A stretch of DNA of 56,471 bases from Gammaproteobacteria bacterium (GTDB lineage Bacteria > Pseudomonadota > Gammaproteobacteria > RBG-16-57-12), in assembly GCA_021647245.1 (NCBI GenBank), contig JAKIVC010000020.1, forward strand, positions 1-56,471, written 5' to 3'. Every line of letters starts with the position of its first letter. Positions within the stretch are counted from its first letter, which is position 1. The notes under the pieces are model-generated. The model worked only from the letters and a program-made list of their open reading frames with translations, was not told the DNA's origin and ran no database searches. The position numbers and the translations under genes are program-made. Of the stretch, positions 1 through 56,471 are shown one piece after another.

Positions 1-153
1 TGAAAGAGTGAATTAAATCCAAGTTTATCCAGAAATTTGATGACAGGAATCAATCCAGCTTTACTGGTCATGTTTTTCCCTGTTTTCTGAAAATGAATTT
101 TTGCTGGCTTTGTGCGTGCCTTGCTGGGGGGGGTTTCTGGTATGCTTACTCAT
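1..153 (-). pseudogene. IS1380-like transposase, N-terminal part (runs off left edge)
   Basis: Read on the minus strand, the first 71 bases encode MTSKAGLIPVIKFLDKLG and a little more, which resembles the start of IS1380-type transposases. A start further upstream at 153 (MSKHTR...) would join this frame only if the run of eight G at 126–133 had seven bases, so the gene is either frameshifted at the homopolymer or begins later, near 71. No convincing ribosome binding site precedes 153. The rest of the gene lies outside the window, so it cannot be judged intact or broken. The family call rests on my memory of the N-terminal pattern and is moderate. Confidence 0.45.
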
Positions 154-392
154 GAAAATGGTGACTCATCGGTTGTGGTTAAATGCAATTAACTGATTGA
201 TGAGTTTACCATTTTCTTTCATTGCTGTTATCTACTTGCAGGATTTAGGAGAAACATTAAACTTCGTGCGTAAAAAATAGAGTGTATCCCCCCGATCCCC
301 CGATAGAAACCTTTAAATCGCAGAAAGCCTTAGCTGTATAATGGTTAATGACAAAAGCCACCATCACCCAATGGGTACACAGCTCATGGCTT

Positions 393-545
393 ATGATGCT
401 TCTCCCCTACAAACTTGATACAACAAACGATTTGCTCACTTCCCGTGCGGGCTTGTTGGCCGCTGCGCAATTAATGGATTTCCTGAAACTCGCTGCTGGA
501 TATTTCGCAAGCACCAAAACAAGCTCGCTCCAGAACAACCATTGA
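393..545 (+). pseudogene. second IS1380-like transposase remnant, N-terminal
   Basis: The plus strand from 393 reads MMLLPYKLDTTNDLLTSRAG and then an AQLMDFLKL segment, the typical opening of IS1380-family transposases (a PYK.DTT...LTSRAGL pattern). After about 30 residues the likeness is lost and the frame stops at 545, so only a 5' scrap remains. It faces the opposite way from the fragment at the left edge and differs from it in sequence, so two separate elements are implied. It lies in gene-poor DNA that also carries a small palindromic element. Confidence 0.4.
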
Positions 546-725
546 GCAAGCTCCAGTGGCCAGCGCACCAAGCCACTGATTAGCAATGCTGTAACTACGG
601 AGAGCATGACCGAGAAGAGTGCCGCCGTCAGTGAAGTGTGGTTGAATCCAGAAAATTAGGGTAAAAAAGAGCCTGGAATTAGAGGGGAATCAGCAGAGCG
701 CTGGACAACTACCTTGACAAACATC

Positions 726-878
726 GATCCCCAGATAGAAACACGTATGCTGCACAAGCTCTTGACTCCACAGCAAAACAAAAAATAGCCGCCGAACCTG
801 CGGGTGCGACTAATATTTGTAGTTTCACTGTGAAGCCAAACGCTTACACATCATCTCGCGTTTCTATCTGGGGGTTAG
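726..878. repeat. 153-bp palindromic-ended element (MITE-like), copy 1
   Basis: The ends are inverted: ATCCCCAGATAGAAAC at the left and GTTTCTATCTGGGGGT at the right. A second copy with the same interior (for example CAAAACAAAAAATAGCCGCC) lies at 50062–50216. The element has no coding capacity, so it is probably a non-autonomous element mobilised in trans. Its right end abuts the broken FeoB-like sequence on the minus strand. A lone end-like sequence, ATCCCCCGATAGAAAC, occurs at 295–310. Confidence 0.75.
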
Positions 879-881
879 GGA

Positions 882-1339
882 AAGATGGCAAAGACACCCA
901 GCCCACCGAGGTATTTGCCTGTCTATACCAAAATGATGGCTGAGCACGCCGAGCAGGGGACGAAGGTGATCAGTGCCGAGGCGAGTACATGCTCACGCCC
1001 ATGGGTGGTTTGCGCTACGCTGGTGATGGCAGGCACATTGCGACCTAGACCGAGCAGAAACGGCACGGCCACCCCGCTATGCAGTCCGAGGCGGTGAAAG
1101 TCGCGATCCACCACAAAGGCGATGCGGTGCATGATGCCGCTCTGTTCCAGAACTTCTAATAACAGTACCAGCGGCAGCATGTAGGGGATGACGATACCCA
1201 TCAAGCCCACCAGTCCGTCGACCACTGCACGGGCGACTACTCCGCTGGTGGAGTCGGGCTGCCACCCACCAAGGCGATGAGCAGGCGTCGATCACCGCAG
1301 AAGAGTTGTTTTGGAATGACGAAAGTAGATTCAGTCATA
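882..1339 (-). pseudogene. FeoB-like ferrous iron permease remnant (gate domain), frameshifted
   Basis: The minus strand at 923–1225 encodes a stretch typical of the FeoB membrane gate: GIVIPYMLPLVLLLEVLEQS, then a segment like IAFVVDR, then LLGLGRNVPAIT. The position that is normally Cys in the GCNVPAI motif is Arg here. A start at 1339 (MTESTFVIPKQLF) is in another frame and needs a shift near 1250–1260 to join. At 923 a stop interrupts a FeoB-like continuation (TGKYLGGLGVFAIF), which ends where the palindromic element begins at 878. The GTPase domain is absent. It lies downstream of, and in line with, the H+-ATPase operon. This is a dead fragment, not a working transporter. Confidence 0.6.
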
Positions 1340-1398
1340 CGATTGTCTGGCTTGGGTGCTTTGTCAGTTTGCACAAAAAATCACGCAGAGTGTTGGTT

Positions 1399-1551
1399 TC
1401 ACAGGGGGTGTTCTCGAAAGAGCGCTGGGTTGTAGCGGTCGATGAGTTCGAGTAACAAAGCACGGTCATCGGCGCTGGCTGGCTGTGCGGCAAAGAGCAC
1501 GCGTGTGGCGAGCAGCATGGTCGGCAGTGAAGTAACGAGTGAGGTAGACAT
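1399..1551 (-). CDS. small hypothetical protein, 50 aa
   Basis: A 50-residue frame starts at 1551 behind a good ribosome binding site (AAGGAGAGTACCC before ATG) and lies 11 bp downstream of the H+-ATPase stop, so it is probably translated from the same mRNA. The product begins MSTSLVTSLPTMLLATRVLF, a weakly hydrophobic stretch with an AQPASAD segment that could be a signal-peptide cleavage site, and ends in LLLELIDRYNPALFREHPL. I do not recognise the family. It could be a real small partner of the ATPase or the truncated start of a longer gene that decayed along with the FeoB-like sequence downstream. Confidence 0.45.
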   Translation of the reverse strand: MSTSLVTSLPTMLLATRVLFAAQPASADDRALLLELIDRYNPALFREHPL

Positions 1552-1562
1552 GGGTACTCTCC

Positions 1563-4028
1563 TTATTTTCTGCGCCAAGGGGCATGCAGTGATTGTTGTA
1601 GGCGAATCAGAAAGCCGCGATGACGCTGAGTCTCTTGTGACATGTGGCGGTAGACCTGTACCTTGACCCAGTCGGTGAGCAGGGCCGAGGCGATGGAATA
1701 GCCCCAGATGAGGGCAATCTCTGGCCAGGTGATGGGGGTGATGAGTCCGAAGCCGTAGGCGGCCAGCAGGGTGGCGGCTAGCTTGGTGATGAGTGCTGAC
1801 CAAATCATAATGGGTGCTGGCCAAGGGTGTTGCCAGAAGTGTCCTTTACTGCGCGCAACGAACAGCACCAGATGTCCGGCCACGGCCATCTTCAGAAATA
1901 CATACGTCTGGATCTGTGTCACATCCAAAAGCATCCAGTCCATGGCAATCAGCAGCATGCCAAAACTACCAATGACACCGACGATGCCCATAGCAGTGGC
2001 CACGGTAATCACCTGGCGCATATTCCAACGCACGGGGTCTTTTTCCAAATTGGTGTGGTCGTAGGCGATGGTCATGATGGGTAGATCGTTAAAAAAGGCC
2101 AGTAGGATGATCATCACTGCAGTGATGGGGTAGAAGCCGAAAAAGACCATGGCCAGCACGACGAAGAACATAATGCGGATGGTTTCGCTGATGCGGTAGA
2201 TGGCGTAGGCATTCATGCGTTCAAAGATACGCCGAGCCTCCTCGATGGCGTTGACGATTACCGATAGTCCGGGTGCGGTGAGCACTAGGTCGGCCGCTGC
2301 GCGTGCGGCATCGGTGGCACCACTGACGGCGATCCCGACATCGGCTTGCTTGAGTGCGGGGGCATCGTTGACACCGTCGCCGGTCATGCCGGTGATGTGA
2401 TCGTGTTTTTGCAGAATCTTGACGATGGCGAATTTGTGCTCAGGGAACACCTCGGCAAAACCATCGGCTTTTTCGACGGCCTCGACACTGGTTTTTTGAT
2501 CGTGGTGATCATTGGCGACAGGCAGTGCATCAGCGCACAGGATATTGCTGCCCAATCCAAGTTTAGCGGCGACCTGCTTGGCAATGGCAAGATTGTCGCC
2601 GGTGACCATCTTCATGCTAATGCCGTAGGCGCGGATGCTGGCGATGGTTTCGGTGGAGTCCGTACGAGGGGGGTCGAAAAGTGAGAGGATGCCGAGAAAG
2701 GTCCAGCCTGCGGCACCGCCGTCTCGGCGTGCCACACCGAGGGCGCGGTAGCCCTGTTCAGCAAAGTCAGCGACGACCTGTTGGGCACGAACCTGCATCT
2801 CATCCGATAGCCCGGCCATCGCCATGATGACCTGCGGTGCACCCTTGACCACCTGAAAGGTGCTGCCATCAGCACTCTGGATTGTCGCCTCAGTACGTTT
2901 GTGTACTGGGTCAAAAGGCACGAAGGCCGTCTGGCGAAAGGCTGCGAGGCGTTCCTTGTTCACCAGGCCTTCCAATACGGCCTCATCGATAGCATCCTGA
3001 TTCTCTTCACGAGAGGCCAGTGCTGCAGCCAGCAGCACCTCTTGTCCATTCTCGGCGTGAAAGATCTCGACCTCACCCAGGGTGAGGCGATTTTGCGTCA
3101 AGGTGCCGGTCTTGTCTGAGCACAGTACATCCATGCTGGCCATCTCCTCGATGGACTCTAGGCGGGTGACGATGGCCTTGCGTTTCGATAGCGCCATGGC
3201 ACCCATGGCCATGGTCATAGAGAGTACTGCCGGCATGGCGACAGGAATTGAGGCGACGGTAAGGATCAGCGCAAATTGAACCAGCTCCAGCCAGTCTGTG
3301 CCACGGTGAAGTTCAACGATAATCAGCAGTGCCACCAGCGCCAGACTGAGGTAGATCAGATAGTCGCCAATGGTGAGTACAGCTTTTTGGAAATGGGAGG
3401 TGGTCGTGGCCTGTTGCACCAGACTGGCCGTCTTGCCGAAGCGGGTGTCGGCTCCGGTGGCTGTCACTTCGGCCAGCACCTCACCCTGTTTGACCGCAGT
3501 GCCGGAGAAGGCTTCGTCACCGGTACGCTTGGTGACCGGTAGGGACTCGCCGGTGAGCGCCGACTGGTCGATGCTGAGGTAATCACCGTCCACCAGCTTG
3601 ACATCAGCAGGAACGACATCACCTAGGCGGATGCGCACGATATCGCCTGGTACCAGTTGCTTGGCATCGATCTCCTGCCACTGACTGTCGCGCAGCACCC
3701 GAGCCTTGAGGGCCAGCTGCTTCATCAACGCTGCTATCGCATTGCCTGCGGTGTACTCCTGCCAGAAGCCAACCGCAGCATTGAAAATGAGCAGGGTGAT
3801 GATGATCCAGAAATCAGCCCAGTGCTGAACCAGTGCAGAGAGCACGGCTGCCACCTCGATCATCCATGGGATGGGGCCCCAGAAATAACCCAGCAGGCGC
3901 CGTAGGGTGGAGACTTTCTTCTCTTCCAGGGCATTGGGCCCATACTGCGTGAGGCGTTGGGCCGCCTCGCCACTACTAAGGCCCTGCACGGGGGGTGTTC
4001 TATCAGCGGCTTGCGTGGGTTCTGTCAT
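1563..4028 (-). CDS. P3A-type plasma-membrane H+-exporting ATPase
   Basis: This 821-residue protein has the complete P-type ATPase signature: the TGES actuator loop at 159–162, the phosphorylation motif CSDKTGTLT at 303–311 (Asp305) and the hinge TGDGVNDAP at 549–557. Membrane segments lie near 50–90 and 220–285, with more after about 600. The short length, the absence of heavy-metal-binding domains and the N-terminal 'Gl(s/t)..EA..R...YG.N.L' pattern point to the proton-pumping P3A subfamily of archaea, bacteria, plants and fungi. The ion itself is inferred from family. The start at 4028 is supported by GGAGGAGATCAGTA before ATG. It follows the amino-acid permease by 36 bp on the same strand and is likely co-transcribed with it. 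Confidence 0.9.
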   Translation of the reverse strand: MTEPTQAADRTPPVQGLSSGEAAQRLTQYGPNALEEKKVSTLRRLLGYFWGPIPWMIEVAAVLSALVQHWADFWIIITLLIFNAAVGFWQEYTAGNAIAALMKQLALKARVLRDSQWQEIDAKQLVPGDIVRIRLGDVVPADVKLVDGDYLSIDQSALTGESLPVTKRTGDEAFSGTAVKQGEVLAEVTATGADTRFGKTASLVQQATTTSHFQKAVLTIGDYLIYLSLALVALLIIVELHRGTDWLELVQFALILTVASIPVAMPAVLSMTMAMGAMALSKRKAIVTRLESIEEMASMDVLCSDKTGTLTQNRLTLGEVEIFHAENGQEVLLAAALASREENQDAIDEAVLEGLVNKERLAAFRQTAFVPFDPVHKRTEATIQSADGSTFQVVKGAPQVIMAMAGLSDEMQVRAQQVVADFAEQGYRALGVARRDGGAAGWTFLGILSLFDPPRTDSTETIASIRAYGISMKMVTGDNLAIAKQVAAKLGLGSNILCADALPVANDHHDQKTSVEAVEKADGFAEVFPEHKFAIVKILQKHDHITGMTGDGVNDAPALKQADVGIAVSGATDAARAAADLVLTAPGLSVIVNAIEEARRIFERMNAYAIYRISETIRIMFFVVLAMVFFGFYPITAVMIILLAFFNDLPIMTIAYDHTNLEKDPVRWNMRQVITVATAMGIVGVIGSFGMLLIAMDWMLLDVTQIQTYVFLKMAVAGHLVLFVARSKGHFWQHPWPAPIMIWSALITKLAATLLAAYGFGLITPITWPEIALIWGYSIASALLTDWVKVQVYRHMSQETQRHRGFLIRLQQSLHAPWRRK

Positions 4029-4064
4029 TACTGATCTCCTCCATCTGAGAGTGCGAACTCTCGG

Positions 4065-5474
4065 TCAGGTGTTATTCCGTCTCTTGTGGAGCAATAGTTC
4101 ATTCAGCTCATCGTGAAGATAATCCTCACCCTTTCGTAGCAGGGATAGCTCTCGTTGTATGAATTTACGCCGGGTCAGCCCACAATAGATCAACTCCACC
4201 AGTACACTGCCGCCGAGAACAATAAAGGTGCCATAAAAACTGCTGCGGTTGGTGTGCCATTGATAAGCCAGTAACAAGAGAAACACTGCGGAAACAACGA
4301 TAAAACCCAAGGCAATAATTGCTGCATTCCCACCATATTGACTCTTCAACCGCCAGTGGGCGTAAAGCACAAAGAGGTAGATGACCATGAAAACGCCACT
4401 GGTGATTGAGGCGATACCATTGAGATTGAAAGTGAGTGCAAAAATAATCCCCAAGGCAGCAGTAAAGTAGAGCCCTTCACTGGAATTAAACCACAGTTTT
4501 CGATTGAACTGCCGCGGCAGTTCCCCCCGCTTTGCTAAGGCATAGGCCACATTGGCACCCCCGAACAAGGTGGCATTGAGCGCTGATGCAATGGAGAACA
4601 GTGCACCGAGAGAAATCAACAAAAATCCGGTCTGTCCCAGAAAGGGTTCAGCGGCAACAGCCAGGGCATTGTCCTGTGCCTTGATCAGGTCAGCCGGTGC
4701 CAGGTTTCCTACTGCTACCAGCGATACCAGGATATAAACAATGCTAACGATAAATATACTGAGGTAGATGGCGCGAGGAACATTCTTCTCTGGATTTTGC
4801 ATATGTTCAGAGGCATTAGTAACCAGCCCAAAGCCCATGTAAGAGAGGAAAAACAGGGCGATTGCATTGATGCTTCCAGTGATTTCAGAAGGTGTAAAGG
4901 ACGGTGTGACGAGATACGGCTTGATGCTGCTTACGCCCAGCACCACAAACAGAGCCAGGATGGAGAGCTTGATGACAACAATAATCAGCTCAGCCTTGCC
5001 CACAGCAGAAGAGCCCAGAACGCCTAGTGCCAGAAAGAGAAGCACGATGCTCGCCTCAGTAATGTCACTTGCCAGAGGTGAAGGTTGGAGGTGCAATAAG
5101 GGTAAAAAATAGCTGGCAAAACCTTTGGCGAACAGGGCAATAGAGATCACATAGGTGAACCAGAATAGAAAACTCAGAGCCCCGGTCAGCAGACCATCAC
5201 CGATACCCTTGAGGATGAATTCGATGGGCCCCGCATCGGAGATAATGCGACTGCCCAGCGTGGCGTAAGAGTAGGCCACCAACAGGGCTATCATGCCAGA
5301 AAGAAAAAATACCAGCGGCAGATTAGGCCCGGCCAGGCGTGCACCGAGTCCAAATATTGAAAATATGCTGGCACCTACCATAGTGCCCACTGCCAGTGCG
5401 ACGACCTGCCACAGCCCCATCTTTTTTGTTGACGCTACCGCTGCCGAGCTATTTTTTTTCGTTAGCATATCCAT
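4065..5474 (-). CDS. APC-superfamily amino-acid permease
   Basis: The 469-residue product is almost entirely hydrophobic, with about twelve predicted membrane segments starting near residue 20 (VVALAVGTMVGASIFSIFGL). The G-rich first helix (GTMVGASIF) is the substrate-site motif of APC amino acid–polyamine–organocation transporters. The C-terminal 35 residues are charged and cytoplasmic (RRKFIQRELSLLRKGEDYL). Substrate cannot be read from sequence. It heads an operon with the H+-ATPase downstream, so proton-coupled uptake powered by the pump, or acid/pH homeostasis, is a reasonable inference. A second in-frame ATG lies two codons downstream of the chosen start. Confidence 0.85.
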   Translation of the reverse strand: MDMLTKKNSSAAVASTKKMGLWQVVALAVGTMVGASIFSIFGLGARLAGPNLPLVFFLSGMIALLVAYSYATLGSRIISDAGPIEFILKGIGDGLLTGALSFLFWFTYVISIALFAKGFASYFLPLLHLQPSPLASDITEASIVLLFLALGVLGSSAVGKAELIIVVIKLSILALFVVLGVSSIKPYLVTPSFTPSEITGSINAIALFFLSYMGFGLVTNASEHMQNPEKNVPRAIYLSIFIVSIVYILVSLVAVGNLAPADLIKAQDNALAVAAEPFLGQTGFLLISLGALFSIASALNATLFGGANVAYALAKRGELPRQFNRKLWFNSSEGLYFTAALGIIFALTFNLNGIASITSGVFMVIYLFVLYAHWRLKSQYGGNAAIIALGFIVVSAVFLLLLAYQWHTNRSSFYGTFIVLGGSVLVELIYCGLTRRKFIQRELSLLRKGEDYLHDELNELLLHKRRNNT

Positions 5475-5616
5475 TATCTTATAGTGTGCTCGGGTAGTCG
5501 GTAGGAGGCGTTACAGTATGATATTTCTCTCGCTTGGTGTTTTTTTGGAAATATCACTCATAGTCATCCTGCCTGTTTCAATGTATGACCTCTGCTGATC
5601 TTATTCTCTTATCTTA

Positions 5617-5826
5617 ATGTTCATCTGCTACTTGGGTTACACAGCGCATGGGAAAGTAGTGGTTGAAATGAGCCGGATGGCGCAATCTCTTTATTTAGCC
5701 GAGTTCTGTTATCGCTTTAATCGTCGTCTTAAGCTAGAGGGCATGCTACCAAGGTTTGGTTGTATTGCAGCGAGAACAGTGCCTATGCCAAACAGGCTTC
5801 TACAGCGGGCTGATAATTATGGGTAA
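5617..5826 (+). pseudogene. IS1595-like transposase, C-terminal remnant
   Basis: The segment YLAEFCYRFNRRLKLEGMLP followed by RFGCIAARTVPMPNRLL is the usual extreme C-terminus of ISXO2/IS1595-family transposases. The first 20 or so residues do not match and the catalytic part is missing, so this is a 3' scrap. It sits between the permease operon and the A/B pair, which supports the view that this stretch has repeatedly taken up mobile DNA. Confidence 0.6.
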
Positions 5827-5914
5827 TTAGGAGAGCTCAAGACTGGCGTATGAGCTAATTCAAAATCCAGCAATCAAAGGTTGCATTGCTTCTTTAAAGA
5901 GCGCCAAAAAATCG

Positions 5915-5943
5915 CGCTTTCGGGTAAACTACGCCCGAAAGCG
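5915..5943. other. perfect hairpin, 10-bp arms
   Basis: CGCTTTCGGG at 5915–5924 pairs exactly with CCCGAAAGCG at 5934–5943 around a nine-base loop. There is no U-tract after either arm, so a standard intrinsic terminator is unlikely. It lies between the IS1595-like remnant and the promoter region of the A/B pair and may be a leftover transposon end or a protein-binding palindrome. Confidence 0.5.
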
Positions 5944-5963
5944 AATGAGGGAAATCAACATAT

Positions 5964-5994
5964 AGCTAAACTTTACTGCGTTTTTAGTTTAGCT
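5964..5994. promoter_or_regulatory. putative operator upstream of mobile mystery protein A
   Basis: AGCTAAAC at 5964–5971 and GTTTAGCT at 5987–5994 form an exact 8-bp inverted repeat with a 15-base spacer. A related half-site (ACTAAAC, with a GGTTTAAA nearby) lies at about 6031–6050, just before the start at 6071. XRE-type antitoxins commonly repress their own operon through such sites; that this is the operator of the downstream regulator is inference. Confidence 0.4.
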
Positions 5995-6070
5995 TTATAT
6001 TGACTTATATTTTTTAAGTATAGATTTAACTAAACTAATGATGGTTTAAATTATAGATTAAGGTCATCCG

Positions 6071-6535
6071 ATGGGCATCGAAGCGGTTGTTTTAAAGCAA
6101 TATCAAAACAAGGTGAACCAAGCTTTAAAGCAGTTTGGTGACTATGCCATGCCCTCTTCTGAAGGGTGGCTTAAAACAGTTCGCAAAGCGCTTGGCATGT
6201 CAGGCTCGCAATTGGCAAACCGCCTTGGTGTTACCAAGGGGCGGGTTTCACAAGCGGAGTCTGCTGAGCTAACAGGCAGTGCCACGCTTAAAAGTATGCA
6301 AAGCATGGCGCAAGCCATGGATTGCCGCTTTGTGTATGCGGTCATTCCTGAAAAAGAAATTGAAAGCGTGATCAGGGATCGGGCCGTATTTAAGGCAAAA
6401 GAACAGATCAAAGCGGCATCCACACAGATGGCGCTTGAAGCGCAAGCGCTCAGCGATGAGCAGCTTACCTTTGAAGTGGATCGTCTTGCTTCTGAGATCA
6501 TCGAGAAGATGCCTTCTGATTTATGGGATGAGTAA
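6071..6535 (+). CDS. mobile mystery protein A (XRE-family DNA-binding protein)
   Basis: The 154-residue product carries a helix-turn-helix of the Cro/C1 type around residues 40–75 (MSGSQLANRLGVTKGRVSQA), followed by a 'LKSMQSMAQAMDCRFVYAVIP' segment and an alpha-helical tail. This layout is that of mobile mystery protein A, which is found almost only beside protein B and in variable genome locations. Its stop overlaps the next gene by eight bases (ATGAGTAA), so the pair is translationally coupled. It is probably the repressor and antidote of the Fic protein; that role is inferred from the layout, not shown. Confidence 0.8.
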   Translation: MGIEAVVLKQYQNKVNQALKQFGDYAMPSSEGWLKTVRKALGMSGSQLANRLGVTKGRVSQAESAELTGSATLKSMQSMAQAMDCRFVYAVIPEKEIESVIRDRAVFKAKEQIKAASTQMALEAQALSDEQLTFEVDRLASEIIEKMPSDLWDE

Positions 6536-7121
6536 TGAGTTAGTTGAAACAGATGGCGCAACACCCCTCGATCCTGATGAAAAGGAAGGGCTTCGTTTTA
6601 AGCACATTACAACCAGAGGCGAACTTGATCAGTTGGAGCAAGCCAATATTGTTGAAGGCATGCAGTGGCTTAAAAAGCAAAAGAACCCAGATATATTGAG
6701 CGAAGGATTTGCGCGAGATTTGCACAAACGGTTATTTGGGCAAATGTGGAAATGGGCAGGCACATTTCGTAAAACGGAAAGGAACATCGGTGTTGATCCG
6801 ACCCAGATCGCAATTCAGTTGCGACAGCTATTAGGTGATACGCGCTACTGGATAGAGCATGAGACCTGTCCACCAATAGAGCTTGCTGCACGCTTTCATC
6901 ACAAGCTGGTATCGACCCACCCATTTCCAAATGGAAATGGTCGCCATGCACGCATAATGGCAGATGCAATACTCACCAAGCTCATGGACGCACCTGCGAT
7001 TGATTGGGCGGGGGGCTACAAATTAGCAGCAATGAATGAGCGCCGTGATCAATATATTGCGGCACTCAGAGCCGCCGACAAACATGATTTTGACAAGCTA
7101 TTTGAGTTTGTTGGTGCGTAA
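6528..7121 (+). CDS. mobile mystery protein B (Fic-domain protein)
   Basis: I start the gene at 6528 (MSNELVETDG...), giving 197 residues and an eight-base overlap with protein A. The Fic motif HPFPNGNGRHAR is at residues 131–142, with the His and the GNGR loop intact, so AMP- or nucleotidyl-transfer activity is plausible. The inhibitory [S/T]xxxE[G/N] helix is not obvious in it, which fits an inhibitor supplied in trans. In mobile mystery pairs A and B always travel together. A longer frame reaching back to 6435 merely overlaps gene A and is not used. The pair behaves like a toxin–antitoxin module by architecture; activity is untested. Confidence 0.82.
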   Translation: MSNELVETDGATPLDPDEKEGLRFKHITTRGELDQLEQANIVEGMQWLKKQKNPDILSEGFARDLHKRLFGQMWKWAGTFRKTERNIGVDPTQIAIQLRQLLGDTRYWIEHETCPPIELAARFHHKLVSTHPFPNGNGRHARIMADAILTKLMDAPAIDWAGGYKLAAMNERRDQYIAALRAADKHDFDKLFEFVGA

Positions 7122-7227
7122 GATTTTTGATCAGGTAAAATAACGTGCTTTTCGAGTATTCCATTTGTTCGAAAAGGTATTTTTAACAATGGCTACAAGT
7201 TTGGGTACAAACTAAGGTTTTTAGGGC

Positions 7228-8814
7228 ATGGCAGATAGCAATTTTATTAATGAAATCAAGAGAAGACGCACGTTTGCTATCATCTCTCACCCAGATGCGG
7301 GTAAAACAACACTAACAGAAAAGTTGTTGTTGTTTGGGGGTGCTATTCAGTTGGCGGGTAGTGTTAAAGGACGGAAGGCGGCGCGACATGCGACGTCTGA
7401 CTGGATGGCGCTTGAGCAGCAGCGCGGTATTTCTGTTACGACATCTGTGATGCAGTTTGTGCACAACGATCGGATTATGAATCTGCTCGATACCCCGGGT
7501 CATGAGGATTTTTCTGAAGATACTTATCGGACTCTGACGGCTGTGGATTCTGCGTTGATGGTGATCGATTGTGCCAAAGGTGTTGAGAATCGCACGGTCA
7601 AGTTGATGGAGGTTTGCCGATTACGCGATACGCCGATCATCACTTTCATCAATAAGCTGGATCGTGAAGGGCGCGATCCCATTGACCTTCTGGATGAGGT
7701 TGAAGAGGTATTGAAAATCCAGTGTGCACCAATTACCTGGCCAATTGGTATGGGTAAAGAGTTTAAGGGGGTGTTTAACCTGGTGACTAATGCGATCCAC
7801 CTTTTTAGCTCGACCCATGGGGGTAAAATACAAGAGGGTGAGGTGATTCATGGGCTGGATAACCCTCGGCTTGATGAGCTTTTTGGTCAGATGGTTGTTG
7901 ATTTTCGTGAAGAGGTGGAGCTGGTGCGAGGCGCAAGTCATGCGTTTGACCTGGATGCCTATTTGAGTGGTGAGCTAAGCCCGGTGTTTTTTGGTTCAGC
8001 AATCAATAACTTTGGTGTGAAGGAGCTGCTGGATGCTTTTGCTGAATATGCGCCGGCACCGCTCCCCCGTCCTACAAATAGTCGCGTGGTTCCCGCCACT
8101 GATGAGGCGTTTAGCGGTTTTATATTTAAAATTCAGGCCAATATGGATCCACAGCACCGGGATAGAATTGCATTTATGCGAATCTGTTCGGGTGAGTTTC
8201 GCCAAGGGATGAAGATGCGACATGTGCGGATTGGCCGCGATGTAAAGATTCCCAATGCGATCACTTTTATGGCGGGCCAGAGAGAGCATGCGATAACCGC
8301 ATGTGCGGGTGATATTATTGGCTTACATAACCACGGTACTATTCAGATTGGAGATACCTTTACACTCGGCGAAGATTTGAAATTCACCGGTATTCCCCAC
8401 TTTGCTCCCGAGCTTTTTCGTCGCGCCCGCCTGAAAGATCCGCTACGCCAAAAAGCACTGGTAAAAGGGTTGGATCAATTGTGCGAAGAGGGAGCCTCTC
8501 AACTCTTTAAGCCGATGAATAATAATGATCTTATTGTGGGTGCTATCGGGGTTCTCCAGTTTGATGTGGTTGCACATCGACTTAAGGATGAGTATAACGT
8601 TGAATGTTTGTTTGAACCTGTTAATGTGGCCACTGTGCGTTGGGTCGAGTGTGATGATGAAAAAACACTTGAAGAGTTCAAGCGCAAAGCGGCTGATAAT
8701 CTTGCCATTGATGGGGGCGGGGACCTTGCCTATGTTGCCCCCACTCGCGTTAACCTTCAGTTGACGATTGAACGGTGGCCAGATATTCGTTTCTTATCTA
8801 CACGTGAACATTAG
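7228..8814 (+). CDS. prfC: peptide chain release factor 3
   Basis: This is a full-length (528 aa) translational GTPase that removes RF1/RF2 from the ribosome after termination. The G1 loop HPDAGKTT lies at 21–28, the effector region with [11 protein letters not shown] at 67–77, G3 DTPGHEDF at 88–95 and G4 NKLD at 142–145. The SVKGRK and '[16 protein letters not shown]' elements distinguish RF3 from EF-G. A weak ribosome binding site precedes the ATG at 7228. A small membrane-protein gene follows eight bases after the stop. Confidence 0.97.
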
Positions 8815-8822
8815 AGGTTAGT

Positions 8823-9119
8823 ATGAGTCCACGAGTTATTCTGTATATTGGGCTTGTTATCGCCCTCATCCCGATGATTGGAATGTGGCAGTATATGTCG
8901 GTAATACTGGCTGTTCCCGTCGAGTCGCATGATCCTGAAATGCTGCGTAAGCTGACAGAGAAAATGGCTATGCTAGGCATGTACTCATGGCCTGTCTGGC
9001 TCGGTGTGGCCGGTTTTTCAGTGTTTCGCTGGCATGAGTTGAAAGCACCTGAGCGTTTGCTTGCCTGGATACCAATGATGGTTTTTCTGGCATGTTATGC
9101 TGTGATATTTCTGCGATAA
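8823..9119 (+). CDS. small two-to-three-helix membrane protein, unknown
   Basis: A 98-residue hydrophobic protein begins behind AGAGGTTAGT. Membrane segments are near residues 5–28 (VILYIGLVIALIPMIGMWQY), 52–68 and 78–97, joined by a charged loop (ESHDPEMLRKLTEKM). No family is recognised. The nine-base gap to prfC suggests joint transcription, but no functional link is evident. Confidence 0.65.
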   Translation: MSPRVILYIGLVIALIPMIGMWQYMSVILAVPVESHDPEMLRKLTEKMAMLGMYSWPVWLGVAGFSVFRWHELKAPERLLAWIPMMVFLACYAVIFLR

Positions 9120-9224
9120 CGTGCCGTATTATTTTTTTGTGGTTTAAGGTTTTGGCTGCTACCTTTAAAGTTGAGGTGCATTAAGACGCTGGGCTGTTGG
9201 TCGGCGGGTATCCTCAGAGGTGTG

Positions 9225-10421
9225 ATGGTGAAACCTCTTTTCAGGCTATGTGTGGTGTCGCTCTTCTGTGGGGCGCTGCTCTCTACCCCCGCCACCGCAT
9301 CAAGCGCGGCTGCGAATGATGTTGTTATGAAGGAGCACTCTTCATTGATGTACCAGCAACGTCACGCTTATGCCGTCATGCTGTTTGGGCTGATTGATCG
9401 CCACCTGCCAGCAGTTGTTGGCAGCGATACTCATCAAGAGGCGGAGCGTCTGCTCAATGTGGCTAGAATTTCACGTGATGAGGGTGATATTGAGCAGGCT
9501 ATGTTGCAGCTTAATGAGTCACTCTTGTTGCTGAAACAGCTTTCGAGCGAGCAGCCATTGCAGCTCCGCGAAAAAAGACGTTACCTTTCATTGAAAGAGG
9601 GAATCCCTCTCTTTACTACGGCATATCAACGCCATTATGACGAGCTTGCTCCGCAAGCCGCAGCAAACAGTCCGTATCGTTACAATCAGGAAGAGGTCGA
9701 TCTGTTGATGCATGAGGCCGAAGTGTATGTTCAGCAGGGGAGATTCGGTGAGGCATCCATCCTGATGAAAACCGCGCAGGAGCATATCGCTGTCGCGATA
9801 AAAAGCTTGCTGGATCACAAGCGGATAGGTGTTGTGGCCTATCCGGCGGTATCAGTAATCGAGTTGGGTCGACCACAGCATGAGATTGATCGGGAGCAGT
9901 ACCAGCAAGTTATCGTATCGATCAATGCCTTTAAAAAGGCTCATTTACGACAAAAAAGTGTAGACGCTCAACCTGTGATTGGCTTTGATAAAGAGCTAGT
10001 AGAGTGGTTGTTATCTGAGGCGGCAGCTTTAGCATCGAAACAGCGCTATGTGGCCGCGACCGAAATAGCTGAGCGTGTGCGTACGCTAATAACAGCGGCG
10101 CTGCGAGACACCCTGGATGGTCATGATATTGTCGTAAAGCTGGATATCAGCACACCGAAGCTTGAGTTTATTTATGAGCACCGCCGCTATTTAGGCTATG
10201 AAGAGCTGATTCCCATTGCCATTAGACAGATGCAGCCGGATGCTAAAACCCTGGCAGAGATTACTCAATATAGAGCGCAAGGCGGAGCGATGGCACAAAA
10301 AGCCTTGGATAAAAGTGCTGAGGGTGAGTACCCCGTTGCTATTCGTATGATTATGGATGCAACACGAGCCATGCAGAGGGCTCTGCATACTGCGGGTGTG
10401 CCCATTTATGATGCAAGATAG
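9225..10421 (+). CDS. exported helical-repeat protein, unknown function
   Basis: I use the ATG at 9225, which follows CAGAGG and gives a clean signal peptide (MVKPLFRLCVVSLFCGALLS...ATAS), instead of the longer frame from 9171. The mature protein of about 370 residues is almost all alpha-helical and has at least three TPR-like units of the form LL..A.....G.(I/F).A.., for example AERLLNVARISRDEGDIEQA, LLMHEAEVYVQQGRFGEASI and AALASKQRYVAATEIAERVR. There are no cysteines in the mature part that I noticed and no catalytic motif. It is probably a periplasmic scaffold. Its relation to the roadblock cluster, 490 bp downstream on the same strand, is unknown. Confidence 0.7.
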   Translation: MVKPLFRLCVVSLFCGALLSTPATASSAAANDVVMKEHSSLMYQQRHAYAVMLFGLIDRHLPAVVGSDTHQEAERLLNVARISRDEGDIEQAMLQLNESLLLLKQLSSEQPLQLREKRRYLSLKEGIPLFTTAYQRHYDELAPQAAANSPYRYNQEEVDLLMHEAEVYVQQGRFGEASILMKTAQEHIAVAIKSLLDHKRIGVVAYPAVSVIELGRPQHEIDREQYQQVIVSINAFKKAHLRQKSVDAQPVIGFDKELVEWLLSEAAALASKQRYVAATEIAERVRTLITAALRDTLDGHDIVVKLDISTPKLEFIYEHRRYLGYEELIPIAIRQMQPDAKTLAEITQYRAQGGAMAQKALDKSAEGEYPVAIRMIMDATRAMQRALHTAGVPIYDAR

Positions 10422-10911
10422 TCGGTTTTTTCTCAAGATATTGTGTGGCAACCCGAATGCCTGTGGGCTGTATCTGGTTTTTTATCCAATTTCGTATAAT
10501 AGCTAGGTTTTTATGGCGGTTATTTCGTCAGGAAATTGACAGGCAGGCAGGGCAATAGAGTGTGGACGTTATTTTTAGGTTGCACTTATTGGGTGCGGGC
10601 GTTGCAACTTGATTGAAGCAATGGGAGGTTAATCGGCCGTTTTGATATCTATTACCACATTTTTGTCATCTTCATGGCGTATGATCCGAGCCGGTGTTGA
10701 ACCGATGATGTGTTGATACAAGGCAGTTTGTTTTTTTATTTTCCATTATCTATCGGCTTGGAGCAAATATTGCTTCATGATTCATGTGTAAAGTATTTTT
10801 TAGTGGAATCAGGGAGGATGGCTAGGTTGCTTGGTATACGATGAATTGACACTGAATTTGATATTTTTTGGTTAGGCCCTAACAGGGAGGTAGGTCTATG
10901 CTGCTTTCCTG
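10422..10911 (+). promoter_or_regulatory. 490-bp gap: likely promoter region of the roadblock cluster
   Basis: No gene is evident. TATAAT occurs at 10495–10500 without a good −35, and TTGACA occurs at 10846–10851 with only a poor −10 (TGGTTA) 17 bases on. GTTAGGCCCTAAC at 10871–10883 is a perfect palindrome around one base, right before AGGGAGG. That Shine–Dalgarno sequence serves a 10-codon frame at 10898–10930 (MLLSCWLTIE), which ends within the start region of the next gene and may be a leader peptide or a decoy. All promoter calls here are weak. Confidence 0.35.
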
Positions 10912-12573
10912 TTGGCTGACAATCGAGTAAATAAAACTATGCTGCTAACAGTTGCTGCGCTTGGGTTATGTGAAAAAGAACAAGGGGCGCTGCGTGCCGC
11001 ACTTGATGTTGCCGCTGGCCTGGAGATTGGTCGCTGGCAGTTAGCTCATCATTCACAGCCTGCGTCGGTTATTTTTGTTAATGTCGATACACCGGTCGCG
11101 AATGAGTGGATTAATGAAATAGTGGCGATAGACTCTTCGGCTATTTTCATCCAATGTTCAAGCGAAGAGTTGAAGGACTCTTCAGTTTGCTACCACACCA
11201 CCCTGCCTCTCAGTTATCGGGCGGTGGTCACTTTGCTTCAAGGGTTTGAAGGCCAGCTTCACTTGGTTAAACGTCCAGATGGAGCGTCTCCGATCACGGT
11301 CGAAGCGTTGGCTGCTATCGCGCGACGCATTCCGTATGAAAAGCCTGCTGTATTGGATATGTCGCAAGATGAACCGGTTGCGCAAGTAAAAGTTGATTCA
11401 ATGGTTGAGGAGCTGGAGGGTGGCTTGGTCGATCCCCCTGTGCTCGATGATGTTTATATCGCAGATGAGTCAGCGGTGTTGCCTGAAAAGGACTCGACTG
11501 AAACACTCGTGGTTGAAGCCGTTGAAGCCGTTGAAGCCGTTGAAGCTGTTGAAGCTGTTGAAGCTGTTGAAGCTGTTGAAGCCGTTGAAGCTGTTGAAGC
11601 CGTGGAAACAGTTGAAACAGTTGAAACAGTTGAAACAGTTGAAACAGTTGAAACAGTTGAAAATACCGATGTTTTAGAGCCTGAAGAGCTTCTCACCCCT
11701 TCCACTGAAAGGCCCTCTTTTCATCGCCCCCCTCTTCGTCAGCATACTTACCTGCCTCGCGGCGGCCTGTTTGATGAGCAGCAAAAGCCTCGGCGTGAGA
11801 AGCCCGCGATGGAGATGATGCAGATGCTTAACCGCCCTGCCATGCGCTTCTATCAATATACTCGACTCCTCGGGCTGTTGCATTCAATTGTTGATAAAAA
11901 TCAGTCTGTTGTGGTTACTCATTTGAGGCTTCCCGCACTGGTTATTTCGCCGGAGAGGGGGGTGTTCGGTTCCATTGATCCTTTGGATCGAGAGGTGGAG
12001 CTATTTTCCATGGCGGCTTATAAGTTTAAGGTACAAGAGGTTTCATCGGCTGATCTTGATGATGTGATGGCCGGTTGTATTGTTCAGCCATTATGGGCAC
12101 TGTTTTACACGGCGGCACTCTTTGGCTCTGAAGGGCGCTTAATGGAGGCTCTGGCACCAAATGATCTGCTTCATTTGAAGCGTATGCCGGACTTTAAACG
12201 GGTGCCCCACTGCATGGAGCACATGAAGCTTGCAAAGTATCTGGTTTCACACAACATCGATATTATTGGTTTGGCTCAAATGACCTCTGTGCCACTACCG
12301 ATGGTGATCAATTTTTGTAACGCATGTGAAGAGGCTGAGCTGATAAAGCGACGCTCTGCTCTGCGAAAAGTACCTGAAAAAGCGCTGGCTAGTCGGCCTA
12401 AAAAAGGGGTTGTGACCGCTTTTCCCTCACCCGCACATCATAAAAAAACCAAGTTTAAACATAAAGTGGGTACTTCATTTTGTCTGGAGCGAGATGGCGA
12501 CAGCTTAAGAACTGTGGATGATAGTCGTTATAAACAAACAACAGAACCAAGTAACAACAACGGGGATGCATAA
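10912..12573 (+). CDS. large acidic protein with 17 Val-Glu-x repeats and a C-terminal helical domain
   Basis: The frame opens with TTG at 10912; the in-frame ATG at 10939 (MLLTVAALGL) is an equally good start and neither has a clear ribosome site. Residues 10–130 form an alpha/beta domain (LLTVAALGLCE..., VIFVNVDTP, AIFIQCSS) reminiscent of a receiver or Rossmann-like fold without visible catalytic residues. Residues 201–251 are 17 tandem triplets: ten VEA, six VET and one VEN. A PPLRQHTYLPRGG linker leads to a conserved-looking C-terminal half (MQMLNRPAMRFYQYTRLLGL...), ending in a winged-helix-like DIIGLAQMTSVPLPMVINFC. Its stop overlaps the start of the roadblock gene (TAATG). Function unknown; probably the scaffold or effector of the block. 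Confidence 0.7.
   Translation: MADNRVNKTMLLTVAALGLCEKEQGALRAALDVAAGLEIGRWQLAHHSQPASVIFVNVDTPVANEWINEIVAIDSSAIFIQCSSEELKDSSVCYHTTLPLSYRAVVTLLQGFEGQLHLVKRPDGASPITVEALAAIARRIPYEKPAVLDMSQDEPVAQVKVDSMVEELEGGLVDPPVLDDVYIADESAVLPEKDSTETLVVEAVEAVEAVEAVEAVEAVEAVEAVEAVEAVETVETVETVETVETVETVENTDVLEPEELLTPSTERPSFHRPPLRQHTYLPRGGLFDEQQKPRREKPAMEMMQMLNRPAMRFYQYTRLLGLLHSIVDKNQSVVVTHLRLPALVISPERGVFGSIDPLDREVELFSMAAYKFKVQEVSSADLDDVMAGCIVQPLWALFYTAALFGSEGRLMEALAPNDLLHLKRMPDFKRVPHCMEHMKLAKYLVSHNIDIIGLAQMTSVPLPMVINFCNACEEAELIKRRSALRKVPEKALASRPKKGVVTAFPSPAHHKKTKFKHKVGTSFCLERDGDSLRTVDDSRYKQTTEPSNNNGDA
11512..11664 (+). repeat. 17 tandem 9-bp units (GTTGAAGCY / GTTGAAACA)
   Basis: Seventeen in-frame nonamers encode Val-Glu-Ala (ten), Val-Glu-Thr (six) and a final Val-Glu-Asn. 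The DNA units are nearly identical within each block (GCC/GCT third codon first, then ACA), which implies recent expansion by slippage. As the unit is three codons, copy changes keep the reading frame and would only alter linker length. Confidence 0.95.
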
Positions 12574-12938
12574 TGAGTAAGCAAGATGAGCTAAATAAAA
12601 TAACCAAAGAGCTGCGGATGAATGTACCGGATATCTCAGGCGTGATGATTGCCAGTGATGAGGGTCTCTCAATCGCCACTGACTTTGCTGAAGAGGATGC
12701 CGTGCGCGTGGCTGCTGTGAGTGCGGCCGCATCGGGCTTGGGGAACAGGATTTCACAAAATGCCACTTTGGGTGAGCCAGAAGAGGTGATGGTAAAAGGG
12801 CGTGATGGCCTTCTGCTTATCTATCTTGCAGGAGATAACAGTGTTTTGGCAGTGCGTGCGCCATCACGAGGTAACCTAGGGCTTGTTCGGCTTGAGGCTA
12901 GCTCGGCGGCACAGGAAGTACGTAAGGTTTTGGGCTAA
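12573..12938 (+). CDS. roadblock/LC7-domain protein (MglB-like)
   Basis: The 121-residue product is one roadblock/LC7 domain: an N-terminal helix (LNKITKELRMNVPDISGVMI), a beta-hairpin (ASDEGLSIATDF), a long helix rich in Ala (AAVSAAASGLGNRI), then strands (EVMVKGRDGLLLIYLAGDNS) and a final helix. In bacteria such proteins dimerise and often control Ras-like GTPases of the MglA type, but no GTPase gene lies in this window. Translation is coupled to the preceding gene by a TAATG overlap. The next gene follows 30 bp later. Confidence 0.85.
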   Translation: MSKQDELNKITKELRMNVPDISGVMIASDEGLSIATDFAEEDAVRVAAVSAAASGLGNRISQNATLGEPEEVMVKGRDGLLLIYLAGDNSVLAVRAPSRGNLGLVRLEASSAAQEVRKVLG

Positions 12939-12968
12939 TCACAACAAAAGTGACGGGACAATATAATC

Positions 12969-13541
12969 ATGACAAATGAAATTATCGAGCAGATACCCGA
13001 GTGCGTTCGTTTTAATGATGAGGATGCTCAAGCATTAATTCGCAATAAGGATGTGCTGCTGACACTTGAGGATGGCCTTGTGGATGGGTTTTATAACGCA
13101 GTCTACTCTTACAGTGTGACGCGTGCAGTTTTTACTGATAATGAGCGAGCAGCTCGCGAGCAGACCTTGAGAGACTGGTATAGGCGCACTTTGAATGGCC
13201 CTTTTGATGATGCATACTGGCAGTGGCAGACATTTGTTGGCTTGGTGCATATTAAGCGTAAAGTGAATAATGCGATGGTCTCCGGTATGTGGGGTTGGAT
13301 TTTGACCTACCTCAGTTCAAATGCACTTGAGCATTTGGGTGAGAATGAAGCAAAAGCGGTGATTAAGGCGCTGCATTCGTTACAGGCTGCTGTTATGGCT
13401 TTAATATCAGAAAGCTACCAACGTAATATGTTTGTCGCTGTGGATAAAGCATCCGGTATCAAAGAGGCGTTGTTAATGCGCTTGGTTAATATCGAGATTG
13501 ATGGCATGTTGGACGATGCCCGTTCAAACGGTACCGGATAA
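12969..13541 (+). CDS. protoglobin / globin-sensor family protein
   Basis: The 190-residue protein fits a stand-alone protoglobin domain: helices around YRRTLNGPFDDAYWQ and then FVGLVHIKRKVNNAMVSGMW, where His94 in GLVHIK occupies the proximal haem-ligand position of globin-coupled sensors and protoglobins. There is no attached kinase, cyclase or methyl-accepting domain, so any oxygen or redox signal must pass to a partner. Its place between two roadblock-type genes suggests that partner is in the same block. Haem binding is inferred from the His and the family pattern. Confidence 0.75.
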   Translation: MTNEIIEQIPECVRFNDEDAQALIRNKDVLLTLEDGLVDGFYNAVYSYSVTRAVFTDNERAAREQTLRDWYRRTLNGPFDDAYWQWQTFVGLVHIKRKVNNAMVSGMWGWILTYLSSNALEHLGENEAKAVIKALHSLQAAVMALISESYQRNMFVAVDKASGIKEALLMRLVNIEIDGMLDDARSNGTG

Positions 13542-13550
13542 CTGATTTGT

Positions 13551-14285
13551 ATGGAGTATTATCAGTTAGTAACACAATCGGCGAAAGGAGCAGCGTTAGC
13601 CGTTAATGGTCTTTCGGGTGGAGAGGCGAGCTTGCTACCTGATAGTAAGGGGCTTCACCCAAAACTCTCTGCAGCAGTATCCAATGATGCATATGCTGAG
13701 CACCTACAGCGACGCATTGAGCGTAACCCACGAGACCTTCGTTCACATACACAGCGTGTTTTGATGCGATTTTCTCGAGGGGATGCTTTTGCAATATTCA
13801 GTGCACTGGCTGATCTTTTCATTGTGCTGGGTGATCGGGGCTATGACCTTCGGCATTCGCTACTCACTCATGTGTCGGAAAAGCTTCAGGCAGATCAGTT
13901 ACAGTTTTTGATGCAACGATTACAAACCGGCTTGCGTGCAGATGAGCAGCTGCCGGATGGTAGTTACTCTCGGTTATCACAAGGTGGGGTTGAAAATTAC
14001 CCCTTGGTCTCTCAGGCGGGCATTGCTTGTCAGCAGGGTGACGGTGTCGTGCTGGTTCAGCACTACATCGATGCAGGCAATATTGAGCAGGCATGTGGTC
14101 TGTTAGAGCAGCGTGTTGATGCGGACCCGGGTGATCAGAGTGCATGCGAAAAACTATTGGCACTCTATCGTGAGCATCAACTGGTCAATGCCTTTCAGGC
14201 TAGTTATTATCGCTTTTCAGGGCGCTCATTGGCGGTTCCAACGTCTTGGCAGGCGCTTGATGAGTATTTTAAAAACAGATCTTAA
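13551..14285 (+). CDS. TPR-like protein, FimV C-terminus-like
   Basis: The 244-residue soluble protein begins 10 bases after the protoglobin stop. Residues 55–105 include NPRDLRSHTQRVLMRFSRGD, and the C-terminal half has two helical hairpins (VQHYIDAGNIEQACGLLEQR and ACEKLLALYREHQLVNAF) like the TPR units of FimV-type proteins. FimV and relatives organise polar machinery such as type IV pili; that link is inference from a loose pattern. No signal peptide or membrane segment is visible, so a cytoplasmic role is expected. Confidence 0.6.
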   Translation: MEYYQLVTQSAKGAALAVNGLSGGEASLLPDSKGLHPKLSAAVSNDAYAEHLQRRIERNPRDLRSHTQRVLMRFSRGDAFAIFSALADLFIVLGDRGYDLRHSLLTHVSEKLQADQLQFLMQRLQTGLRADEQLPDGSYSRLSQGGVENYPLVSQAGIACQQGDGVVLVQHYIDAGNIEQACGLLEQRVDADPGDQSACEKLLALYREHQLVNAFQASYYRFSGRSLAVPTSWQALDEYFKNRS

Positions 14286-14303
14286 TATTACAAGGAAGCA
14301 CAT

Positions 14304-14954
14304 TTGTCTGATTATCAATTGGCGGATGACCTCTATTTATACCCTACGCCGGCCGGTGCTTTTCATGCCGTCTCCAGTGCAGAAGATGATCATACCCGTG
14401 ACCTTTTACGTCACATTCTAAGTTTCCAATCCTGCCCAAAGGCGGAGATAAACAAACTCTGTGAATGGTTGCGGGTGGATGATGAGCAGCAGGCGCTCGC
14501 CCTATTGCATCAGGCACAAACCATGTCATGGGTTCATGGCCTCAAGGAAGCGAAGGAGATACATGATGCGGGCATTGGGCAGGAGATGGCGGCACTCATT
14601 CCGCAGCTTTCATCAATAGGTAAAGGGTTGCTAGTGGATGATAATGGCTTCTCATTGGCACGCAGCGGGGTCGACGATCCCACCGCAGAGGCGTTGTCAG
14701 CATTGACGGCTGACCTGTTATCTGTGCAGGATCGTCATGCAAAAAGGATGGAGAAATGCTTGGGTGTCACCACTCAGGCATGGGGCGCTATTGATGCCTT
14801 TGGTGCCAGTCGCATTGGTGTTTGGCCGCTTTATGTTGGGGATTATCGCTTTTCACTGGTGCTGCTGGGTGTGCCACAACTGAATCGCCAAGAGTTTGTT
14901 GCCCTGGTCTGGAGCTTAATGAAACGCTATGGCGGGGAGAGTAAAGAGCGTTAG
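14304..14954 (+). CDS. second, divergent roadblock-like protein
   Basis: The gene starts at TTG 14304 behind AAGGAAG. The 216-residue product has an N-terminal part with a winged-helix feel (ILSFQSCPKAEINKLCEWLR... LLHQAQTMSWVHGL) and a C-terminal part (residues 95–210) that follows the roadblock order: SIGKGLLVDDNGFSLARSGV hairpin, an Ala/Leu-rich helix (AEALSALTADLLSVQ), strands (RIGVWPLYVGDYRFSLVLLG) and a last helix. It is the last gene of the block, ended by the hairpin at 14993–15027. The roadblock call is structural reading, less certain than for the 12573 gene. Confidence 0.6.
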   Translation: MSDYQLADDLYLYPTPAGAFHAVSSAEDDHTRDLLRHILSFQSCPKAEINKLCEWLRVDDEQQALALLHQAQTMSWVHGLKEAKEIHDAGIGQEMAALIPQLSSIGKGLLVDDNGFSLARSGVDDPTAEALSALTADLLSVQDRHAKRMEKCLGVTTQAWGAIDAFGASRIGVWPLYVGDYRFSLVLLGVPQLNRQEFVALVWSLMKRYGGESKER

Positions 14955-14992
14955 CTGCTGGGATAGTGTCATGGATTGCGTATACATTGACT

Positions 14993-15027
14993 AAAAAGCC
15001 CCTGCCAATAAATGGCAGGGGCTTTTT
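14993..15027. terminator. bidirectional intrinsic terminator
   Basis: AAAAAGCCCCTGCCA and TGGCAGGGGCTTTTT are exact inverted repeats (15 bases each) around the loop ATAAA. The A-run and T-run on the two sides let it end transcription from both directions: the roadblock cluster from the left and the cytochrome gene from the right. Confidence 0.95.
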
Positions 15028-15043
15028 TGTGAGAAAGAAGTGG

Positions 15044-15643
15044 CTACTGGCTGGAGAGGTACTCGGCCACGGCATCGATACTCTCTTCTGAAACGGAGGG
15101 TAAAATAAGGTTCATCATGTAACCTTCATTGCTGGTGCGTTTACTGGTTCGGAAATCATACAGCGCCTTCACAATATAGCGTTTGCTCTGCCCTACAACC
15201 ATGGGTGATGTGGCACCTTCGGTAGGTGCCTCTCCCATGCCGTCACTGCCGTGACACATGCTACAATTATAAGAACTAAAATAGACTTTTTTGCCTGCTT
15301 CAATCAGCGATTTATTGGAGCTTCTGTAGCGTGCCCGGGGTAGAGAGCCGTAATAGGCGGCAACATTTTCGATATCCTGTGGGTTGTTAAGTAAATTAGC
15401 GAGACCATGCATCAGGCTGTCTCCTTGTCGAGCATCACGAAATGAATTGACTCGCTTGACAATGTAGTCAGGGAGCTGCCCTGCCAGATTAGGGACTTCA
15501 GCACTGGGGCTGATGCCATTGTTACCATGACACGAGGTGCAGTTGGCAGAGAAGGCCTCGCCTGCTGCGATATCAGCAGCATTGGTCTGGCCGGCAATCA
15601 ATAGGGCAACTGCAATTGTAAGCCACTGTTTTTTTATAAGCAT
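15044..15643 (-). CDS. dihaem cytochrome c (c4 type)
   Basis: The chosen start at 15643 follows AGAGAGA and gives a signal peptide (MLIKKQWLTIAVALLIAG). The 199-residue protein has two haem c sites, CTSCH at 35–39 and CSMCH at 127–131, each opening a c-type domain of about 85 residues, and candidate Met ligands in MHGL and MMNL. This two-domain layout is that of cytochrome c4, a periplasmic electron carrier that feeds terminal oxidases. A longer frame to 15673 adds a charged stretch that would spoil the signal peptide. Confidence 0.88.
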   Translation of the reverse strand: MLIKKQWLTIAVALLIAGQTNAADIAAGEAFSANCTSCHGNNGISPSAEVPNLAGQLPDYIVKRVNSFRDARQGDSLMHGLANLLNNPQDIENVAAYYGSLPRARYRSSNKSLIEAGKKVYFSSYNCSMCHGSDGMGEAPTEGATSPMVVGQSKRYIVKALYDFRTSKRTSNEGYMMNLILPSVSEESIDAVAEYLSSQ

Positions 15644-15949
15644 GGTCTCTCTCTTTTCATATTCATAATACACAATAAGTTCAGGGTAATGCTATTTTAT
15701 GGCGTGGCTAGCTTGCCAACACTCCGCCACTTATCACTTAGCCCGAACAATTTGTAAATTATACACAATTTCACTTGCCCGTTGCTGCCATGAGGGAATA
15801 TTTCCTCCATCATCACTGATGCAGGGCTTTTGGGTCATTGTTCTGTGAAACCAGTCTCCTGAGCGATCTTGGTACAAGTTGATGGGATATTCGGGCTGGT
15901 TGCAAGGCTATTTAAGTGTTTTTGTGAGTTCAGCCGCCAAAATCAGGAC

Positions 15950-16747
15950 TCAATGGTGGTGGTTCATTTCAGGTGCGGCATCGACCGGGTGCTGGTCACC
16001 ATGATGCGGGTGAGGATGTTCTACAGGTTGAGGCATCACATGCTCAGCATGCGGCTGCGAGGTGTTGCTCGTTGCATGGTTATGGTCACCGTGAAGTAGA
16101 TTGCGGCTGGCGGTGAAGATAGCCAGAATGATCAGCGCAACCGCGGCCACTTTTAAGAGTGTGCCGCGTAGTTGTGGTGTAAGGGTGCGCATTAAATAGG
16201 GCGTGAACAGCATGGCGGGGATTGTACCGGCCCCGAATGCCAGCATGACCAGTGCGCCTTCGAGTGGTGAGTTGGCTGTTAGGCTAAGTGCTAAGCCGGC
16301 ATAGACGAGGCCGCAAGGTAGCAAACCGTTGAGCATGCCCACCATTAGCCAGGGGGGAAGCTTGTCCTGTTCGTTCGCCTGTTTGCTCCAGCGGCTGAGG
16401 CCAGTTACTCGCATTATTGTGCCGGTGAAGCGGCTGAGTGGGTCAGGCATCCAGCCACCCAGGTTTAAGGCAAACAGCACCATGATTGCAGCGGCAAAAT
16501 AGCCTAGCCAAACCTGAGTGGATTGCAGATTATTTTCACCGTGCAGGTTGATGCCAATGGCTGCAATCATCGCACCCAATAGCATATAGCTGCTAACGCG
16601 TGCCAGCTGATAGCTAATAAGACCGGGCCACCACACTTTTTCACGACTCATCGTGATAGCGGTTACCAGGCCACCGCACATGCCAATGCAGTGAAGGCTG
16701 CCTAGCAAGCCAATAGTGAAGGCGCTTACCAGCAGTACTTCCATCAA
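15950..16747 (-). CDS. DsbD_2/TauE-like membrane protein with GMCGG motif and His-rich tail
   Basis: The 265-residue protein has six or so membrane helices. Helix 1 ends with SLHCIGMCGG (residues 17–26), the hallmark of the small 'urease accessory/sulfite exporter-like' family related to DsbD. A paired LPCGLVYAG motif is at about 143–151. The last 45 residues are unusual: 14 or so His among Pro and Asp (for example VEHPHPHHGDQHPVD, ending in NHHH), which suggests metal binding or sensing at the membrane face. Relatives occur near cytochrome oxidase maturation genes and have been linked to metal handling. The transported species is unknown. The start overlaps the stop of the upstream gene by four bases. 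Confidence 0.8.
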   Translation of the reverse strand: MMEVLLVSAFTIGLLGSLHCIGMCGGLVTAITMSREKVWWPGLISYQLARVSSYMLLGAMIAAIGINLHGENNLQSTQVWLGYFAAAIMVLFALNLGGWMPDPLSRFTGTIMRVTGLSRWSKQANEQDKLPPWLMVGMLNGLLPCGLVYAGLALSLTANSPLEGALVMLAFGAGTIPAMLFTPYLMRTLTPQLRGTLLKVAAVALIILAIFTASRNLLHGDHNHATSNTSQPHAEHVMPQPVEHPHPHHGDQHPVDAAPEMNHHH

Positions 16748-17487
16748 AGTGCCTCGTTGTTAAGTTTTTGTGGGTGAGTGTTGTCGCTCACCAGATCTTT
16801 TTCATCGATATCTAGAGAGTCTAATACCAGGGAAAATTTTCCGGGCTCTACAAACTGCAACAGTGCTTCGCCGCTTCGATCAAGAATGACATCCAGTCCT
16901 ATCTTGGGGTAGAGGAAGTGAACAATCTCCCCGCGCACATGAACCAGCGCCGGCTCACCGAATTTATTGCTGATATCTTCCGGCCCCAGACTGACGCGTG
17001 GAATTGAGGTCAAGGTAATTACCGGCATGGTGTTAACCATCGACTGCTGTTTATCGTCAATTTCCAGTTTGATATTGCCAGAGGGAAACGCGATGGGGCC
17101 GTGGGCCTTGTAGCGAATCTGCTCTAGCTGTGGTTCTGTGGAGTAGAGCCCGAGCAACATTTTGCTGTTATCCGGCATGCTGGGGAAGAAGGCCTCAACA
17201 TTGTGTTCGGGGACTAGGTCATTGCCTTGTTCATCTTTTTCCGGAGGCATGATGAAAAGAGCCCGCTTAGCGCGACTTCCTAATATTATTTCTGCCTCAC
17301 TCAAGGTTGTTTTCCCCAAGACAATGCCAAATACAGTCATTTCGCCCTGCTCACTCTCACCGATGATGGCCGCTTGGGTTATCTCTTGTTTATCGCCGCC
17401 AGAGGGCCACAGGGTGTAGACGACGAGTATGGCAAGGGCGAGATATAATATTTTTATTTTAGTGCTCATAGCGTGGGTATCTTTCAT
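16744..17487 (-). CDS. membrane-anchored periplasmic protein, unknown
   Basis: The product (247 aa from 17487; an alternative ATG at 17469 gives MSTKIKILYL) has one N-terminal membrane helix (ILYLALAILVVYTLW) and a soluble beta-rich domain. The sequence FGIVLGKTTLSEAEIILGSR around residue 55 and VSLGPEDISNKFGEPALVHV near 175 look like paired SmpA/BamE-like or PDZ-like recurring modules, but no family is clear. It precedes and overlaps the GMCGG membrane-protein gene by four bases (ATGA), so the two probably work together. Confidence 0.6.
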   Translation of the reverse strand: MKDTHAMSTKIKILYLALAILVVYTLWPSGGDKQEITQAAIIGESEQGEMTVFGIVLGKTTLSEAEIILGSRAKRALFIMPPEKDEQGNDLVPEHNVEAFFPSMPDNSKMLLGLYSTEPQLEQIRYKAHGPIAFPSGNIKLEIDDKQQSMVNTMPVITLTSIPRVSLGPEDISNKFGEPALVHVRGEIVHFLYPKIGLDVILDRSGEALLQFVEPGKFSLVLDSLDIDEKDLVSDNTHPQKLNNEAL

Positions 17488-17617
17488 CTAGCTGATAATT
17501 TGCGCTATTGTACATTAAGAGCGCGCCGAATAAGAGATGATTATTTTACGCTGAAATGAAATTCAGTCAGGCCTTATTCAGGAGCGCTTTAAGCCCAAAC
17601 ATCATCAGGAACTTATT

Positions 17618-18022
17618 GTGCACTTTCGTCACCATAAAATTTTGTTAGTTATTTTGTTGCTGGTAGAGTTGTTGCTGGCGGCTAATATTGAAATCGAACG
17701 TATGCATCGCTTGAATTTGGCGATGGGTGTTGTCTATTTTGGTGTGGTGTTCTGGTTTATCTTTGGTGAGCGGCAGTGGTGGCCCTATCTGCTTGCGGGC
17801 GTCACCTATATTGTCTACATCGTAAGCTATCGCCTGTTATCCGTCTTTGACCTTACTTTTGATCGTGTCAGTTACCACCTCTATTTAGCGCTACTGTGGG
17901 GGAGTATCTGGCTTATTCACACTTTTGTTGAGCGAAACATGGGTCCACCTGTCGCGCCGCCGCAAAAAGACCACTCCAAACGGCTCACTCTAGATGATGA
18001 TAAGGATGATGACCCTTATTAA
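17618..18022 (+). CDS. small membrane protein, four helices, unknown
   Basis: The frame starts at GTG 17618 behind CAGGAACTT. The 134-residue product has hydrophobic stretches at about 8–22, 33–50, 56–73 and 88–104 (LALLWGSIWLIHTFVE), then an acidic tail with DDDKDDD-like composition (LTLDDDKDDDPY). It is expressed divergently from the GMCGG pair. No family recognised. Confidence 0.55.
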   Translation: MHFRHHKILLVILLLVELLLAANIEIERMHRLNLAMGVVYFGVVFWFIFGERQWWPYLLAGVTYIVYIVSYRLLSVFDLTFDRVSYHLYLALLWGSIWLIHTFVERNMGPPVAPPQKDHSKRLTLDDDKDDDPY

Positions 18023-18214
18023 CTCGATTTTTTTGTAAAATATTGCCTCAAATGATTACTGCCTGCTCTCCTCAGCCCCAAAAAAATACCACTCACAGCA
18101 ACATGCGGCCACTGGCCGGATAGACGCTGCCATCCTTAATTTTCTCAGATAATCTCTCTACAACCTTACCGAAGTTTCAATTTTTATATTTTATAAACAA
18201 GAGGAAGGATAGTG

Positions 18215-18904
18215 ATGAAAGAACTATTAGCCAATCGTGTTGGGCGCATTGTCAGTGGCAGCCTTAATGCACTTATAGATGCTGTTGAAAATGCAGCGCC
18301 TGAAGCCGTGATGCAGGAATCCATTCGTGAAATTGACAGTGCGATTGATGAAGTCCGAGCCGAACTGGGGCGTACCGTTGCGAGCAAACACTTGGCAAAC
18401 AGCCGCCTCGTGGAAGAGCACCGAAAACATGCAGCGCTCGCAGAAAAAATAGCACTTGCGGTAAATGAAGCTTGTGATGACCTGGCAGAAGTGGCGATTG
18501 CTAGCCAGCTGGATATCGAAGCGCAGATTCCAGTACTGGAAGGGACCATAGCCGAACGCAGCACCCAGGAAAAAGAGCTGGAAAGCTACATCGCAGCATT
18601 GCAAGCAAAAAAGCGTGAAATGCAGGCTGAACTCAAGCAGTTTCGTGTCATGCAACAGCAAGCAGATGCCGTTGGAACGGCGGGCAAAGCGACGGCAACA
18701 GAGAGCCGCATTGAAAAAAACGTTGAAAAAGCAAGCGCTGCTTTTAGTCGCGTCATGGAAAGTAGCACGGGCCTTTCAAACGGGCCTGCTGCACATTCAC
18801 ATCATGCCGCACAACTGGCAGAGCTGGACAAGATGGCGCACAAGAATCGAGTACAAGAAAGACTTGCGGCCATTAAAAAAAACAACCCCGCTGACAGTAG
18901 ATAA
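18215..18904 (+). CDS. PspA/IM30-family protein
   Basis: The start at ATG 18215 lies behind GAGGAAGG. The 229-residue product is a long coiled coil with the PspA/IM30 layout: an early membrane-touching helix (LANRVGRIVSGSLNALIDAV), conserved 'PEAVMQESIREIDSAID' and then helices rich in Glu/Lys/Ala to the end. PspA proteins form rings or rods on the inner membrane and limit proton leakage under stress. It is the first gene of an apparent operon with YqiJ- and YqiK-like proteins, a known grouping of PspA relatives with flotillins. Confidence 0.87.
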   Translation: MKELLANRVGRIVSGSLNALIDAVENAAPEAVMQESIREIDSAIDEVRAELGRTVASKHLANSRLVEEHRKHAALAEKIALAVNEACDDLAEVAIASQLDIEAQIPVLEGTIAERSTQEKELESYIAALQAKKREMQAELKQFRVMQQQADAVGTAGKATATESRIEKNVEKASAAFSRVMESSTGLSNGPAAHSHHAAQLAELDKMAHKNRVQERLAAIKKNNPADSR

Positions 18905-18909
18905 ATCTG

Positions 18910-19566
18910 ATGATTGAATTTTTGACAGAGACCGGAAATATACCTTTTAGCGTGGCATTAGCGCTGATGATCGGTATTACGGTACTGGAAGGTGTCGCTC
19001 TGTTGATCGGTTTTGCACTGTTCAGCACCATAGGCCCGTTGTTGCCCGGTGTTAATGTTGATGTGAAAACATCTTCATTCTCGTCACGAACGTTGGGTTG
19101 GTTGCGTATCGGCCAAGTACCTTTACTCATGTTGTTAGTGGTTTTTCTCACAGCCTTTGGCTTGATTGGATTAACGCTACAGTCATTTGCACAAAGCATG
19201 ACGGGCTCGCTATTACCGGCTGCATTGATCTCAATACCGGCTTTGCTGCTTAGCTTGCCCATCGTCCGTGTTTTGGGTGGCGCGCTGCATAAAATGATAC
19301 CGAGGGATGAAACGGACGCCGTAACCGAAGAGAGCCTAGTAGGGCGTATTGCCACCATTACACTGGGCACCGCATTCGTTGATAAGCCAGCTGAGGCGAA
19401 AGTCAGGGACCTACACGGCACCACCCATTACGTGATGGTTGAGCCGGATGCCAAAGGAAAATTGTTTACCTCAAGCCACTCAATTTTGTTGGTGCGTAAA
19501 GAGGGTGCAATCTTTAAAGCGATTGAAAATACCAACCCTGCATTAATTGATCACGATATAGCTTGA
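18910..19566 (+). CDS. yqiJ: YqiJ/NfeD-like inner-membrane protein with OB-fold
   Basis: Six bases after the PspA-like stop begins a 218-residue protein with three to four membrane helices (about 14–38, 62–90 and 95–118) and a C-terminal soluble OB-like domain (GRIATITLGTAFVDKPAEAK onward). Proteins of this type sit beside flotillins and form membrane platforms with them. The gene is followed 30 bp later by the flotillin gene, as in the E. coli yqiJ–yqiK pair. Confidence 0.82.
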   Translation: MIEFLTETGNIPFSVALALMIGITVLEGVALLIGFALFSTIGPLLPGVNVDVKTSSFSSRTLGWLRIGQVPLLMLLVVFLTAFGLIGLTLQSFAQSMTGSLLPAALISIPALLLSLPIVRVLGGALHKMIPRDETDAVTEESLVGRIATITLGTAFVDKPAEAKVRDLHGTTHYVMVEPDAKGKLFTSSHSILLVRKEGAIFKAIENTNPALIDHDIA

Positions 19567-19596
19567 AAGTATATCGAAAAATAAGGAGTCACATCG

Positions 19597-21354
19597 ATGG
19601 ATAATTTAACGACTATTGCGTGGTACGTGGGCAGCATACTCATCATGCTACTGTTGCTGGGGATGATGTTTTCACGCATGTACAGGCGCGCATCGAAAGA
19701 AATTTCTTTTGTAAGAACGGGCTTTGGAGGACAAAAAGTAATACTCAACGGCGGCGCACTGGTTATTCCAGTATTGCATGAAATTATCCCGGTCAATATG
19801 AATACGTTACGCCTGGAAGTTCGACGATCTAGTGAGCACGCATTGATTACACGAGACCGTATGCGAGTCGATGTCACGGCGGAATTCTATCTTCGCGTAA
19901 AACCGTCTCAAGACTCCATTGCGAATGCAGCGCAAACACTCGGTATGCGCACCATGAATCCGACGCAGCTAAAAGAGTTGATTGAAGGAGAATTTGTCGA
20001 TGCATTACGTGCTGTAGCCGCTGAAATGGCGATGACAGAACTGCATGAGCAACGAGTCGATTTTGTGCAAAAAGTACAGCAAATTGTCTCAGAAGACCTG
20101 TTGAAAAATGGCCTGGAGCTGGAGTCGGTATCGCTCACGGGACTCGATCAGACAAAAAGAGAGTTCTTTAATCCAGACAATGCGTTTGACGCAGAAGGCC
20201 TGACTCGGCTGACTGAAGAGATTGAAACACGCCGTAAAGTGCGCAACGACATTGAACAGGATACCAACGTCGCTATCGCAAAAAAAGATTTGCAAGCCGA
20301 GCGTCAGCGCCTCGAAATACAGCGTGAGGTTGAATACGCGCAGCTTGAACAGCAACGTGAAGTAGAAGTGCGTCGTGCCGCTCAAGCGGCAGAAATCACC
20401 AGCGAGCAGGCAAGCAAACATCGAGAAGCTCAGGAAGCCGAAATCACGGCCCAACAGAAGGTTGATACGGCAAATATTATTGCTGAGCGAATCGTCGAAG
20501 AAGAGCGCATTGTAAAAGAACGACAAATTAAGGAGCAAGACATCAACCGGGAAAAGGCCATTGAAACTGCGGAAATCGAACGTCGCAAAACCGTTGAGTT
20601 GGCAGAGCAGGACAAAGCCATCGCTGTTGCGGAAAAATCCAAATCACAATCAGAAGCTCAGGCTGAAGCAGATCGTGCGCGCCAAAAGTCGATGAAAGAG
20701 TCCGAGATCATTCAGACCGTACGTGAGACAGAAATTGCCGAACGAGCTAAAGAAGTTGAGTTGGTCAAAGCACGGGAAAATGCAGAGCGTCAGGCCATTA
20801 GTATCACCTTTGCCGCAGAGGCACAGAAACAGGCGGCACAAGACCAGGCCGAGTCGATCCGAATACTGGCTAATGCCGAGGCCGAAAAACAACGCATTGA
20901 AGCAGTCGGTGAAGCAGAGGCCATCAAATTACGTGCCGATGCAGACATCCAGCGTTATAGCGTTGAAGCAACGGGTAAACAGGCCATTAATAAAGCGTCA
21001 AACACGCTCTCTCCCGAACAAATAGCGATGAAAATTAAACTCGAATTATTGGAAAAACTGCCTGATATCATCCGCGAAAGTGTCAAACCGATGGAGCAGA
21101 TTGATGGTATCAAAATCATCCAGGTCGGTGGTTTAAATGTGGGTTCAGATTCGGTGGCTGATGGGGTAAGCAACTGCGGCGGCAATAGCGGCAACCTTGC
21201 CGATCAAGTGGTGAACAGCGCCTTGCGTTATCGAGGGCAAGCTCCGCTGATTGACTCCTTGTTGTCAGAAATTGGTTTAAAAGGTGGTGATATCAATGGG
21301 CTGACGGAATGCGTGCAGTCTGACTTAGGAGATGAGCCAGTGGGGTCAGTGTAA
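19597..21354 (+). CDS. yqiK: flotillin-family protein YqiK
   Basis: The 585-residue protein has an N-terminal membrane segment (about 8–28), a SPFH/band-7 domain (SFVRTGFGGQKVILNGGALV onward, to about 195) and then a very long, strongly charged coiled-coil region of Glu-Ala-Glu type (about 200–460), as in flotillins. The C-terminal 90 residues are less ordered and Gly/Asn-rich. It probably oligomerises at the inner membrane to form lipid-ordered platforms with the YqiJ-like partner. A ribosome site (AAGGAGTCACATCG) supports the start. Confidence 0.9.
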   Translation: MDNLTTIAWYVGSILIMLLLLGMMFSRMYRRASKEISFVRTGFGGQKVILNGGALVIPVLHEIIPVNMNTLRLEVRRSSEHALITRDRMRVDVTAEFYLRVKPSQDSIANAAQTLGMRTMNPTQLKELIEGEFVDALRAVAAEMAMTELHEQRVDFVQKVQQIVSEDLLKNGLELESVSLTGLDQTKREFFNPDNAFDAEGLTRLTEEIETRRKVRNDIEQDTNVAIAKKDLQAERQRLEIQREVEYAQLEQQREVEVRRAAQAAEITSEQASKHREAQEAEITAQQKVDTANIIAERIVEEERIVKERQIKEQDINREKAIETAEIERRKTVELAEQDKAIAVAEKSKSQSEAQAEADRARQKSMKESEIIQTVRETEIAERAKEVELVKARENAERQAISITFAAEAQKQAAQDQAESIRILANAEAEKQRIEAVGEAEAIKLRADADIQRYSVEATGKQAINKASNTLSPEQIAMKIKLELLEKLPDIIRESVKPMEQIDGIKIIQVGGLNVGSDSVADGVSNCGGNSGNLADQVVNSALRYRGQAPLIDSLLSEIGLKGGDINGLTECVQSDLGDEPVGSV

Positions 21355-21368
21355 ATAATAAACCGCCT

Positions 21369-22220
21369 CTACTGTTCAGGCTCACTACGAACACGCAAAA
21401 AACTGGCAAATTTAGGTATGCCATTGATGGTTGTCCCTGTGAAGGTGTAGGTGACGGTGCTGCCGATGGGTGGCGGTTTTTTGCGTTGTTGGTCACTCAA
21501 GCCGCTACCTAGTTTGAATGTTTTGCCATGGCGATTAATAACCAGTAGGGAGCCTAACAGGCCGTGGTATTTTCCTTTTCCGGGCTGGTGTCCGATCACG
21601 GTGGCTTCTTCGTCCTGATATATTTTCACTTTAAGCAGGTTGTTGCTTCTCCCGGCTCTGTAGTGGGCGCTCCCTTTATGTAACATTAACCCCTCTCCAC
21701 CGGCAGTGACAACCTGCTCCACTCTTTTCATCAGCGCGGCATGGCTGGGTAGTTGGTATTGTTTGACCATCTGTAGGTGGGGGCTTGGGTGGGCATCAAT
21801 AATTTGTTTGAGTTTGATCAGGCGTTGTTCGAAGGGGATGCCTGCGAGCGGAAGGTCAAAAACCATGTAGCGAACCTTGCGCCACAGCTTGTGATGGGTT
21901 GGCCGCTGTCGCACGGTGCTGAGCAGTTTTTCAAACTGACCTCGGCTAATCCATAGCTCACCATCCAATTTATGCGTGGGAAGTGCATCGGTAAACCACT
22001 GGGGTGCGGGGAACGGGTTGCCATTTTTTGAGATTAACTCGTTTCCGTCCCAATAAGCTCGCACACCATCAAGTTTTTCACTTACCCAGTATTGTTCAAT
22101 GTCGATGCTGTTTTGGTATTTGTGGGCCAGCGGTAGTGGCGGTGGTTCGGCTGAGTAGAGTACGTTGTAAGGGGTGATGACCAGTAGCCATATTAGCCAC
22201 TGGGGAAGTAGGTGTCTCAT
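21369..22220 (-). CDS. ATP-dependent DNA ligase with signal peptide (LigE type)
   Basis: The minimal 283-residue ligase has the nucleotidyl-transferase motif SEKLDGVRAYWDG, with Lys49 as the residue that would take AMP, LDGELW (motif III region), GGEGLMLHK (motif IV) and LLKVKIY (motif V), then a small OB-fold. An N-terminal hydrophobic signal (LPQWLIWLLVITPYNVLYSA) predicts export, the mark of the periplasmic LigE group. Those enzymes are thought to repair incoming or extracellular DNA, for example in naturally competent bacteria. There is no link to replication genes here. Confidence 0.88.
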   Translation of the reverse strand: MRHLLPQWLIWLLVITPYNVLYSAEPPPLPLAHKYQNSIDIEQYWVSEKLDGVRAYWDGNELISKNGNPFPAPQWFTDALPTHKLDGELWISRGQFEKLLSTVRQRPTHHKLWRKVRYMVFDLPLAGIPFEQRLIKLKQIIDAHPSPHLQMVKQYQLPSHAALMKRVEQVVTAGGEGLMLHKGSAHYRAGRSNNLLKVKIYQDEEATVIGHQPGKGKYHGLLGSLLVINRHGKTFKLGSGLSDQQRKKPPPIGSTVTYTFTGTTINGIPKFASFLRVRSEPEQ

Positions 22221-22252
22221 CTGTGACCACTCCTTGGTCTTTAAACGGCTTG

Positions 22253-22945
22253 TTACGGTTTGGCTTTGCCAATGAACTGCTCTATGGCAGGGTCATTTTG
22301 TGATGCTTTGATCTCTATTATCTTGCCGCTGTTCTTTCCGATAAACGGTTGTGCTTTGCTGAGCATCAGCGGGATTAACACCCGTAAATCATTGTTCGCA
22401 CTGTCCGCCTCAACAGTAATCATCCAGAGCTGTTTTGCTTGTTCATCGTTACTGCGCCCCTCTAGTCTGAGGTAACTTTTATAGGTGGTTGTCTCGCTGG
22501 AGCGTCGCTCTCTCCCGACTAATTGATAGCGGTAGGGGACATAGAGCTCGGTAGTGGTGGTGGCGGCAGCGCCATCACGGATTGTGTGCTCTTTAATGGA
22601 GATACTTTCACCCCCCGTGTATTCATAGACGGGCGTGCTGTAGGTGCGGCGCTTAGTGGTGCCTCGGTTAATGCCAAAACTGAAGTATATTTTCTGCTGG
22701 GCAGAGGCCTTCTGCTGGGTGCTGTGTAGCCCAGCCTCTTTGAGGGCTTGCTGAGCATAGTGGCTAAACTCCTTGAAGTAGAGGTCATCGGGGTCGATGT
22801 TCGGATCGCCGCTGAGTAGCTGATAGGCTGGGTTGTCTGTTGAGTAATCTGGCGCGGTAATGGCATCCAGCTTCAGATGGACAGTGCTGGTGCTGCAAGC
22901 ACTGAGCAGTAAGGTGATGAGTAGTAGTGGTACTTTTTGCAGCAT
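22253..22945 (-). CDS. DUF4136-like lipoprotein
   Basis: I start at 22945, where MLQKVPLLLITLLLSACSTS gives a lipobox (LSAC) with Cys17. The mature protein of about 213 residues begins VHLKLDAITAPDYSTDNPAY and has a beta-rich segment (QKIYFSFGINRGTTKRRTYS) that resembles DUF4136/DUF4810-type outer-envelope lipoproteins. Function is not known. It lies just upstream, and on the same strand, of the ligase gene, 32 bp apart. Confidence 0.65.
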   Translation of the reverse strand: MLQKVPLLLITLLLSACSTSTVHLKLDAITAPDYSTDNPAYQLLSGDPNIDPDDLYFKEFSHYAQQALKEAGLHSTQQKASAQQKIYFSFGINRGTTKRRTYSTPVYEYTGGESISIKEHTIRDGAAATTTTELYVPYRYQLVGRERRSSETTTYKSYLRLEGRSNDEQAKQLWMITVEADSANNDLRVLIPLMLSKAQPFIGKNSGKIIEIKASQNDPAIEQFIGKAKP

Positions 22946-23085
22946 GGTGAGACCTTTTGCGATTCTACGAGGCAGAGTGTAGCGCCTCTTTGGGTTTTTG
23001 TCAGGATCCCTGTTTTTAGTATTGTATATTAGCATTTACTGATATAGACTTAAGTGGCGAGGAAAAGTTCCCGAGAGGCAGGCAG

Positions 23086-24135
23086 GTGAAGATGAGTAAA
23101 TTGACGACAATGGCAGTACTGTTTTTTGTGCTGGGCGTGGCCCCGGTGAAAGCTGAAGATTCGATGCCGTTACAGCTGCTGGAGTACAAGGAGTATTCCC
23201 AGCAGATGACATATGACGGCGTTATTGAGGCGGTTCAGCAAGCGACCCTCTCGGCGCAGACATCGGGTCGTATTATCGAAGTAAATTTTGATGTGGACGA
23301 TTTTGTACCACAGGGCAGTGTCATCATCCGGATGCGAGATAAGCAGCAGCAGTCGCAATTGAGTGTGGCCGATGCGGCGCTGCAAGAGGCGAAAGCTCAA
23401 TATACCAAGAACAAGGCGGAGTACCAGCGCCTTGCGGATTTGCGAGATAAACAGCTGGTCTCTGTTGCGGTGTTTGATCAGGCGGTTGCGGATCTTAATG
23501 CCGGTGAGCAACGCTTGAAAGGGGCGCAGGCCAAATATCAGCAAGCAAAAGAGCAGCTCGACTACACTGTTGTTAAAGCGCCTTTTAGCGGTATTGTGGT
23601 GGCACGCCACATTGAACCCGGTGAGATGGCAAGTGTCGGTCAGCCACTGATGAGCGGTTTTGCGGTTGATGATATGCGGGTAAATGTATCTGTTCCGCAA
23701 CATTATATTGAACGGGTTAGAAAAAACAGCACGGCAAAGGTTATTTTTGGTGTAGGCGAGGGGAGGGCCTTTATCAGTGAGGCGGTTGTTGTCTACCCCT
23801 ATGCCGATCCGGTTACCCATAGCTTTACTGTTCGAGTGGGTTTGCCGAGTGGCCTGGAAGGTGTCTACCCCGGCATAATGGTGAAAGTGGCCTTTAGTGC
23901 AGGCTCGTTTCGCGCATTGGCGATTGAACCGAAGGCGATTGTTCAGCGCAGTGAGTTAAGTGCAGTTTATGTGAAGAGTGGTGATGTGCTCTCTTTTCGG
24001 CAGATTCGTTTGGGTAGGAGCCTAGAGGATGGGCGTACCGAGGTGTTAGCCGGGTTGTCTGAGGGGGAGCAGGTCTCACTGGAGCCGCTGCGTGCCGGTA
24101 TTTTGCTCAAACAGCGTCAGCGGGCGGGAGAGTAA
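23086..24135 (+). CDS. RND efflux periplasmic adaptor (membrane fusion protein)
   Basis: The 349-residue protein has a signal peptide (LTTMAVLFFVLGVAPVKA), a lipoyl/barrel-sandwich hybrid domain (GVIEAVQQATLSAQTSGRI ... VVKAPFSGIVVARHIEPGE), a coiled-coil hairpin between the two halves (about 100–160) and a C-terminal beta-barrel. It links the inner-membrane pump encoded next to an outer-membrane TolC-type channel that is not in the window. GTG 23086 is closer to the GAGG site than ATG 23092. Confidence 0.9.
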   Translation: MKMSKLTTMAVLFFVLGVAPVKAEDSMPLQLLEYKEYSQQMTYDGVIEAVQQATLSAQTSGRIIEVNFDVDDFVPQGSVIIRMRDKQQQSQLSVADAALQEAKAQYTKNKAEYQRLADLRDKQLVSVAVFDQAVADLNAGEQRLKGAQAKYQQAKEQLDYTVVKAPFSGIVVARHIEPGEMASVGQPLMSGFAVDDMRVNVSVPQHYIERVRKNSTAKVIFGVGEGRAFISEAVVVYPYADPVTHSFTVRVGLPSGLEGVYPGIMVKVAFSAGSFRALAIEPKAIVQRSELSAVYVKSGDVLSFRQIRLGRSLEDGRTEVLAGLSEGEQVSLEPLRAGILLKQRQRAGE

Positions 24136-24138
24136 TTG

Positions 24139-27100
24139 ATGAGTGAGTCGTCTCTGGGTCTCTCCGGTGGTATTGCAAAGCGCTTTCTTCAGACCGAAAT
24201 CACGCCACTGCTGGCGTTAGTCGGGCTGCTGCTGGGTCTGTTTGCCGTGATGGTGACTCCGAAAGAGGAGGAGCCGCAAATTGATGTCACTTTTGCCAAT
24301 GTTTTTATTCCATTTCCCGGTGCGTCAGCTCGTCAGGTGGAGGCGTTAGTCAGTACACCCGCAGAGCAGGTGCTTTCAGAGCTGGAGGGGGTGGAGCATG
24401 TCTACTCGGTCTCCAAGCCCGGTATGGCATTGCTAACCGTCAGCTTTGAGGTGGGCGAGCCGCGTACCGATGCGATTGTTCGCCTCTATAACGCCATACA
24501 CTCCAATAGTGACTGGATTCCGCCCAATGTTGGGGTTCTACAGCCCATTATTAAACCGATGGGGATCGATGATGTGCCCATTGTCTCGCTCACGCTGTGG
24601 AGTGAAGATGATCAAGTCGGGGCTGCTGAGCTTTCCAAAGTTGCTCACGCTATCGAAATTGAGCTGAAACGGGTTAAAGGTACCCGGGATATTTACACCT
24701 TGGGTAGTCCCGATCAAGTGGTACACATCCTGCTCGACCTACAAAAAATGGCAGGTTACCACATAGCGATTGATGAGCTAAGCCAGGCACTACAGCAGGC
24801 TAACGTCTCCAGTGAAGCGGGGGTGATGATTCGTGATAACCGCGAAATTCAGGTGCGAGTGGGTGATTTTTTCAGTAGTGCCGAAGAGATTGGCCAGCTG
24901 GTGGTGGGTGTCGAAAAGGGCAAACCAATCTACCTGGCCGATGTTGCCGAAGTACATATCGGCTCTGATCAGCCCGAGCAGTATGTCTGGTTTGGTACCG
25001 GCCAGGCGATTGCCGAAAAAGGTGTGACGGCGCGGGGTGAATTTCCTGCGGTGACGATTGCCATTGCCAAACAGCCGGGCACCAATGCGGTGGATGTGGC
25101 AGAGCAGGTGGTTCAGCGTATTGATCAGCTGCGAGGGATTTTGATTCCTGATGGTGTTGAGGTGACGGTCACCCGAAACTATGGAGAAACAGCCGATAAC
25201 AAGGCGACCAGTTTGATTAAAAAACTGCTCTTTGCCACGCTCTCGGTGGTGATTCTAACCTGGATTGCGATTGGTCGACGTGAAGCCTTTATTATCGGTA
25301 GTGCGGTGGTCGTCACGCTGGCAATGACGCTGTTTGCCTCATGGGCATGGGGCTTTACCATCAACCGTGTTTCGCTGTTTGCACTGATTTTTTCAATTGG
25401 TATTTTGGTCGATGATGCGATTGTGGTGGTTGAAAATATTCATCGTCACATTCAACTGAACAAGGGTAAGCCCCTTTCAGAAATAATTCCTCAAGCGGTA
25501 GACGAAGTAGGCAGCCCGACCATTTTGGCAACTTTTACAGTGATTGCCGCACTGCTGCCGATGGCCTTTGTGAGTGGCTTGATGGGTCCCTATATGAGCC
25601 CAATTCCGATTAATGCCAGTATGGGTATGATAATCTCTCTGGCCGTTGCTTTTGTGGTAACGCCTTGGCTAACACTTAAAGTGCTGGGTGAAAACCCCGT
25701 TGTTGCCGGGCACCAAAAGAGTGGTGAGCCGGGCCTATACCCTCTCTTTAATCGTGTCATGCGCCCGTTTTTGATGGGCGACAAGGGGCGAGCTAAACGT
25801 TGGAGTCTGTTGGGTGTGGTGGTGCTGTTGATCGGGCTGTCGGTCTCTTTAGTTGCGGTTAAACTGGTGGTGCTGAAAATGTTGCCATTTGATAATAAAT
25901 CTGAATTTCAGGTGGTGGTCGACATGCCTGAAGGAACACCCGTGGAGGTGACGGCTCGCGTACTGCGTGAGTTAGGCGCTCATATCGCCAGCGTGCCAGA
26001 GGTGAGTGATTATCAGGCATACGCCGCCACGGCAGCGCCGGTTAATTTTAATGGTTTAGTACGTCAATACTATCTGCGCAGTGATTCGCATAGGGGTGAT
26101 CTGCAAGTGAACCTGGTCGATAAATCACAGCGTGATCGCAGTAGCCATGAAATAGCGCAAGCAGTTCGTGCACCGCTACAGCTGATTGGCCAGCGCTTTG
26201 GCGCAAATGTAAAAATAGTGGAGGTGCCGCCAGGGCCTCCCGTGCAAGCGCCTTTAGTTGCCGAGGTTTACGGACTCGATTATGTCGGCCAGATTCAGGT
26301 GGCTAAACAGCTGCGCAAAGTGATGGAAAATACCGATGAAATTGTCGATGTGGATGACTCCATAGAGACTTCCTCACAGCGCTACGTGATTCGGGTTGAC
26401 CGTTCCAGAGCCGCACTTTTGGGCGTCTCGCAGCAAGATGTGGTGGCGGCCATTTCAACCGTGCTAAGCGGTGCCGATGTGAGTTATCTGCATCGCGACT
26501 CTTCAAAGTATTCGGTGCCGGTACGGATTGAGGTCTCTGAGGGTGACAAGGCGGACCTAAATACGCTCTTGGCGATTAAACTCAGAAGCCAAAGTGGTCG
26601 ATTGGTGGCGCTGGCGGATCTGGTAACGGTGCGTACCGAAGAGCGTGAGCAGACCCTCTATCATAAAGATTTAATGCCAGTAGTTTTTGTGACTGCCGAT
26701 GCGGCAGGTCGCACGGATAGCCCGTTATACGGCATGTTTGATGTTTTCTTTCAGCTGAAAAACACACTGTTTGAACCAGGGCACAGCATCGAACAAGTGC
26801 TGTTTTCACAGCCGGATAACCCCTATCAATACAGTGTGAAGTGGGATGGTGAGTGGCAGGTCACTTTTGAGACATTTCGCGATATGGGGCTTGCCTATGC
26901 GGTGGGCATGATTCTTATCTACCTGCTGGTGGTTGCTCAGTTTCGCTCGTATATTGTGCCGTTGATTATTATGGCACCGATCCCTCTGACGATTATCGGC
27001 GTGCTACCCGGCCATGCGCTGTTTGGCGCGCAGTATACGGCAACATCAATGATCGGCATGATTGCCTTGGCCGGAATTATCGTGCGGAACTCCATTCTAT

Positions 27101-27360
27101 TGGTGGACTTTATTAATCAGGAGTTGGCCGCAGGTCGGCCATTTGATGAGGCGGTGATTCGCTCAGGCGCGGTGCGCGCAAAGCCGATTATATTGACCGG
27201 TTTGGCGGCGATGCTGGGGGCGATGTTTATTTTGGATGACCCGATTTTCAATGGCTTGGCGATTTCGCTGATCTTTGGGATTCTGGTGAGTACCGTACTC
27301 ACCCTATTGGTGATTCCTGTTATGTATTATGCCTTTATGCGTAAGCGATTCTCAGTCTGA
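24139..27360 (+). CDS. RND-family efflux pump inner-membrane subunit
   Basis: This is a full-length resistance–nodulation–division transporter (1073 residues from ATG 24139). The first helix ([20 protein letters not shown]) is followed by a large periplasmic loop, a block of helices with [20 protein letters not shown], a second periplasmic loop and a final helical block ([20 protein letters not shown]). The paired Asp residues in [11 protein letters not shown] fit proton relay. Cargo is unknown; the first segment ([20 protein letters not shown]) is of the type seen in pumps for small organic compounds, not in metal-specific CzcA pumps. Its stop overlaps that of recQ on the other strand. Confidence 0.92.
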
Positions 27361-29184
27361 GTGGTGCGCTGTGGTGATAATTTCGACAAAGTCGGCACCG
27401 TAGCGCTCTAGCTTCTTAGCGCCTACGCCGGTTATTTGTCCCATCGCCAATAGATTGGCTGGGCGCGAGATCACCATCTCGCGCAATGTGCTGTCGTGGA
27501 AAATAACAAAGGGCGGCACCCCTTGTTGATCGGCCAGCTCTTTGCGGTACTCCCGTAACTTTTCCCATAAGCTATTTTCTGCTGGGGTGGCAAATGCTTC
27601 GACGCTGCTTTTATCACGCTTGCGGCTCTGGCCGGCGGCTTTTTTCAATTTCCGTAACTGCAATGCCTCCCCCTTTAATATGGGGCGAGCGGCTTCATTC
27701 AGCTTAATCGCGCCATGTCCCTCAATGTCGATACTCAGCAGACCCCGTGAAATCAGCTGACGAAAAAGGTGCCGCCACTCCTGAGTATTTAGCTCTTTAC
27801 CGATGGCATAGGTACTCACCTTATGATGGCCAAAGCGAGTAATGCGCTCACCCTCTTTACCCATTAACACATCAACCAGGTGATTAACCCCGAAGCGCTG
27901 GCCGGTGCGGTGTACGCAGGAGAGCGCTTTTTGCGCGGCGGTGGTGGCATCCCAGGTTTTGGGTGGATCCAGGCAGGTATCGCAATTGCCACACGGGGCA
28001 TCTAGGTGGTCACCAAAGTAGTTGAGTAGTGCTTGGCGACGGCAACTGGTAATTTCACAAAAGCCCAGCATGGCGCTTAACTTGTGTTGTTCAACCCGTT
28101 TATAGCGCTCACTCGCTTCAGACTGCTGCTGCATCTGGCGCAACACGATCACATCTTGTAAGCCATATAACATCCAGGCATCGGCGGGTTGGCCATCACG
28201 TCCGGCGCGGCCAGTCTCCTGATAGTAGGCTTCCAAGCTTTTAGGTAGGTTAAGGTGGGCCACAAAACGCACGTCGGGTTTGTCGATTCCCATGCCGAAG
28301 GCGATGGTGGCCACCATAACAATGCCATCCTCTCTCAAAAATCGTTGTTGATGGGTGCGGCGCTGCTCTGTGCCGAGTCCCGCATGGTAGGGGAGCGCCT
28401 TGAGGTCTTTGTGACAAAGCCAGCTGGCGAGCTCATCAACTCGCTTACGCGAGAGACAGTAGACGATGCCCGCTTCACCCCGGTGTTCGTTCTGCATGAA
28501 GCGCAACAGTTGATCACGGGCATTACCACTGTTTTCGGAAATACTGTAACGAATATTGGGCCGGTCAAAGCCGCTATTGAAAAGCGTGGCGTGTTGCAAC
28601 GAGAGGCGTTCGATAATCTCCTGCCGGGTGGCCATATCGGCGGTGGCGGTGAGTGCAATACGCGGAATCTGTGGAAAGCGCTCATGCAGCACCGAGAGCT
28701 GAATATACTCCGGACGAAAATCGTGCCCCCACTGGCTGACGCAGTGAGCCTCATCAATGGCAAACAGCGCCACCTCGATTTGAGATAGCAGGGCCAATGT
28801 CTGCGGCATCATTAAACGCTCAGGGGCGACATAGAGCATCTGTAGCTCACCCCGATGAAGCTGCTGGATGACCTGCTGTACCTGTTGCGCAGTCAGTGAT
28901 GAGTTGAGATAGGCGGCACGGATACCGAGTTGTTGCAGCGTGTCGACCTGATCCTGCATCAGTGCAATCAGTGGTGAAACGATAATGCCCACACCGTCCC
29001 TGACTAGTGAAGGTATTTGGTAGCAGAGTGACTTGCCGCCACCGGTGGGCATCAGCACCAGCGCATCCTGGCCATTGCAGAGCTGATCTACAATCTGGCT
29101 TTGCTGCGAGCGAAAGTCGTCATAACCAAATACCTGCTTGAGGATCTGCCTCGCTTTATTCGATGCGGGTGTTTCATTTTTCAT
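27352..29184 (-). CDS. recQ: ATP-dependent DNA helicase RecQ
   Basis: The 610-residue protein has Walker [13 protein letters not shown] (about 48–59), the RecQ-type [15 protein letters not shown] box (about 141–155), motif [12 protein letters not shown], the zinc-binding RQC region with Cys pairs (FCEITSC... and CGNCDTC) and a C-terminal HRDC domain ([20 protein letters not shown]). It unwinds DNA in recombinational repair. It converges with the RND pump gene and overlaps it by nine bases, so no terminator lies between them. Confidence 0.97.
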
Positions 29185-29353
29185 CTATTCTCACATAAAA
29201 AGTAATAGCGCGACCCATAGAGTAGCCTATTGTGTTTGGAAGGTCATTGAAGGGTGTCGGAACGCTAGGAGGCTTAAAACCTCATGCCGATCACTCCGAG
29301 CAAGCCCAGCTCGCCTTTAAACGCCTTGTTTCGCATAAGGAGGCCCCTAAAAA

Positions 29354-29396
29354 TTGACCTGCATCAAAACATACCATATTGATTGAATGCTATAGT
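29354..29396 (+). promoter_or_regulatory. FNR/DNR-type site at about −41.5 with −10 box upstream of nnrS
   Basis: TTGACCTGCATCAA at 29354–29367 matches the FNR/DNR consensus TTGAT-N4-ATCAA at nine of ten fixed positions. TATAGT at 29391–29396 would serve as −10. The implied start point near 29402 puts the site's centre at about −41.5, the class II activation position. NnrS genes are commonly controlled by NO- or oxygen-responsive FNR-family regulators, so the fit in place and target is strong. Confidence 0.7.
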
Positions 29397-29448
29397 GAAG
29401 AGAGTAATCACTACACCTATCGAGCCACTCTGAGGTTGTTTTTCTGCT

Positions 29449-30630
29449 ATGCAAATCGAACGTCCCCACGATCCCATTACCGGATACACCCCCTTTGCAC
29501 TCGGCTTTAGGCCCTTTTTTTGGGCGGCTGGCGTCTGGGCACTCATCATCTTCCCTTTCTGGCTCAGCCAGCTTGGGCAAGCGTGGCTAATTTCACCCTA
29601 TTACGCTGATAATATCGCCTGGCATCGCCACGAAATGCTGTTCGGCTATGTGATGGCGGTGATTGCGGGCTTTCTACTTACGGCGGTTAAAAACTGGACC
29701 CATCAACCCACACCAAGTGGTGTGCCGCTGGCCATGCTGTTTCTCTTGTGGCTAGCCGCACGCATCACGCCACTCTTTGAGCTGCCCATACTCATCACGG
29801 CCACACTCGACGTGCTATTTACACCGCTCCTCGCATTGCTGATCGCCATCCCCATCTGGCGTAGCCGCCAGCATAACAACCAGATATTCCCGCTCTTATT
29901 GTTGCTCATTGGCGGTGCCAATCTGTTCATTCACCTCAGCATGCAGGGGGTGGTTGAGGCCGATATTCAACGCAGCAACACCCTTGCCGCACTATTGATG
30001 TTGTGGATTCTGGTTATCATGGCGGGGCGAGTAGTGCCCTTTTTTATCGAGCGCGCCACTCAGGGCTTTAAACGGAGAAGTTGGCGCATTATCGAATTTC
30101 TCAGCCCAGCCACACTGGCATTGTTGATCTTCGTACAACTCACTTCTAACCCTACGTTGATCAGCCTGGCTGCTCTGTTTGCCGCCGCTGTCCATCTTAT
30201 TCGCCTAATGGGGTGGTATACCCACCAGTTGTGGCGTGAGCCATTAATTTGGGTGTTGTGGCTTGGTTATTTGTGGCTGGTGATGGGCTTTGCACTGCAC
30301 GCGCTCGCAATGCACGGTGTCATGCCGTTATCTTGGGCGCTGCACGCCTATTTTGCAGGTGCGCTAGGAGTGCTTTCCCTGGGGATGATGGCCCGCGTGG
30401 CGGTGGGTCACACTGGCCGAGAGATGCGACTACCCCACCCAGCACTGGTTTACGCTTTTGCTTTAATAAACCTGGCTGCACTGCTTCGCGTATTCGCACC
30501 ACTTCTACCACTCAGTTACCATTGGCCACTCGGATTTGCAGCCGCTGCATGGTGCTTAAGTTTTCTCATTTTCACCTGGTTCTACACCCCGATATTGCTA
30601 AAGGCACGCATCGATGGGCGACCGGGTTAA
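29449..30630 (+). CDS. nnrS: NnrS family protein
   Basis: The 393-residue polytopic membrane protein begins HDPITGYTPFALGFRPFFWA, the typical NnrS opening, and has about twelve helices. His residues in AWHRHEMLFGY (about 60–70) and in VGHTGREM near the end are in the positions associated with haem and copper in this family. NnrS protects against nitrosative stress or aids NO metabolism. No nitrite or nitric oxide reductase gene is nearby. Expression is probably induced under low oxygen or NO through the site at 29354. Confidence 0.92.
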   Translation: MQIERPHDPITGYTPFALGFRPFFWAAGVWALIIFPFWLSQLGQAWLISPYYADNIAWHRHEMLFGYVMAVIAGFLLTAVKNWTHQPTPSGVPLAMLFLLWLAARITPLFELPILITATLDVLFTPLLALLIAIPIWRSRQHNNQIFPLLLLLIGGANLFIHLSMQGVVEADIQRSNTLAALLMLWILVIMAGRVVPFFIERATQGFKRRSWRIIEFLSPATLALLIFVQLTSNPTLISLAALFAAAVHLIRLMGWYTHQLWREPLIWVLWLGYLWLVMGFALHALAMHGVMPLSWALHAYFAGALGVLSLGMMARVAVGHTGREMRLPHPALVYAFALINLAALLRVFAPLLPLSYHWPLGFAAAAWCLSFLIFTWFYTPILLKARIDGRPG

Positions 30631-30840
30631 GCGATTTGAATCATTACTTTAAATCTTGGGTAGAGTGATTAATGGCAGCTCCCGAATGAAAATTTTTCTA
30701 TACCGATGGCGGCTCATTTATAGTTTTTGGTAAAATGGCCGCCTTTAAACAGTAGAATGGCCGGCAGTAAACCCTAATCCTCAGGTAGAAACGTAAAGCA
30801 ATGATTAAGGGCTAAAGGCTTTTCAGCTAGGCTAACTCAG

Positions 30841-31455
30841 ATGTGTGAGAATTTTATGTCGTACTATAAGCTACCCAGAGCGCGTCAGATGATCAATATG
30901 GCAGGCGTTCTATTATTACTGCTGATATTTTCAAATCAGCTGCATGCCAAAACAGGCTACCCCGAACCCGAACTGCTGGAGTTATTGAGTAAAGCGGTTT
31001 CTGATGTTCACAGTTTTGAAGATCGATTCGATGCAGAAGTGTGGCTGCACGATATGTCATCCCGCCTTGCCCGGCGCATTCCTGACCATGAAAAGCGCAT
31101 TGAGCTACTAAAGATGATTCATCAAGAGGCAAAGCTTGCCGGATTACAGCCCGAGCTCGTGTTAGCGGTCATTGAGGTGGAGAGTAACTTTAATCGCTGG
31201 GCAATCTCATCTGCGGGTGCCCGAGGTTTGATGCAAATTATGCCATTCTGGTTGGATGAACTGGAACGACCGGATGATAATCTATTTGATATACCCACCA
31301 ACCTTCGCTTTGGCTGCACCATTCTCAAGCACTACCTTGACCGAGAGAAGGGGCAGCTGAGCCGCGCACTGGCGCGCTACAATGGTAGCTTGGGTAGCTT
31401 TCGCTACCCCAACAAAGTATTCAAAGCGCTGCGTGAGCGCTGGGGTATCCGTTAG
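30841..31455 (+). CDS. lytic murein transglycosylase (SLT domain)
   Basis: The 204-residue protein has a hydrophobic N-terminus (MINMAGVLLLLLIFSNQLHA) and a C-terminal SLT lysozyme-like fold. LAVIEVESNFNRWAISSAGA contains the catalytic Glu (residue 114), followed by RGLMQIMPFW and ALARYNGSLGSFRYPNKV, the three classical transglycosylase signatures. It cleaves peptidoglycan glycan strands in the periplasm, leaving anhydro-muramyl ends, the substrate stream that AmgK and MurU later recycle. An ATG at 30856 is an alternative start. Confidence 0.92.
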   Translation: MCENFMSYYKLPRARQMINMAGVLLLLLIFSNQLHAKTGYPEPELLELLSKAVSDVHSFEDRFDAEVWLHDMSSRLARRIPDHEKRIELLKMIHQEAKLAGLQPELVLAVIEVESNFNRWAISSAGARGLMQIMPFWLDELERPDDNLFDIPTNLRFGCTILKHYLDREKGQLSRALARYNGSLGSFRYPNKVFKALRERWGIR

Positions 31456-31462
31456 CAGAGGA

Positions 31463-31882
31463 TCAGTAGTTCAAGGTACAGACCAAATTACGGCAACTGG
31501 CTCCAGGGTTAACACCAATGGTGCATCTATCCGCTCGCTCAAGTCGATGATCAAGCTTATTATCTGTCACATCATACTCCCGTGCCACGCTGGTGATTTG
31601 GGTCACATCTGAAGAGGTGACCGAGTAGGCGAAATAGTAACGAAATCCTCCGCAAGATTTGGTGCCAACACCAATTGTTTGACACTCAAAATCAGAGCTA
31701 CAGTGCGCCTGTTGTGTCAACATTTCTAATTTAAACTGTAATTCAGACAACTTCTTATAAAGTTGGCCATCCTCACCGGAATCACCATAGATCTCGCTCA
31801 CCACCTGATCAGGTGTCATTCCAGAGCAGCCTGTGAGCAATATAAACAGAAAAGCCAACCCACTCTTCTTCAGGTACACCAT
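31463..31882 (-). CDS. small lipoprotein, unknown, Cys-rich
   Basis: I start at 31882 behind AAGGGGGGCGTT; MVYLKKSGLAFLFILLTGCS gives a lipobox (LTGC) with Cys19. The mature part of about 120 residues has a helix (YKKLSELQFKLEMLTQQ) and then a Cys-containing region (HCSSDFECQTIGVGTKSCGG ... DRCTIGVNPGASCRNLVC), likely disulfide-bonded in the periplasm. The spacing resembles small DUF-type envelope proteins, but no family is recognised. It converges with the transglycosylase gene eight bases away. Confidence 0.6.
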   Translation of the reverse strand: MVYLKKSGLAFLFILLTGCSGMTPDQVVSEIYGDSGEDGQLYKKLSELQFKLEMLTQQAHCSSDFECQTIGVGTKSCGGFRYYFAYSVTSSDVTQITSVAREYDVTDNKLDHRLERADRCTIGVNPGASCRNLVCTLNY

Positions 31883-31960
31883 AACGCCCCCCTTTCCAAC
31901 TATTTGATCACTGTTTCGATTAATGTAGTTTACATTAAATGGTAAATGCTTGCAGGCCAC

Positions 31961-32194
31961 ATCTCACGCCCTCGAAGGTCGCATCACCTGAGGTCAGTTG
32001 TTACATTCAGCACAACGGCGAGTGTCGCCATATCCACTGCAGCTGAAAAGAGAGCCGACGCACCGTTCGGTAAATGAACACACCCCTCACGATCAACCAC
32101 GCCCCCATGAGCTGTACCCGCTGAACAGGTGGTCGAGTCAGTAGTGTTGGTGGTCGTCGCGGCTGCGGAGTGGGTTGTCGGGGATGAGCTTTGG
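31961..32194. other. gene-poor stretch, no supported gene
   Basis: A minus-strand frame beginning MPCQSSSPTTHSAAATTTNT runs from 32202 to 31984 and ends ...VLNVTTDLR, but it has no ribosome binding site, low complexity at its start and no recognised family. Its start codon lies inside the transposon end described at 32195–32275. It is likely a chance frame or the tail of a lost gene. I see no promoter or hairpin worth reporting here. Confidence 0.4.
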
Positions 32195-32275
32195 CATGGC
32201 ATGAGCGCAATCTTTATGCTTTGATGCCATTTTGCGCTATTGGGGTGGGTTGGGTTTTTTCTACGGCTTGAACAC
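32195..32275 (-). repeat. solo end of a DUF772-type insertion sequence
   Basis: Read on the minus strand, this segment closely matches 50869–50948 on the plus strand, the leader of the transposase fragment at 50944: both contain GGCATCAAAGCATAA, preceded by GTTCAAGC(C/T)GTAG. The match ends right beside the stop codon of the response regulator (32276–32278) and just after an ATG-CCA. Only the end of the insertion sequence is left here. Confidence 0.65.
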
Positions 32276-32923
32276 CTACTCCTCTTTCAGCAACTTATGC
32301 TGCATTGCCAACTGCATCAGCTCCACATCACTGCCTATCTTGAGCTTTTCATAGACTCGACACCGATAGGTACTGACTGTTTTAGGGCTGAGGCTGAGGC
32401 GGTCAGAAATATCCTGTCCACTCAGCCCTTGGGTCAACATCATCACAACCTGCAATTCACGTTGTGATAACAGCACAAAGGGTGAGATGTCAGCTTGTTG
32501 TTTATGTGACATTGCGATGTTTTGCGCCACGCAGCGAGCGACGTAGGGCCGCCCTTCAAAAACGGTGCGAATCGCCTGAATCATCTCTTCACAGGCACAC
32601 CCTTTGGTTAGGTAACCCACCGCGCCCGCTTGTAGCAGCTTGTTGGGAAAGGGGCCATCCGCATGCACCGTCACAATAATGATCTTCAGGTTTGGTTGCA
32701 ACTGGAGTAACTTCGTGGTCGCTTCCATGCCACCAATGCCCGGCATGTTGATGTCCATCAAAACCACGTCCGGGTGTGACTGCGCGGCAGAACTCAGCGC
32801 AACTTCGCCACAGTTTGCCTCGGCAACTACTTCAATATCAGGTGCATCATCCAGCACTCGTGCCAGCCCTGCCCTAACCAATCCATGATCATCAACAATC
32901 ATTACCCGAATCATACGGTCCAT
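32276..32923 (-). CDS. LuxR-type response regulator, GacA/UvrY-like
   Basis: The 215-residue protein has a receiver domain with the acidic pocket (DD at 11–12) and phospho-acceptor Asp57 in VVLMDINMPG, Thr/Lys switch residues (IIVTVHADG, YLTKGC) and a C-terminal LuxR helix-turn-helix (LSQRELQVVMMLTQGLSGQD ... SPKTVSTYRCRVYEKL). The overall pattern (MIRVMIVDDHGLVRAGLARV) is that of GacA/UvrY, which controls small RNAs of the Csr system in gammaproteobacteria. The gene uvrC, often found downstream, is missing; an insertion-sequence end begins at its stop. Confidence 0.85.
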   Translation of the reverse strand: MDRMIRVMIVDDHGLVRAGLARVLDDAPDIEVVAEANCGEVALSSAAQSHPDVVLMDINMPGIGGMEATTKLLQLQPNLKIIIVTVHADGPFPNKLLQAGAVGYLTKGCACEEMIQAIRTVFEGRPYVARCVAQNIAMSHKQQADISPFVLLSQRELQVVMMLTQGLSGQDISDRLSLSPKTVSTYRCRVYEKLKIGSDVELMQLAMQHKLLKEE

Positions 32924-32979
32924 CCATTTAAAATATAGCGTGAAACTTGGCTGCTATAAAATTAGATCAGCGGAATAAA

Positions 32980-33645
32980 TCATTTAATCAGTTGTAAATT
33001 CAACTGATGAAGACGCTCTGGGGTGCCCACATCACACCAGGTGCCTGGGTAATACTCTCCACTCACTCTTTTTTTCACTATTTGCTCTTTCAGCAAAGGA
33101 GCAAGAGGGTAACGGCCAGCCTGACATTTTGCAAAAAAATCGGGGTGAAACACCGCAATCCCGGAGTAGGTTAATGCATGATGAGGTGAGAGAGAGAGTT
33201 GTCGTTTATTCAGTGAAAAATCGCCCTTAGAGTGTTGAGCCGGGTTATCTACCATTACTAAATGAGCAACACCTTCAAGCTGCGACGGCAGTTTTTTGAA
33301 AGGGTAGTCACACCAAATATCACCATTAACCACTATAAATGGCTCACTACCCAACAGTGGTAAGGCGTGAAAAATACCGCCCGCCGTCTCCAGACCCCCC
33401 GCCGGTTCTGCTGAATACCTCACCTGTAGGCCATACTTCGCTCCATCGCCAATTAACGCTTCAATTTGCTCGCCAAGCCAGGCATGATTAATCACTACTT
33501 GGCTTACACCCGCCTCCTTTAAGGCAATCAAATGGTGAATTAGCAGTGGCTTTTTTTGAACCTTTAATAGCGGCTTGGGTGTGCTATCGGTTAACGGGCG
33601 CATCCGTTCACCACGTCCAGCTGCCAGTATCATAGCCCGCATCAA
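32980..33645 (-). CDS. murU: N-acetylmuramate α-1-phosphate uridylyltransferase
   Basis: The 221-residue nucleotidyltransferase opens with the signature MILAAGRGERMRPLTDSTPK and has the metal-binding VNGDIWCDYPF stretch (Asp at about 108) and a GTWCDVGTPERL C-terminal segment. MurU makes UDP-MurNAc from MurNAc-1-phosphate in the fosfomycin-insensitive cell-wall recycling route. The four-base overlap with the kinase gene upstream (amgK) is the usual arrangement and fixes the identity against other sugar nucleotidyltransferases. Confidence 0.92.
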   Translation of the reverse strand: MMRAMILAAGRGERMRPLTDSTPKPLLKVQKKPLLIHHLIALKEAGVSQVVINHAWLGEQIEALIGDGAKYGLQVRYSAEPAGGLETAGGIFHALPLLGSEPFIVVNGDIWCDYPFKKLPSQLEGVAHLVMVDNPAQHSKGDFSLNKRQLSLSPHHALTYSGIAVFHPDFFAKCQAGRYPLAPLLKEQIVKKRVSGEYYPGTWCDVGTPERLHQLNLQLIK

Positions 33646-34637
33646 CCAGCCTTTTCTGTCAAGCGGTTGTTGGGTGATCGTAATTTAAGCACACTGGCCA
33701 TCTCAGAAAACTGAGGGTATTTTTCAGTCATTTTAAGCAGATAGTTAAAGGTTCGTGGGATATCATCTAGGTAGTTCGGCTTGCCATCTCGATAGTTTAA
33801 TCGAGCAAAAATGCCAATCGCTTTAAGGTGTCGTTGCATTCCCATCAGATCAAACCATTTAACAAACTGTGGCTCATCACAGGTAAGCAAACCGGCGGCA
33901 AAGGCACGCTGGTAATATTGATGCACCCAGCTATATATTTGAGTATCTGGCCAACCAATATAGCAATCTCTTAAGAGTGAAACGAGGTCGTAGCTGATCG
34001 GCCCCATAACGGCATCCTGATAATCGATCACCCCGGGGTTATGAGTGGCACATACCATCAGGTTGCGTGAGTGATAATCACGATGCACGCACACTTTTGG
34101 CTGGGCCAGGGCACTGGAGATCAAGGTTGAAAAACTCTGCTGCAATACGTCATGTTCAGAGCAGCTTAGTTCCACTTTTAGGTGTTGGCCAAGAAACCAC
34201 TCACTGAAAAGCATCATCTCGCTCTGCAGCATCTGCTCACCATAATCAGGCAAGGTTTTATCCTTGCGGCAAGCACTCTGAAGCGTCAACAGAGTGGAAA
34301 TAGCATCGTCGTATAGCCTGTTTGCACTCTGATCATTTAGCGCAGAGAGATAATCTTCTCTTCCCAGGTCACCCAGCAATAAAAAACCATTTTCGATATC
34401 TTCTGCATAGAGCTGGGGAACATTGAGGCCCGCCTGCTCAAATAGCCGGGTTATTCTGATAAATGGGGTGATCTCTTCATGGCTGGGTGGAGCATCCATC
34501 ACAATATAACTTTGACCAGAGGCGGTAATACGAAAATATCGCCTGAAGCTGGCATCACCAGAAACAGGCTCCAGTATCAGTTTACTTTCGTTAAGGCTCT
34601 TTTTTAGCCAGTGGTTGAGTCGCTCAAACCTTTGCAT
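33642..34637 (-). CDS. amgK: N-acetylmuramate/N-acetylglucosamine kinase
   Basis: The 331-residue protein belongs to the aminoglycoside phosphotransferase fold: a glycine-rich N-lobe segment (EPVSGDASFRRYFRI), the catalytic loop CVHRDYHSRNLMV and the metal-binding VIDYQDAVMGP. Beside murU, with a four-base overlap, it is the anomeric kinase AmgK, which converts MurNAc to MurNAc-1-phosphate. It acts in the cytoplasm. lptD, a frequent neighbour of this pair, is absent; 424 bp with a transposon trace follow instead. Confidence 0.93.
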   Translation of the reverse strand: MQRFERLNHWLKKSLNESKLILEPVSGDASFRRYFRITASGQSYIVMDAPPSHEEITPFIRITRLFEQAGLNVPQLYAEDIENGFLLLGDLGREDYLSALNDQSANRLYDDAISTLLTLQSACRKDKTLPDYGEQMLQSEMMLFSEWFLGQHLKVELSCSEHDVLQQSFSTLISSALAQPKVCVHRDYHSRNLMVCATHNPGVIDYQDAVMGPISYDLVSLLRDCYIGWPDTQIYSWVHQYYQRAFAAGLLTCDEPQFVKWFDLMGMQRHLKAIGIFARLNYRDGKPNYLDDIPRTFNYLLKMTEKYPQFSEMASVLKLRSPNNRLTEKAG

Positions 34638-35061
34638 TGCCGCTTAAACCCTGTTGTTGAACGAAGCCGCTATGCGGCAAGAAAGAGCAAGCCCATTGTC
34701 CCACTGTGTGGTGAAATTACTCTCAGGTGTAACCTCCCTCTTCATTCGAAGGATGTTCGTCACAAGCATGAGGTTACACGGCTATGACATCATCAATCGA
34801 AATGACATTCAAGCAGGATTTTCAGGCCCATGGCTAGAGGGGCGGGGCAGCGCTCATCTATCTTGGGCGTTATCTCTACCGGGTGCTCAACGCCTCTGGA
34901 TAACGCTTTAGCACGTTCTCAATCGGCTATGTAGAGTCTCCTCAAAAACTTAGCATCAAGCGCGTCGCTCTCCATGGTGATCAGTGAACAAGTTGAGATA
35001 GAGGAAAAAAGAGCTGCGTAATCAGAAAAAGTGCCCATTGTCTTGAAAAACCTTAGGAGGG
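34638..35061. other. 424-bp gap with a transposase trace
   Basis: No intact gene is present. The plus strand at 34841–34903 reads GGAALIYLGRYLYRVLNASG before a stop, resembling the YL.RY.YR segment of IS91-family transposases, so a small fragment of such an element may have been left here. The rest shows no hairpin terminator or convincing promoter, although both neighbouring genes are on the minus strand and amgK needs a promoter in this region. Confidence 0.3.
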
Positions 35062-35946
35062 CTAAAAATCGTGGGTAGTGGTTTGTTTGGCGGCCACGGT
35101 GACATTGGTGGTGCCAATGTAGGTGAGGGGTTCGCTGCTTGCCGGAAGATCATCGGCTGCATTGCAGACAAAGCTGATGGTGTAGTCACCTTCTGGGAGA
35201 AATCCGAGGCTGTATTGGTAAGTGGAGTCGGTGAGTAGCGAGCTTGTAATGGGTTCTACCCCGATGTTATCCACATCGTCCGGGGTGGTATTTTGCCCGG
35301 TATAGGCGTATACCGCGTGGCTTGTTCCGGTGCAGTTTGCACTGATGGTGGTACCATTCACGGTGCCTTGTATATGGCTACTGCTGTGGGTCATTACCTG
35401 TCGAAGTGTGGGTTTTAAGGTGTAGTTTACATCGGGTGACTGAGGTGCGGTGATGGACTTTCTCAGGTCAAAGTCGATGGTGATATAGGTATCGCTACTG
35501 GCAGAGATAACAAAGCTTTGGCTGAGCCGAAGGCCGCGCTCACTGCCGTTGGGCATATAGAGTGAGTAGCGGCCACCATTTGCCTCAACATAGGAGTCCT
35601 GGGTGTTTTCAAGTGCATTGACCTTAAGGCGCATCCAACGATAGGTGCCCGCTTCGATCGCCTTGTTGTTTAACAGTCGTTCAAACTGACTCCCCTGTAG
35701 AGCGAGCAAGTTGATTTTTTTGGGTGTATCAAAGTCGATACTAAATCGATTTGCTGATGCTGAAAGAGGCTCGAACTCGATGCCGCTAAACTCGACCCAG
35801 ACAGCGCTAACCTCATCCACTGCAGCATCTGTAATGTCGAGGGTGAGTCCGCCATCATTTACGCTAAGGTCTGGGCCACTGCCACAGCTGAGGAGTGCGA
35901 TACCCGCCATTAGATAGCCCGCAATTTTGTTTGCAGAGAACATCAC
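35062..35946 (-). CDS. DUF4382-domain lipoprotein
   Basis: The 294-residue product has a lipoprotein signal (LMAGIALLSCGSG, Cys about residue 21) and then a DUF4382-type beta-sandwich: LTLDITDAAVDEVSAVWVEF is the characteristic first strand pair, followed by FDFDTPKKINLLAL-like and YRWMRLKVNA segments. From about residue 190 a second beta-rich part resembles carbohydrate-binding or CarboxypepD-reg folds (VNGTTISANCTGTSHAVYAY). Role unknown; an outer-envelope location is likely. Confidence 0.8.
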   Translation of the reverse strand: MMFSANKIAGYLMAGIALLSCGSGPDLSVNDGGLTLDITDAAVDEVSAVWVEFSGIEFEPLSASANRFSIDFDTPKKINLLALQGSQFERLLNNKAIEAGTYRWMRLKVNALENTQDSYVEANGGRYSLYMPNGSERGLRLSQSFVISASSDTYITIDFDLRKSITAPQSPDVNYTLKPTLRQVMTHSSSHIQGTVNGTTISANCTGTSHAVYAYTGQNTTPDDVDNIGVEPITSSLLTDSTYQYSLGFLPEGDYTISFVCNAADDLPASSEPLTYIGTTNVTVAAKQTTTHDF

Positions 35947-36087
35947 AACACTCCTATATTTTGTCTAGTTTACACTAGCACGAGATCTTTGCATAAAAGG
36001 GGTTCGTGGCTGTTTATCTACTCGTGTAGCAGTATGCTAGAATGGGTGTTTTTCCTCCTCAAACCAAAAAAACAACGGGAGAGAGTA

Positions 36088-37455
36088 GTGTCTCAACGAT
36101 CAATCCACGGGCAATGGTCCTCGCGCTGGATGTTTATGCTGGCAGCAACCGGTTCGGCGGTGGGCCTGGGTAATATCTGGAAGTTTCCCTATATCACAGG
36201 CGAAAATGGTGGTGGGGCCTTTGTGTTGGTTTACCTGCTCTGTATTGCCGCAATCGGTATTCCTATTATGATGGCAGAAGTCATGCTGGGTCGCCGTGGC
36301 CGGCAAAGCCCGGTTAATACTATGGCGCTCTTGGCAAAGGAGGCCGGTAGCCACAAGCTATGGAAATACCTGGGTTGGATGGGGGTGATTGCTGGTTTTT
36401 TGATCCTTTCGTATTACAGCGTGATTGCCGGCTGGGCCACGGCCTATGTGTTTCGTGCTGCCAGCGGCGTTTTTGTCGGCCAGACCGCAGATGGTATTGC
36501 CAATCTATTTAATGACCTGATCTCTGATCCGGAAAAACTGCTCGCATGGCATACTATTTTTATAGTTTCGACCATGGTGGTGGTCTCTCGTGGTGTCTCC
36601 CATGGCTTGGAAAAAGCGGTGCGCTTTTTAATGCCGTCACTCTTCATACTGCTACTCATTATGGTGGGGTATGCGATTAATAGCGGTGCCTTTAGTGAGG
36701 CGGTTGATTTTCTGTTTACGCCAAACTTTGATGCGTTGACTGCTCAGGGGGTGTTGATTGCCATGGGCCACGCCTTTTTTACGCTGAGCCTGGGCATGGG
36801 TGCGATTATGGTTTATGGCGCATATCTAGATAAAGAGACCTCGGTGGCGCAAACCTCCATCGGTATCGCCTTTGCGGATACGGCGGTTGCCCTGCTGGCG
36901 GGCCTGGCAATCTTTCCTATCGTCTTTGCCAGTGGCCTGGAGCCGGGTTCTGGCCCTGGTTTGATCTTCAACACGCTGCCAATTGCCTTTGGGCAGATGG
37001 TTGGCGGCACATTTTTTGGCACGCTGTTTTTTGTTTTGCTGGTTTTTGCTGCGTGGAGTTCTGCCATCTCCCTGATTGAGCCGCTGGTGGCCTGGCTGGT
37101 GGAAAAGCGGGGAATGACCCGTGTAAGAGCTTCTGTTTGGAGTGGTCTGGCAACGTGGCTGGTGGGTATCGGAACGGTGCTCTCATTCAATAACTGGGCT
37201 GACAACAAGATTTATGGCATGACCTTTTTTGAGTCGGTGGATTTCTTGACCTCAAACGTCATGTTGCCACTGGGTGGGTTGTTAATCGCACTCTTTGCCG
37301 GTTGGGTGATGAAGCGGGAGCACGCCAAAGATGAGTTGGCAATCGGCTCTACATTGTGGTTTCAACTCTGGCTCTTCCTGGTGCGTTTTGTCACGCCGGC
37401 TTGTGTGATTATTGTCTTTCTTAATGCCCTTGGCGTATTCAATTTAGCGGGGTAA
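36088..37455 (+). CDS. sodium-dependent NSS-family transporter
   Basis: Start is GTG 36088, behind ACGGGAGAGAG; a longer frame from 35989 lacks support. The 455-residue protein has about twelve membrane helices and opens with QWSSRWMFMLAATGSAVGLG NIWKFPY (in two parts), the LeuT/NSS helix-1 motif that holds Na+ and substrate. Members move amino acids or related amines into the cell with Na+. The C-terminal segment is long and hydrophobic. RatA follows after four bases, an arrangement probably without functional meaning. Confidence 0.9.
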   Translation: MSQRSIHGQWSSRWMFMLAATGSAVGLGNIWKFPYITGENGGGAFVLVYLLCIAAIGIPIMMAEVMLGRRGRQSPVNTMALLAKEAGSHKLWKYLGWMGVIAGFLILSYYSVIAGWATAYVFRAASGVFVGQTADGIANLFNDLISDPEKLLAWHTIFIVSTMVVVSRGVSHGLEKAVRFLMPSLFILLLIMVGYAINSGAFSEAVDFLFTPNFDALTAQGVLIAMGHAFFTLSLGMGAIMVYGAYLDKETSVAQTSIGIAFADTAVALLAGLAIFPIVFASGLEPGSGPGLIFNTLPIAFGQMVGGTFFGTLFFVLLVFAAWSSAISLIEPLVAWLVEKRGMTRVRASVWSGLATWLVGIGTVLSFNNWADNKIYGMTFFESVDFLTSNVMLPLGGLLIALFAGWVMKREHAKDELAIGSTLWFQLWLFLVRFVTPACVIIVFLNALGVFNLAG

Positions 37456-37459
37456 TTGA

Positions 37460-37894
37460 GTGGCTTCAATCAGTCGTAATGCGTTGGTTTCATACTCTGC
37501 CGCACAAATGTATCAGCTGGTGGATGATATTGAACACTATGATCAGTTTCTGCCGTGGTGCAGCGGTACCACGGTCATCTCCCGTGATGAGGATGAGGTG
37601 CGGGCACGCATCAGTATCTCCAAGGCGGGTTTTAACAAAAGCTTCGCCACCTGTAATCGCTTGCAGCGCAACAAGATGATCGAAATGCGGCTGCTGGAAG
37701 GCCCCTTTAAGCACCTGGAGGGGTATTGGCGTTTTGATGTGTTGGCGGATGATGCCTGCAAGGTGACACTCGACTTGCAGTTTGAATTTTCCAGTAAAAT
37801 TATTGGCGCAACCTTTGGTCCCATCTTTGGGCAGATTGCCAGTGGTATGATGGATGCCTTTATGAAGAGAGCGAAGCAGGTTTATGGAAAATAA
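37460..37894 (+). CDS. ratA: RatA-type SRPBCC/coenzyme Q-binding protein
   Basis: The 144-residue START-like protein begins SISRNALVSYSAAQMYQLVD and has YDQFLPWCSGTTVISRDEDE, the RatA/COQ10 pattern, with a C-terminal helix (FGQIASGMMDAFMKRAKQVY). In E. coli RatA was described as a toxin that blocks ribosomal subunit joining, and homologues bind ubiquinone. It starts at GTG 37460 and overlaps the next gene (rnfH/ratB) by 11 bases, as in other gammaproteobacteria. Confidence 0.92.
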   Translation: MASISRNALVSYSAAQMYQLVDDIEHYDQFLPWCSGTTVISRDEDEVRARISISKAGFNKSFATCNRLQRNKMIEMRLLEGPFKHLEGYWRFDVLADDACKVTLDLQFEFSSKIIGATFGPIFGQIASGMMDAFMKRAKQVYGK

Positions 37895-38207
37895 ACAGCT
37901 GATAAATGTTGAAGTTGCCTATGCATTAGCAGATAAGCAGACGCTGATTCCTCTGGCGCTGGAAGAGGGGAGTACCGCACAGCAGGCAATTGACTCTTCG
38001 GGGGTTTTGTCACAATTTCCGGAGATTGATCTTACTAAAAACCGTATTGGTATCTTTGGCAAGCTGTGTAAATTAAATACGGTTTTGCGAGAGAAAGATC
38101 GGGTGGAGATATATCGTCCGCTGATTGCAGACCCCAAAGCGGTGCGGAAAAAACGTGCAGAACAGGGCAAGGCGATGAAAAAGGGCGGTACCACTCCGGC
38201 AGGGTGA
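37884..38207 (+). CDS. rnfH: RnfH/RatB family protein (ubiquitin-like fold)
   Basis: The 107-residue product starts INVEVAYALADKQTLIPLAL and has IDLTKNRIGIFGKLCKLNTV and VEIYRPLIADPKAVRKKRAE, the RnfH/RatB signature. The family has a beta-grasp fold and always accompanies ratA; its exact role is not settled. The gene converges with bamE, one base separating the two stops. Confidence 0.93.
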   Translation: MENKQLINVEVAYALADKQTLIPLALEEGSTAQQAIDSSGVLSQFPEIDLTKNRIGIFGKLCKLNTVLREKDRVEIYRPLIADPKAVRKKRAEQGKAMKKGGTTPAG

Positions 38208-38208
38208 T

Positions 38209-38550
38209 TTACTCTGCTTTACCGCTACGCTCTTTGGGGGGCGTATAACCACTTTTGTCGATAGCGTTTAGTTTGCCCTCAGTGTCGAAACGCAGTACCA
38301 AGTGGCTGGTTTCAGTCTGCTTATCTTTTTCACGATAAGTGTAGGTATAGTCCCAGCGATTAGCGTGGAAAGGGTCTGTGATGGGCGGTGAGCCGAGCAG
38401 AAAGCGAACGCGCTCCTGACTCATGCCCACATGCAGCTGTGCAAGCACTTCAGGGGTGATGACATTACCTTGTTGAACATCGAGTTTGTGCAGGCTACAG
38501 CCCACCAATAGTGCCTGGCTAATGCAAATAATAATGAGAAGTTTTTTCAT
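38209..38550 (-). CDS. bamE: outer-membrane assembly lipoprotein BamE
   Basis: The 113-residue lipoprotein has a signal with the lipobox LVGC (Cys18), QGNVITPEVLAQLHVGMSQE and RFLLGSPPITDPFHANRWDY, the core BamE/SmpA motifs, then a final beta-hairpin. It is a non-essential subunit of the BAM complex that inserts beta-barrels in the outer membrane. It is expressed divergently from fur with 102 bp between the starts. Confidence 0.95.
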   Translation of the reverse strand: MKKLLIIICISQALLVGCSLHKLDVQQGNVITPEVLAQLHVGMSQERVRFLLGSPPITDPFHANRWDYTYTYREKDKQTETSHLVLRFDTEGKLNAIDKSGYTPPKERSGKAE

Positions 38551-38652
38551 TGCTTGTGTAAAATAACCGGTTGTTGGCTGAGTTAAATAATCGAGCGAGC
38601 ATCATACCCCAAGCACTGGGTAATAGCACGTTGCTCAATTTCGAGGTGAGAT

Positions 38653-39069
38653 ATGAGTAAAATTGATCTGAAAAAAATGGGTTTAAAAGTGACCCTGCCG
38701 CGCCTGAAAATACTCGCCATGTTAGAAAATAATCAGGGCGAACATTTTAGCGCAGAGGATGTTTACAAAGCGTTACTTGAGAGCGGTGAAGATGTGGGTC
38801 TGGCGACCGTTTATCGAGTGCTTACTCAATTTGAGCAGGCGGATATACTCAATCGTCACCATTTCGGTGAAGGGCACTCGGTATTTGAGCTTAACCAGGG
38901 CGAGCATCACGACCACATTCTTTGTGTGAAGTGTGGTGAGGTGAGTGAGTTTTCTGACGAAATAATTGAACAACGACAGGAGGCCATTGCGAAACAAATG
39001 GGCTTCGAAATTACCCATCATAGTCTCTATCTATATGGTATTTGTCCTGGATGCCAAAAGAAAAAATAA
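38653..39069 (+). CDS. fur: ferric uptake regulator Fur
   Basis: The 138-residue protein has the Fur winged helix (KVTLPRLKILAMLENNQ; DVGLATVYRVLTQFEQADIL) and the metal site HHDHILCVKCGEVSEF, plus a C-terminal CPGCQ pair. It represses iron acquisition genes when Fe(II) is plentiful. A start behind GAGGTGAGAT is clear. bamE upstream on the other strand is the usual neighbour in gammaproteobacteria. I saw no strong Fur box in the shared promoter. Confidence 0.96.
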   Translation: MSKIDLKKMGLKVTLPRLKILAMLENNQGEHFSAEDVYKALLESGEDVGLATVYRVLTQFEQADILNRHHFGEGHSVFELNQGEHHDHILCVKCGEVSEFSDEIIEQRQEAIAKQMGFEITHHSLYLYGICPGCQKKK

Positions 39070-39072
39070 TCG

Positions 39073-40524
39073 ATGACTGAAACGGCAAAACACCTTGCAC
39101 GGTTTATTGGGCCACTGATTGGCATTGGTTTGCCACTATTGGTGGATATTCCAGGACACTCGCATGCCGACATTATGCTGGGTGTGGTGATCTGGATGGC
39201 GATTTGGTGGTTGACGGAGTGTGTGCCGTTGGCGGTTACGGCGTTGTTACCGCTGATTATCTTTCCACTCACGGGCATTGCGAGCGCGAAGGAGACGGCT
39301 CCGCGCTACATGAGCTCGATCATGTTTCTGTTTATCGGTGGCTTTTTGATTGCTCAAGCGATGGAGCGCTGCGGATTGCATCAACGTATTGCACTGCTTA
39401 TTTTATCCCGCCTACACCATAGCCCGCTGCAAATTCTACTGGGATTTGCATTGACCACGGCTTTCTTGTCAATGTGGATCTCTAATACCGCCACCACCAT
39501 GCTGATGGTGACGATTGTGGTGGCAGTGTTGAGTCGGCTTGATAAATTGTTTGACCAAAAAACCATGCTACTGCTCTCTTCTACTTTATTGTTGGCGATT
39601 GCTTACAGTGCCAATATTGGTGGTATGGGCACACCCGTCGGCACCGTACCCAACTTTGTTTTTCTGGAAAATATGCGACTGGTTAACCCAGAGCAGGTAC
39701 CCAGTTTTATGCAGTGGATGATGGTGGGTGTCCCGCTGGTGGTGGTTGGTATTATTATTGTCGTGATGTTATTAGGGCGCAGAGTGAAAAATATACCCTG
39801 GCCAAAACAGGCGATGGAGGGTGTACACGATGAATTAGTGGGCTTGGGTCGCATGCGGCGGGATGAAAAATTTGTCGCCTGGGTGTTGGGTCTAACCGCA
39901 TTGGCATGGATGACCCGTAAGGGTATTGCCGGGGATAGTTTCTCTGTTCCAGGCTGGTCTTCGCTGTTGCCATACCCGGGTGTTGATGACTCAACGGTGG
40001 CGATGTTCTCCGCGCTGTTGCTGTTCCTGATTCCCATACGTGAAGGCAAGCCTATTCTTGACCATAAAGCAATTGGTCGCTTGCCGTGGGAGATCCTGAT
40101 TCTATTGGGTGGCGGTTTTGCACTGGCGATGGGGATGATGAATTCGGGCCTTTCACAGTGGATTGGTGAGCAGTTAGCTTTTCTTGCGGTTATTCCTCTG
40201 CCTTTGATGTTGCTGGGTATCGCGCTGGTGATTACCTTTCTCACTGAAGTGACCAGTAATACCGCGACGACACAAGTGATGCTGCCAGTGTTGGCGGCGG
40301 TGGCCACGGTGGCTGGCATGGATGTGACGATGGTGTTATTGGTCGCCACACTGGCCGCGTCCTGTGCCTTTATGTTGCCGGTGGCGACACCGCCCAATGC
40401 GATTGTTTTTGCCACCGAACGAGTGACAATGGCTGAGATGATGAAGGTGGGTATTCGGCTAAATATTATTATGCCGCTGGCGATTATTGCGGTGGTGATG
40501 CTGTTACGGGATGTGATGCCTTGA
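39073..40524 (+). CDS. DASS (SLC13)-family anion:Na+ symporter
   Basis: The 483-residue transporter has about twelve membrane helices and the two SLC13-type SNT motifs: SMWISNTATTMLMVTIVVAV (about 133–152) and TEVTSNTATTQVMLPVLAA (about 392–410). PIGTV-like VGTVPNFVF and ATPPNAIVFATERV segments are also typical. Substrates of the family are dicarboxylates, sulfate or phosphate; which one cannot be told. It starts three bases after fur and overlaps ogt (opposite strand) by 41 bases. Confidence 0.92.
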   Translation: MTETAKHLARFIGPLIGIGLPLLVDIPGHSHADIMLGVVIWMAIWWLTECVPLAVTALLPLIIFPLTGIASAKETAPRYMSSIMFLFIGGFLIAQAMERCGLHQRIALLILSRLHHSPLQILLGFALTTAFLSMWISNTATTMLMVTIVVAVLSRLDKLFDQKTMLLLSSTLLLAIAYSANIGGMGTPVGTVPNFVFLENMRLVNPEQVPSFMQWMMVGVPLVVVGIIIVVMLLGRRVKNIPWPKQAMEGVHDELVGLGRMRRDEKFVAWVLGLTALAWMTRKGIAGDSFSVPGWSSLLPYPGVDDSTVAMFSALLLFLIPIREGKPILDHKAIGRLPWEILILLGGGFALAMGMMNSGLSQWIGEQLAFLAVIPLPLMLLGIALVITFLTEVTSNTATTQVMLPVLAAVATVAGMDVTMVLLVATLAASCAFMLPVATPPNAIVFATERVTMAEMMKVGIRLNIIMPLAIIAVVMLLRDVMP

Positions 40525-41002
40525 AGCCGCGTTCGAGGTTGATTAGATAGCTTTTATCACCCAGACCACTGGCGTAGCCAGTGAGCTTTCCCGATTTCCC
40601 GATAATCCTGTGGCATGGCGCGATAATTGAGATCGGGTTTAAGCCGTTGGCTCTGCCGATAGCTCTCACCGCTTTTGGGTTGCCAATTAATACCGCCTGT
40701 TGTGCATAGCTTCTTGTCTCGCCATAGGGCACGGTGAGCAGTGCATTCCATGCTAACTTCTGGAACGCTGTGCCAGAAAAATAGAGTGGCAGATCAAAGT
40801 GGCTTCTTTGGTGTGAAAAGTACTCATTCAGCTGCTGCTCTGTTTGTGACAGGAGCGGGTGCCTCTCCTCCACAACCTTCCCCAGAGTAGTTTTTAAACG
40901 CTCCCAGTTATTACCGATGGCCAATACCCTTAGGAATTTTCCATCGGTTGCAATATGGATGGAGCCTAACGGTGAATTGAGCTTTTGGTAACAGCCTGTC
41001 AT
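40484..41002 (-). CDS. ogt: methylated-DNA–protein-cysteine methyltransferase
   Basis: The 172-residue protein has the methyl-acceptor motif IIAPCHRIIGKSGKLTGYAS, with Cys in PCHR, the helix-turn-helix segment TYSYAQQA-like TRSYAQQAVLIGNPKAVRAI and the N-terminal Ogt-type domain. It repairs O6-alkylguanine in a single-use reaction. The last 41 bases overlap the end of the DASS transporter gene. Confidence 0.94.
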   Translation of the reverse strand: MTGCYQKLNSPLGSIHIATDGKFLRVLAIGNNWERLKTTLGKVVEERHPLLSQTEQQLNEYFSHQRSHFDLPLYFSGTAFQKLAWNALLTVPYGETRSYAQQAVLIGNPKAVRAIGRANGLNPISIIAPCHRIIGKSGKLTGYASGLGDKSYLINLERGFKASHPVTASPPQ

Positions 41003-41008
41003 GGGTAG

Positions 41009-41377
41009 CTAACTCTGCTCATGTTGTCTCTCATTAGCCTGTTTGATGAGTGCTTTGCTGCGTTGGATCAACCGTTGGTCACCCGCCGCAAACTGCGCTG
41101 CCCGACCCGCAAACTGCTCTGCCTTGCGATACTCGTGGCGTGTTAAATAGAGCTCGGCGAGCAGCAGCCAAGCGTGAGCATTGCGTGGCTGCAAGCGCAC
41201 AGCCCGCTCCAGTATGGCAATGGCTTGTGCGGTCTCGCCACTGGCCGCTTTGCTGTTGGCCTGTGCCAAAAGCGTATCCGCTGCACTTATACTCTGCGGT
41301 TGCTGTTCAGGCGGTGTTGGCAGTGTGCTACAGCCTGCGAGGCTCAGGGTCAATAATATACAGATACGATATTTCAT
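41009..41377 (-). CDS. small TPR lipoprotein
   Basis: The 122-residue product has a lipobox (LAGC, Cys16) and two TPR units (ETAQAIAILERAVRLQPRNA and WLLLAELYLTRHEYRKAEQF). The gene overlaps the PBP1B stop by one base and precedes ogt by six. Placement next to the murein synthase suggests a regulatory or scaffolding partner in cell-wall synthesis, comparable in position, not in sequence, to LpoB. That is inference. Confidence 0.75.
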   Translation of the reverse strand: MKYRICILLTLSLAGCSTLPTPPEQQPQSISAADTLLAQANSKAASGETAQAIAILERAVRLQPRNAHAWLLLAELYLTRHEYRKAEQFAGRAAQFAAGDQRLIQRSKALIKQANERQHEQS

Positions 41378-43689
41378 TATTCAAACCACTTTTTTAGCCG
41401 CTCCAGCACTCCCCACTCCCGGCGTGTGTTGCAGGGGGCGTCAGCTTGCGGTTCGGTGCCTCTGATAAAGGCCAATTCAAGACGCGCTTCACAACCCGCA
41501 TCTGCCAATAAACCGCTCTCGGCATCAACCCAGCGGTGAGTGATGTTGGGTGGGGCAGGCAAGGGCTCCAAGTTACCCTCAATCTCCCTCATTATGGCGG
41601 CCCAAATGGGCAAGGCACCACTCGCACCGCTCAGGCCAATCACCTGATTATCATCATTGCCTAACCATACAACACTGAGGTACTCACTGCCAAACCCGGC
41701 AAACCAGCTGTCACGTAGCTGGTTGGTGGTACCGGTCTTACCCGCCAGCGATAGCGACGGTGGCAGTTGTGCGCCTACTTGCTTACCGGTGCCCTCTCGC
41801 AGGGCTAACCGCAGCGCTTCATTGAGCAGATAAACGGCTGCGGAGGAGAACCTTTTCTCGGTGTTTAACCCATAGCGTTGCAGTGGCTGATCTCTGGCAT
41901 CTAAAACATCACGGACGGCACGCAGCGGGGTGTAATAACCCCGGTCTGCCAGGGTTTGATACATTTGAGCCACCGCCAGTGGCGAAAGCTCCAATGTACC
42001 CAGCATGACGGACGGGTAGGGGGGGATCGTGGCATCAATACCCAGTTGTTGCAGGGTGTCAGCCACAGAGCGCAACCCCAACTCCAAACCCAGTTTAACG
42101 GCTGCCTGGTTGTAGGATTTTGATAACGCGGTTATTAAGGGTACTGCGCCGTGGCTGGTGTGATCATAATTGGCGGGTGACCAGACGGTGCCATCCGATT
42201 GGGGCAGATTAATCGCCTCATCTTTAATCAGGGTTGCCAGGGTGTAGCGTTGTGGCTGGGAAAGAGCCGTCAGGTAGATGGCAGGTTTAAGCAGAGATCC
42301 TACTGGACGACGCATCTCCAGTGCACGGTTAAAGCCCCAGTATTGTGGCTCGGCGGCACCCACCATGGCACTCACCTCGGCACTGCCCAGCCGACTGACG
42401 ACAGCGGCAGCTTGTAGCTTGACACGTTCGGGCTGTAGCCGCTTAAGCTGTTTGATGAGTGCCTGTTCGGTTGCCTGTTGAATGATGGGGTCCAGCGTGG
42501 TGAAGATTCGCAGTCCTTCGCTGCGTAGGTCTTGGTCACGATAGTCGTGAGCCAACTGTTGCTTTACCAGCCCCATAAAGGCAGGGTAACGACCCTCACC
42601 CCGATTAGGTTTGGGTGTGACTGCGAGGGGGGAGGCTAAGGCAGCGGCGGCTTCGGTGGAGCTGATAACGCCATCACGATGCAGTATCTCGATCACTTGG
42701 TTGCGGCGCTCGACTGCGCGCTGGGGGTGACGGCGAGGGTCGTAATAGGCTGGCCCGCGTACAATGGCTACCAGCAAAGCAGACTCTGCCAAGGTGAGGT
42801 TTTGCGCGGGTTTGTTAAAGTAAAACTGTGCGGCTAAGCCGAAGCCATGAATGGCGCGATTGCCATCTTGGCCAAGGTAAATTTCATTCATATAAGCCTC
42901 AAGAATCTGCGGCTTTTCAAATCGCCACTCCAACAGCAGCGCCATAATCGCTTCATTTATTTTTCGACTGAGGGTTCTTTCGCTGTTGAGGAAAAAGTTT
43001 TTAACCAGCTGCTGGGTCAAGGTGCTGCCACCCTGAACAACTCGCCCGGCACGCAAATTAGCCCAGGCCGCTCGAATAATTCCCTGCAGATCAACACCTG
43101 GGTGGCGGGCAAACTTTCGGTCCTCTATCGCTTGAAGAGCAATGGGTAGCAGGGGGGGCAGTTGTTCAAGTTGAACCAGAATACGATCCTGTTGATGGGC
43201 GGGGCGAATAATGCCAATCTCGACCGGCCTGAGCCTGACCAGGCTTAACGGCTGTTTGCTATCTAAATCACTCAGCTGCTGAACCACTCCCCCTTTAATT
43301 TGCACACTGATTGAGTGGGCAGGCTCTTCACCATCCCAATGTCGGAACGCGCGGCTGCTGATAATAAAATGCCCAGCGCTCTGGCGGTAGGTATTGGGTT
43401 TCAGCCCATTGGCGGTTGACTGATAACCGGCCAGGTCAAGCTCGGTCCGTAGGTTCTCCGGGGTGAGCGGCTGTTGGCGGTATAGCTCCAGTGCGCGGGC
43501 GTAAACCCGTGAAGGTACCGACCAGCGTTTGCCCTCAAACTTTTTCTGTACCACCTGATCAAGGTAGGCGGTGTAGCCAATCAAACCGAGAGAAGAGATA
43601 AACAGCACCAGCAACAACCCTGTTAGCCATCGGCGCTGGGTGGTCGGTTTGCTCTTTTTGCGGGGGGGCGGTTTTTTGGGCATGGGCAC
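41377..43689 (-). CDS. mrcB: penicillin-binding protein 1B (bifunctional)
   Basis: The 770-residue protein has a basic cytoplasmic start, a membrane helix (about 21–42), a UvrB-like UB2H domain, a GT51 glycosyltransferase with IEDRKFARHPGVD and GGSTLTQQLVKNFFL, and a transpeptidase with the serine motif RPVGSLLKPAIY, then SYNQAA (SxN) and AGKTGTTNQLRDSW. It polymerises and cross-links peptidoglycan. Length and the UB2H region point to PBP1B, not 1A. Confidence 0.94.
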   Translation of the reverse strand: MPMPKKPPPRKKSKPTTQRRWLTGLLLVLFISSLGLIGYTAYLDQVVQKKFEGKRWSVPSRVYARALELYRQQPLTPENLRTELDLAGYQSTANGLKPNTYRQSAGHFIISSRAFRHWDGEEPAHSISVQIKGGVVQQLSDLDSKQPLSLVRLRPVEIGIIRPAHQQDRILVQLEQLPPLLPIALQAIEDRKFARHPGVDLQGIIRAAWANLRAGRVVQGGSTLTQQLVKNFFLNSERTLSRKINEAIMALLLEWRFEKPQILEAYMNEIYLGQDGNRAIHGFGLAAQFYFNKPAQNLTLAESALLVAIVRGPAYYDPRRHPQRAVERRNQVIEILHRDGVISSTEAAAALASPLAVTPKPNRGEGRYPAFMGLVKQQLAHDYRDQDLRSEGLRIFTTLDPIIQQATEQALIKQLKRLQPERVKLQAAAVVSRLGSAEVSAMVGAAEPQYWGFNRALEMRRPVGSLLKPAIYLTALSQPQRYTLATLIKDEAINLPQSDGTVWSPANYDHTSHGAVPLITALSKSYNQAAVKLGLELGLRSVADTLQQLGIDATIPPYPSVMLGTLELSPLAVAQMYQTLADRGYYTPLRAVRDVLDARDQPLQRYGLNTEKRFSSAAVYLLNEALRLALREGTGKQVGAQLPPSLSLAGKTGTTNQLRDSWFAGFGSEYLSVVWLGNDDNQVIGLSGASGALPIWAAIMREIEGNLEPLPAPPNITHRWVDAESGLLADAGCEARLELAFIRGTEPQADAPCNTRREWGVLERLKKWFE

Positions 43690-43777
43690 AGTATACCCAT
43701 TCGGCAGATTTTCGATTGAGACCTTTACGTATTTTTTTATGAAAACGCCGGTCTATAATTTCCAGAGGAGGATCGCA

Positions 43778-44374
43778 ATGAATAAGATACTGGCAATTAA
43801 TGGTTCATATCGAGAAGGTGGTATGACAGACCAAACAGTGGAGCTAATGGTTCAGGCTATTGAATCGACAGGTGCCGAGGTTGAGCATATTCTGCTGCGT
43901 GAATATCCGATTGAATTTTGCCTGAACTGTCGAGAGTGCACACAAGAGGAGGGGAGTCGCCCCGGTCACTGCGTACAGCACGACGGCATGCAGGCGTTGG
44001 TTAATAAAATAGAGCAAGCAGATGGCTACATCCTGGCCTCACCGACCAATTTTGGCTCGGTAACCGCTCTCTATAAACGCTTTATGGAGCGGCTGATTGT
44101 GTATGCTTATTGGCCATGGGGCGCAGATGCACCTCAGTTTAGAAAAGCGCACACTGCCAAGAAAAAATCACTCTTAGTCTCTTCATCCGCAGCCCCAGGA
44201 GTGATTGGGCGAATAGTGTATGGAACCCATAAGCAACTTAAAATGAGTGCCAAGGTTATCGGTGCCGACACGGTGGGTGCGCTGTTTATCGGTGGTACTG
44301 CAAAAGAGTATCACCAGACCTTACCCGAGGGGGTAAAGAGCCGGGCACTTAAGCTGGCCGAAAAGCTGGTTTAA
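43778..44374 (+). CDS. flavodoxin-like NAD(P)H-dependent FMN reductase
   Basis: Start ATG 43778 behind GAGGAGG; a longer frame from 43640 has no support. The 198-residue protein begins NKILAINGSYREGGMTDQTV, the FMN-phosphate loop of this fold, and has CLNCRECTQEEG (CxxCxxC, about 48–54) and ASPTNFGSVTALYKRFMERL. The CxxCxxC resembles iron–sulfur flavoproteins, so an Isf-type electron carrier or reductase is possible. It is divergently oriented from PBP1B. Confidence 0.82.
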   Translation: MNKILAINGSYREGGMTDQTVELMVQAIESTGAEVEHILLREYPIEFCLNCRECTQEEGSRPGHCVQHDGMQALVNKIEQADGYILASPTNFGSVTALYKRFMERLIVYAYWPWGADAPQFRKAHTAKKKSLLVSSSAAPGVIGRIVYGTHKQLKMSAKVIGADTVGALFIGGTAKEYHQTLPEGVKSRALKLAEKLV

Positions 44375-44472
44375 AACAGGGAGCACTACTCAATTTTAAG
44401 CGCCTTACTATAGGGCCGGTTGAGTACGAAAAGCTCTCACGAGCTGTTTAGCGGTTCCCTAGGATTTGGCGG

Positions 44473-45870
44473 CTACTTGTCCAGTGGAAACATTTTGTCC
44501 GGGTTGAGAATATTACGGGGATCGAAAAGTCGTTTGACCCCTCTCATCAGTGTGAGTGTGGCATCATTGATTTCACGCCCGACAAAAGCCTGTTTCTCCA
44601 TGCCAACACCGTGTTCGCCAGAGAGGGTGCCATCGAGCTTTAATACCAGTGAGAATATCTGATCCAGACATGTCGCGGCGCGACTCATCTCTTCCGGGTC
44701 ATCGGGGTTGACCAGTAGATTGACGTGAATATTACCATTGCCCGCGTGACCGAAGTTAACGATGGTGATGTGATGTTTTTCCGCCAGCTGTTGCAGGCCA
44801 TCAATGAGCTCCGCCATATGTGAAACGGGTACCACCACATCTTCATTTATTTTTTTCGGTGCGACTCTTCTTAGTGAGGGGGAGAGTGCTTTGCGGGTGG
44901 CCCAAAGAGCGGCTACCTGTTCAGCTGTTTCGGCGAGGGTGAATTTTACCAGCCCATTCCCTGCTGCTGCTTTTTCTATGGCTTTAACCGCTGAATGAAT
45001 CCCCTGCTGTGGGCCATCCACTTCGATCATGAGCAGTGCCCCGGCATTTTTTGGTAGTTCGGCGGCTGAGTATTCACGCACCATTTCAATGGCTTTATGA
45101 TCGATAAACTCCAATGCGCAGGGTGTTGTGGGTTGGGCCATTATTCGTGATACGGCGGCAGCGGCGGCGGCCATATCGTTATAGATCACCTGCATTGTGC
45201 GCTTGGTTTCAGGTAGGGACGTGAGCTTGAGAATCGCCTCGGTAATCACGCCGAGTGTCCCTTCAGAGCCGATAAACAGACGGGTGAAGTCGTAGCCCAC
45301 CACCCCTTTGGTGGTGGCAGTGCCACACTTGATGAGCTCGCCCTTGCCACTGATTGCGGTGAGGCCAAGCACATTGTCTCGGGTGGTGCCGTACTTGACG
45401 GCGCGTGGCCCTGCCGAGTTGTAGGCAAGGTTGCCGCCAACACTGCAGAAGGCCGCACTGGTGGGATCTGGCCCCCAGAAAAAGCCGTGCACTGCGGCGG
45501 CTTCTTGAACTTGAAGGTTGGTGACTCCGGGTTGCACGATGATCAGGCGGTTGTCCGGGTCAACTTTTATAATTTTTGTCATCTGCTCACTGGATAACAC
45601 TACGCCACCGTAAAGGGGTACGGTGGCCCCTGTGGTACCGGTTCCTCGGCCACGGGCAGTCAGGGGGATTTTGTGCTGATGGCAAAATGCCACAATGGCT
45701 TGCACTTCTGCTGTTTCACGAGGGAAGAGCACCAGTTCGGGCAGGCTGTGGCGGCGGCTGTTGTCATAACCATAGGGCCAACAGTCAGCCGGATGTTGTA
45801 GAGAGGTATCGGCATCGACCAGTGCGGTCAGTGCAGCGGCCAGTGTGGGTGTAAGCGTGGTGTAGTTCAT
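44473..45870 (-). CDS. FAD-binding oxidase, GlcD/D-lactate dehydrogenase-like
   Basis: The 465-residue protein has the PCMH-type FAD domain (ARGRGTGTTGATVPLYGGVV, GPDPTSAAFCSVGGNLAYNS and GSEGTLGVITEAIL) and a C-terminal FAD-oxidase domain with NFGHAGNGNIHVNLLVNP and SGEHGVGMEKQAF. It oxidises a 2-hydroxyacid such as glycolate or D-lactate. The substrate is not fixed by sequence; glcE/glcF partners are not adjacent, so a stand-alone membrane-associated D-lactate dehydrogenase type is likely. Confidence 0.88.
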   Translation of the reverse strand: MNYTTLTPTLAAALTALVDADTSLQHPADCWPYGYDNSRRHSLPELVLFPRETAEVQAIVAFCHQHKIPLTARGRGTGTTGATVPLYGGVVLSSEQMTKIIKVDPDNRLIIVQPGVTNLQVQEAAAVHGFFWGPDPTSAAFCSVGGNLAYNSAGPRAVKYGTTRDNVLGLTAISGKGELIKCGTATTKGVVGYDFTRLFIGSEGTLGVITEAILKLTSLPETKRTMQVIYNDMAAAAAAVSRIMAQPTTPCALEFIDHKAIEMVREYSAAELPKNAGALLMIEVDGPQQGIHSAVKAIEKAAAGNGLVKFTLAETAEQVAALWATRKALSPSLRRVAPKKINEDVVVPVSHMAELIDGLQQLAEKHHITIVNFGHAGNGNIHVNLLVNPDDPEEMSRAATCLDQIFSLVLKLDGTLSGEHGVGMEKQAFVGREINDATLTLMRGVKRLFDPRNILNPDKMFPLDK

Positions 45871-45939
45871 GAGGTGGGCTGCTATATTTACACCGCAACG
45901 GTCGACCCGTTACGGTGTGTTGAGGCGGGTGTCCTGATG

Positions 45940-46626
45940 TTATTGAGCGGACTTGTTGATCCGGTCTAAGGCTTGATCGATCAACGTATTACCGCTGTCT
46001 CGGTTGAGCTCTTCTGGGCTGATTTCGCGCTCTTCCTCAACCTCTTCATCCTCGATGATCTCAAACACTCGGATGACCCGTTCAACACCATCGACCTGTT
46101 GAGCGATCTCTACGGAGGCGGTGGCTTCCTCCTCTGTGACCAAACCCAGCAGGTAGACATTGGCGTGCTCGGTGACTACTTTGATTTTGGATGGATCAAC
46201 GGCACTGTTGCGGAGAATTCGCCCCTTCACCTTGGCGGTGATCATCGCATCGTTATTGCGACTCTCAAAACGTGAATTTGGTTGGATTTTTATTTCATTG
46301 TAGACCTTTTTCACCCCCGCAATGTTACTGACAATCGCCTCAACCTGGTCTCGTATCGGGCCAGTGGGCGCTTCCCCCGTGAGGAGTACTTGCTGGTTGT
46401 AGGAGATAACATTGACATGCACCTGTGTGCCGATCTCTTTGCTGGAGTAGATAGCGTCATTGGAGCGAAACTTGATGGTTTGGTCTTGTAGGAAAGCCTC
46501 GGTGGTTCGCCGGTCTTCAACAATAATGAAGCTGGTAGCGGCCACTCCCACCACAGCCGCAGGGGCACACCCCTGAAGTGATATGAAGCTGGCAACGATG
46601 ATGCTGGCAATCAGCAGTTGACGCAT
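45940..46626 (-). CDS. dolP: BON-domain outer-membrane lipoprotein (DolP)
   Basis: I start at 46626 (MRQLLIASIIVASFISLQGC), behind GGGAGCC, giving a perfect lipobox; a start at 46668 overlaps the yraN stop (TAATG) and is possible. Two BON domains follow (VHVNVISYNQQVLLTGEAPT and NVYLLGLVTEEEATASVEIA). The C-terminus is strongly acidic (EIIEDEEVEEEREISPEEL), longer than in E. coli DolP. It supports outer-membrane integrity and BamA. Its order after yraN and lpoA matches E. coli yraL–yraM–yraN–(diaA)–yraP, without diaA. Confidence 0.88.
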   Translation of the reverse strand: MRQLLIASIIVASFISLQGCAPAAVVGVAATSFIIVEDRRTTEAFLQDQTIKFRSNDAIYSSKEIGTQVHVNVISYNQQVLLTGEAPTGPIRDQVEAIVSNIAGVKKVYNEIKIQPNSRFESRNNDAMITAKVKGRILRNSAVDPSKIKVVTEHANVYLLGLVTEEEATASVEIAQQVDGVERVIRVFEIIEDEEVEEEREISPEELNRDSGNTLIDQALDRINKSAQ

Positions 46627-46667
46627 GAGAAGGCTCCCTGGCGAGTCTATGGGTTTGTTGTGGGTCA

Positions 46668-47057
46668 TTATGCCTGAAAAGCGTTCTTAATCCATTGGAT
46701 TTTTTCTTTGCCGAGGAGTGGTTCAATGGCGACGACATCGAATCGACAGGGGTAGTTTTGTTGTTGTGGGTGCCGCTGCAGGTAGTAGAGCGCGGTCTGA
46801 ATGATGCGTTGCTGTTTTTTTGGAGTGATGCTCTCCAGTGCAGAGCCATAGTGGCGGCGGCTGCGTTGGCGAACTTCAACGAAAATGAGATGGTTATCCT
46901 GCTGCATGATGATGTCAATCTCACCCTGACGGCCATGGAAGTTTTGTTGAATCAGCCGAAGTCCCTGCCGTTGCAGATAGTGCAGAGCGGTCTGCTCAGC
47001 TGTTTTTCCTCGTTGGTATGAGCCTCCTTTCACTTTTATCTCCAGATTACAATCCAT
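46668..47057 (-). CDS. yraN: YraN family (UPF0102) endonuclease-like protein
   Basis: The 129-residue protein has QRGKTAEQTALHYLQRQGLR, then GEIDIIMQQDNHLIFVEVRQ (the E-x-D...EV(K/R)xR core of a restriction-endonuclease-like fold). UPF0102 proteins are thought to be nuclease-like and linked with Holliday-junction or DNA processing; activity is not established. It follows lpoA but is separated from it by a 295-bp gap containing a palindromic element. Confidence 0.93.
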   Translation of the reverse strand: MDCNLEIKVKGGSYQRGKTAEQTALHYLQRQGLRLIQQNFHGRQGEIDIIMQQDNHLIFVEVRQRSRRHYGSALESITPKKQQRIIQTALYYLQRHPQQQNYPCRFDVVAIEPLLGKEKIQWIKNAFQA

Positions 47058-47109
47058 TGCAGGCTATTGGATAATTGTAGGAGCCACCTTTAGATGGCGA
47101 AACGTCAAG

Positions 47110-47276
47110 CTAGGAGGCTGTCGGGCTTAGGTGATCGTAGCGAGGGAAAGCCATTTTGAGTCCATTTTTTTGATCGTTTGAGGCGAATATTGAGCATATT
47201 CAACGAAAATGATCGGAGAAATGGGCCTGAATGGCTTTTCCGCAGTAGATTCACCCTAAGTCCGACAGCCTCCTAG
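47110..47276. repeat. 167-bp palindromic-ended element (MITE-like)
   Basis: CTAGGAGGCTGTCGGGCTTAG at 47110–47130 is matched inverted by CTAAGTCCGACAGCCTCCTAG at 47256–47276 (shown ends of 20 or 21 bases differ at one position). The interior has no open frame and further internal pairing (AAGCCATT ... AATGGCTT). It sits between lpoA and yraN, genes that are normally contiguous, so it is an insertion that now separates them. Confidence 0.8.
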
Positions 47277-47352
47277 GTATCCCGAACGACAGCTTGCTGC
47301 TACATATATAAATGCCATATTGGCTCAGCTTCAGGGGTAGCTGGGTTATATT

Positions 47353-49134
47353 TTAAGGTGACAGCTTGCGGGGCTTGCCCCGGTAAAAACGCGCCCACTC
47401 GAGTTGTCGGTAGAGTTGCCCCTCGTGGGTGAGTTGCATATGGCCAGTTTCGCCATAGTAGTTGAGCTGGCTGGGCCTGGTTTGCAGGAATGCACTGAGT
47501 CGATAGGCATCGATACCCATAGCATAGAGTCGCCAATGTTTTTTATGAGCATTGGGCCAGATCGAGAGAATTTTATTCCGCAGTGGCCTCTCTTTGTCGG
47601 TATCGAGTGTCCAGGGGGTATCGCCGAAAATGATGCCATCCATATCACGATCCTGCTGTGGGTCAGGTGTGCCCTGATAGAGGTGAGAGGTGCCATATAT
47701 CGGGATATTGCTGGCGTAGTGGAACTTGAACTGAGGGCGTAGCAATCGTGCTTGGCGTGGCTGCGCGGCGATAAATATAAAATCAACATCCTGGCGGCGA
47801 CGCGGAGTGAACTTAAGGGGGCTACGCAAGCTTCTTTGCAGCTGTTGGCGGCGTTTATCGCTTAAATCCAGCTCAAATGCGGCACGGATTGGTTTGGAAA
47901 AGTCGCTCTCCTTGGGGTTGTAGGATTGCTTGCTACGCACCTCGCCGCCCAGCAAATTCCATGTCTCCTGAAATGAGAGGCTGATGCGCTCACCCCAGTT
48001 ATTACCCGGTGTCAGGATGACCGGATGGCGCAGCCCACTGTTCCAGGCGTAGAGAGCCGCTTGTATCGCCTCATCTTCTGGGGAAAGCGCTAGTTGATAA
48101 AAGCCATTGGGTGCGACTCGGCTGATACGGGTGTGGTTGAGTGCTAGCAGTGGCACTTGCGGAGCCTCTATCATCGCAAGGTGGTCGACGCTCTCTTTGG
48201 TGAGTGGGCCGATAATGAAGTGAGCACCCTCTTCGAGGGCCTGTCGGTAGGCTGACCATGCGAGCTCTTTTTTACCCTGCGTGTCATAGAAACGCAGCGT
48301 GCTGGTAGATTGTTGCTCATAGTAGGCACTGAGAATACCATCACGTACCGCATTAGCAGGCTGGCTATATCGTCCGGTGAGGGGTAAAAGTATTGCGATT
48401 TGTTGCGGCACTTGCAGGGTGTCCGCAGCTTCTGGCGTACCCTCCAGTAGCAAAGACTCCTGGCGGGTGCTACCCCTGTATCGCCAGTTTTCCAAGGCCC
48501 CTAGAATCTGCCCCAACCGTTGTTGCAAGTGTTGCCTGATCAGCGGATCGTGTTCATCTGTCAGCTGCTGGTCGGTGATCAATGCGATATCGAGCAGGCG
48601 CTGTATATTATCAAGGCGAGCCTCGCCGTCACTGATGTAGGCCATAATGCCAATACGCGCATCCGCCTCTTGCGGGTAACGCTGTAGCTGTTGGTAGGCA
48701 GCCACCTGTAATTGATAATATTGCCGAGCTTGCGTGGCTTCGCCCAGCGGTATTCCTTGCAGCGGTTCGAGTGCCTTTATAACCGCTAGAGGTGACCCCA
48801 TCTCCTCGGCAATCTGTGCCGCCAGCAGTTGACGGCGAATAAGCAGACCAAGCGCTAGTGACCCCACCTCCATTTCATGCAAAATTGCGCTCGCTTGATC
48901 CAGCGCTCCCTGATGAAACAGCGAAGAGGCGATCTGCAAGAGCTGATACTCTCGCTCGGGAGAACGCAGCTGCTTAGCTTGAAAAATAGCCCCCTGCAGA
49001 GCGTTATCTACTTCCTGTTGTAACCGCTGGGTGGTATCGTCACCGGTCTGTGGCAAGCCTGTTTTTGCGCAACTGGCCAGCGCAAGGCAGAAGAGAAGTA
49101 AAAAGAGAGAATAGATAGCGTCTCTGCAATGCAT
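47353..49134 (-). CDS. lpoA: penicillin-binding protein activator LpoA
   Basis: The 593-residue lipoprotein has a signal (SLFLLLFCLALASCAKTG, Cys about residue 22), an N-terminal helical TPR-like domain (to about 225) and a C-terminal periplasmic-binding fold (QIAILLPLTGRYSQPANAVR onward), the two-domain LpoA plan. It activates PBP1A from the outer membrane. Divergent from rsmI by 53 bp, as in E. coli. Confidence 0.94.
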   Translation of the reverse strand: MHCRDAIYSLFLLLFCLALASCAKTGLPQTGDDTTQRLQQEVDNALQGAIFQAKQLRSPEREYQLLQIASSLFHQGALDQASAILHEMEVGSLALGLLIRRQLLAAQIAEEMGSPLAVIKALEPLQGIPLGEATQARQYYQLQVAAYQQLQRYPQEADARIGIMAYISDGEARLDNIQRLLDIALITDQQLTDEHDPLIRQHLQQRLGQILGALENWRYRGSTRQESLLLEGTPEAADTLQVPQQIAILLPLTGRYSQPANAVRDGILSAYYEQQSTSTLRFYDTQGKKELAWSAYRQALEEGAHFIIGPLTKESVDHLAMIEAPQVPLLALNHTRISRVAPNGFYQLALSPEDEAIQAALYAWNSGLRHPVILTPGNNWGERISLSFQETWNLLGGEVRSKQSYNPKESDFSKPIRAAFELDLSDKRRQQLQRSLRSPLKFTPRRRQDVDFIFIAAQPRQARLLRPQFKFHYASNIPIYGTSHLYQGTPDPQQDRDMDGIIFGDTPWTLDTDKERPLRNKILSIWPNAHKKHWRLYAMGIDAYRLSAFLQTRPSQLNYYGETGHMQLTHEGQLYRQLEWARFYRGKPRKLSP

Positions 49135-49187
49135 GTAAAGTAGCTCACTGATGAAATTTCACACCAGTATCGTGATGAGGGGATGTT

Positions 49188-50042
49188 GTGTCAAATACAC
49201 CGGGTATCTTATATATAGTCGCGACACCTATTGGCAATATGGGCGATATAAGCGAGCGCGCACTACAAACGCTGCACGAAGTTGCACTCATAGCGGCCGA
49301 AGATACCCGGCACAGCGCCCGACTACTGCGCCACCACGGGATCAACACCCGCTGTGTTGCGCTGCATGAGCACAATGAGCAGAATGCATCGGCGGGGTTG
49401 ATTAAGCGCCTAGAGCAGGGTGACTCCATTGCCCTTATCTCCGATGCCGGCACACCACTGATCAGTGACCCAGGTTTCTACCTGGTCAGGGAAGTGCAGC
49501 AGTCAGGGTATCGGGTGATCCCGATTCCAGGTGCTTCGGCATTGATTGCCGCACTCTCGGTCGCCGGCCTCCCCTCCGATCGTTTCAGCTTTGAGGGGTT
49601 TCTGCCCGCCAAGGGTGAAGCGCGTCGTCGTACACTCGCCGCCCTAAGCCGCGAACCGCGTACCTTGATATTTTATGAATCAACCCACCGGATTTTTGAC
49701 TCGCTGCATGACATGGCCGAGGCTTTTGGCTCGCAACGCCCGGCGGCGGTAGTGCGCGAGTTAACCAAAACATTTGAAACCGTACACCGTGCAGAGTTGG
49801 GAGCATTGTGTGAATGGATGGCGGCGGACGATAACCAGCGTCGTGGCGAATTCGTAGTGCTGGTGCAGGGAGCCGAGCCACAGCAAAATTTTGAACAGGT
49901 GGCAATAGATCCCCAAGCACTTTTGATTGAGCTGATGGCACTGCAACCACCCAAAAAAGCGGCGGCCACCGTGGCCAAATTGACCGGCCTGAAAAAGAAT
50001 GCACTGTATGAGCTGGGATTGCGCTTAAAATCGGCGCAATAA
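49188..50042 (+). CDS. rsmI: 16S rRNA (cytidine1402-2'-O)-methyltransferase RsmI
   Basis: The 284-residue protein has the SAM-binding start GILYIVATPIGNMGDISERA, ALISDAGTPLISDPGFYLVR and the IPGASALIAALSVAGLPSDR loop of the tetrapyrrole-methylase fold. It methylates the 2'-O of C1402 in 16S rRNA. GTG 49188 follows GAGGGGATGTT. The gene faces away from lpoA, and the palindromic element copy 2 and rnpB come next. Confidence 0.97.
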   Translation: MSNTPGILYIVATPIGNMGDISERALQTLHEVALIAAEDTRHSARLLRHHGINTRCVALHEHNEQNASAGLIKRLEQGDSIALISDAGTPLISDPGFYLVREVQQSGYRVIPIPGASALIAALSVAGLPSDRFSFEGFLPAKGEARRRTLAALSREPRTLIFYESTHRIFDSLHDMAEAFGSQRPAAVVRELTKTFETVHRAELGALCEWMAADDNQRRGEFVVLVQGAEPQQNFEQVAIDPQALLIELMALQPPKKAAATVAKLTGLKKNALYELGLRLKSAQ

Positions 50043-50061
50043 ATCGTCATGGCCAGTCACC

Positions 50062-50216
50062 CTAATCCCCAGATAGAAACACCTATGCTGCACAAGCGCT
50101 TGATTCCACAGCAAAACAAAAAATAGCCGCCGAACCTGCGGGTGCCACTCATATTTTTAGCTTCACTGTGAAACCAAACTCTCACACATCATCTCGCGCC
50201 TCTATCGGGGGATTAG
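50062..50216. repeat. 155-bp palindromic-ended element, copy 2
   Basis: The ends CTAATCCCCAGATAGAAAC and CTCTATCGGGGGATTAG are inverted; the interior matches copy 1 at 726–878 almost base for base (CTGTGAA-CCAAAC, CACACATCATCTCGCG). It lies between rsmI and rnpB. Two near-identical copies 49 kb apart in this window imply recent spread and more copies in the genome. Confidence 0.8.
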
Positions 50217-50275
50217 AGAGTCACCACTGTTTAGCTTATTTACTAAAGCGTATAGCGAGGCAGCCCCCAGCTTGC

Positions 50276-50637
50276 TATACTGCGCCCCGAGAGTTGGCTA
50301 GGCAACCGCGCTATCGCAAGATATCGAGGAAAGTCCGGGCTCCATAGGGTGAAGCGCCAGGTAACGCCTGGGAGGTGAAAGCCTACGGAAAGTGCAACAG
50401 AAAATATACCGCCTAAGCACCTTTCGGGGTGCCGGTAAGGTTGAAATGGTGCGGTAAGAGCGCACCGCGTCGGCGGTAACGTTCGGCGGCAAGGTAAACC
50501 CCGCTTGGAGCAAGACCAAATAGGGGGGCAATGGTGTGACCCGCACTGTCCCCGGGTAGGTTGCTTGAGGTATGTGGTGACGCATACCCTAGATGAATGG
50601 TTGTCCACGACAGAACCCGGCTTATCGGCTAACTCTC
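50276..50637 (+). ncRNA. rnpB: RNase P RNA (rnpB), bacterial type A
   Basis: The gene runs from about 50289 to 50637 behind an extended −10 (TGCTATACT, with TATACT at 50276–50281). GAGGAAAGTCCGGGCTCC near 50329 and the 3' ACAGAACCCGGCTTA form the universal P4 core, and GAGAGTTGGC at the 5' end pairs with GGCTAACTCTC at the 3' end (helix P1). Internal P-loop stretches such as GGGTGAAGCGCCAGGTAACG fit type A. It is the RNA subunit that cleaves tRNA leaders. Confidence 0.97.
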
Positions 50638-50943
50638 ACTTTCTTAAAAATATCTATCCGGCCACTCTCTCGCCTAACGCTATAGCGCCTAACCAATGAG
50701 TAAGGTGTTAACCGCTTGCAAAATATTCAAGGTGTATCTCGTACCTCTTCTCACTCATTACCTGCTAAGCCACTGCTCTGTTTTATGAGGCCGTTGCAAG
50801 CCGCTTAAAGTCACCCCACCGTATAACAAGGCACGAAAACGCTACGTGTGATGTAGTGGTGACTCGGGGCGTTCAAGCTGTAGGAAAACCCCCAAACCAC
50901 CCCAAATAGCGTAAAATGGCATCAAAGCATAAGGATTGCGCCA
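50638..50943. other. 306-bp gap between rnpB and IS remnant
   Basis: No gene is seen. A CTCACTTTCTT stretch directly follows rnpB but is not a clear hairpin terminator. The right part, from about 50869, is the end of the DUF772-type insertion sequence whose copy is at 32195–32275. Between them there are short degenerate palindromes only. Confidence 0.5.
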
Positions 50944-51090
50944 ATGCCAAATTTCATCCCCCGCAACTATCGGCAAGCGATCATGGTCACCCTCAATTTT
51001 GAGGATCAATTACAGCCGGGCACCTTCGAATACGCGCTGCACTATTTCATAGAAAACAAACTCGACCTTTCGATAGGTTGTGCTACGTTA
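50869..51090 (+). pseudogene. DUF772-type (IS1182/IS5-like) transposase, N-terminal remnant
   Basis: From ATG 50944 the frame reads MPNFIPRNYRQAIMVTLNFE then LQPGTFEYALHYFIENKLDL, the usual N-terminus of a DUF772-containing transposase. The likeness fades after the LDLS segment, and the frame then runs on into the 3' end of the integrase gene and stops at 51180. The insertion sequence has therefore been cut off by the integron's left boundary or by a later deletion. The DNA from 50869 to 50943 is its end. Confidence 0.6.
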
Positions 51091-51116
51091 GTGCGAGCAC
51101 TTGCAGGATTTAGGTA

Positions 51117-52118
51117 TTATATGGGGTTATCCAGTGGGCTTATCACCCCACGCCCGCCACGGTTTAGCACATGGGTATAAATCTCCGTAGTGCTCACATC
51201 AGAATGTCCCAATAGCTCTTGAATAGTGCGAATATCATAGCCCGCCTCCAGTAAGCGAGTGGCAAAACTGTGGCGAAAAGTATGACAACCACATTTTTTT
51301 ACAATGTTACACTTTTTCACCGCTTGCTTAACTTTACGCTGAATGGTGTTATTTGCCATGTGGTGGCGACGAATGATGTTTGATCTAGGATCAAGCCCCA
51401 CCCTCTCTGCAGGAAATAGATATTGCCAGCCTAACTCAGTCTCAGCATTGGGATACTTTTTAGCAAGAGCATGGGGCAGGTAAACGCACCCATGGCCATT
51501 ATTTAAATCAAACCTATGCAGATTCATCACGTAGTTAATCTGTTTTTCAAGTATTTCTATTAATCCCTGAGGCAATAGCGTACGGCGATCTTTTTGTCCC
51601 TTACCATCGCGCACCACTATCATTGACATTGAAAAGTCGATATCTTGAACACGCAAGCGCAGTGCCTCACTAATACGTAATCCACTACCGTAGAGCAGTT
51701 GTACAACTGATTTATAGATACCCTCCATTTGATTAATTACCCCATTAGCCTCCTTGTGGCTAAAGACCACAGGGATACGACGACCTCGACTAGCACCCAC
51801 CATGCCAATATTGCCAAGCTCCTTGCCAATAAAACGCTTGTAAAGAAATACCAATGCATTTAACGCTGTCTTCTGAGTGTTGACTGCCACATTACGTGAT
51901 AGAACTAAATGGTCGAGAAAAGCCTTGACCTCAACAACGCCCATGGCCTCAGGGTGGCGCTTATTATGGAATAAAATAAAACGACGAACCCACTGAATGT
52001 AGGTTTGCTCAGTTTTATACGCCAAGCCTTCAGTGCGAATAAAGGCACGTAATTGATCAAGGAGTTTAGTAGGTTTATCTGGAATTTTTATCGGGATATC
52101 ATTCATATTAAAATCCAT
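51117..52118 (-). CDS. intI: integron integrase IntI
   Basis: Starting at 52118 gives 333 residues. The tyrosine-recombinase residues are Arg148 (GSGLRISE), Lys173, His279 and Arg282 (CHTFRHS), His305 (LLGHSDV) and Tyr314 (EIYTHV). The extra region unique to integron integrases is present at about 205–258 (HALAKKYPNAETELGWQYLF and HHMANNTIQRK). It recombines attC single-stranded hairpins into attI. The longer frame to 52166 runs back through the promoter and LexA box and is not used. The gene looks complete, so the integron may be active. Confidence 0.93.
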   Translation of the reverse strand: MDFNMNDIPIKIPDKPTKLLDQLRAFIRTEGLAYKTEQTYIQWVRRFILFHNKRHPEAMGVVEVKAFLDHLVLSRNVAVNTQKTALNALVFLYKRFIGKELGNIGMVGASRGRRIPVVFSHKEANGVINQMEGIYKSVVQLLYGSGLRISEALRLRVQDIDFSMSMIVVRDGKGQKDRRTLLPQGLIEILEKQINYVMNLHRFDLNNGHGCVYLPHALAKKYPNAETELGWQYLFPAERVGLDPRSNIIRRHHMANNTIQRKVKQAVKKCNIVKKCGCHTFRHSFATRLLEAGYDIRTIQELLGHSDVSTTEIYTHVLNRGGRGVISPLDNPI

Positions 52119-52120
52119 TT

Positions 52121-52166
52121 TACTGTATAAATAAACAGTAGTTACCAGGTTGAAGCCTGTCAACAA
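52121..52166 (-). promoter_or_regulatory. intI promoter with overlapping LexA (SOS) box
   Basis: On the minus strand TTGACA (52166–52161), 17 bases, then TACTGT form −35 and −10. TACTGTATAAATAAACAGTA at 52121–52140 matches the E. coli LexA consensus (TACTGTATATATATACAGTA) at all but two or three positions and covers the −10 and start point, directly before the ATG at 52118. Integrase expression should therefore rise in the SOS response, as known for other chromosomal and mobile integrons. Confidence 0.88.
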
Positions 52167-52452
52167 GGGATTTACCGGGCTATATCAGCGCACGTGTTGC
52201 ATATCCGGGTATATGCTTTTTGTAGTCCCCTGTAACGCATTGATATTGCTTTATATTTTCAAAGATGGAAGAGGTTATTAGAAAATAGATGGCTCAAAAA
52301 TAGTCTCACTGGCATAAAAAGTCAGAGTGATAATTTTTGGTTTCATTGCAATGCATTGAAAATAAACAACTAATAATCAATCGATTATTTCTTTGTACAA
52401 AATAGTTCTTTAAGAGATAGTATGGTGGTTAGACAGAATAAAACTGTTAGGT
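52141..52452. other. attI-containing region between intI and first cassette
   Basis: The recombination point is set by GTTAGGT at 52446–52452, because its next bases (GTTAGGTGCA) are the exact complement of the R'' core of attC1 (TGCACCTAAC). The 300 bp to its left, AT-rich, should carry the integrase binding sites of attI. A possible outward cassette promoter is TTGTAC (52393–52398), 17 bases, GATAGT (52416–52421); it is a weak match. Confidence 0.7.
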
Positions 52453-52922
52453 GCATCCAAAAAAATAGCAAAAAGTGGTGCGTGTATTTCCAGTTTCTTT
52501 TGGTGGCGCTAGCAAAGTTTAGCGTGAAATTGTTCCACTATCCAAATCGGCCAGTTCTTTGATCGTGGCTTCTGACTATGGGTCTCCCTCGTTCGGTCTT
52601 TTGCGTTTTTATTGCAGGCCCGGTGGTCTCTTCTGGGTGCTAATCGAAAGGGTAGGGGGCGGATCAAAGAGGTCGAGATTTGTGGCAGCGAACAACGGCG
52701 CAGAAGTTGGGCCGTGGCAGCGAACGACAGTGGTGAGTCTGTTGGGTGAAATGTCAGTGTAAGCGTCAAGGGTTGTGTTCTGTTGGGTGTTCGAAAGGCT
52801 GCACCTAACCAGGGCAATTAACACGGACAGTCCTCCGCGGCATTTAAATTGTGCGGTCATTCCGTTACACTCCATTTTCGCACAATTCAAACGCCGCTCC
52901 GGCCTTCCGGTTATTGCTGGCG
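52447..52922 (+). other. integron cassette 1 (476 bp), no supported gene
   Basis: The cassette spans TTAGGT to the G before the next core site. Frames of 60–100 codons exist in it (52559–52762 plus; 52609–52890 and 52509–52817 minus), but none has a ribosome binding site, and the minus ones read into the attC. I see no recognisable protein. Non-coding or promoter-carrying cassettes are known in sedentary integrons, and this one is a candidate. Confidence 0.55.
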
Positions 52923-52928
52923 TTATGT
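52803..52928 (+). repeat. attC1 recombination site
   Basis: R'' is ACCTAAC (52803–52809) and R' GTTATGT (52922–52928), with inner pairing CCGCGGCATTTAAATTGTGCG against CGCACAATTCAAACGCCGC. The 126-base site is unrelated in its interior to attC2 and attC3, so cassette 1 probably came from another array. Confidence 0.85.
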
Positions 52929-53324
52929 TTTTGTCAGCACTGAAGTAAGTTTTAAGTGTTTGACGAAGGGGATAAAGTCTCTATCTGAGAAAAGCAAGGG
53001 CAGTCGGTTGTCGATACAAAAAGTGGCAATAATAATGTCTGTTGTTTTCCTGATAGTGATTCCCTTTTTTCGTAAATTACGATAGTTATTCGCGCACTTT
53101 GAAACCATATTATGGCCAAACAGCTCGTATTGATCCAAGGTGGCAAGCCTTTTCTTGGCCTGGTTATAATCTTTGTCGTGTCTAAATCCTTGAAGAATTT
53201 CTAATAGTATTATGTCACCTATGGCAACAGAGTCATCTTCAAGGGCAGTATCAAGTGTGTTAGTTTCAGTGTTATCTAAGCCGTTGAAATAGTCAATCCA
53301 AACGCTGGTATCAACTAAAATCAC
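52923..53324 (-). CDS. vapC: VapC-type PIN-domain ribonuclease toxin
   Basis: The 133-residue protein has the PIN active-site acids Asp5 (MILVDTSVWID), Glu42 (LLEILQG), Asp96 and Asp114/116 (LFSDRDF). VapC toxins cleave tRNA or rRNA and are blocked by VapB. Its start overlaps the vapB stop by four bases. The stop codon (TTA on the plus strand, 52923–52925) is made by the first three bases of the cassette itself, so the gene fills the cassette to its edge. Confidence 0.92.
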   Translation of the reverse strand: MILVDTSVWIDYFNGLDNTETNTLDTALEDDSVAIGDIILLEILQGFRHDKDYNQAKKRLATLDQYELFGHNMVSKCANNYRNLRKKGITIRKTTDIIIATFCIDNRLPLLFSDRDFIPFVKHLKLTSVLTKT

Positions 53325-53515
53325 TTTCCGCCCCTCATCTCGTCAAGGTCGCCTTCCCACTTAAGCTTGCCCCTCAACTTTCGTATTGCTTGCTGCTGGT
53401 TTTTCTTAACAAGTAGTTTAAGCCCAAGTTCTACAGCTTCCTTTTTTGTCCGTAGTCCGGTAGCCTTTAACGCATCGTTCATTAATTTGTCGTCAATTAC
53501 TATGTTCGTTCTCAT
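53321..53515 (-). CDS. vapB: VapB-type antitoxin
   Basis: The 64-residue protein has a ribbon-helix-helix N-terminus (MRTNIVIDDKLMNDALKATG) and the C-terminal toxin-binding tail WEGDLDEMRGGK of the VapB family. It neutralises VapC and, with it, represses the operon. RBS AAGGTGA is clear. Such pairs stabilise cassette arrays. Confidence 0.92.
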   Translation of the reverse strand: MRTNIVIDDKLMNDALKATGLRTKKEAVELGLKLLVKKNQQQAIRKLRGKLKWEGDLDEMRGGK

Positions 53516-53525
53516 AAATCACCTT

Positions 53526-53580
53526 ATGTGTATATTTAATGTCAATATACACATTATAGTGAAATATAAAAACATAACAA
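53526..53580 (-). promoter_or_regulatory. vapBC promoter and operator inside cassette 2
   Basis: ATGTGTATATT (53526–53536) and AATATACACAT (53544–53554) are perfect 11-base inverted repeats around seven bases, placed between the −10 and the vapB start. On the minus strand TATAAT (53558–53553) is the −10 and TTGTTA (53580–53575) the −35, 16 bases apart. The −35 overlaps the R'' core of attC2, so the toxin–antitoxin genes have their own promoter within the cassette. Confidence 0.75.
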
Positions 53581-53691
53581 GGCCCATCAACTCGGACAAT
53601 TTACCGCGTGGTTTGGTTTGCGTATTCGCTACGCTCAATTTTACGCAAACCAAACCACGCGGTAAATTGCCGGTTATGGGCGACGTTATGT
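53572..53691 (+). repeat. attC2 recombination site
   Basis: A 120-base imperfect palindrome from ACATAAC (R'', 53572–53578) to GTTATGT (R', 53685–53691), with the long stem GCGTGGTTTGGTTTGCGTA pairing with TACGCAAACCAAACCACGC. Nearly the same as attC3. Confidence 0.95.
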
Positions 53692-53721
53692 TGCTATGAA
53701 AACTGTTAAGGGGAGATCAAG

Positions 53722-55128
53722 GTGCCTGTAGAAGAAGAGAAAAAAGACATTGAATATTCTGATGGACTTGATAAGTTCATTCACTTTGCTTTCGATGATC
53801 TAGTCGATGTTGCCAGCAGTAATTATCAGTTATTTGAAGAACTTTATTACAATAGGAAAAGCCAATGCGATGAGTTTTATGCGTTGATGGAGGATAGTCA
53901 TGTTACTTCACCAAACGTATTAATAGTGGGGGGGGCCGGGGTCGGAAAGACAAGTTTTGTACATAAACTTATAATAAGTACAAAAAAAGACCGTCACTAT
54001 TGCTTGATGCTTGATTATAGAAAGGTTGTCCCAAGGACGAAGGATGGACTGATTAGCTATTTCATTAAAGAAATGGAAAAGTATTTCGATGAAGTTGGTC
54101 ATCCAATTAATACTCTCTCAGATACAAATAAGCTGGATTCAAATTTTCAATGTGTGTATAGCCACCTCGATCTTCTAGATAAAAATGATGTTAGTAAGCA
54201 TTTGATACTTTTTTTGGATGATTTCGATTATGCAGAGGAAGAGTGGTTTGAGCTTCTCAGTTACTTTATCCCTTTTTCTAACAACGAAAAAACAAGCCTT
54301 GTTCTGTCTGTAAGGGAACCGCTGCTAAATTCTATCGATGAATATGATGATCGATTTAGAAGTTCATATATAAAGAAGGCTAGGCAAATAACGTTATCGC
54401 CTATCTCTGTCGAAAATGTAATATCAACGCGGCTTGCTCCTATTTTGATAGAAAAGGAGAATACAAATAAGTTATATGGAATACTGTCAGGGCTATTCAA
54501 TAGAAAAAGTCCCTTGTGTGTTTTGGCAAGGACGCACGGGACGATAGTGGATGACTTGCCTCGGTTTGAGTACCCTTTGACAAAAAAACACAACACCTTT
54601 ATGCAGCGTATCACTAGTGGGGATATCAGGGAAACTTTTGCGATTGCGTATGAAAGTTTGAAATTTATATTTGAGCATGATGAGTACGTTCAAGTATTGA
54701 GTGAAGATGGGCTTGAGAAAAAACGAGTAGGCCGTGAAGGTGTAATGAAAATGCTGTATGACAACAGCGACGCAAGCTACAAAATAGAAAACATACATAA
54801 ATTGCGGTCAAAATCAGGAAACTCTCTGTTTTTTAATGTGTTAGAGGCCGTTAAGATGCTAGGCGTAGTAGATGAGAGATTTTATAGATCACTGACAGAA
54901 CTCGGGCATTCAAAAAAACGTATTGATGATGCAATTGAGTCGCTATCATCAAAGCGGTATAAGTTTTTCGTTCCTTCCAAAATTGTTCCGAAAAAAGTAA
55001 AGAAGAATATTGAATACAATAGAGAGTATATTCCTCTTCCTAAGTTAGAAATGTATTTAGAAATGTGCACTGATTGGCAAGAATACATATCTCGTTGTGG
55101 GCACTATGGTAAATCAATTGAGGTCTAG
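53722..55128 (+). CDS. P-loop ATPase of cassette 3 (STAND/AAA-like), unknown
   Basis: The 468-residue protein starts at GTG 53722 behind AAGGGGAG. Walker A is GGAGVGKTS (70–78), Walker B LILFLDDFD (161–169) and a sensor-like SLVLSVREP follows (192–200). The order, with a helical C-terminal half and a winged-helix-like part (about 360–425, NIHKLRSKSGNSLFFNVLEA), is that of STAND or KAP-like ATPases, which are often switches in defence and signalling. There is no extra nuclease, TIR or protease domain. DNA is AT-rich against the host genes. It is the first of three co-oriented genes that fill cassette 3. Confidence 0.75.
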   Translation: MPVEEEKKDIEYSDGLDKFIHFAFDDLVDVASSNYQLFEELYYNRKSQCDEFYALMEDSHVTSPNVLIVGGAGVGKTSFVHKLIISTKKDRHYCLMLDYRKVVPRTKDGLISYFIKEMEKYFDEVGHPINTLSDTNKLDSNFQCVYSHLDLLDKNDVSKHLILFLDDFDYAEEEWFELLSYFIPFSNNEKTSLVLSVREPLLNSIDEYDDRFRSSYIKKARQITLSPISVENVISTRLAPILIEKENTNKLYGILSGLFNRKSPLCVLARTHGTIVDDLPRFEYPLTKKHNTFMQRITSGDIRETFAIAYESLKFIFEHDEYVQVLSEDGLEKKRVGREGVMKMLYDNSDASYKIENIHKLRSKSGNSLFFNVLEAVKMLGVVDERFYRSLTELGHSKKRIDDAIESLSSKRYKFFVPSKIVPKKVKKNIEYNREYIPLPKLEMYLEMCTDWQEYISRCGHYGKSIEV

Positions 55129-55132
55129 TTTA

Positions 55133-55453
55133 ATGAAGTCAAACGTTCTTTTGGATGTTGCAGAGTTGGCCCTATCTCACCTTGGTGATAAATCTAACGT
55201 AACATACGTGAATATCAACGACCTATATGATGAATATATATCCGGTGGGGCATTATGTAGAATTCCTGTATCCAAAGAATATTTTAGGTCGGCTCTGAAA
55301 ACTATGTTCCCAATATATAAAAATGTGAGGAAGCACACAAACGATTTTAAAATATCGATCAAATCTGCATATTTTGTATGTGATGAATTGTCTCTAACCC
55401 TTAGGCCTATTGAGCATATAATGCAGAGAAAAGTAGAGTTATGTTTGGCTTGA
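55133..55453 (+). CDS. small cassette-3 protein, unknown
   Basis: I start at ATG 55133, five bases after the ATPase stop and behind TTGAGG, giving 106 residues; a longer frame from 55097 overlaps the ATPase end. The product has an LLDVAELALSHLGDKSNV helix, then DLYDEYISGGALCRIPVSKE and a basic segment (FPIYKNVRKHTNDFKISIKS), suggestive of a small winged-helix or replication-type fold, but no family is certain. It overlaps the next gene by 13 bases, so the three are read together. Confidence 0.6.
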   Translation: MKSNVLLDVAELALSHLGDKSNVTYVNINDLYDEYISGGALCRIPVSKEYFRSALKTMFPIYKNVRKHTNDFKISIKSAYFVCDELSLTLRPIEHIMQRKVELCLA

Positions 55454-55701
55454 AAAAATTGTTTAGTAAAAAATGTAATACATGTTTCTTTAAGCAGGAA
55501 GGTAATTGTATTCTATATCGTGTAATGCACCATCCTTGCGGGATGAAAACAAATAAAATAAAAGGAATTACCGATGCTGGTTTTTATGTGAATCTAGTTA
55601 ATAATAGCAAGTTAAGTATAAGAGCCCTGTATTTTTCAATAGCATCATTGATGGTAGCTGTTGCAGCACTTTTGGTAAATATAGTGAGGCTTATATCTTA
55701 G
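55441..55701 (+). CDS. four-cysteine membrane-anchored protein of cassette 3
   Basis: The 86-residue protein has Cys at 12, 15, 23 and 33 (KCNTCFFKQEGNC then HHPCGMK), a likely zinc or iron–sulfur site, and one C-terminal membrane helix (about 63–83, LYFSIASLMVAVAALLVNIV). The N-terminus is cytoplasmic and basic. It overlaps the previous gene by 13 bases, which implies coupled translation. A tail-anchored small effector paired with an ATPase is a common plan in abortive-infection systems; function here is unknown. Confidence 0.6.
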   Translation: MFGLKKLFSKKCNTCFFKQEGNCILYRVMHHPCGMKTNKIKGITDAGFYVNLVNNSKLSIRALYFSIASLMVAVAALLVNIVRLIS

Positions 55702-55716
55702 TCAAGAAAATACGCA

Positions 55717-55836
55717 ACATAACAAGGCCCATAAACTCGGACAATTTGCAGCTGTGTTTGGTTTGCGTATTCGCTGCGCTCAATTTTACGCAAACCAAAC
55801 ACCGCTGCAAATTGCCGGTTATGGGCGACGTTAGCG
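55717..55836 (+). repeat. attC3 recombination site
   Basis: R'' ACATAAC (55717–55723) and R' GTTAGCG (55830–55836), with the same interior as attC2 (GTTTGGTTTGCGTATTCGCT). Only the loop-near arms differ (GCAGCTGTG against CCGCGTGG), with compensating changes on both sides that keep the stem. Confidence 0.93.
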
Positions 55837-56345
55837 TCAAAAAAAAATAAACACCAAACCATCCGAAAGTATTGGTATTGTACATAAAGATCTTATAGTG
55901 GAGCAGAGGTGCTGGAAAACTTAAATCTTAAAGACTCCGTTGTCTCTGGAAATTCATTGCGACTAAGCGAATTTAATTTAGGCATATTACGCCTATCGAA
56001 TACATTGGTGTTTTGAAAGATTTAAAACCCGTACAAAACAAAAAAATCCCAAACAGCATTGTTGCGTAAAATTAATAGTCAATAAAGAGTGCAGGGTTTA
56101 GATTGTCCCCCTTCCAAATATCGCATACCCTGAGAGCATTTAACGTGCACACGACAAAAAACTAAAAAATCCAATTCCACGTAATGGCAACAGTCAATAA
56201 TGAATATTTTATCCAGGCTTTACCACTACCGAATATCGCGCTATTCTGATGGTTATTGAAATGAAAAAGAAAACAAAAAGAGAAAATACAAACATATCCA
56301 GGGTGAGTGCTAATAGCGATGGGTGCGAATGCTGGAAAAACGCTA
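55831..56345 (+). other. integron cassette 4 (partial), no convincing gene
   Basis: The cassette starts with TTAGCG. A short frame at 55909–56016 (GTG start, GGAGCAGAG before it, 35 codons, VLENLNLKDSVVSG) lies behind a promoter-like TTGGTA-16-TATAGT (55872–55899), and another of 36 codons starts at 56261. Neither is recognisable. ACGCTA at 56340–56345 is the left part of this cassette's own R'' core, cut short by the intron-like sequence. Confidence 0.5.
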
Positions 56346-56471
56346 ATCGGGTAGCCAAGGGTCTCTAACCCTCAGCCCCCACAACACCCTGCATGCGGCT
56401 CCGCACAGGGCGTTTCACTTAGCATAGTGAAGCTTGATCCATCCATCACGTAGTGCCACTAGCCCCTGAGA
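56346..56471 (-). mobile_element. 3' end of a group IIC-attC-type intron (partial)
   Basis: On the minus strand this segment ends CTACCCGAT at 56346, the usual 3' end of bacterial group II introns. CGCCCTGTGCGG, a short loop and CCGCATGCAGGG form a domain V-like hairpin at about 56382–56412, with CGC in the catalytic-triad place as in class C. A domain VI-like hairpin (GGGTTAGAGACCC) follows. The 5' part and reverse transcriptase would lie beyond the window. It interrupts the attC R'' core of cassette 4. Confidence 0.6.

Follow-up and report, generated by a model that had tools for sequence, protein, structure and literature searches.

Class C-attC introns, which belong to the bacterial class C of group II introns, run against the cassettes of integrons. 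Their published target is TTGT/T, and one group IIC-attC intron known from a cassette array, UHB.F1, is truncated at its 5′ end (PMC7923331). An outward promoter for downstream cassettes is reported for S.ma.I2, according to work summarised in a review (PMC8876359), and introns of this type have been proposed to help make cassettes (Leon and Roy, 2009, as cited in PMC7923331). The DNA analysed here, hereafter the window, is a stretch of 56,471 nucleotides that makes up the entire contig C20 of a gammaproteobacterial genome of 2.57 Mb in 64 contigs. Its rightmost part represents, with high confidence, the 3′ terminus of a group II intron of class C-attC, inserted by retrohoming into the attC of the fourth cassette of a chromosomal integron (Table 1). 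The kind of feature is already known, and the initial annotation, which had called a group IIC-attC-like intron from the letters of this DNA, read it correctly.

The integron and its interrupted attC

Upstream of the intron, an integrase gene, neighbouring cassettes and three attC hairpins characterise the locus as a chromosomal integron, in which attI was recognised solely by the GTTAGGT junction and its place beside intI. The attC of cassette 3 is 91% identical to that of cassette 2. A search of the genome for the rest of the array by attC similarity returned only two similar attCs, both within the window. Cassette 2 carries a VapC/VapB toxin-antitoxin pair (52923-53515) on the minus strand, against the cassette direction. 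Cassette 3 (53722-55701) encodes a 468-aa P-loop ATPase with an AAA_16 match slightly below the Pfam cut-off, next to two small proteins with no Pfam match; a PADLOC search gave no match in cassette 3. Within the bounds of cassette 4 there is no plus strand ORF of at least 50 aa.

Table 1. Features of the integron and of the intron 3′ end in the window (strand given relative to the contig)
Feature	Coordinates	Strand	Evidence
Integron integrase gene intI	51117..52112	-	NCBIfam TIGR02249, 433.6 bits, cut-off 265
attI/cassette 1 junction, GTTAGGT	52446..52452	+	sequence
attC of cassette 1 (ACCTAAC ... GTTATGT)	52803..52928	+	bottom strand fold z -5.1
attC of cassette 2 (ACATAAC ... GTTATGT)	53572..53691	+	bottom strand fold z -10.0
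attC of cassette 3 (ACATAAC ... GTTAGCG)	55717..55836	+	bottom strand fold -45.5 kcal/mol, z -9.7
Cassette 4	55831..56345	+	opens GTTAGCG at 55830-55836, including the preceding G
CGCTA, remaining part of R″ (CGCTAAC) of the cassette 4 attC	56341..56345	+	sequence; agrees with cassette start GTTAGCG
Class C-attC type group II intron, 3′ end (126 nt)	56346..56471	-	RF00029, identity to other copies
Domain VI hairpin	56349..56380	-	fold; seven pairs with compensatory change
Domain V hairpin with CGC triad	56383..56414	-	fold; pairing in homologues

Because cassette 4 begins with GTTAGCG, the R″ of its own attC is expected to read CGCTAAC, as had been pointed out in the initial annotation and as the sequence confirms. 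The match breaks after CGCTA, and the reverse complement of the intron end joins directly, again as claimed at the outset: the plus strand continues with ATCGGGTAG, and on the minus strand the intron closes with CTACCCGAT. The motif CTACCCGATT occurs once in the window, against 0.07 occurrences expected. The intron thus sits in R″, on the bottom strand of the attC and opposite to the cassettes, and the boundary together with the agreement of R″ bears out the proposed bottom-strand entry with a join between GT and TAGCG. The 3′ exon of this copy starts with T, as in the TTGT/T target (IBS1/IBS3), while the contig ends before its 5′ exon. With R″ split between GT and TAGCG, the attC of cassette 4 is therefore interrupted.

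The likely course of the insertion would begin with EBS1 of the intron RNA (ACAA, conserved in reference introns) pairing with TTGT of the attC bottom strand. The intron would then splice in before the T of TAGCG, and its reverse transcriptase would subsequently copy the inserted intron. The normal attC of cassette 4 would be lost in this process. By analogy with S.ma.I2, the intron may block transcription from Pc, and it may likewise supply an outward promoter of its own to downstream cassettes.

Identity and structure of the intron 3′ end

The search with group II models that the initial annotation had proposed yields a match of the minus strand at 56346-56415 to Rfam RF00029 with 49 bits (E 1.2e-06; gathering score 40). 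The 85 nt at the intron 3′ end fold at -44.4 kcal/mol compared to a shuffle mean of -28.0 (z -5.2), forming a domain V and a domain VI. Domain V displays C-G-C at the triad position near the helix base, which is the triad of class C; the claim of such a triad is upheld by the fold and by 46 homologues, among which it is almost invariant. In domain VI the A at 56352 is unpaired; it lies seven bases from the intron 3′ end and is likely the branch point, judging from its position.

Over the 46 distinct homologues, standard pairs occupy 97.6% of the cells in domains V and VI (99.5% in domain V), as compared to 91.9% in shuffled controls and 43-49% with the register slid. Changes on both sides of a pair amount to 72 cells versus 22 after shuffling, mostly in domain VI; as some of the homologues are closely related, the shuffle control overstates the evidence, which the slid control does not. 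Model match, fold and covariation agree on the presence of domains V and VI at the intron terminus, as befits a class C-attC intron.

Copies and remnants in the same genome

Five other contigs of this genome (C32, C17, C2, C37, C56) end after the same 124-130 bp of intron 3′ end at 99-100% identity, which argues against a chance sequence, and C9 contains the same 3′ end at 91% identity. The intron has multiplied in this genome recently enough to leave near-identical 3′ ends, and contig C20 ends at 56471 because the intron is a multi-copy repeat. Pfam and protein searches of the assembly found no reverse transcriptase matching this intron, but fragments or other introns only. A body of about 1.9 kb shared by all copies would be shorter than the shortest contig analysed (2,320 bases), which would explain this absence. 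We infer that the window's copy is full length, with its reverse transcriptase intact and the attC remainder beyond it.

An alternative reading, which we consider rather unlikely but of some weight, is that the window's intron is a dead, 5′-truncated tail, and that the rest of the attC was possibly lost as well. Truncated tails are common here (two in C5, one each in C29, C33 and C43), the end of C50 is apparently the 5′ side of a copy starting at intron nt 1372, and a related genome (G001) has a truncated tail of about 218 nt. Moreover, the contig ends of the assembly hold seven intron 3′ ends but only two 5′ ends, which are identical (C26, C36). However, the missing 5′ sides may also lie on contigs too short to be among those analysed (below 2.3 kb), the assembly of a short tail would have continued into its flanking DNA, and the break after 126 nt is exactly like that of the five other near-identical copies, so that at least 126 nt are shared. 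The 5′ ends in C26 and C36 were considered as partners of the window's tail and rejected, as their exons are unlike the attCs of the array and their folds do not surpass those of shuffled sequences (z about -0.1).

An ORF-less intron remnant of about 0.4 kb in C1 (L058, about 3220-3640, minus strand) keeps parts of domain I and domain V and adjoins an attC hairpin. The tails in C37, C17 and at the end of C32 have ordinary chromosomal genes for neighbours, and a search within 4 kb of them revealed no matching R′. Together with the solitary cassettes and the truncation in C43 described below, such tails away from any recognisable attC suit the published view that these introns can also enter non-attC targets, and are no proof of a role in cassette formation. 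What is notable is how many copies and remnants this one small genome carries, unlike the element itself, which is of an ordinary kind.

Two solitary cassettes were observed in C5 (L056: 5037-5530 and 16414-17137), with a 155-aa protein and a likely HigB/HigA pair. In each, R′ and R″ match: one opens with GTTAGGTG and closes with CACCTA, the other opens with GTTAGGCA and closes with TGCCTA, and in both a truncated intron tail follows directly in place of the attC. Both are preceded by the right end of an IS1182-like element.

This element is represented by L159:3816-5525, with a transposase containing DUF772 and DDE_Tnp_1_6 and the terminal repeat GAGGCTGTAGAAAAACC. In the window's own genome it is represented in C2, C4, C5 (two), C16, C33, C43 and C44, and single ends were found in further loci (L125, L147, L173, L248, L256). 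The 21-mer of its right end is present in 17 of 369 genomes, compared to none for the reversed control. Its insertion site seems to be the crossover GTT of attC, with duplication of GTT, since GTT flanks both ends, joined to attC ends (..GGCGTT-IS-GTTRRR..), although the count of such flanks is partly biased by a search pattern that contained GTTA. In the window, just right of the intI end, the plus strand at 50873-51180 reads GGGGCGTT and then CAAGCTGTAGGAAAACC, followed by an ORF resembling a transposase start, and is probably a remnant of the same element. Recombination by the integrase was considered as the cause of the truncated intron in C43 and rejected: the sequence joined to it is the end of the IS1182-like element, which sits at GGCGTT inside the intron and accounts for the truncation.

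Based on these observations we put forward a more speculative proposal, which we hold to be doubtful at present: in this genus the C-attC intron may have reached a high copy number, may have colonised sites where no attC is obvious and, jointly with the GTT-inserting IS1182-like element, may break integron arrays into single chromosomal cassettes in which GTT and the gene are followed by an intron tail instead of an attC. If true, the genus would offer a natural setting for testing the role in cassette formation that has been proposed for these introns.

Homologues and comparison with known systems

The intron matches 357 plasmid records, mostly of Klebsiella, Citrobacter, Escherichia and Enterobacter, of which those with the best coverage show about 87% identity and are located in the attC of integron cassettes such as aadA, fosE and catB; many of these relatives carry an annotated group II reverse transcriptase. 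The plasmid reference intron (NZ_CP072517.1, L040:2201-4126) comprises 1,926 nt, runs from GTACGCC to CTACCCGAT and has additional hits to two Rfam group-II-D1D4 families; the 126 nt of the window are 86.5% identical to its nt 1801-1926. Of 369 genomes sampled across the class, 31 have a match, a figure that denotes prevalence and not copy number, since at most two candidates were scored per genome.

The genome collection was scanned for a 25-base domain V motif. Among the matches listed, at least 77 tails could be delimited, at least 17 of them with a 5′ end; at least 10 of these 17 measure 1.92-1.96 kb, at least 9 of which contain an ORF of 446-460 aa. Relatives of this length with a reverse transcriptase lie in attC sites of many gammaproteobacteria. 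Of 35 heads, 32 have TTGT as their 5′ exon, and T is the first base of the 3′ exon in all 77 tails (again among the matches listed), which equals the published target and supports the C-attC assignment. Most of the longer copies have an ACAAG in domain I as a candidate EBS1. In three Shewanella loci (L127, L138, L161), domain V is split after CGCCCT by a short insertion that is similar in all three. The initial annotation had expected a reverse transcriptase, an intron 5′ end of the GTGCG type and the attC remainder to the right; all three parts are found in relatives and plasmids, where the 5′ end after TTGT reads GTACGCC instead of GTGCG.

It is most improbable that the hairpins belong to a group II intron of another class or to an unrelated structure placed beside the cassette by chance or misassembly: other group II introns with longer domain V-VI matches do occur in the genome (C42, C16, C7, C3), and integrons can also harbour introns of other classes (PMC7923331), but this reading is already contradicted by the CGC triad, the identity at the DNA level to integron introns that carry a group II reverse transcriptase, the recurrence of the exact TAG/GAT boundary in homologues, and the orientation and agreement of R″.

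The window adds a chromosomal, environmental example of introns that resistance integrons carry as well. With its many fresh, truncated and ORF-less copies, both at attC sites and elsewhere, a genome of this sort could serve to test whether such introns help to form cassettes or mostly break them.

Among known systems, the chromosomal attC introns of Shewanella, Marinobacter, Vibrio, Colwellia, Alteromonas and others have the same domain V-VI and TTGT/T target, with the attC remainder before their 5′ end. The chromosomal relatives listed as full length have a reverse transcriptase on the same contig, in contrast to the assembly of the window's genome. UHB.F1 resembles the window's intron as a group IIC-attC intron that runs against the cassettes in an array cut by a contig edge, whereas UHB.F1 is truncated and retains part of its reverse transcriptase, and the window's copy is known from its 126 nt alone. 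The C-attC introns of clinical class 1 integrons (S.ma.I2 type; NZ_CP072517.1, NZ_MF564291.1) are about 87% identical at the 3′ end and share with the window's intron the boundary CTACCCGAT/T, the target in R″ of the attC and the orientation against the cassettes. The window's intron, of which 126 nt are readable, differs from them by its chromosomal environmental integron, its unrelated cassettes and its many copies per genome.
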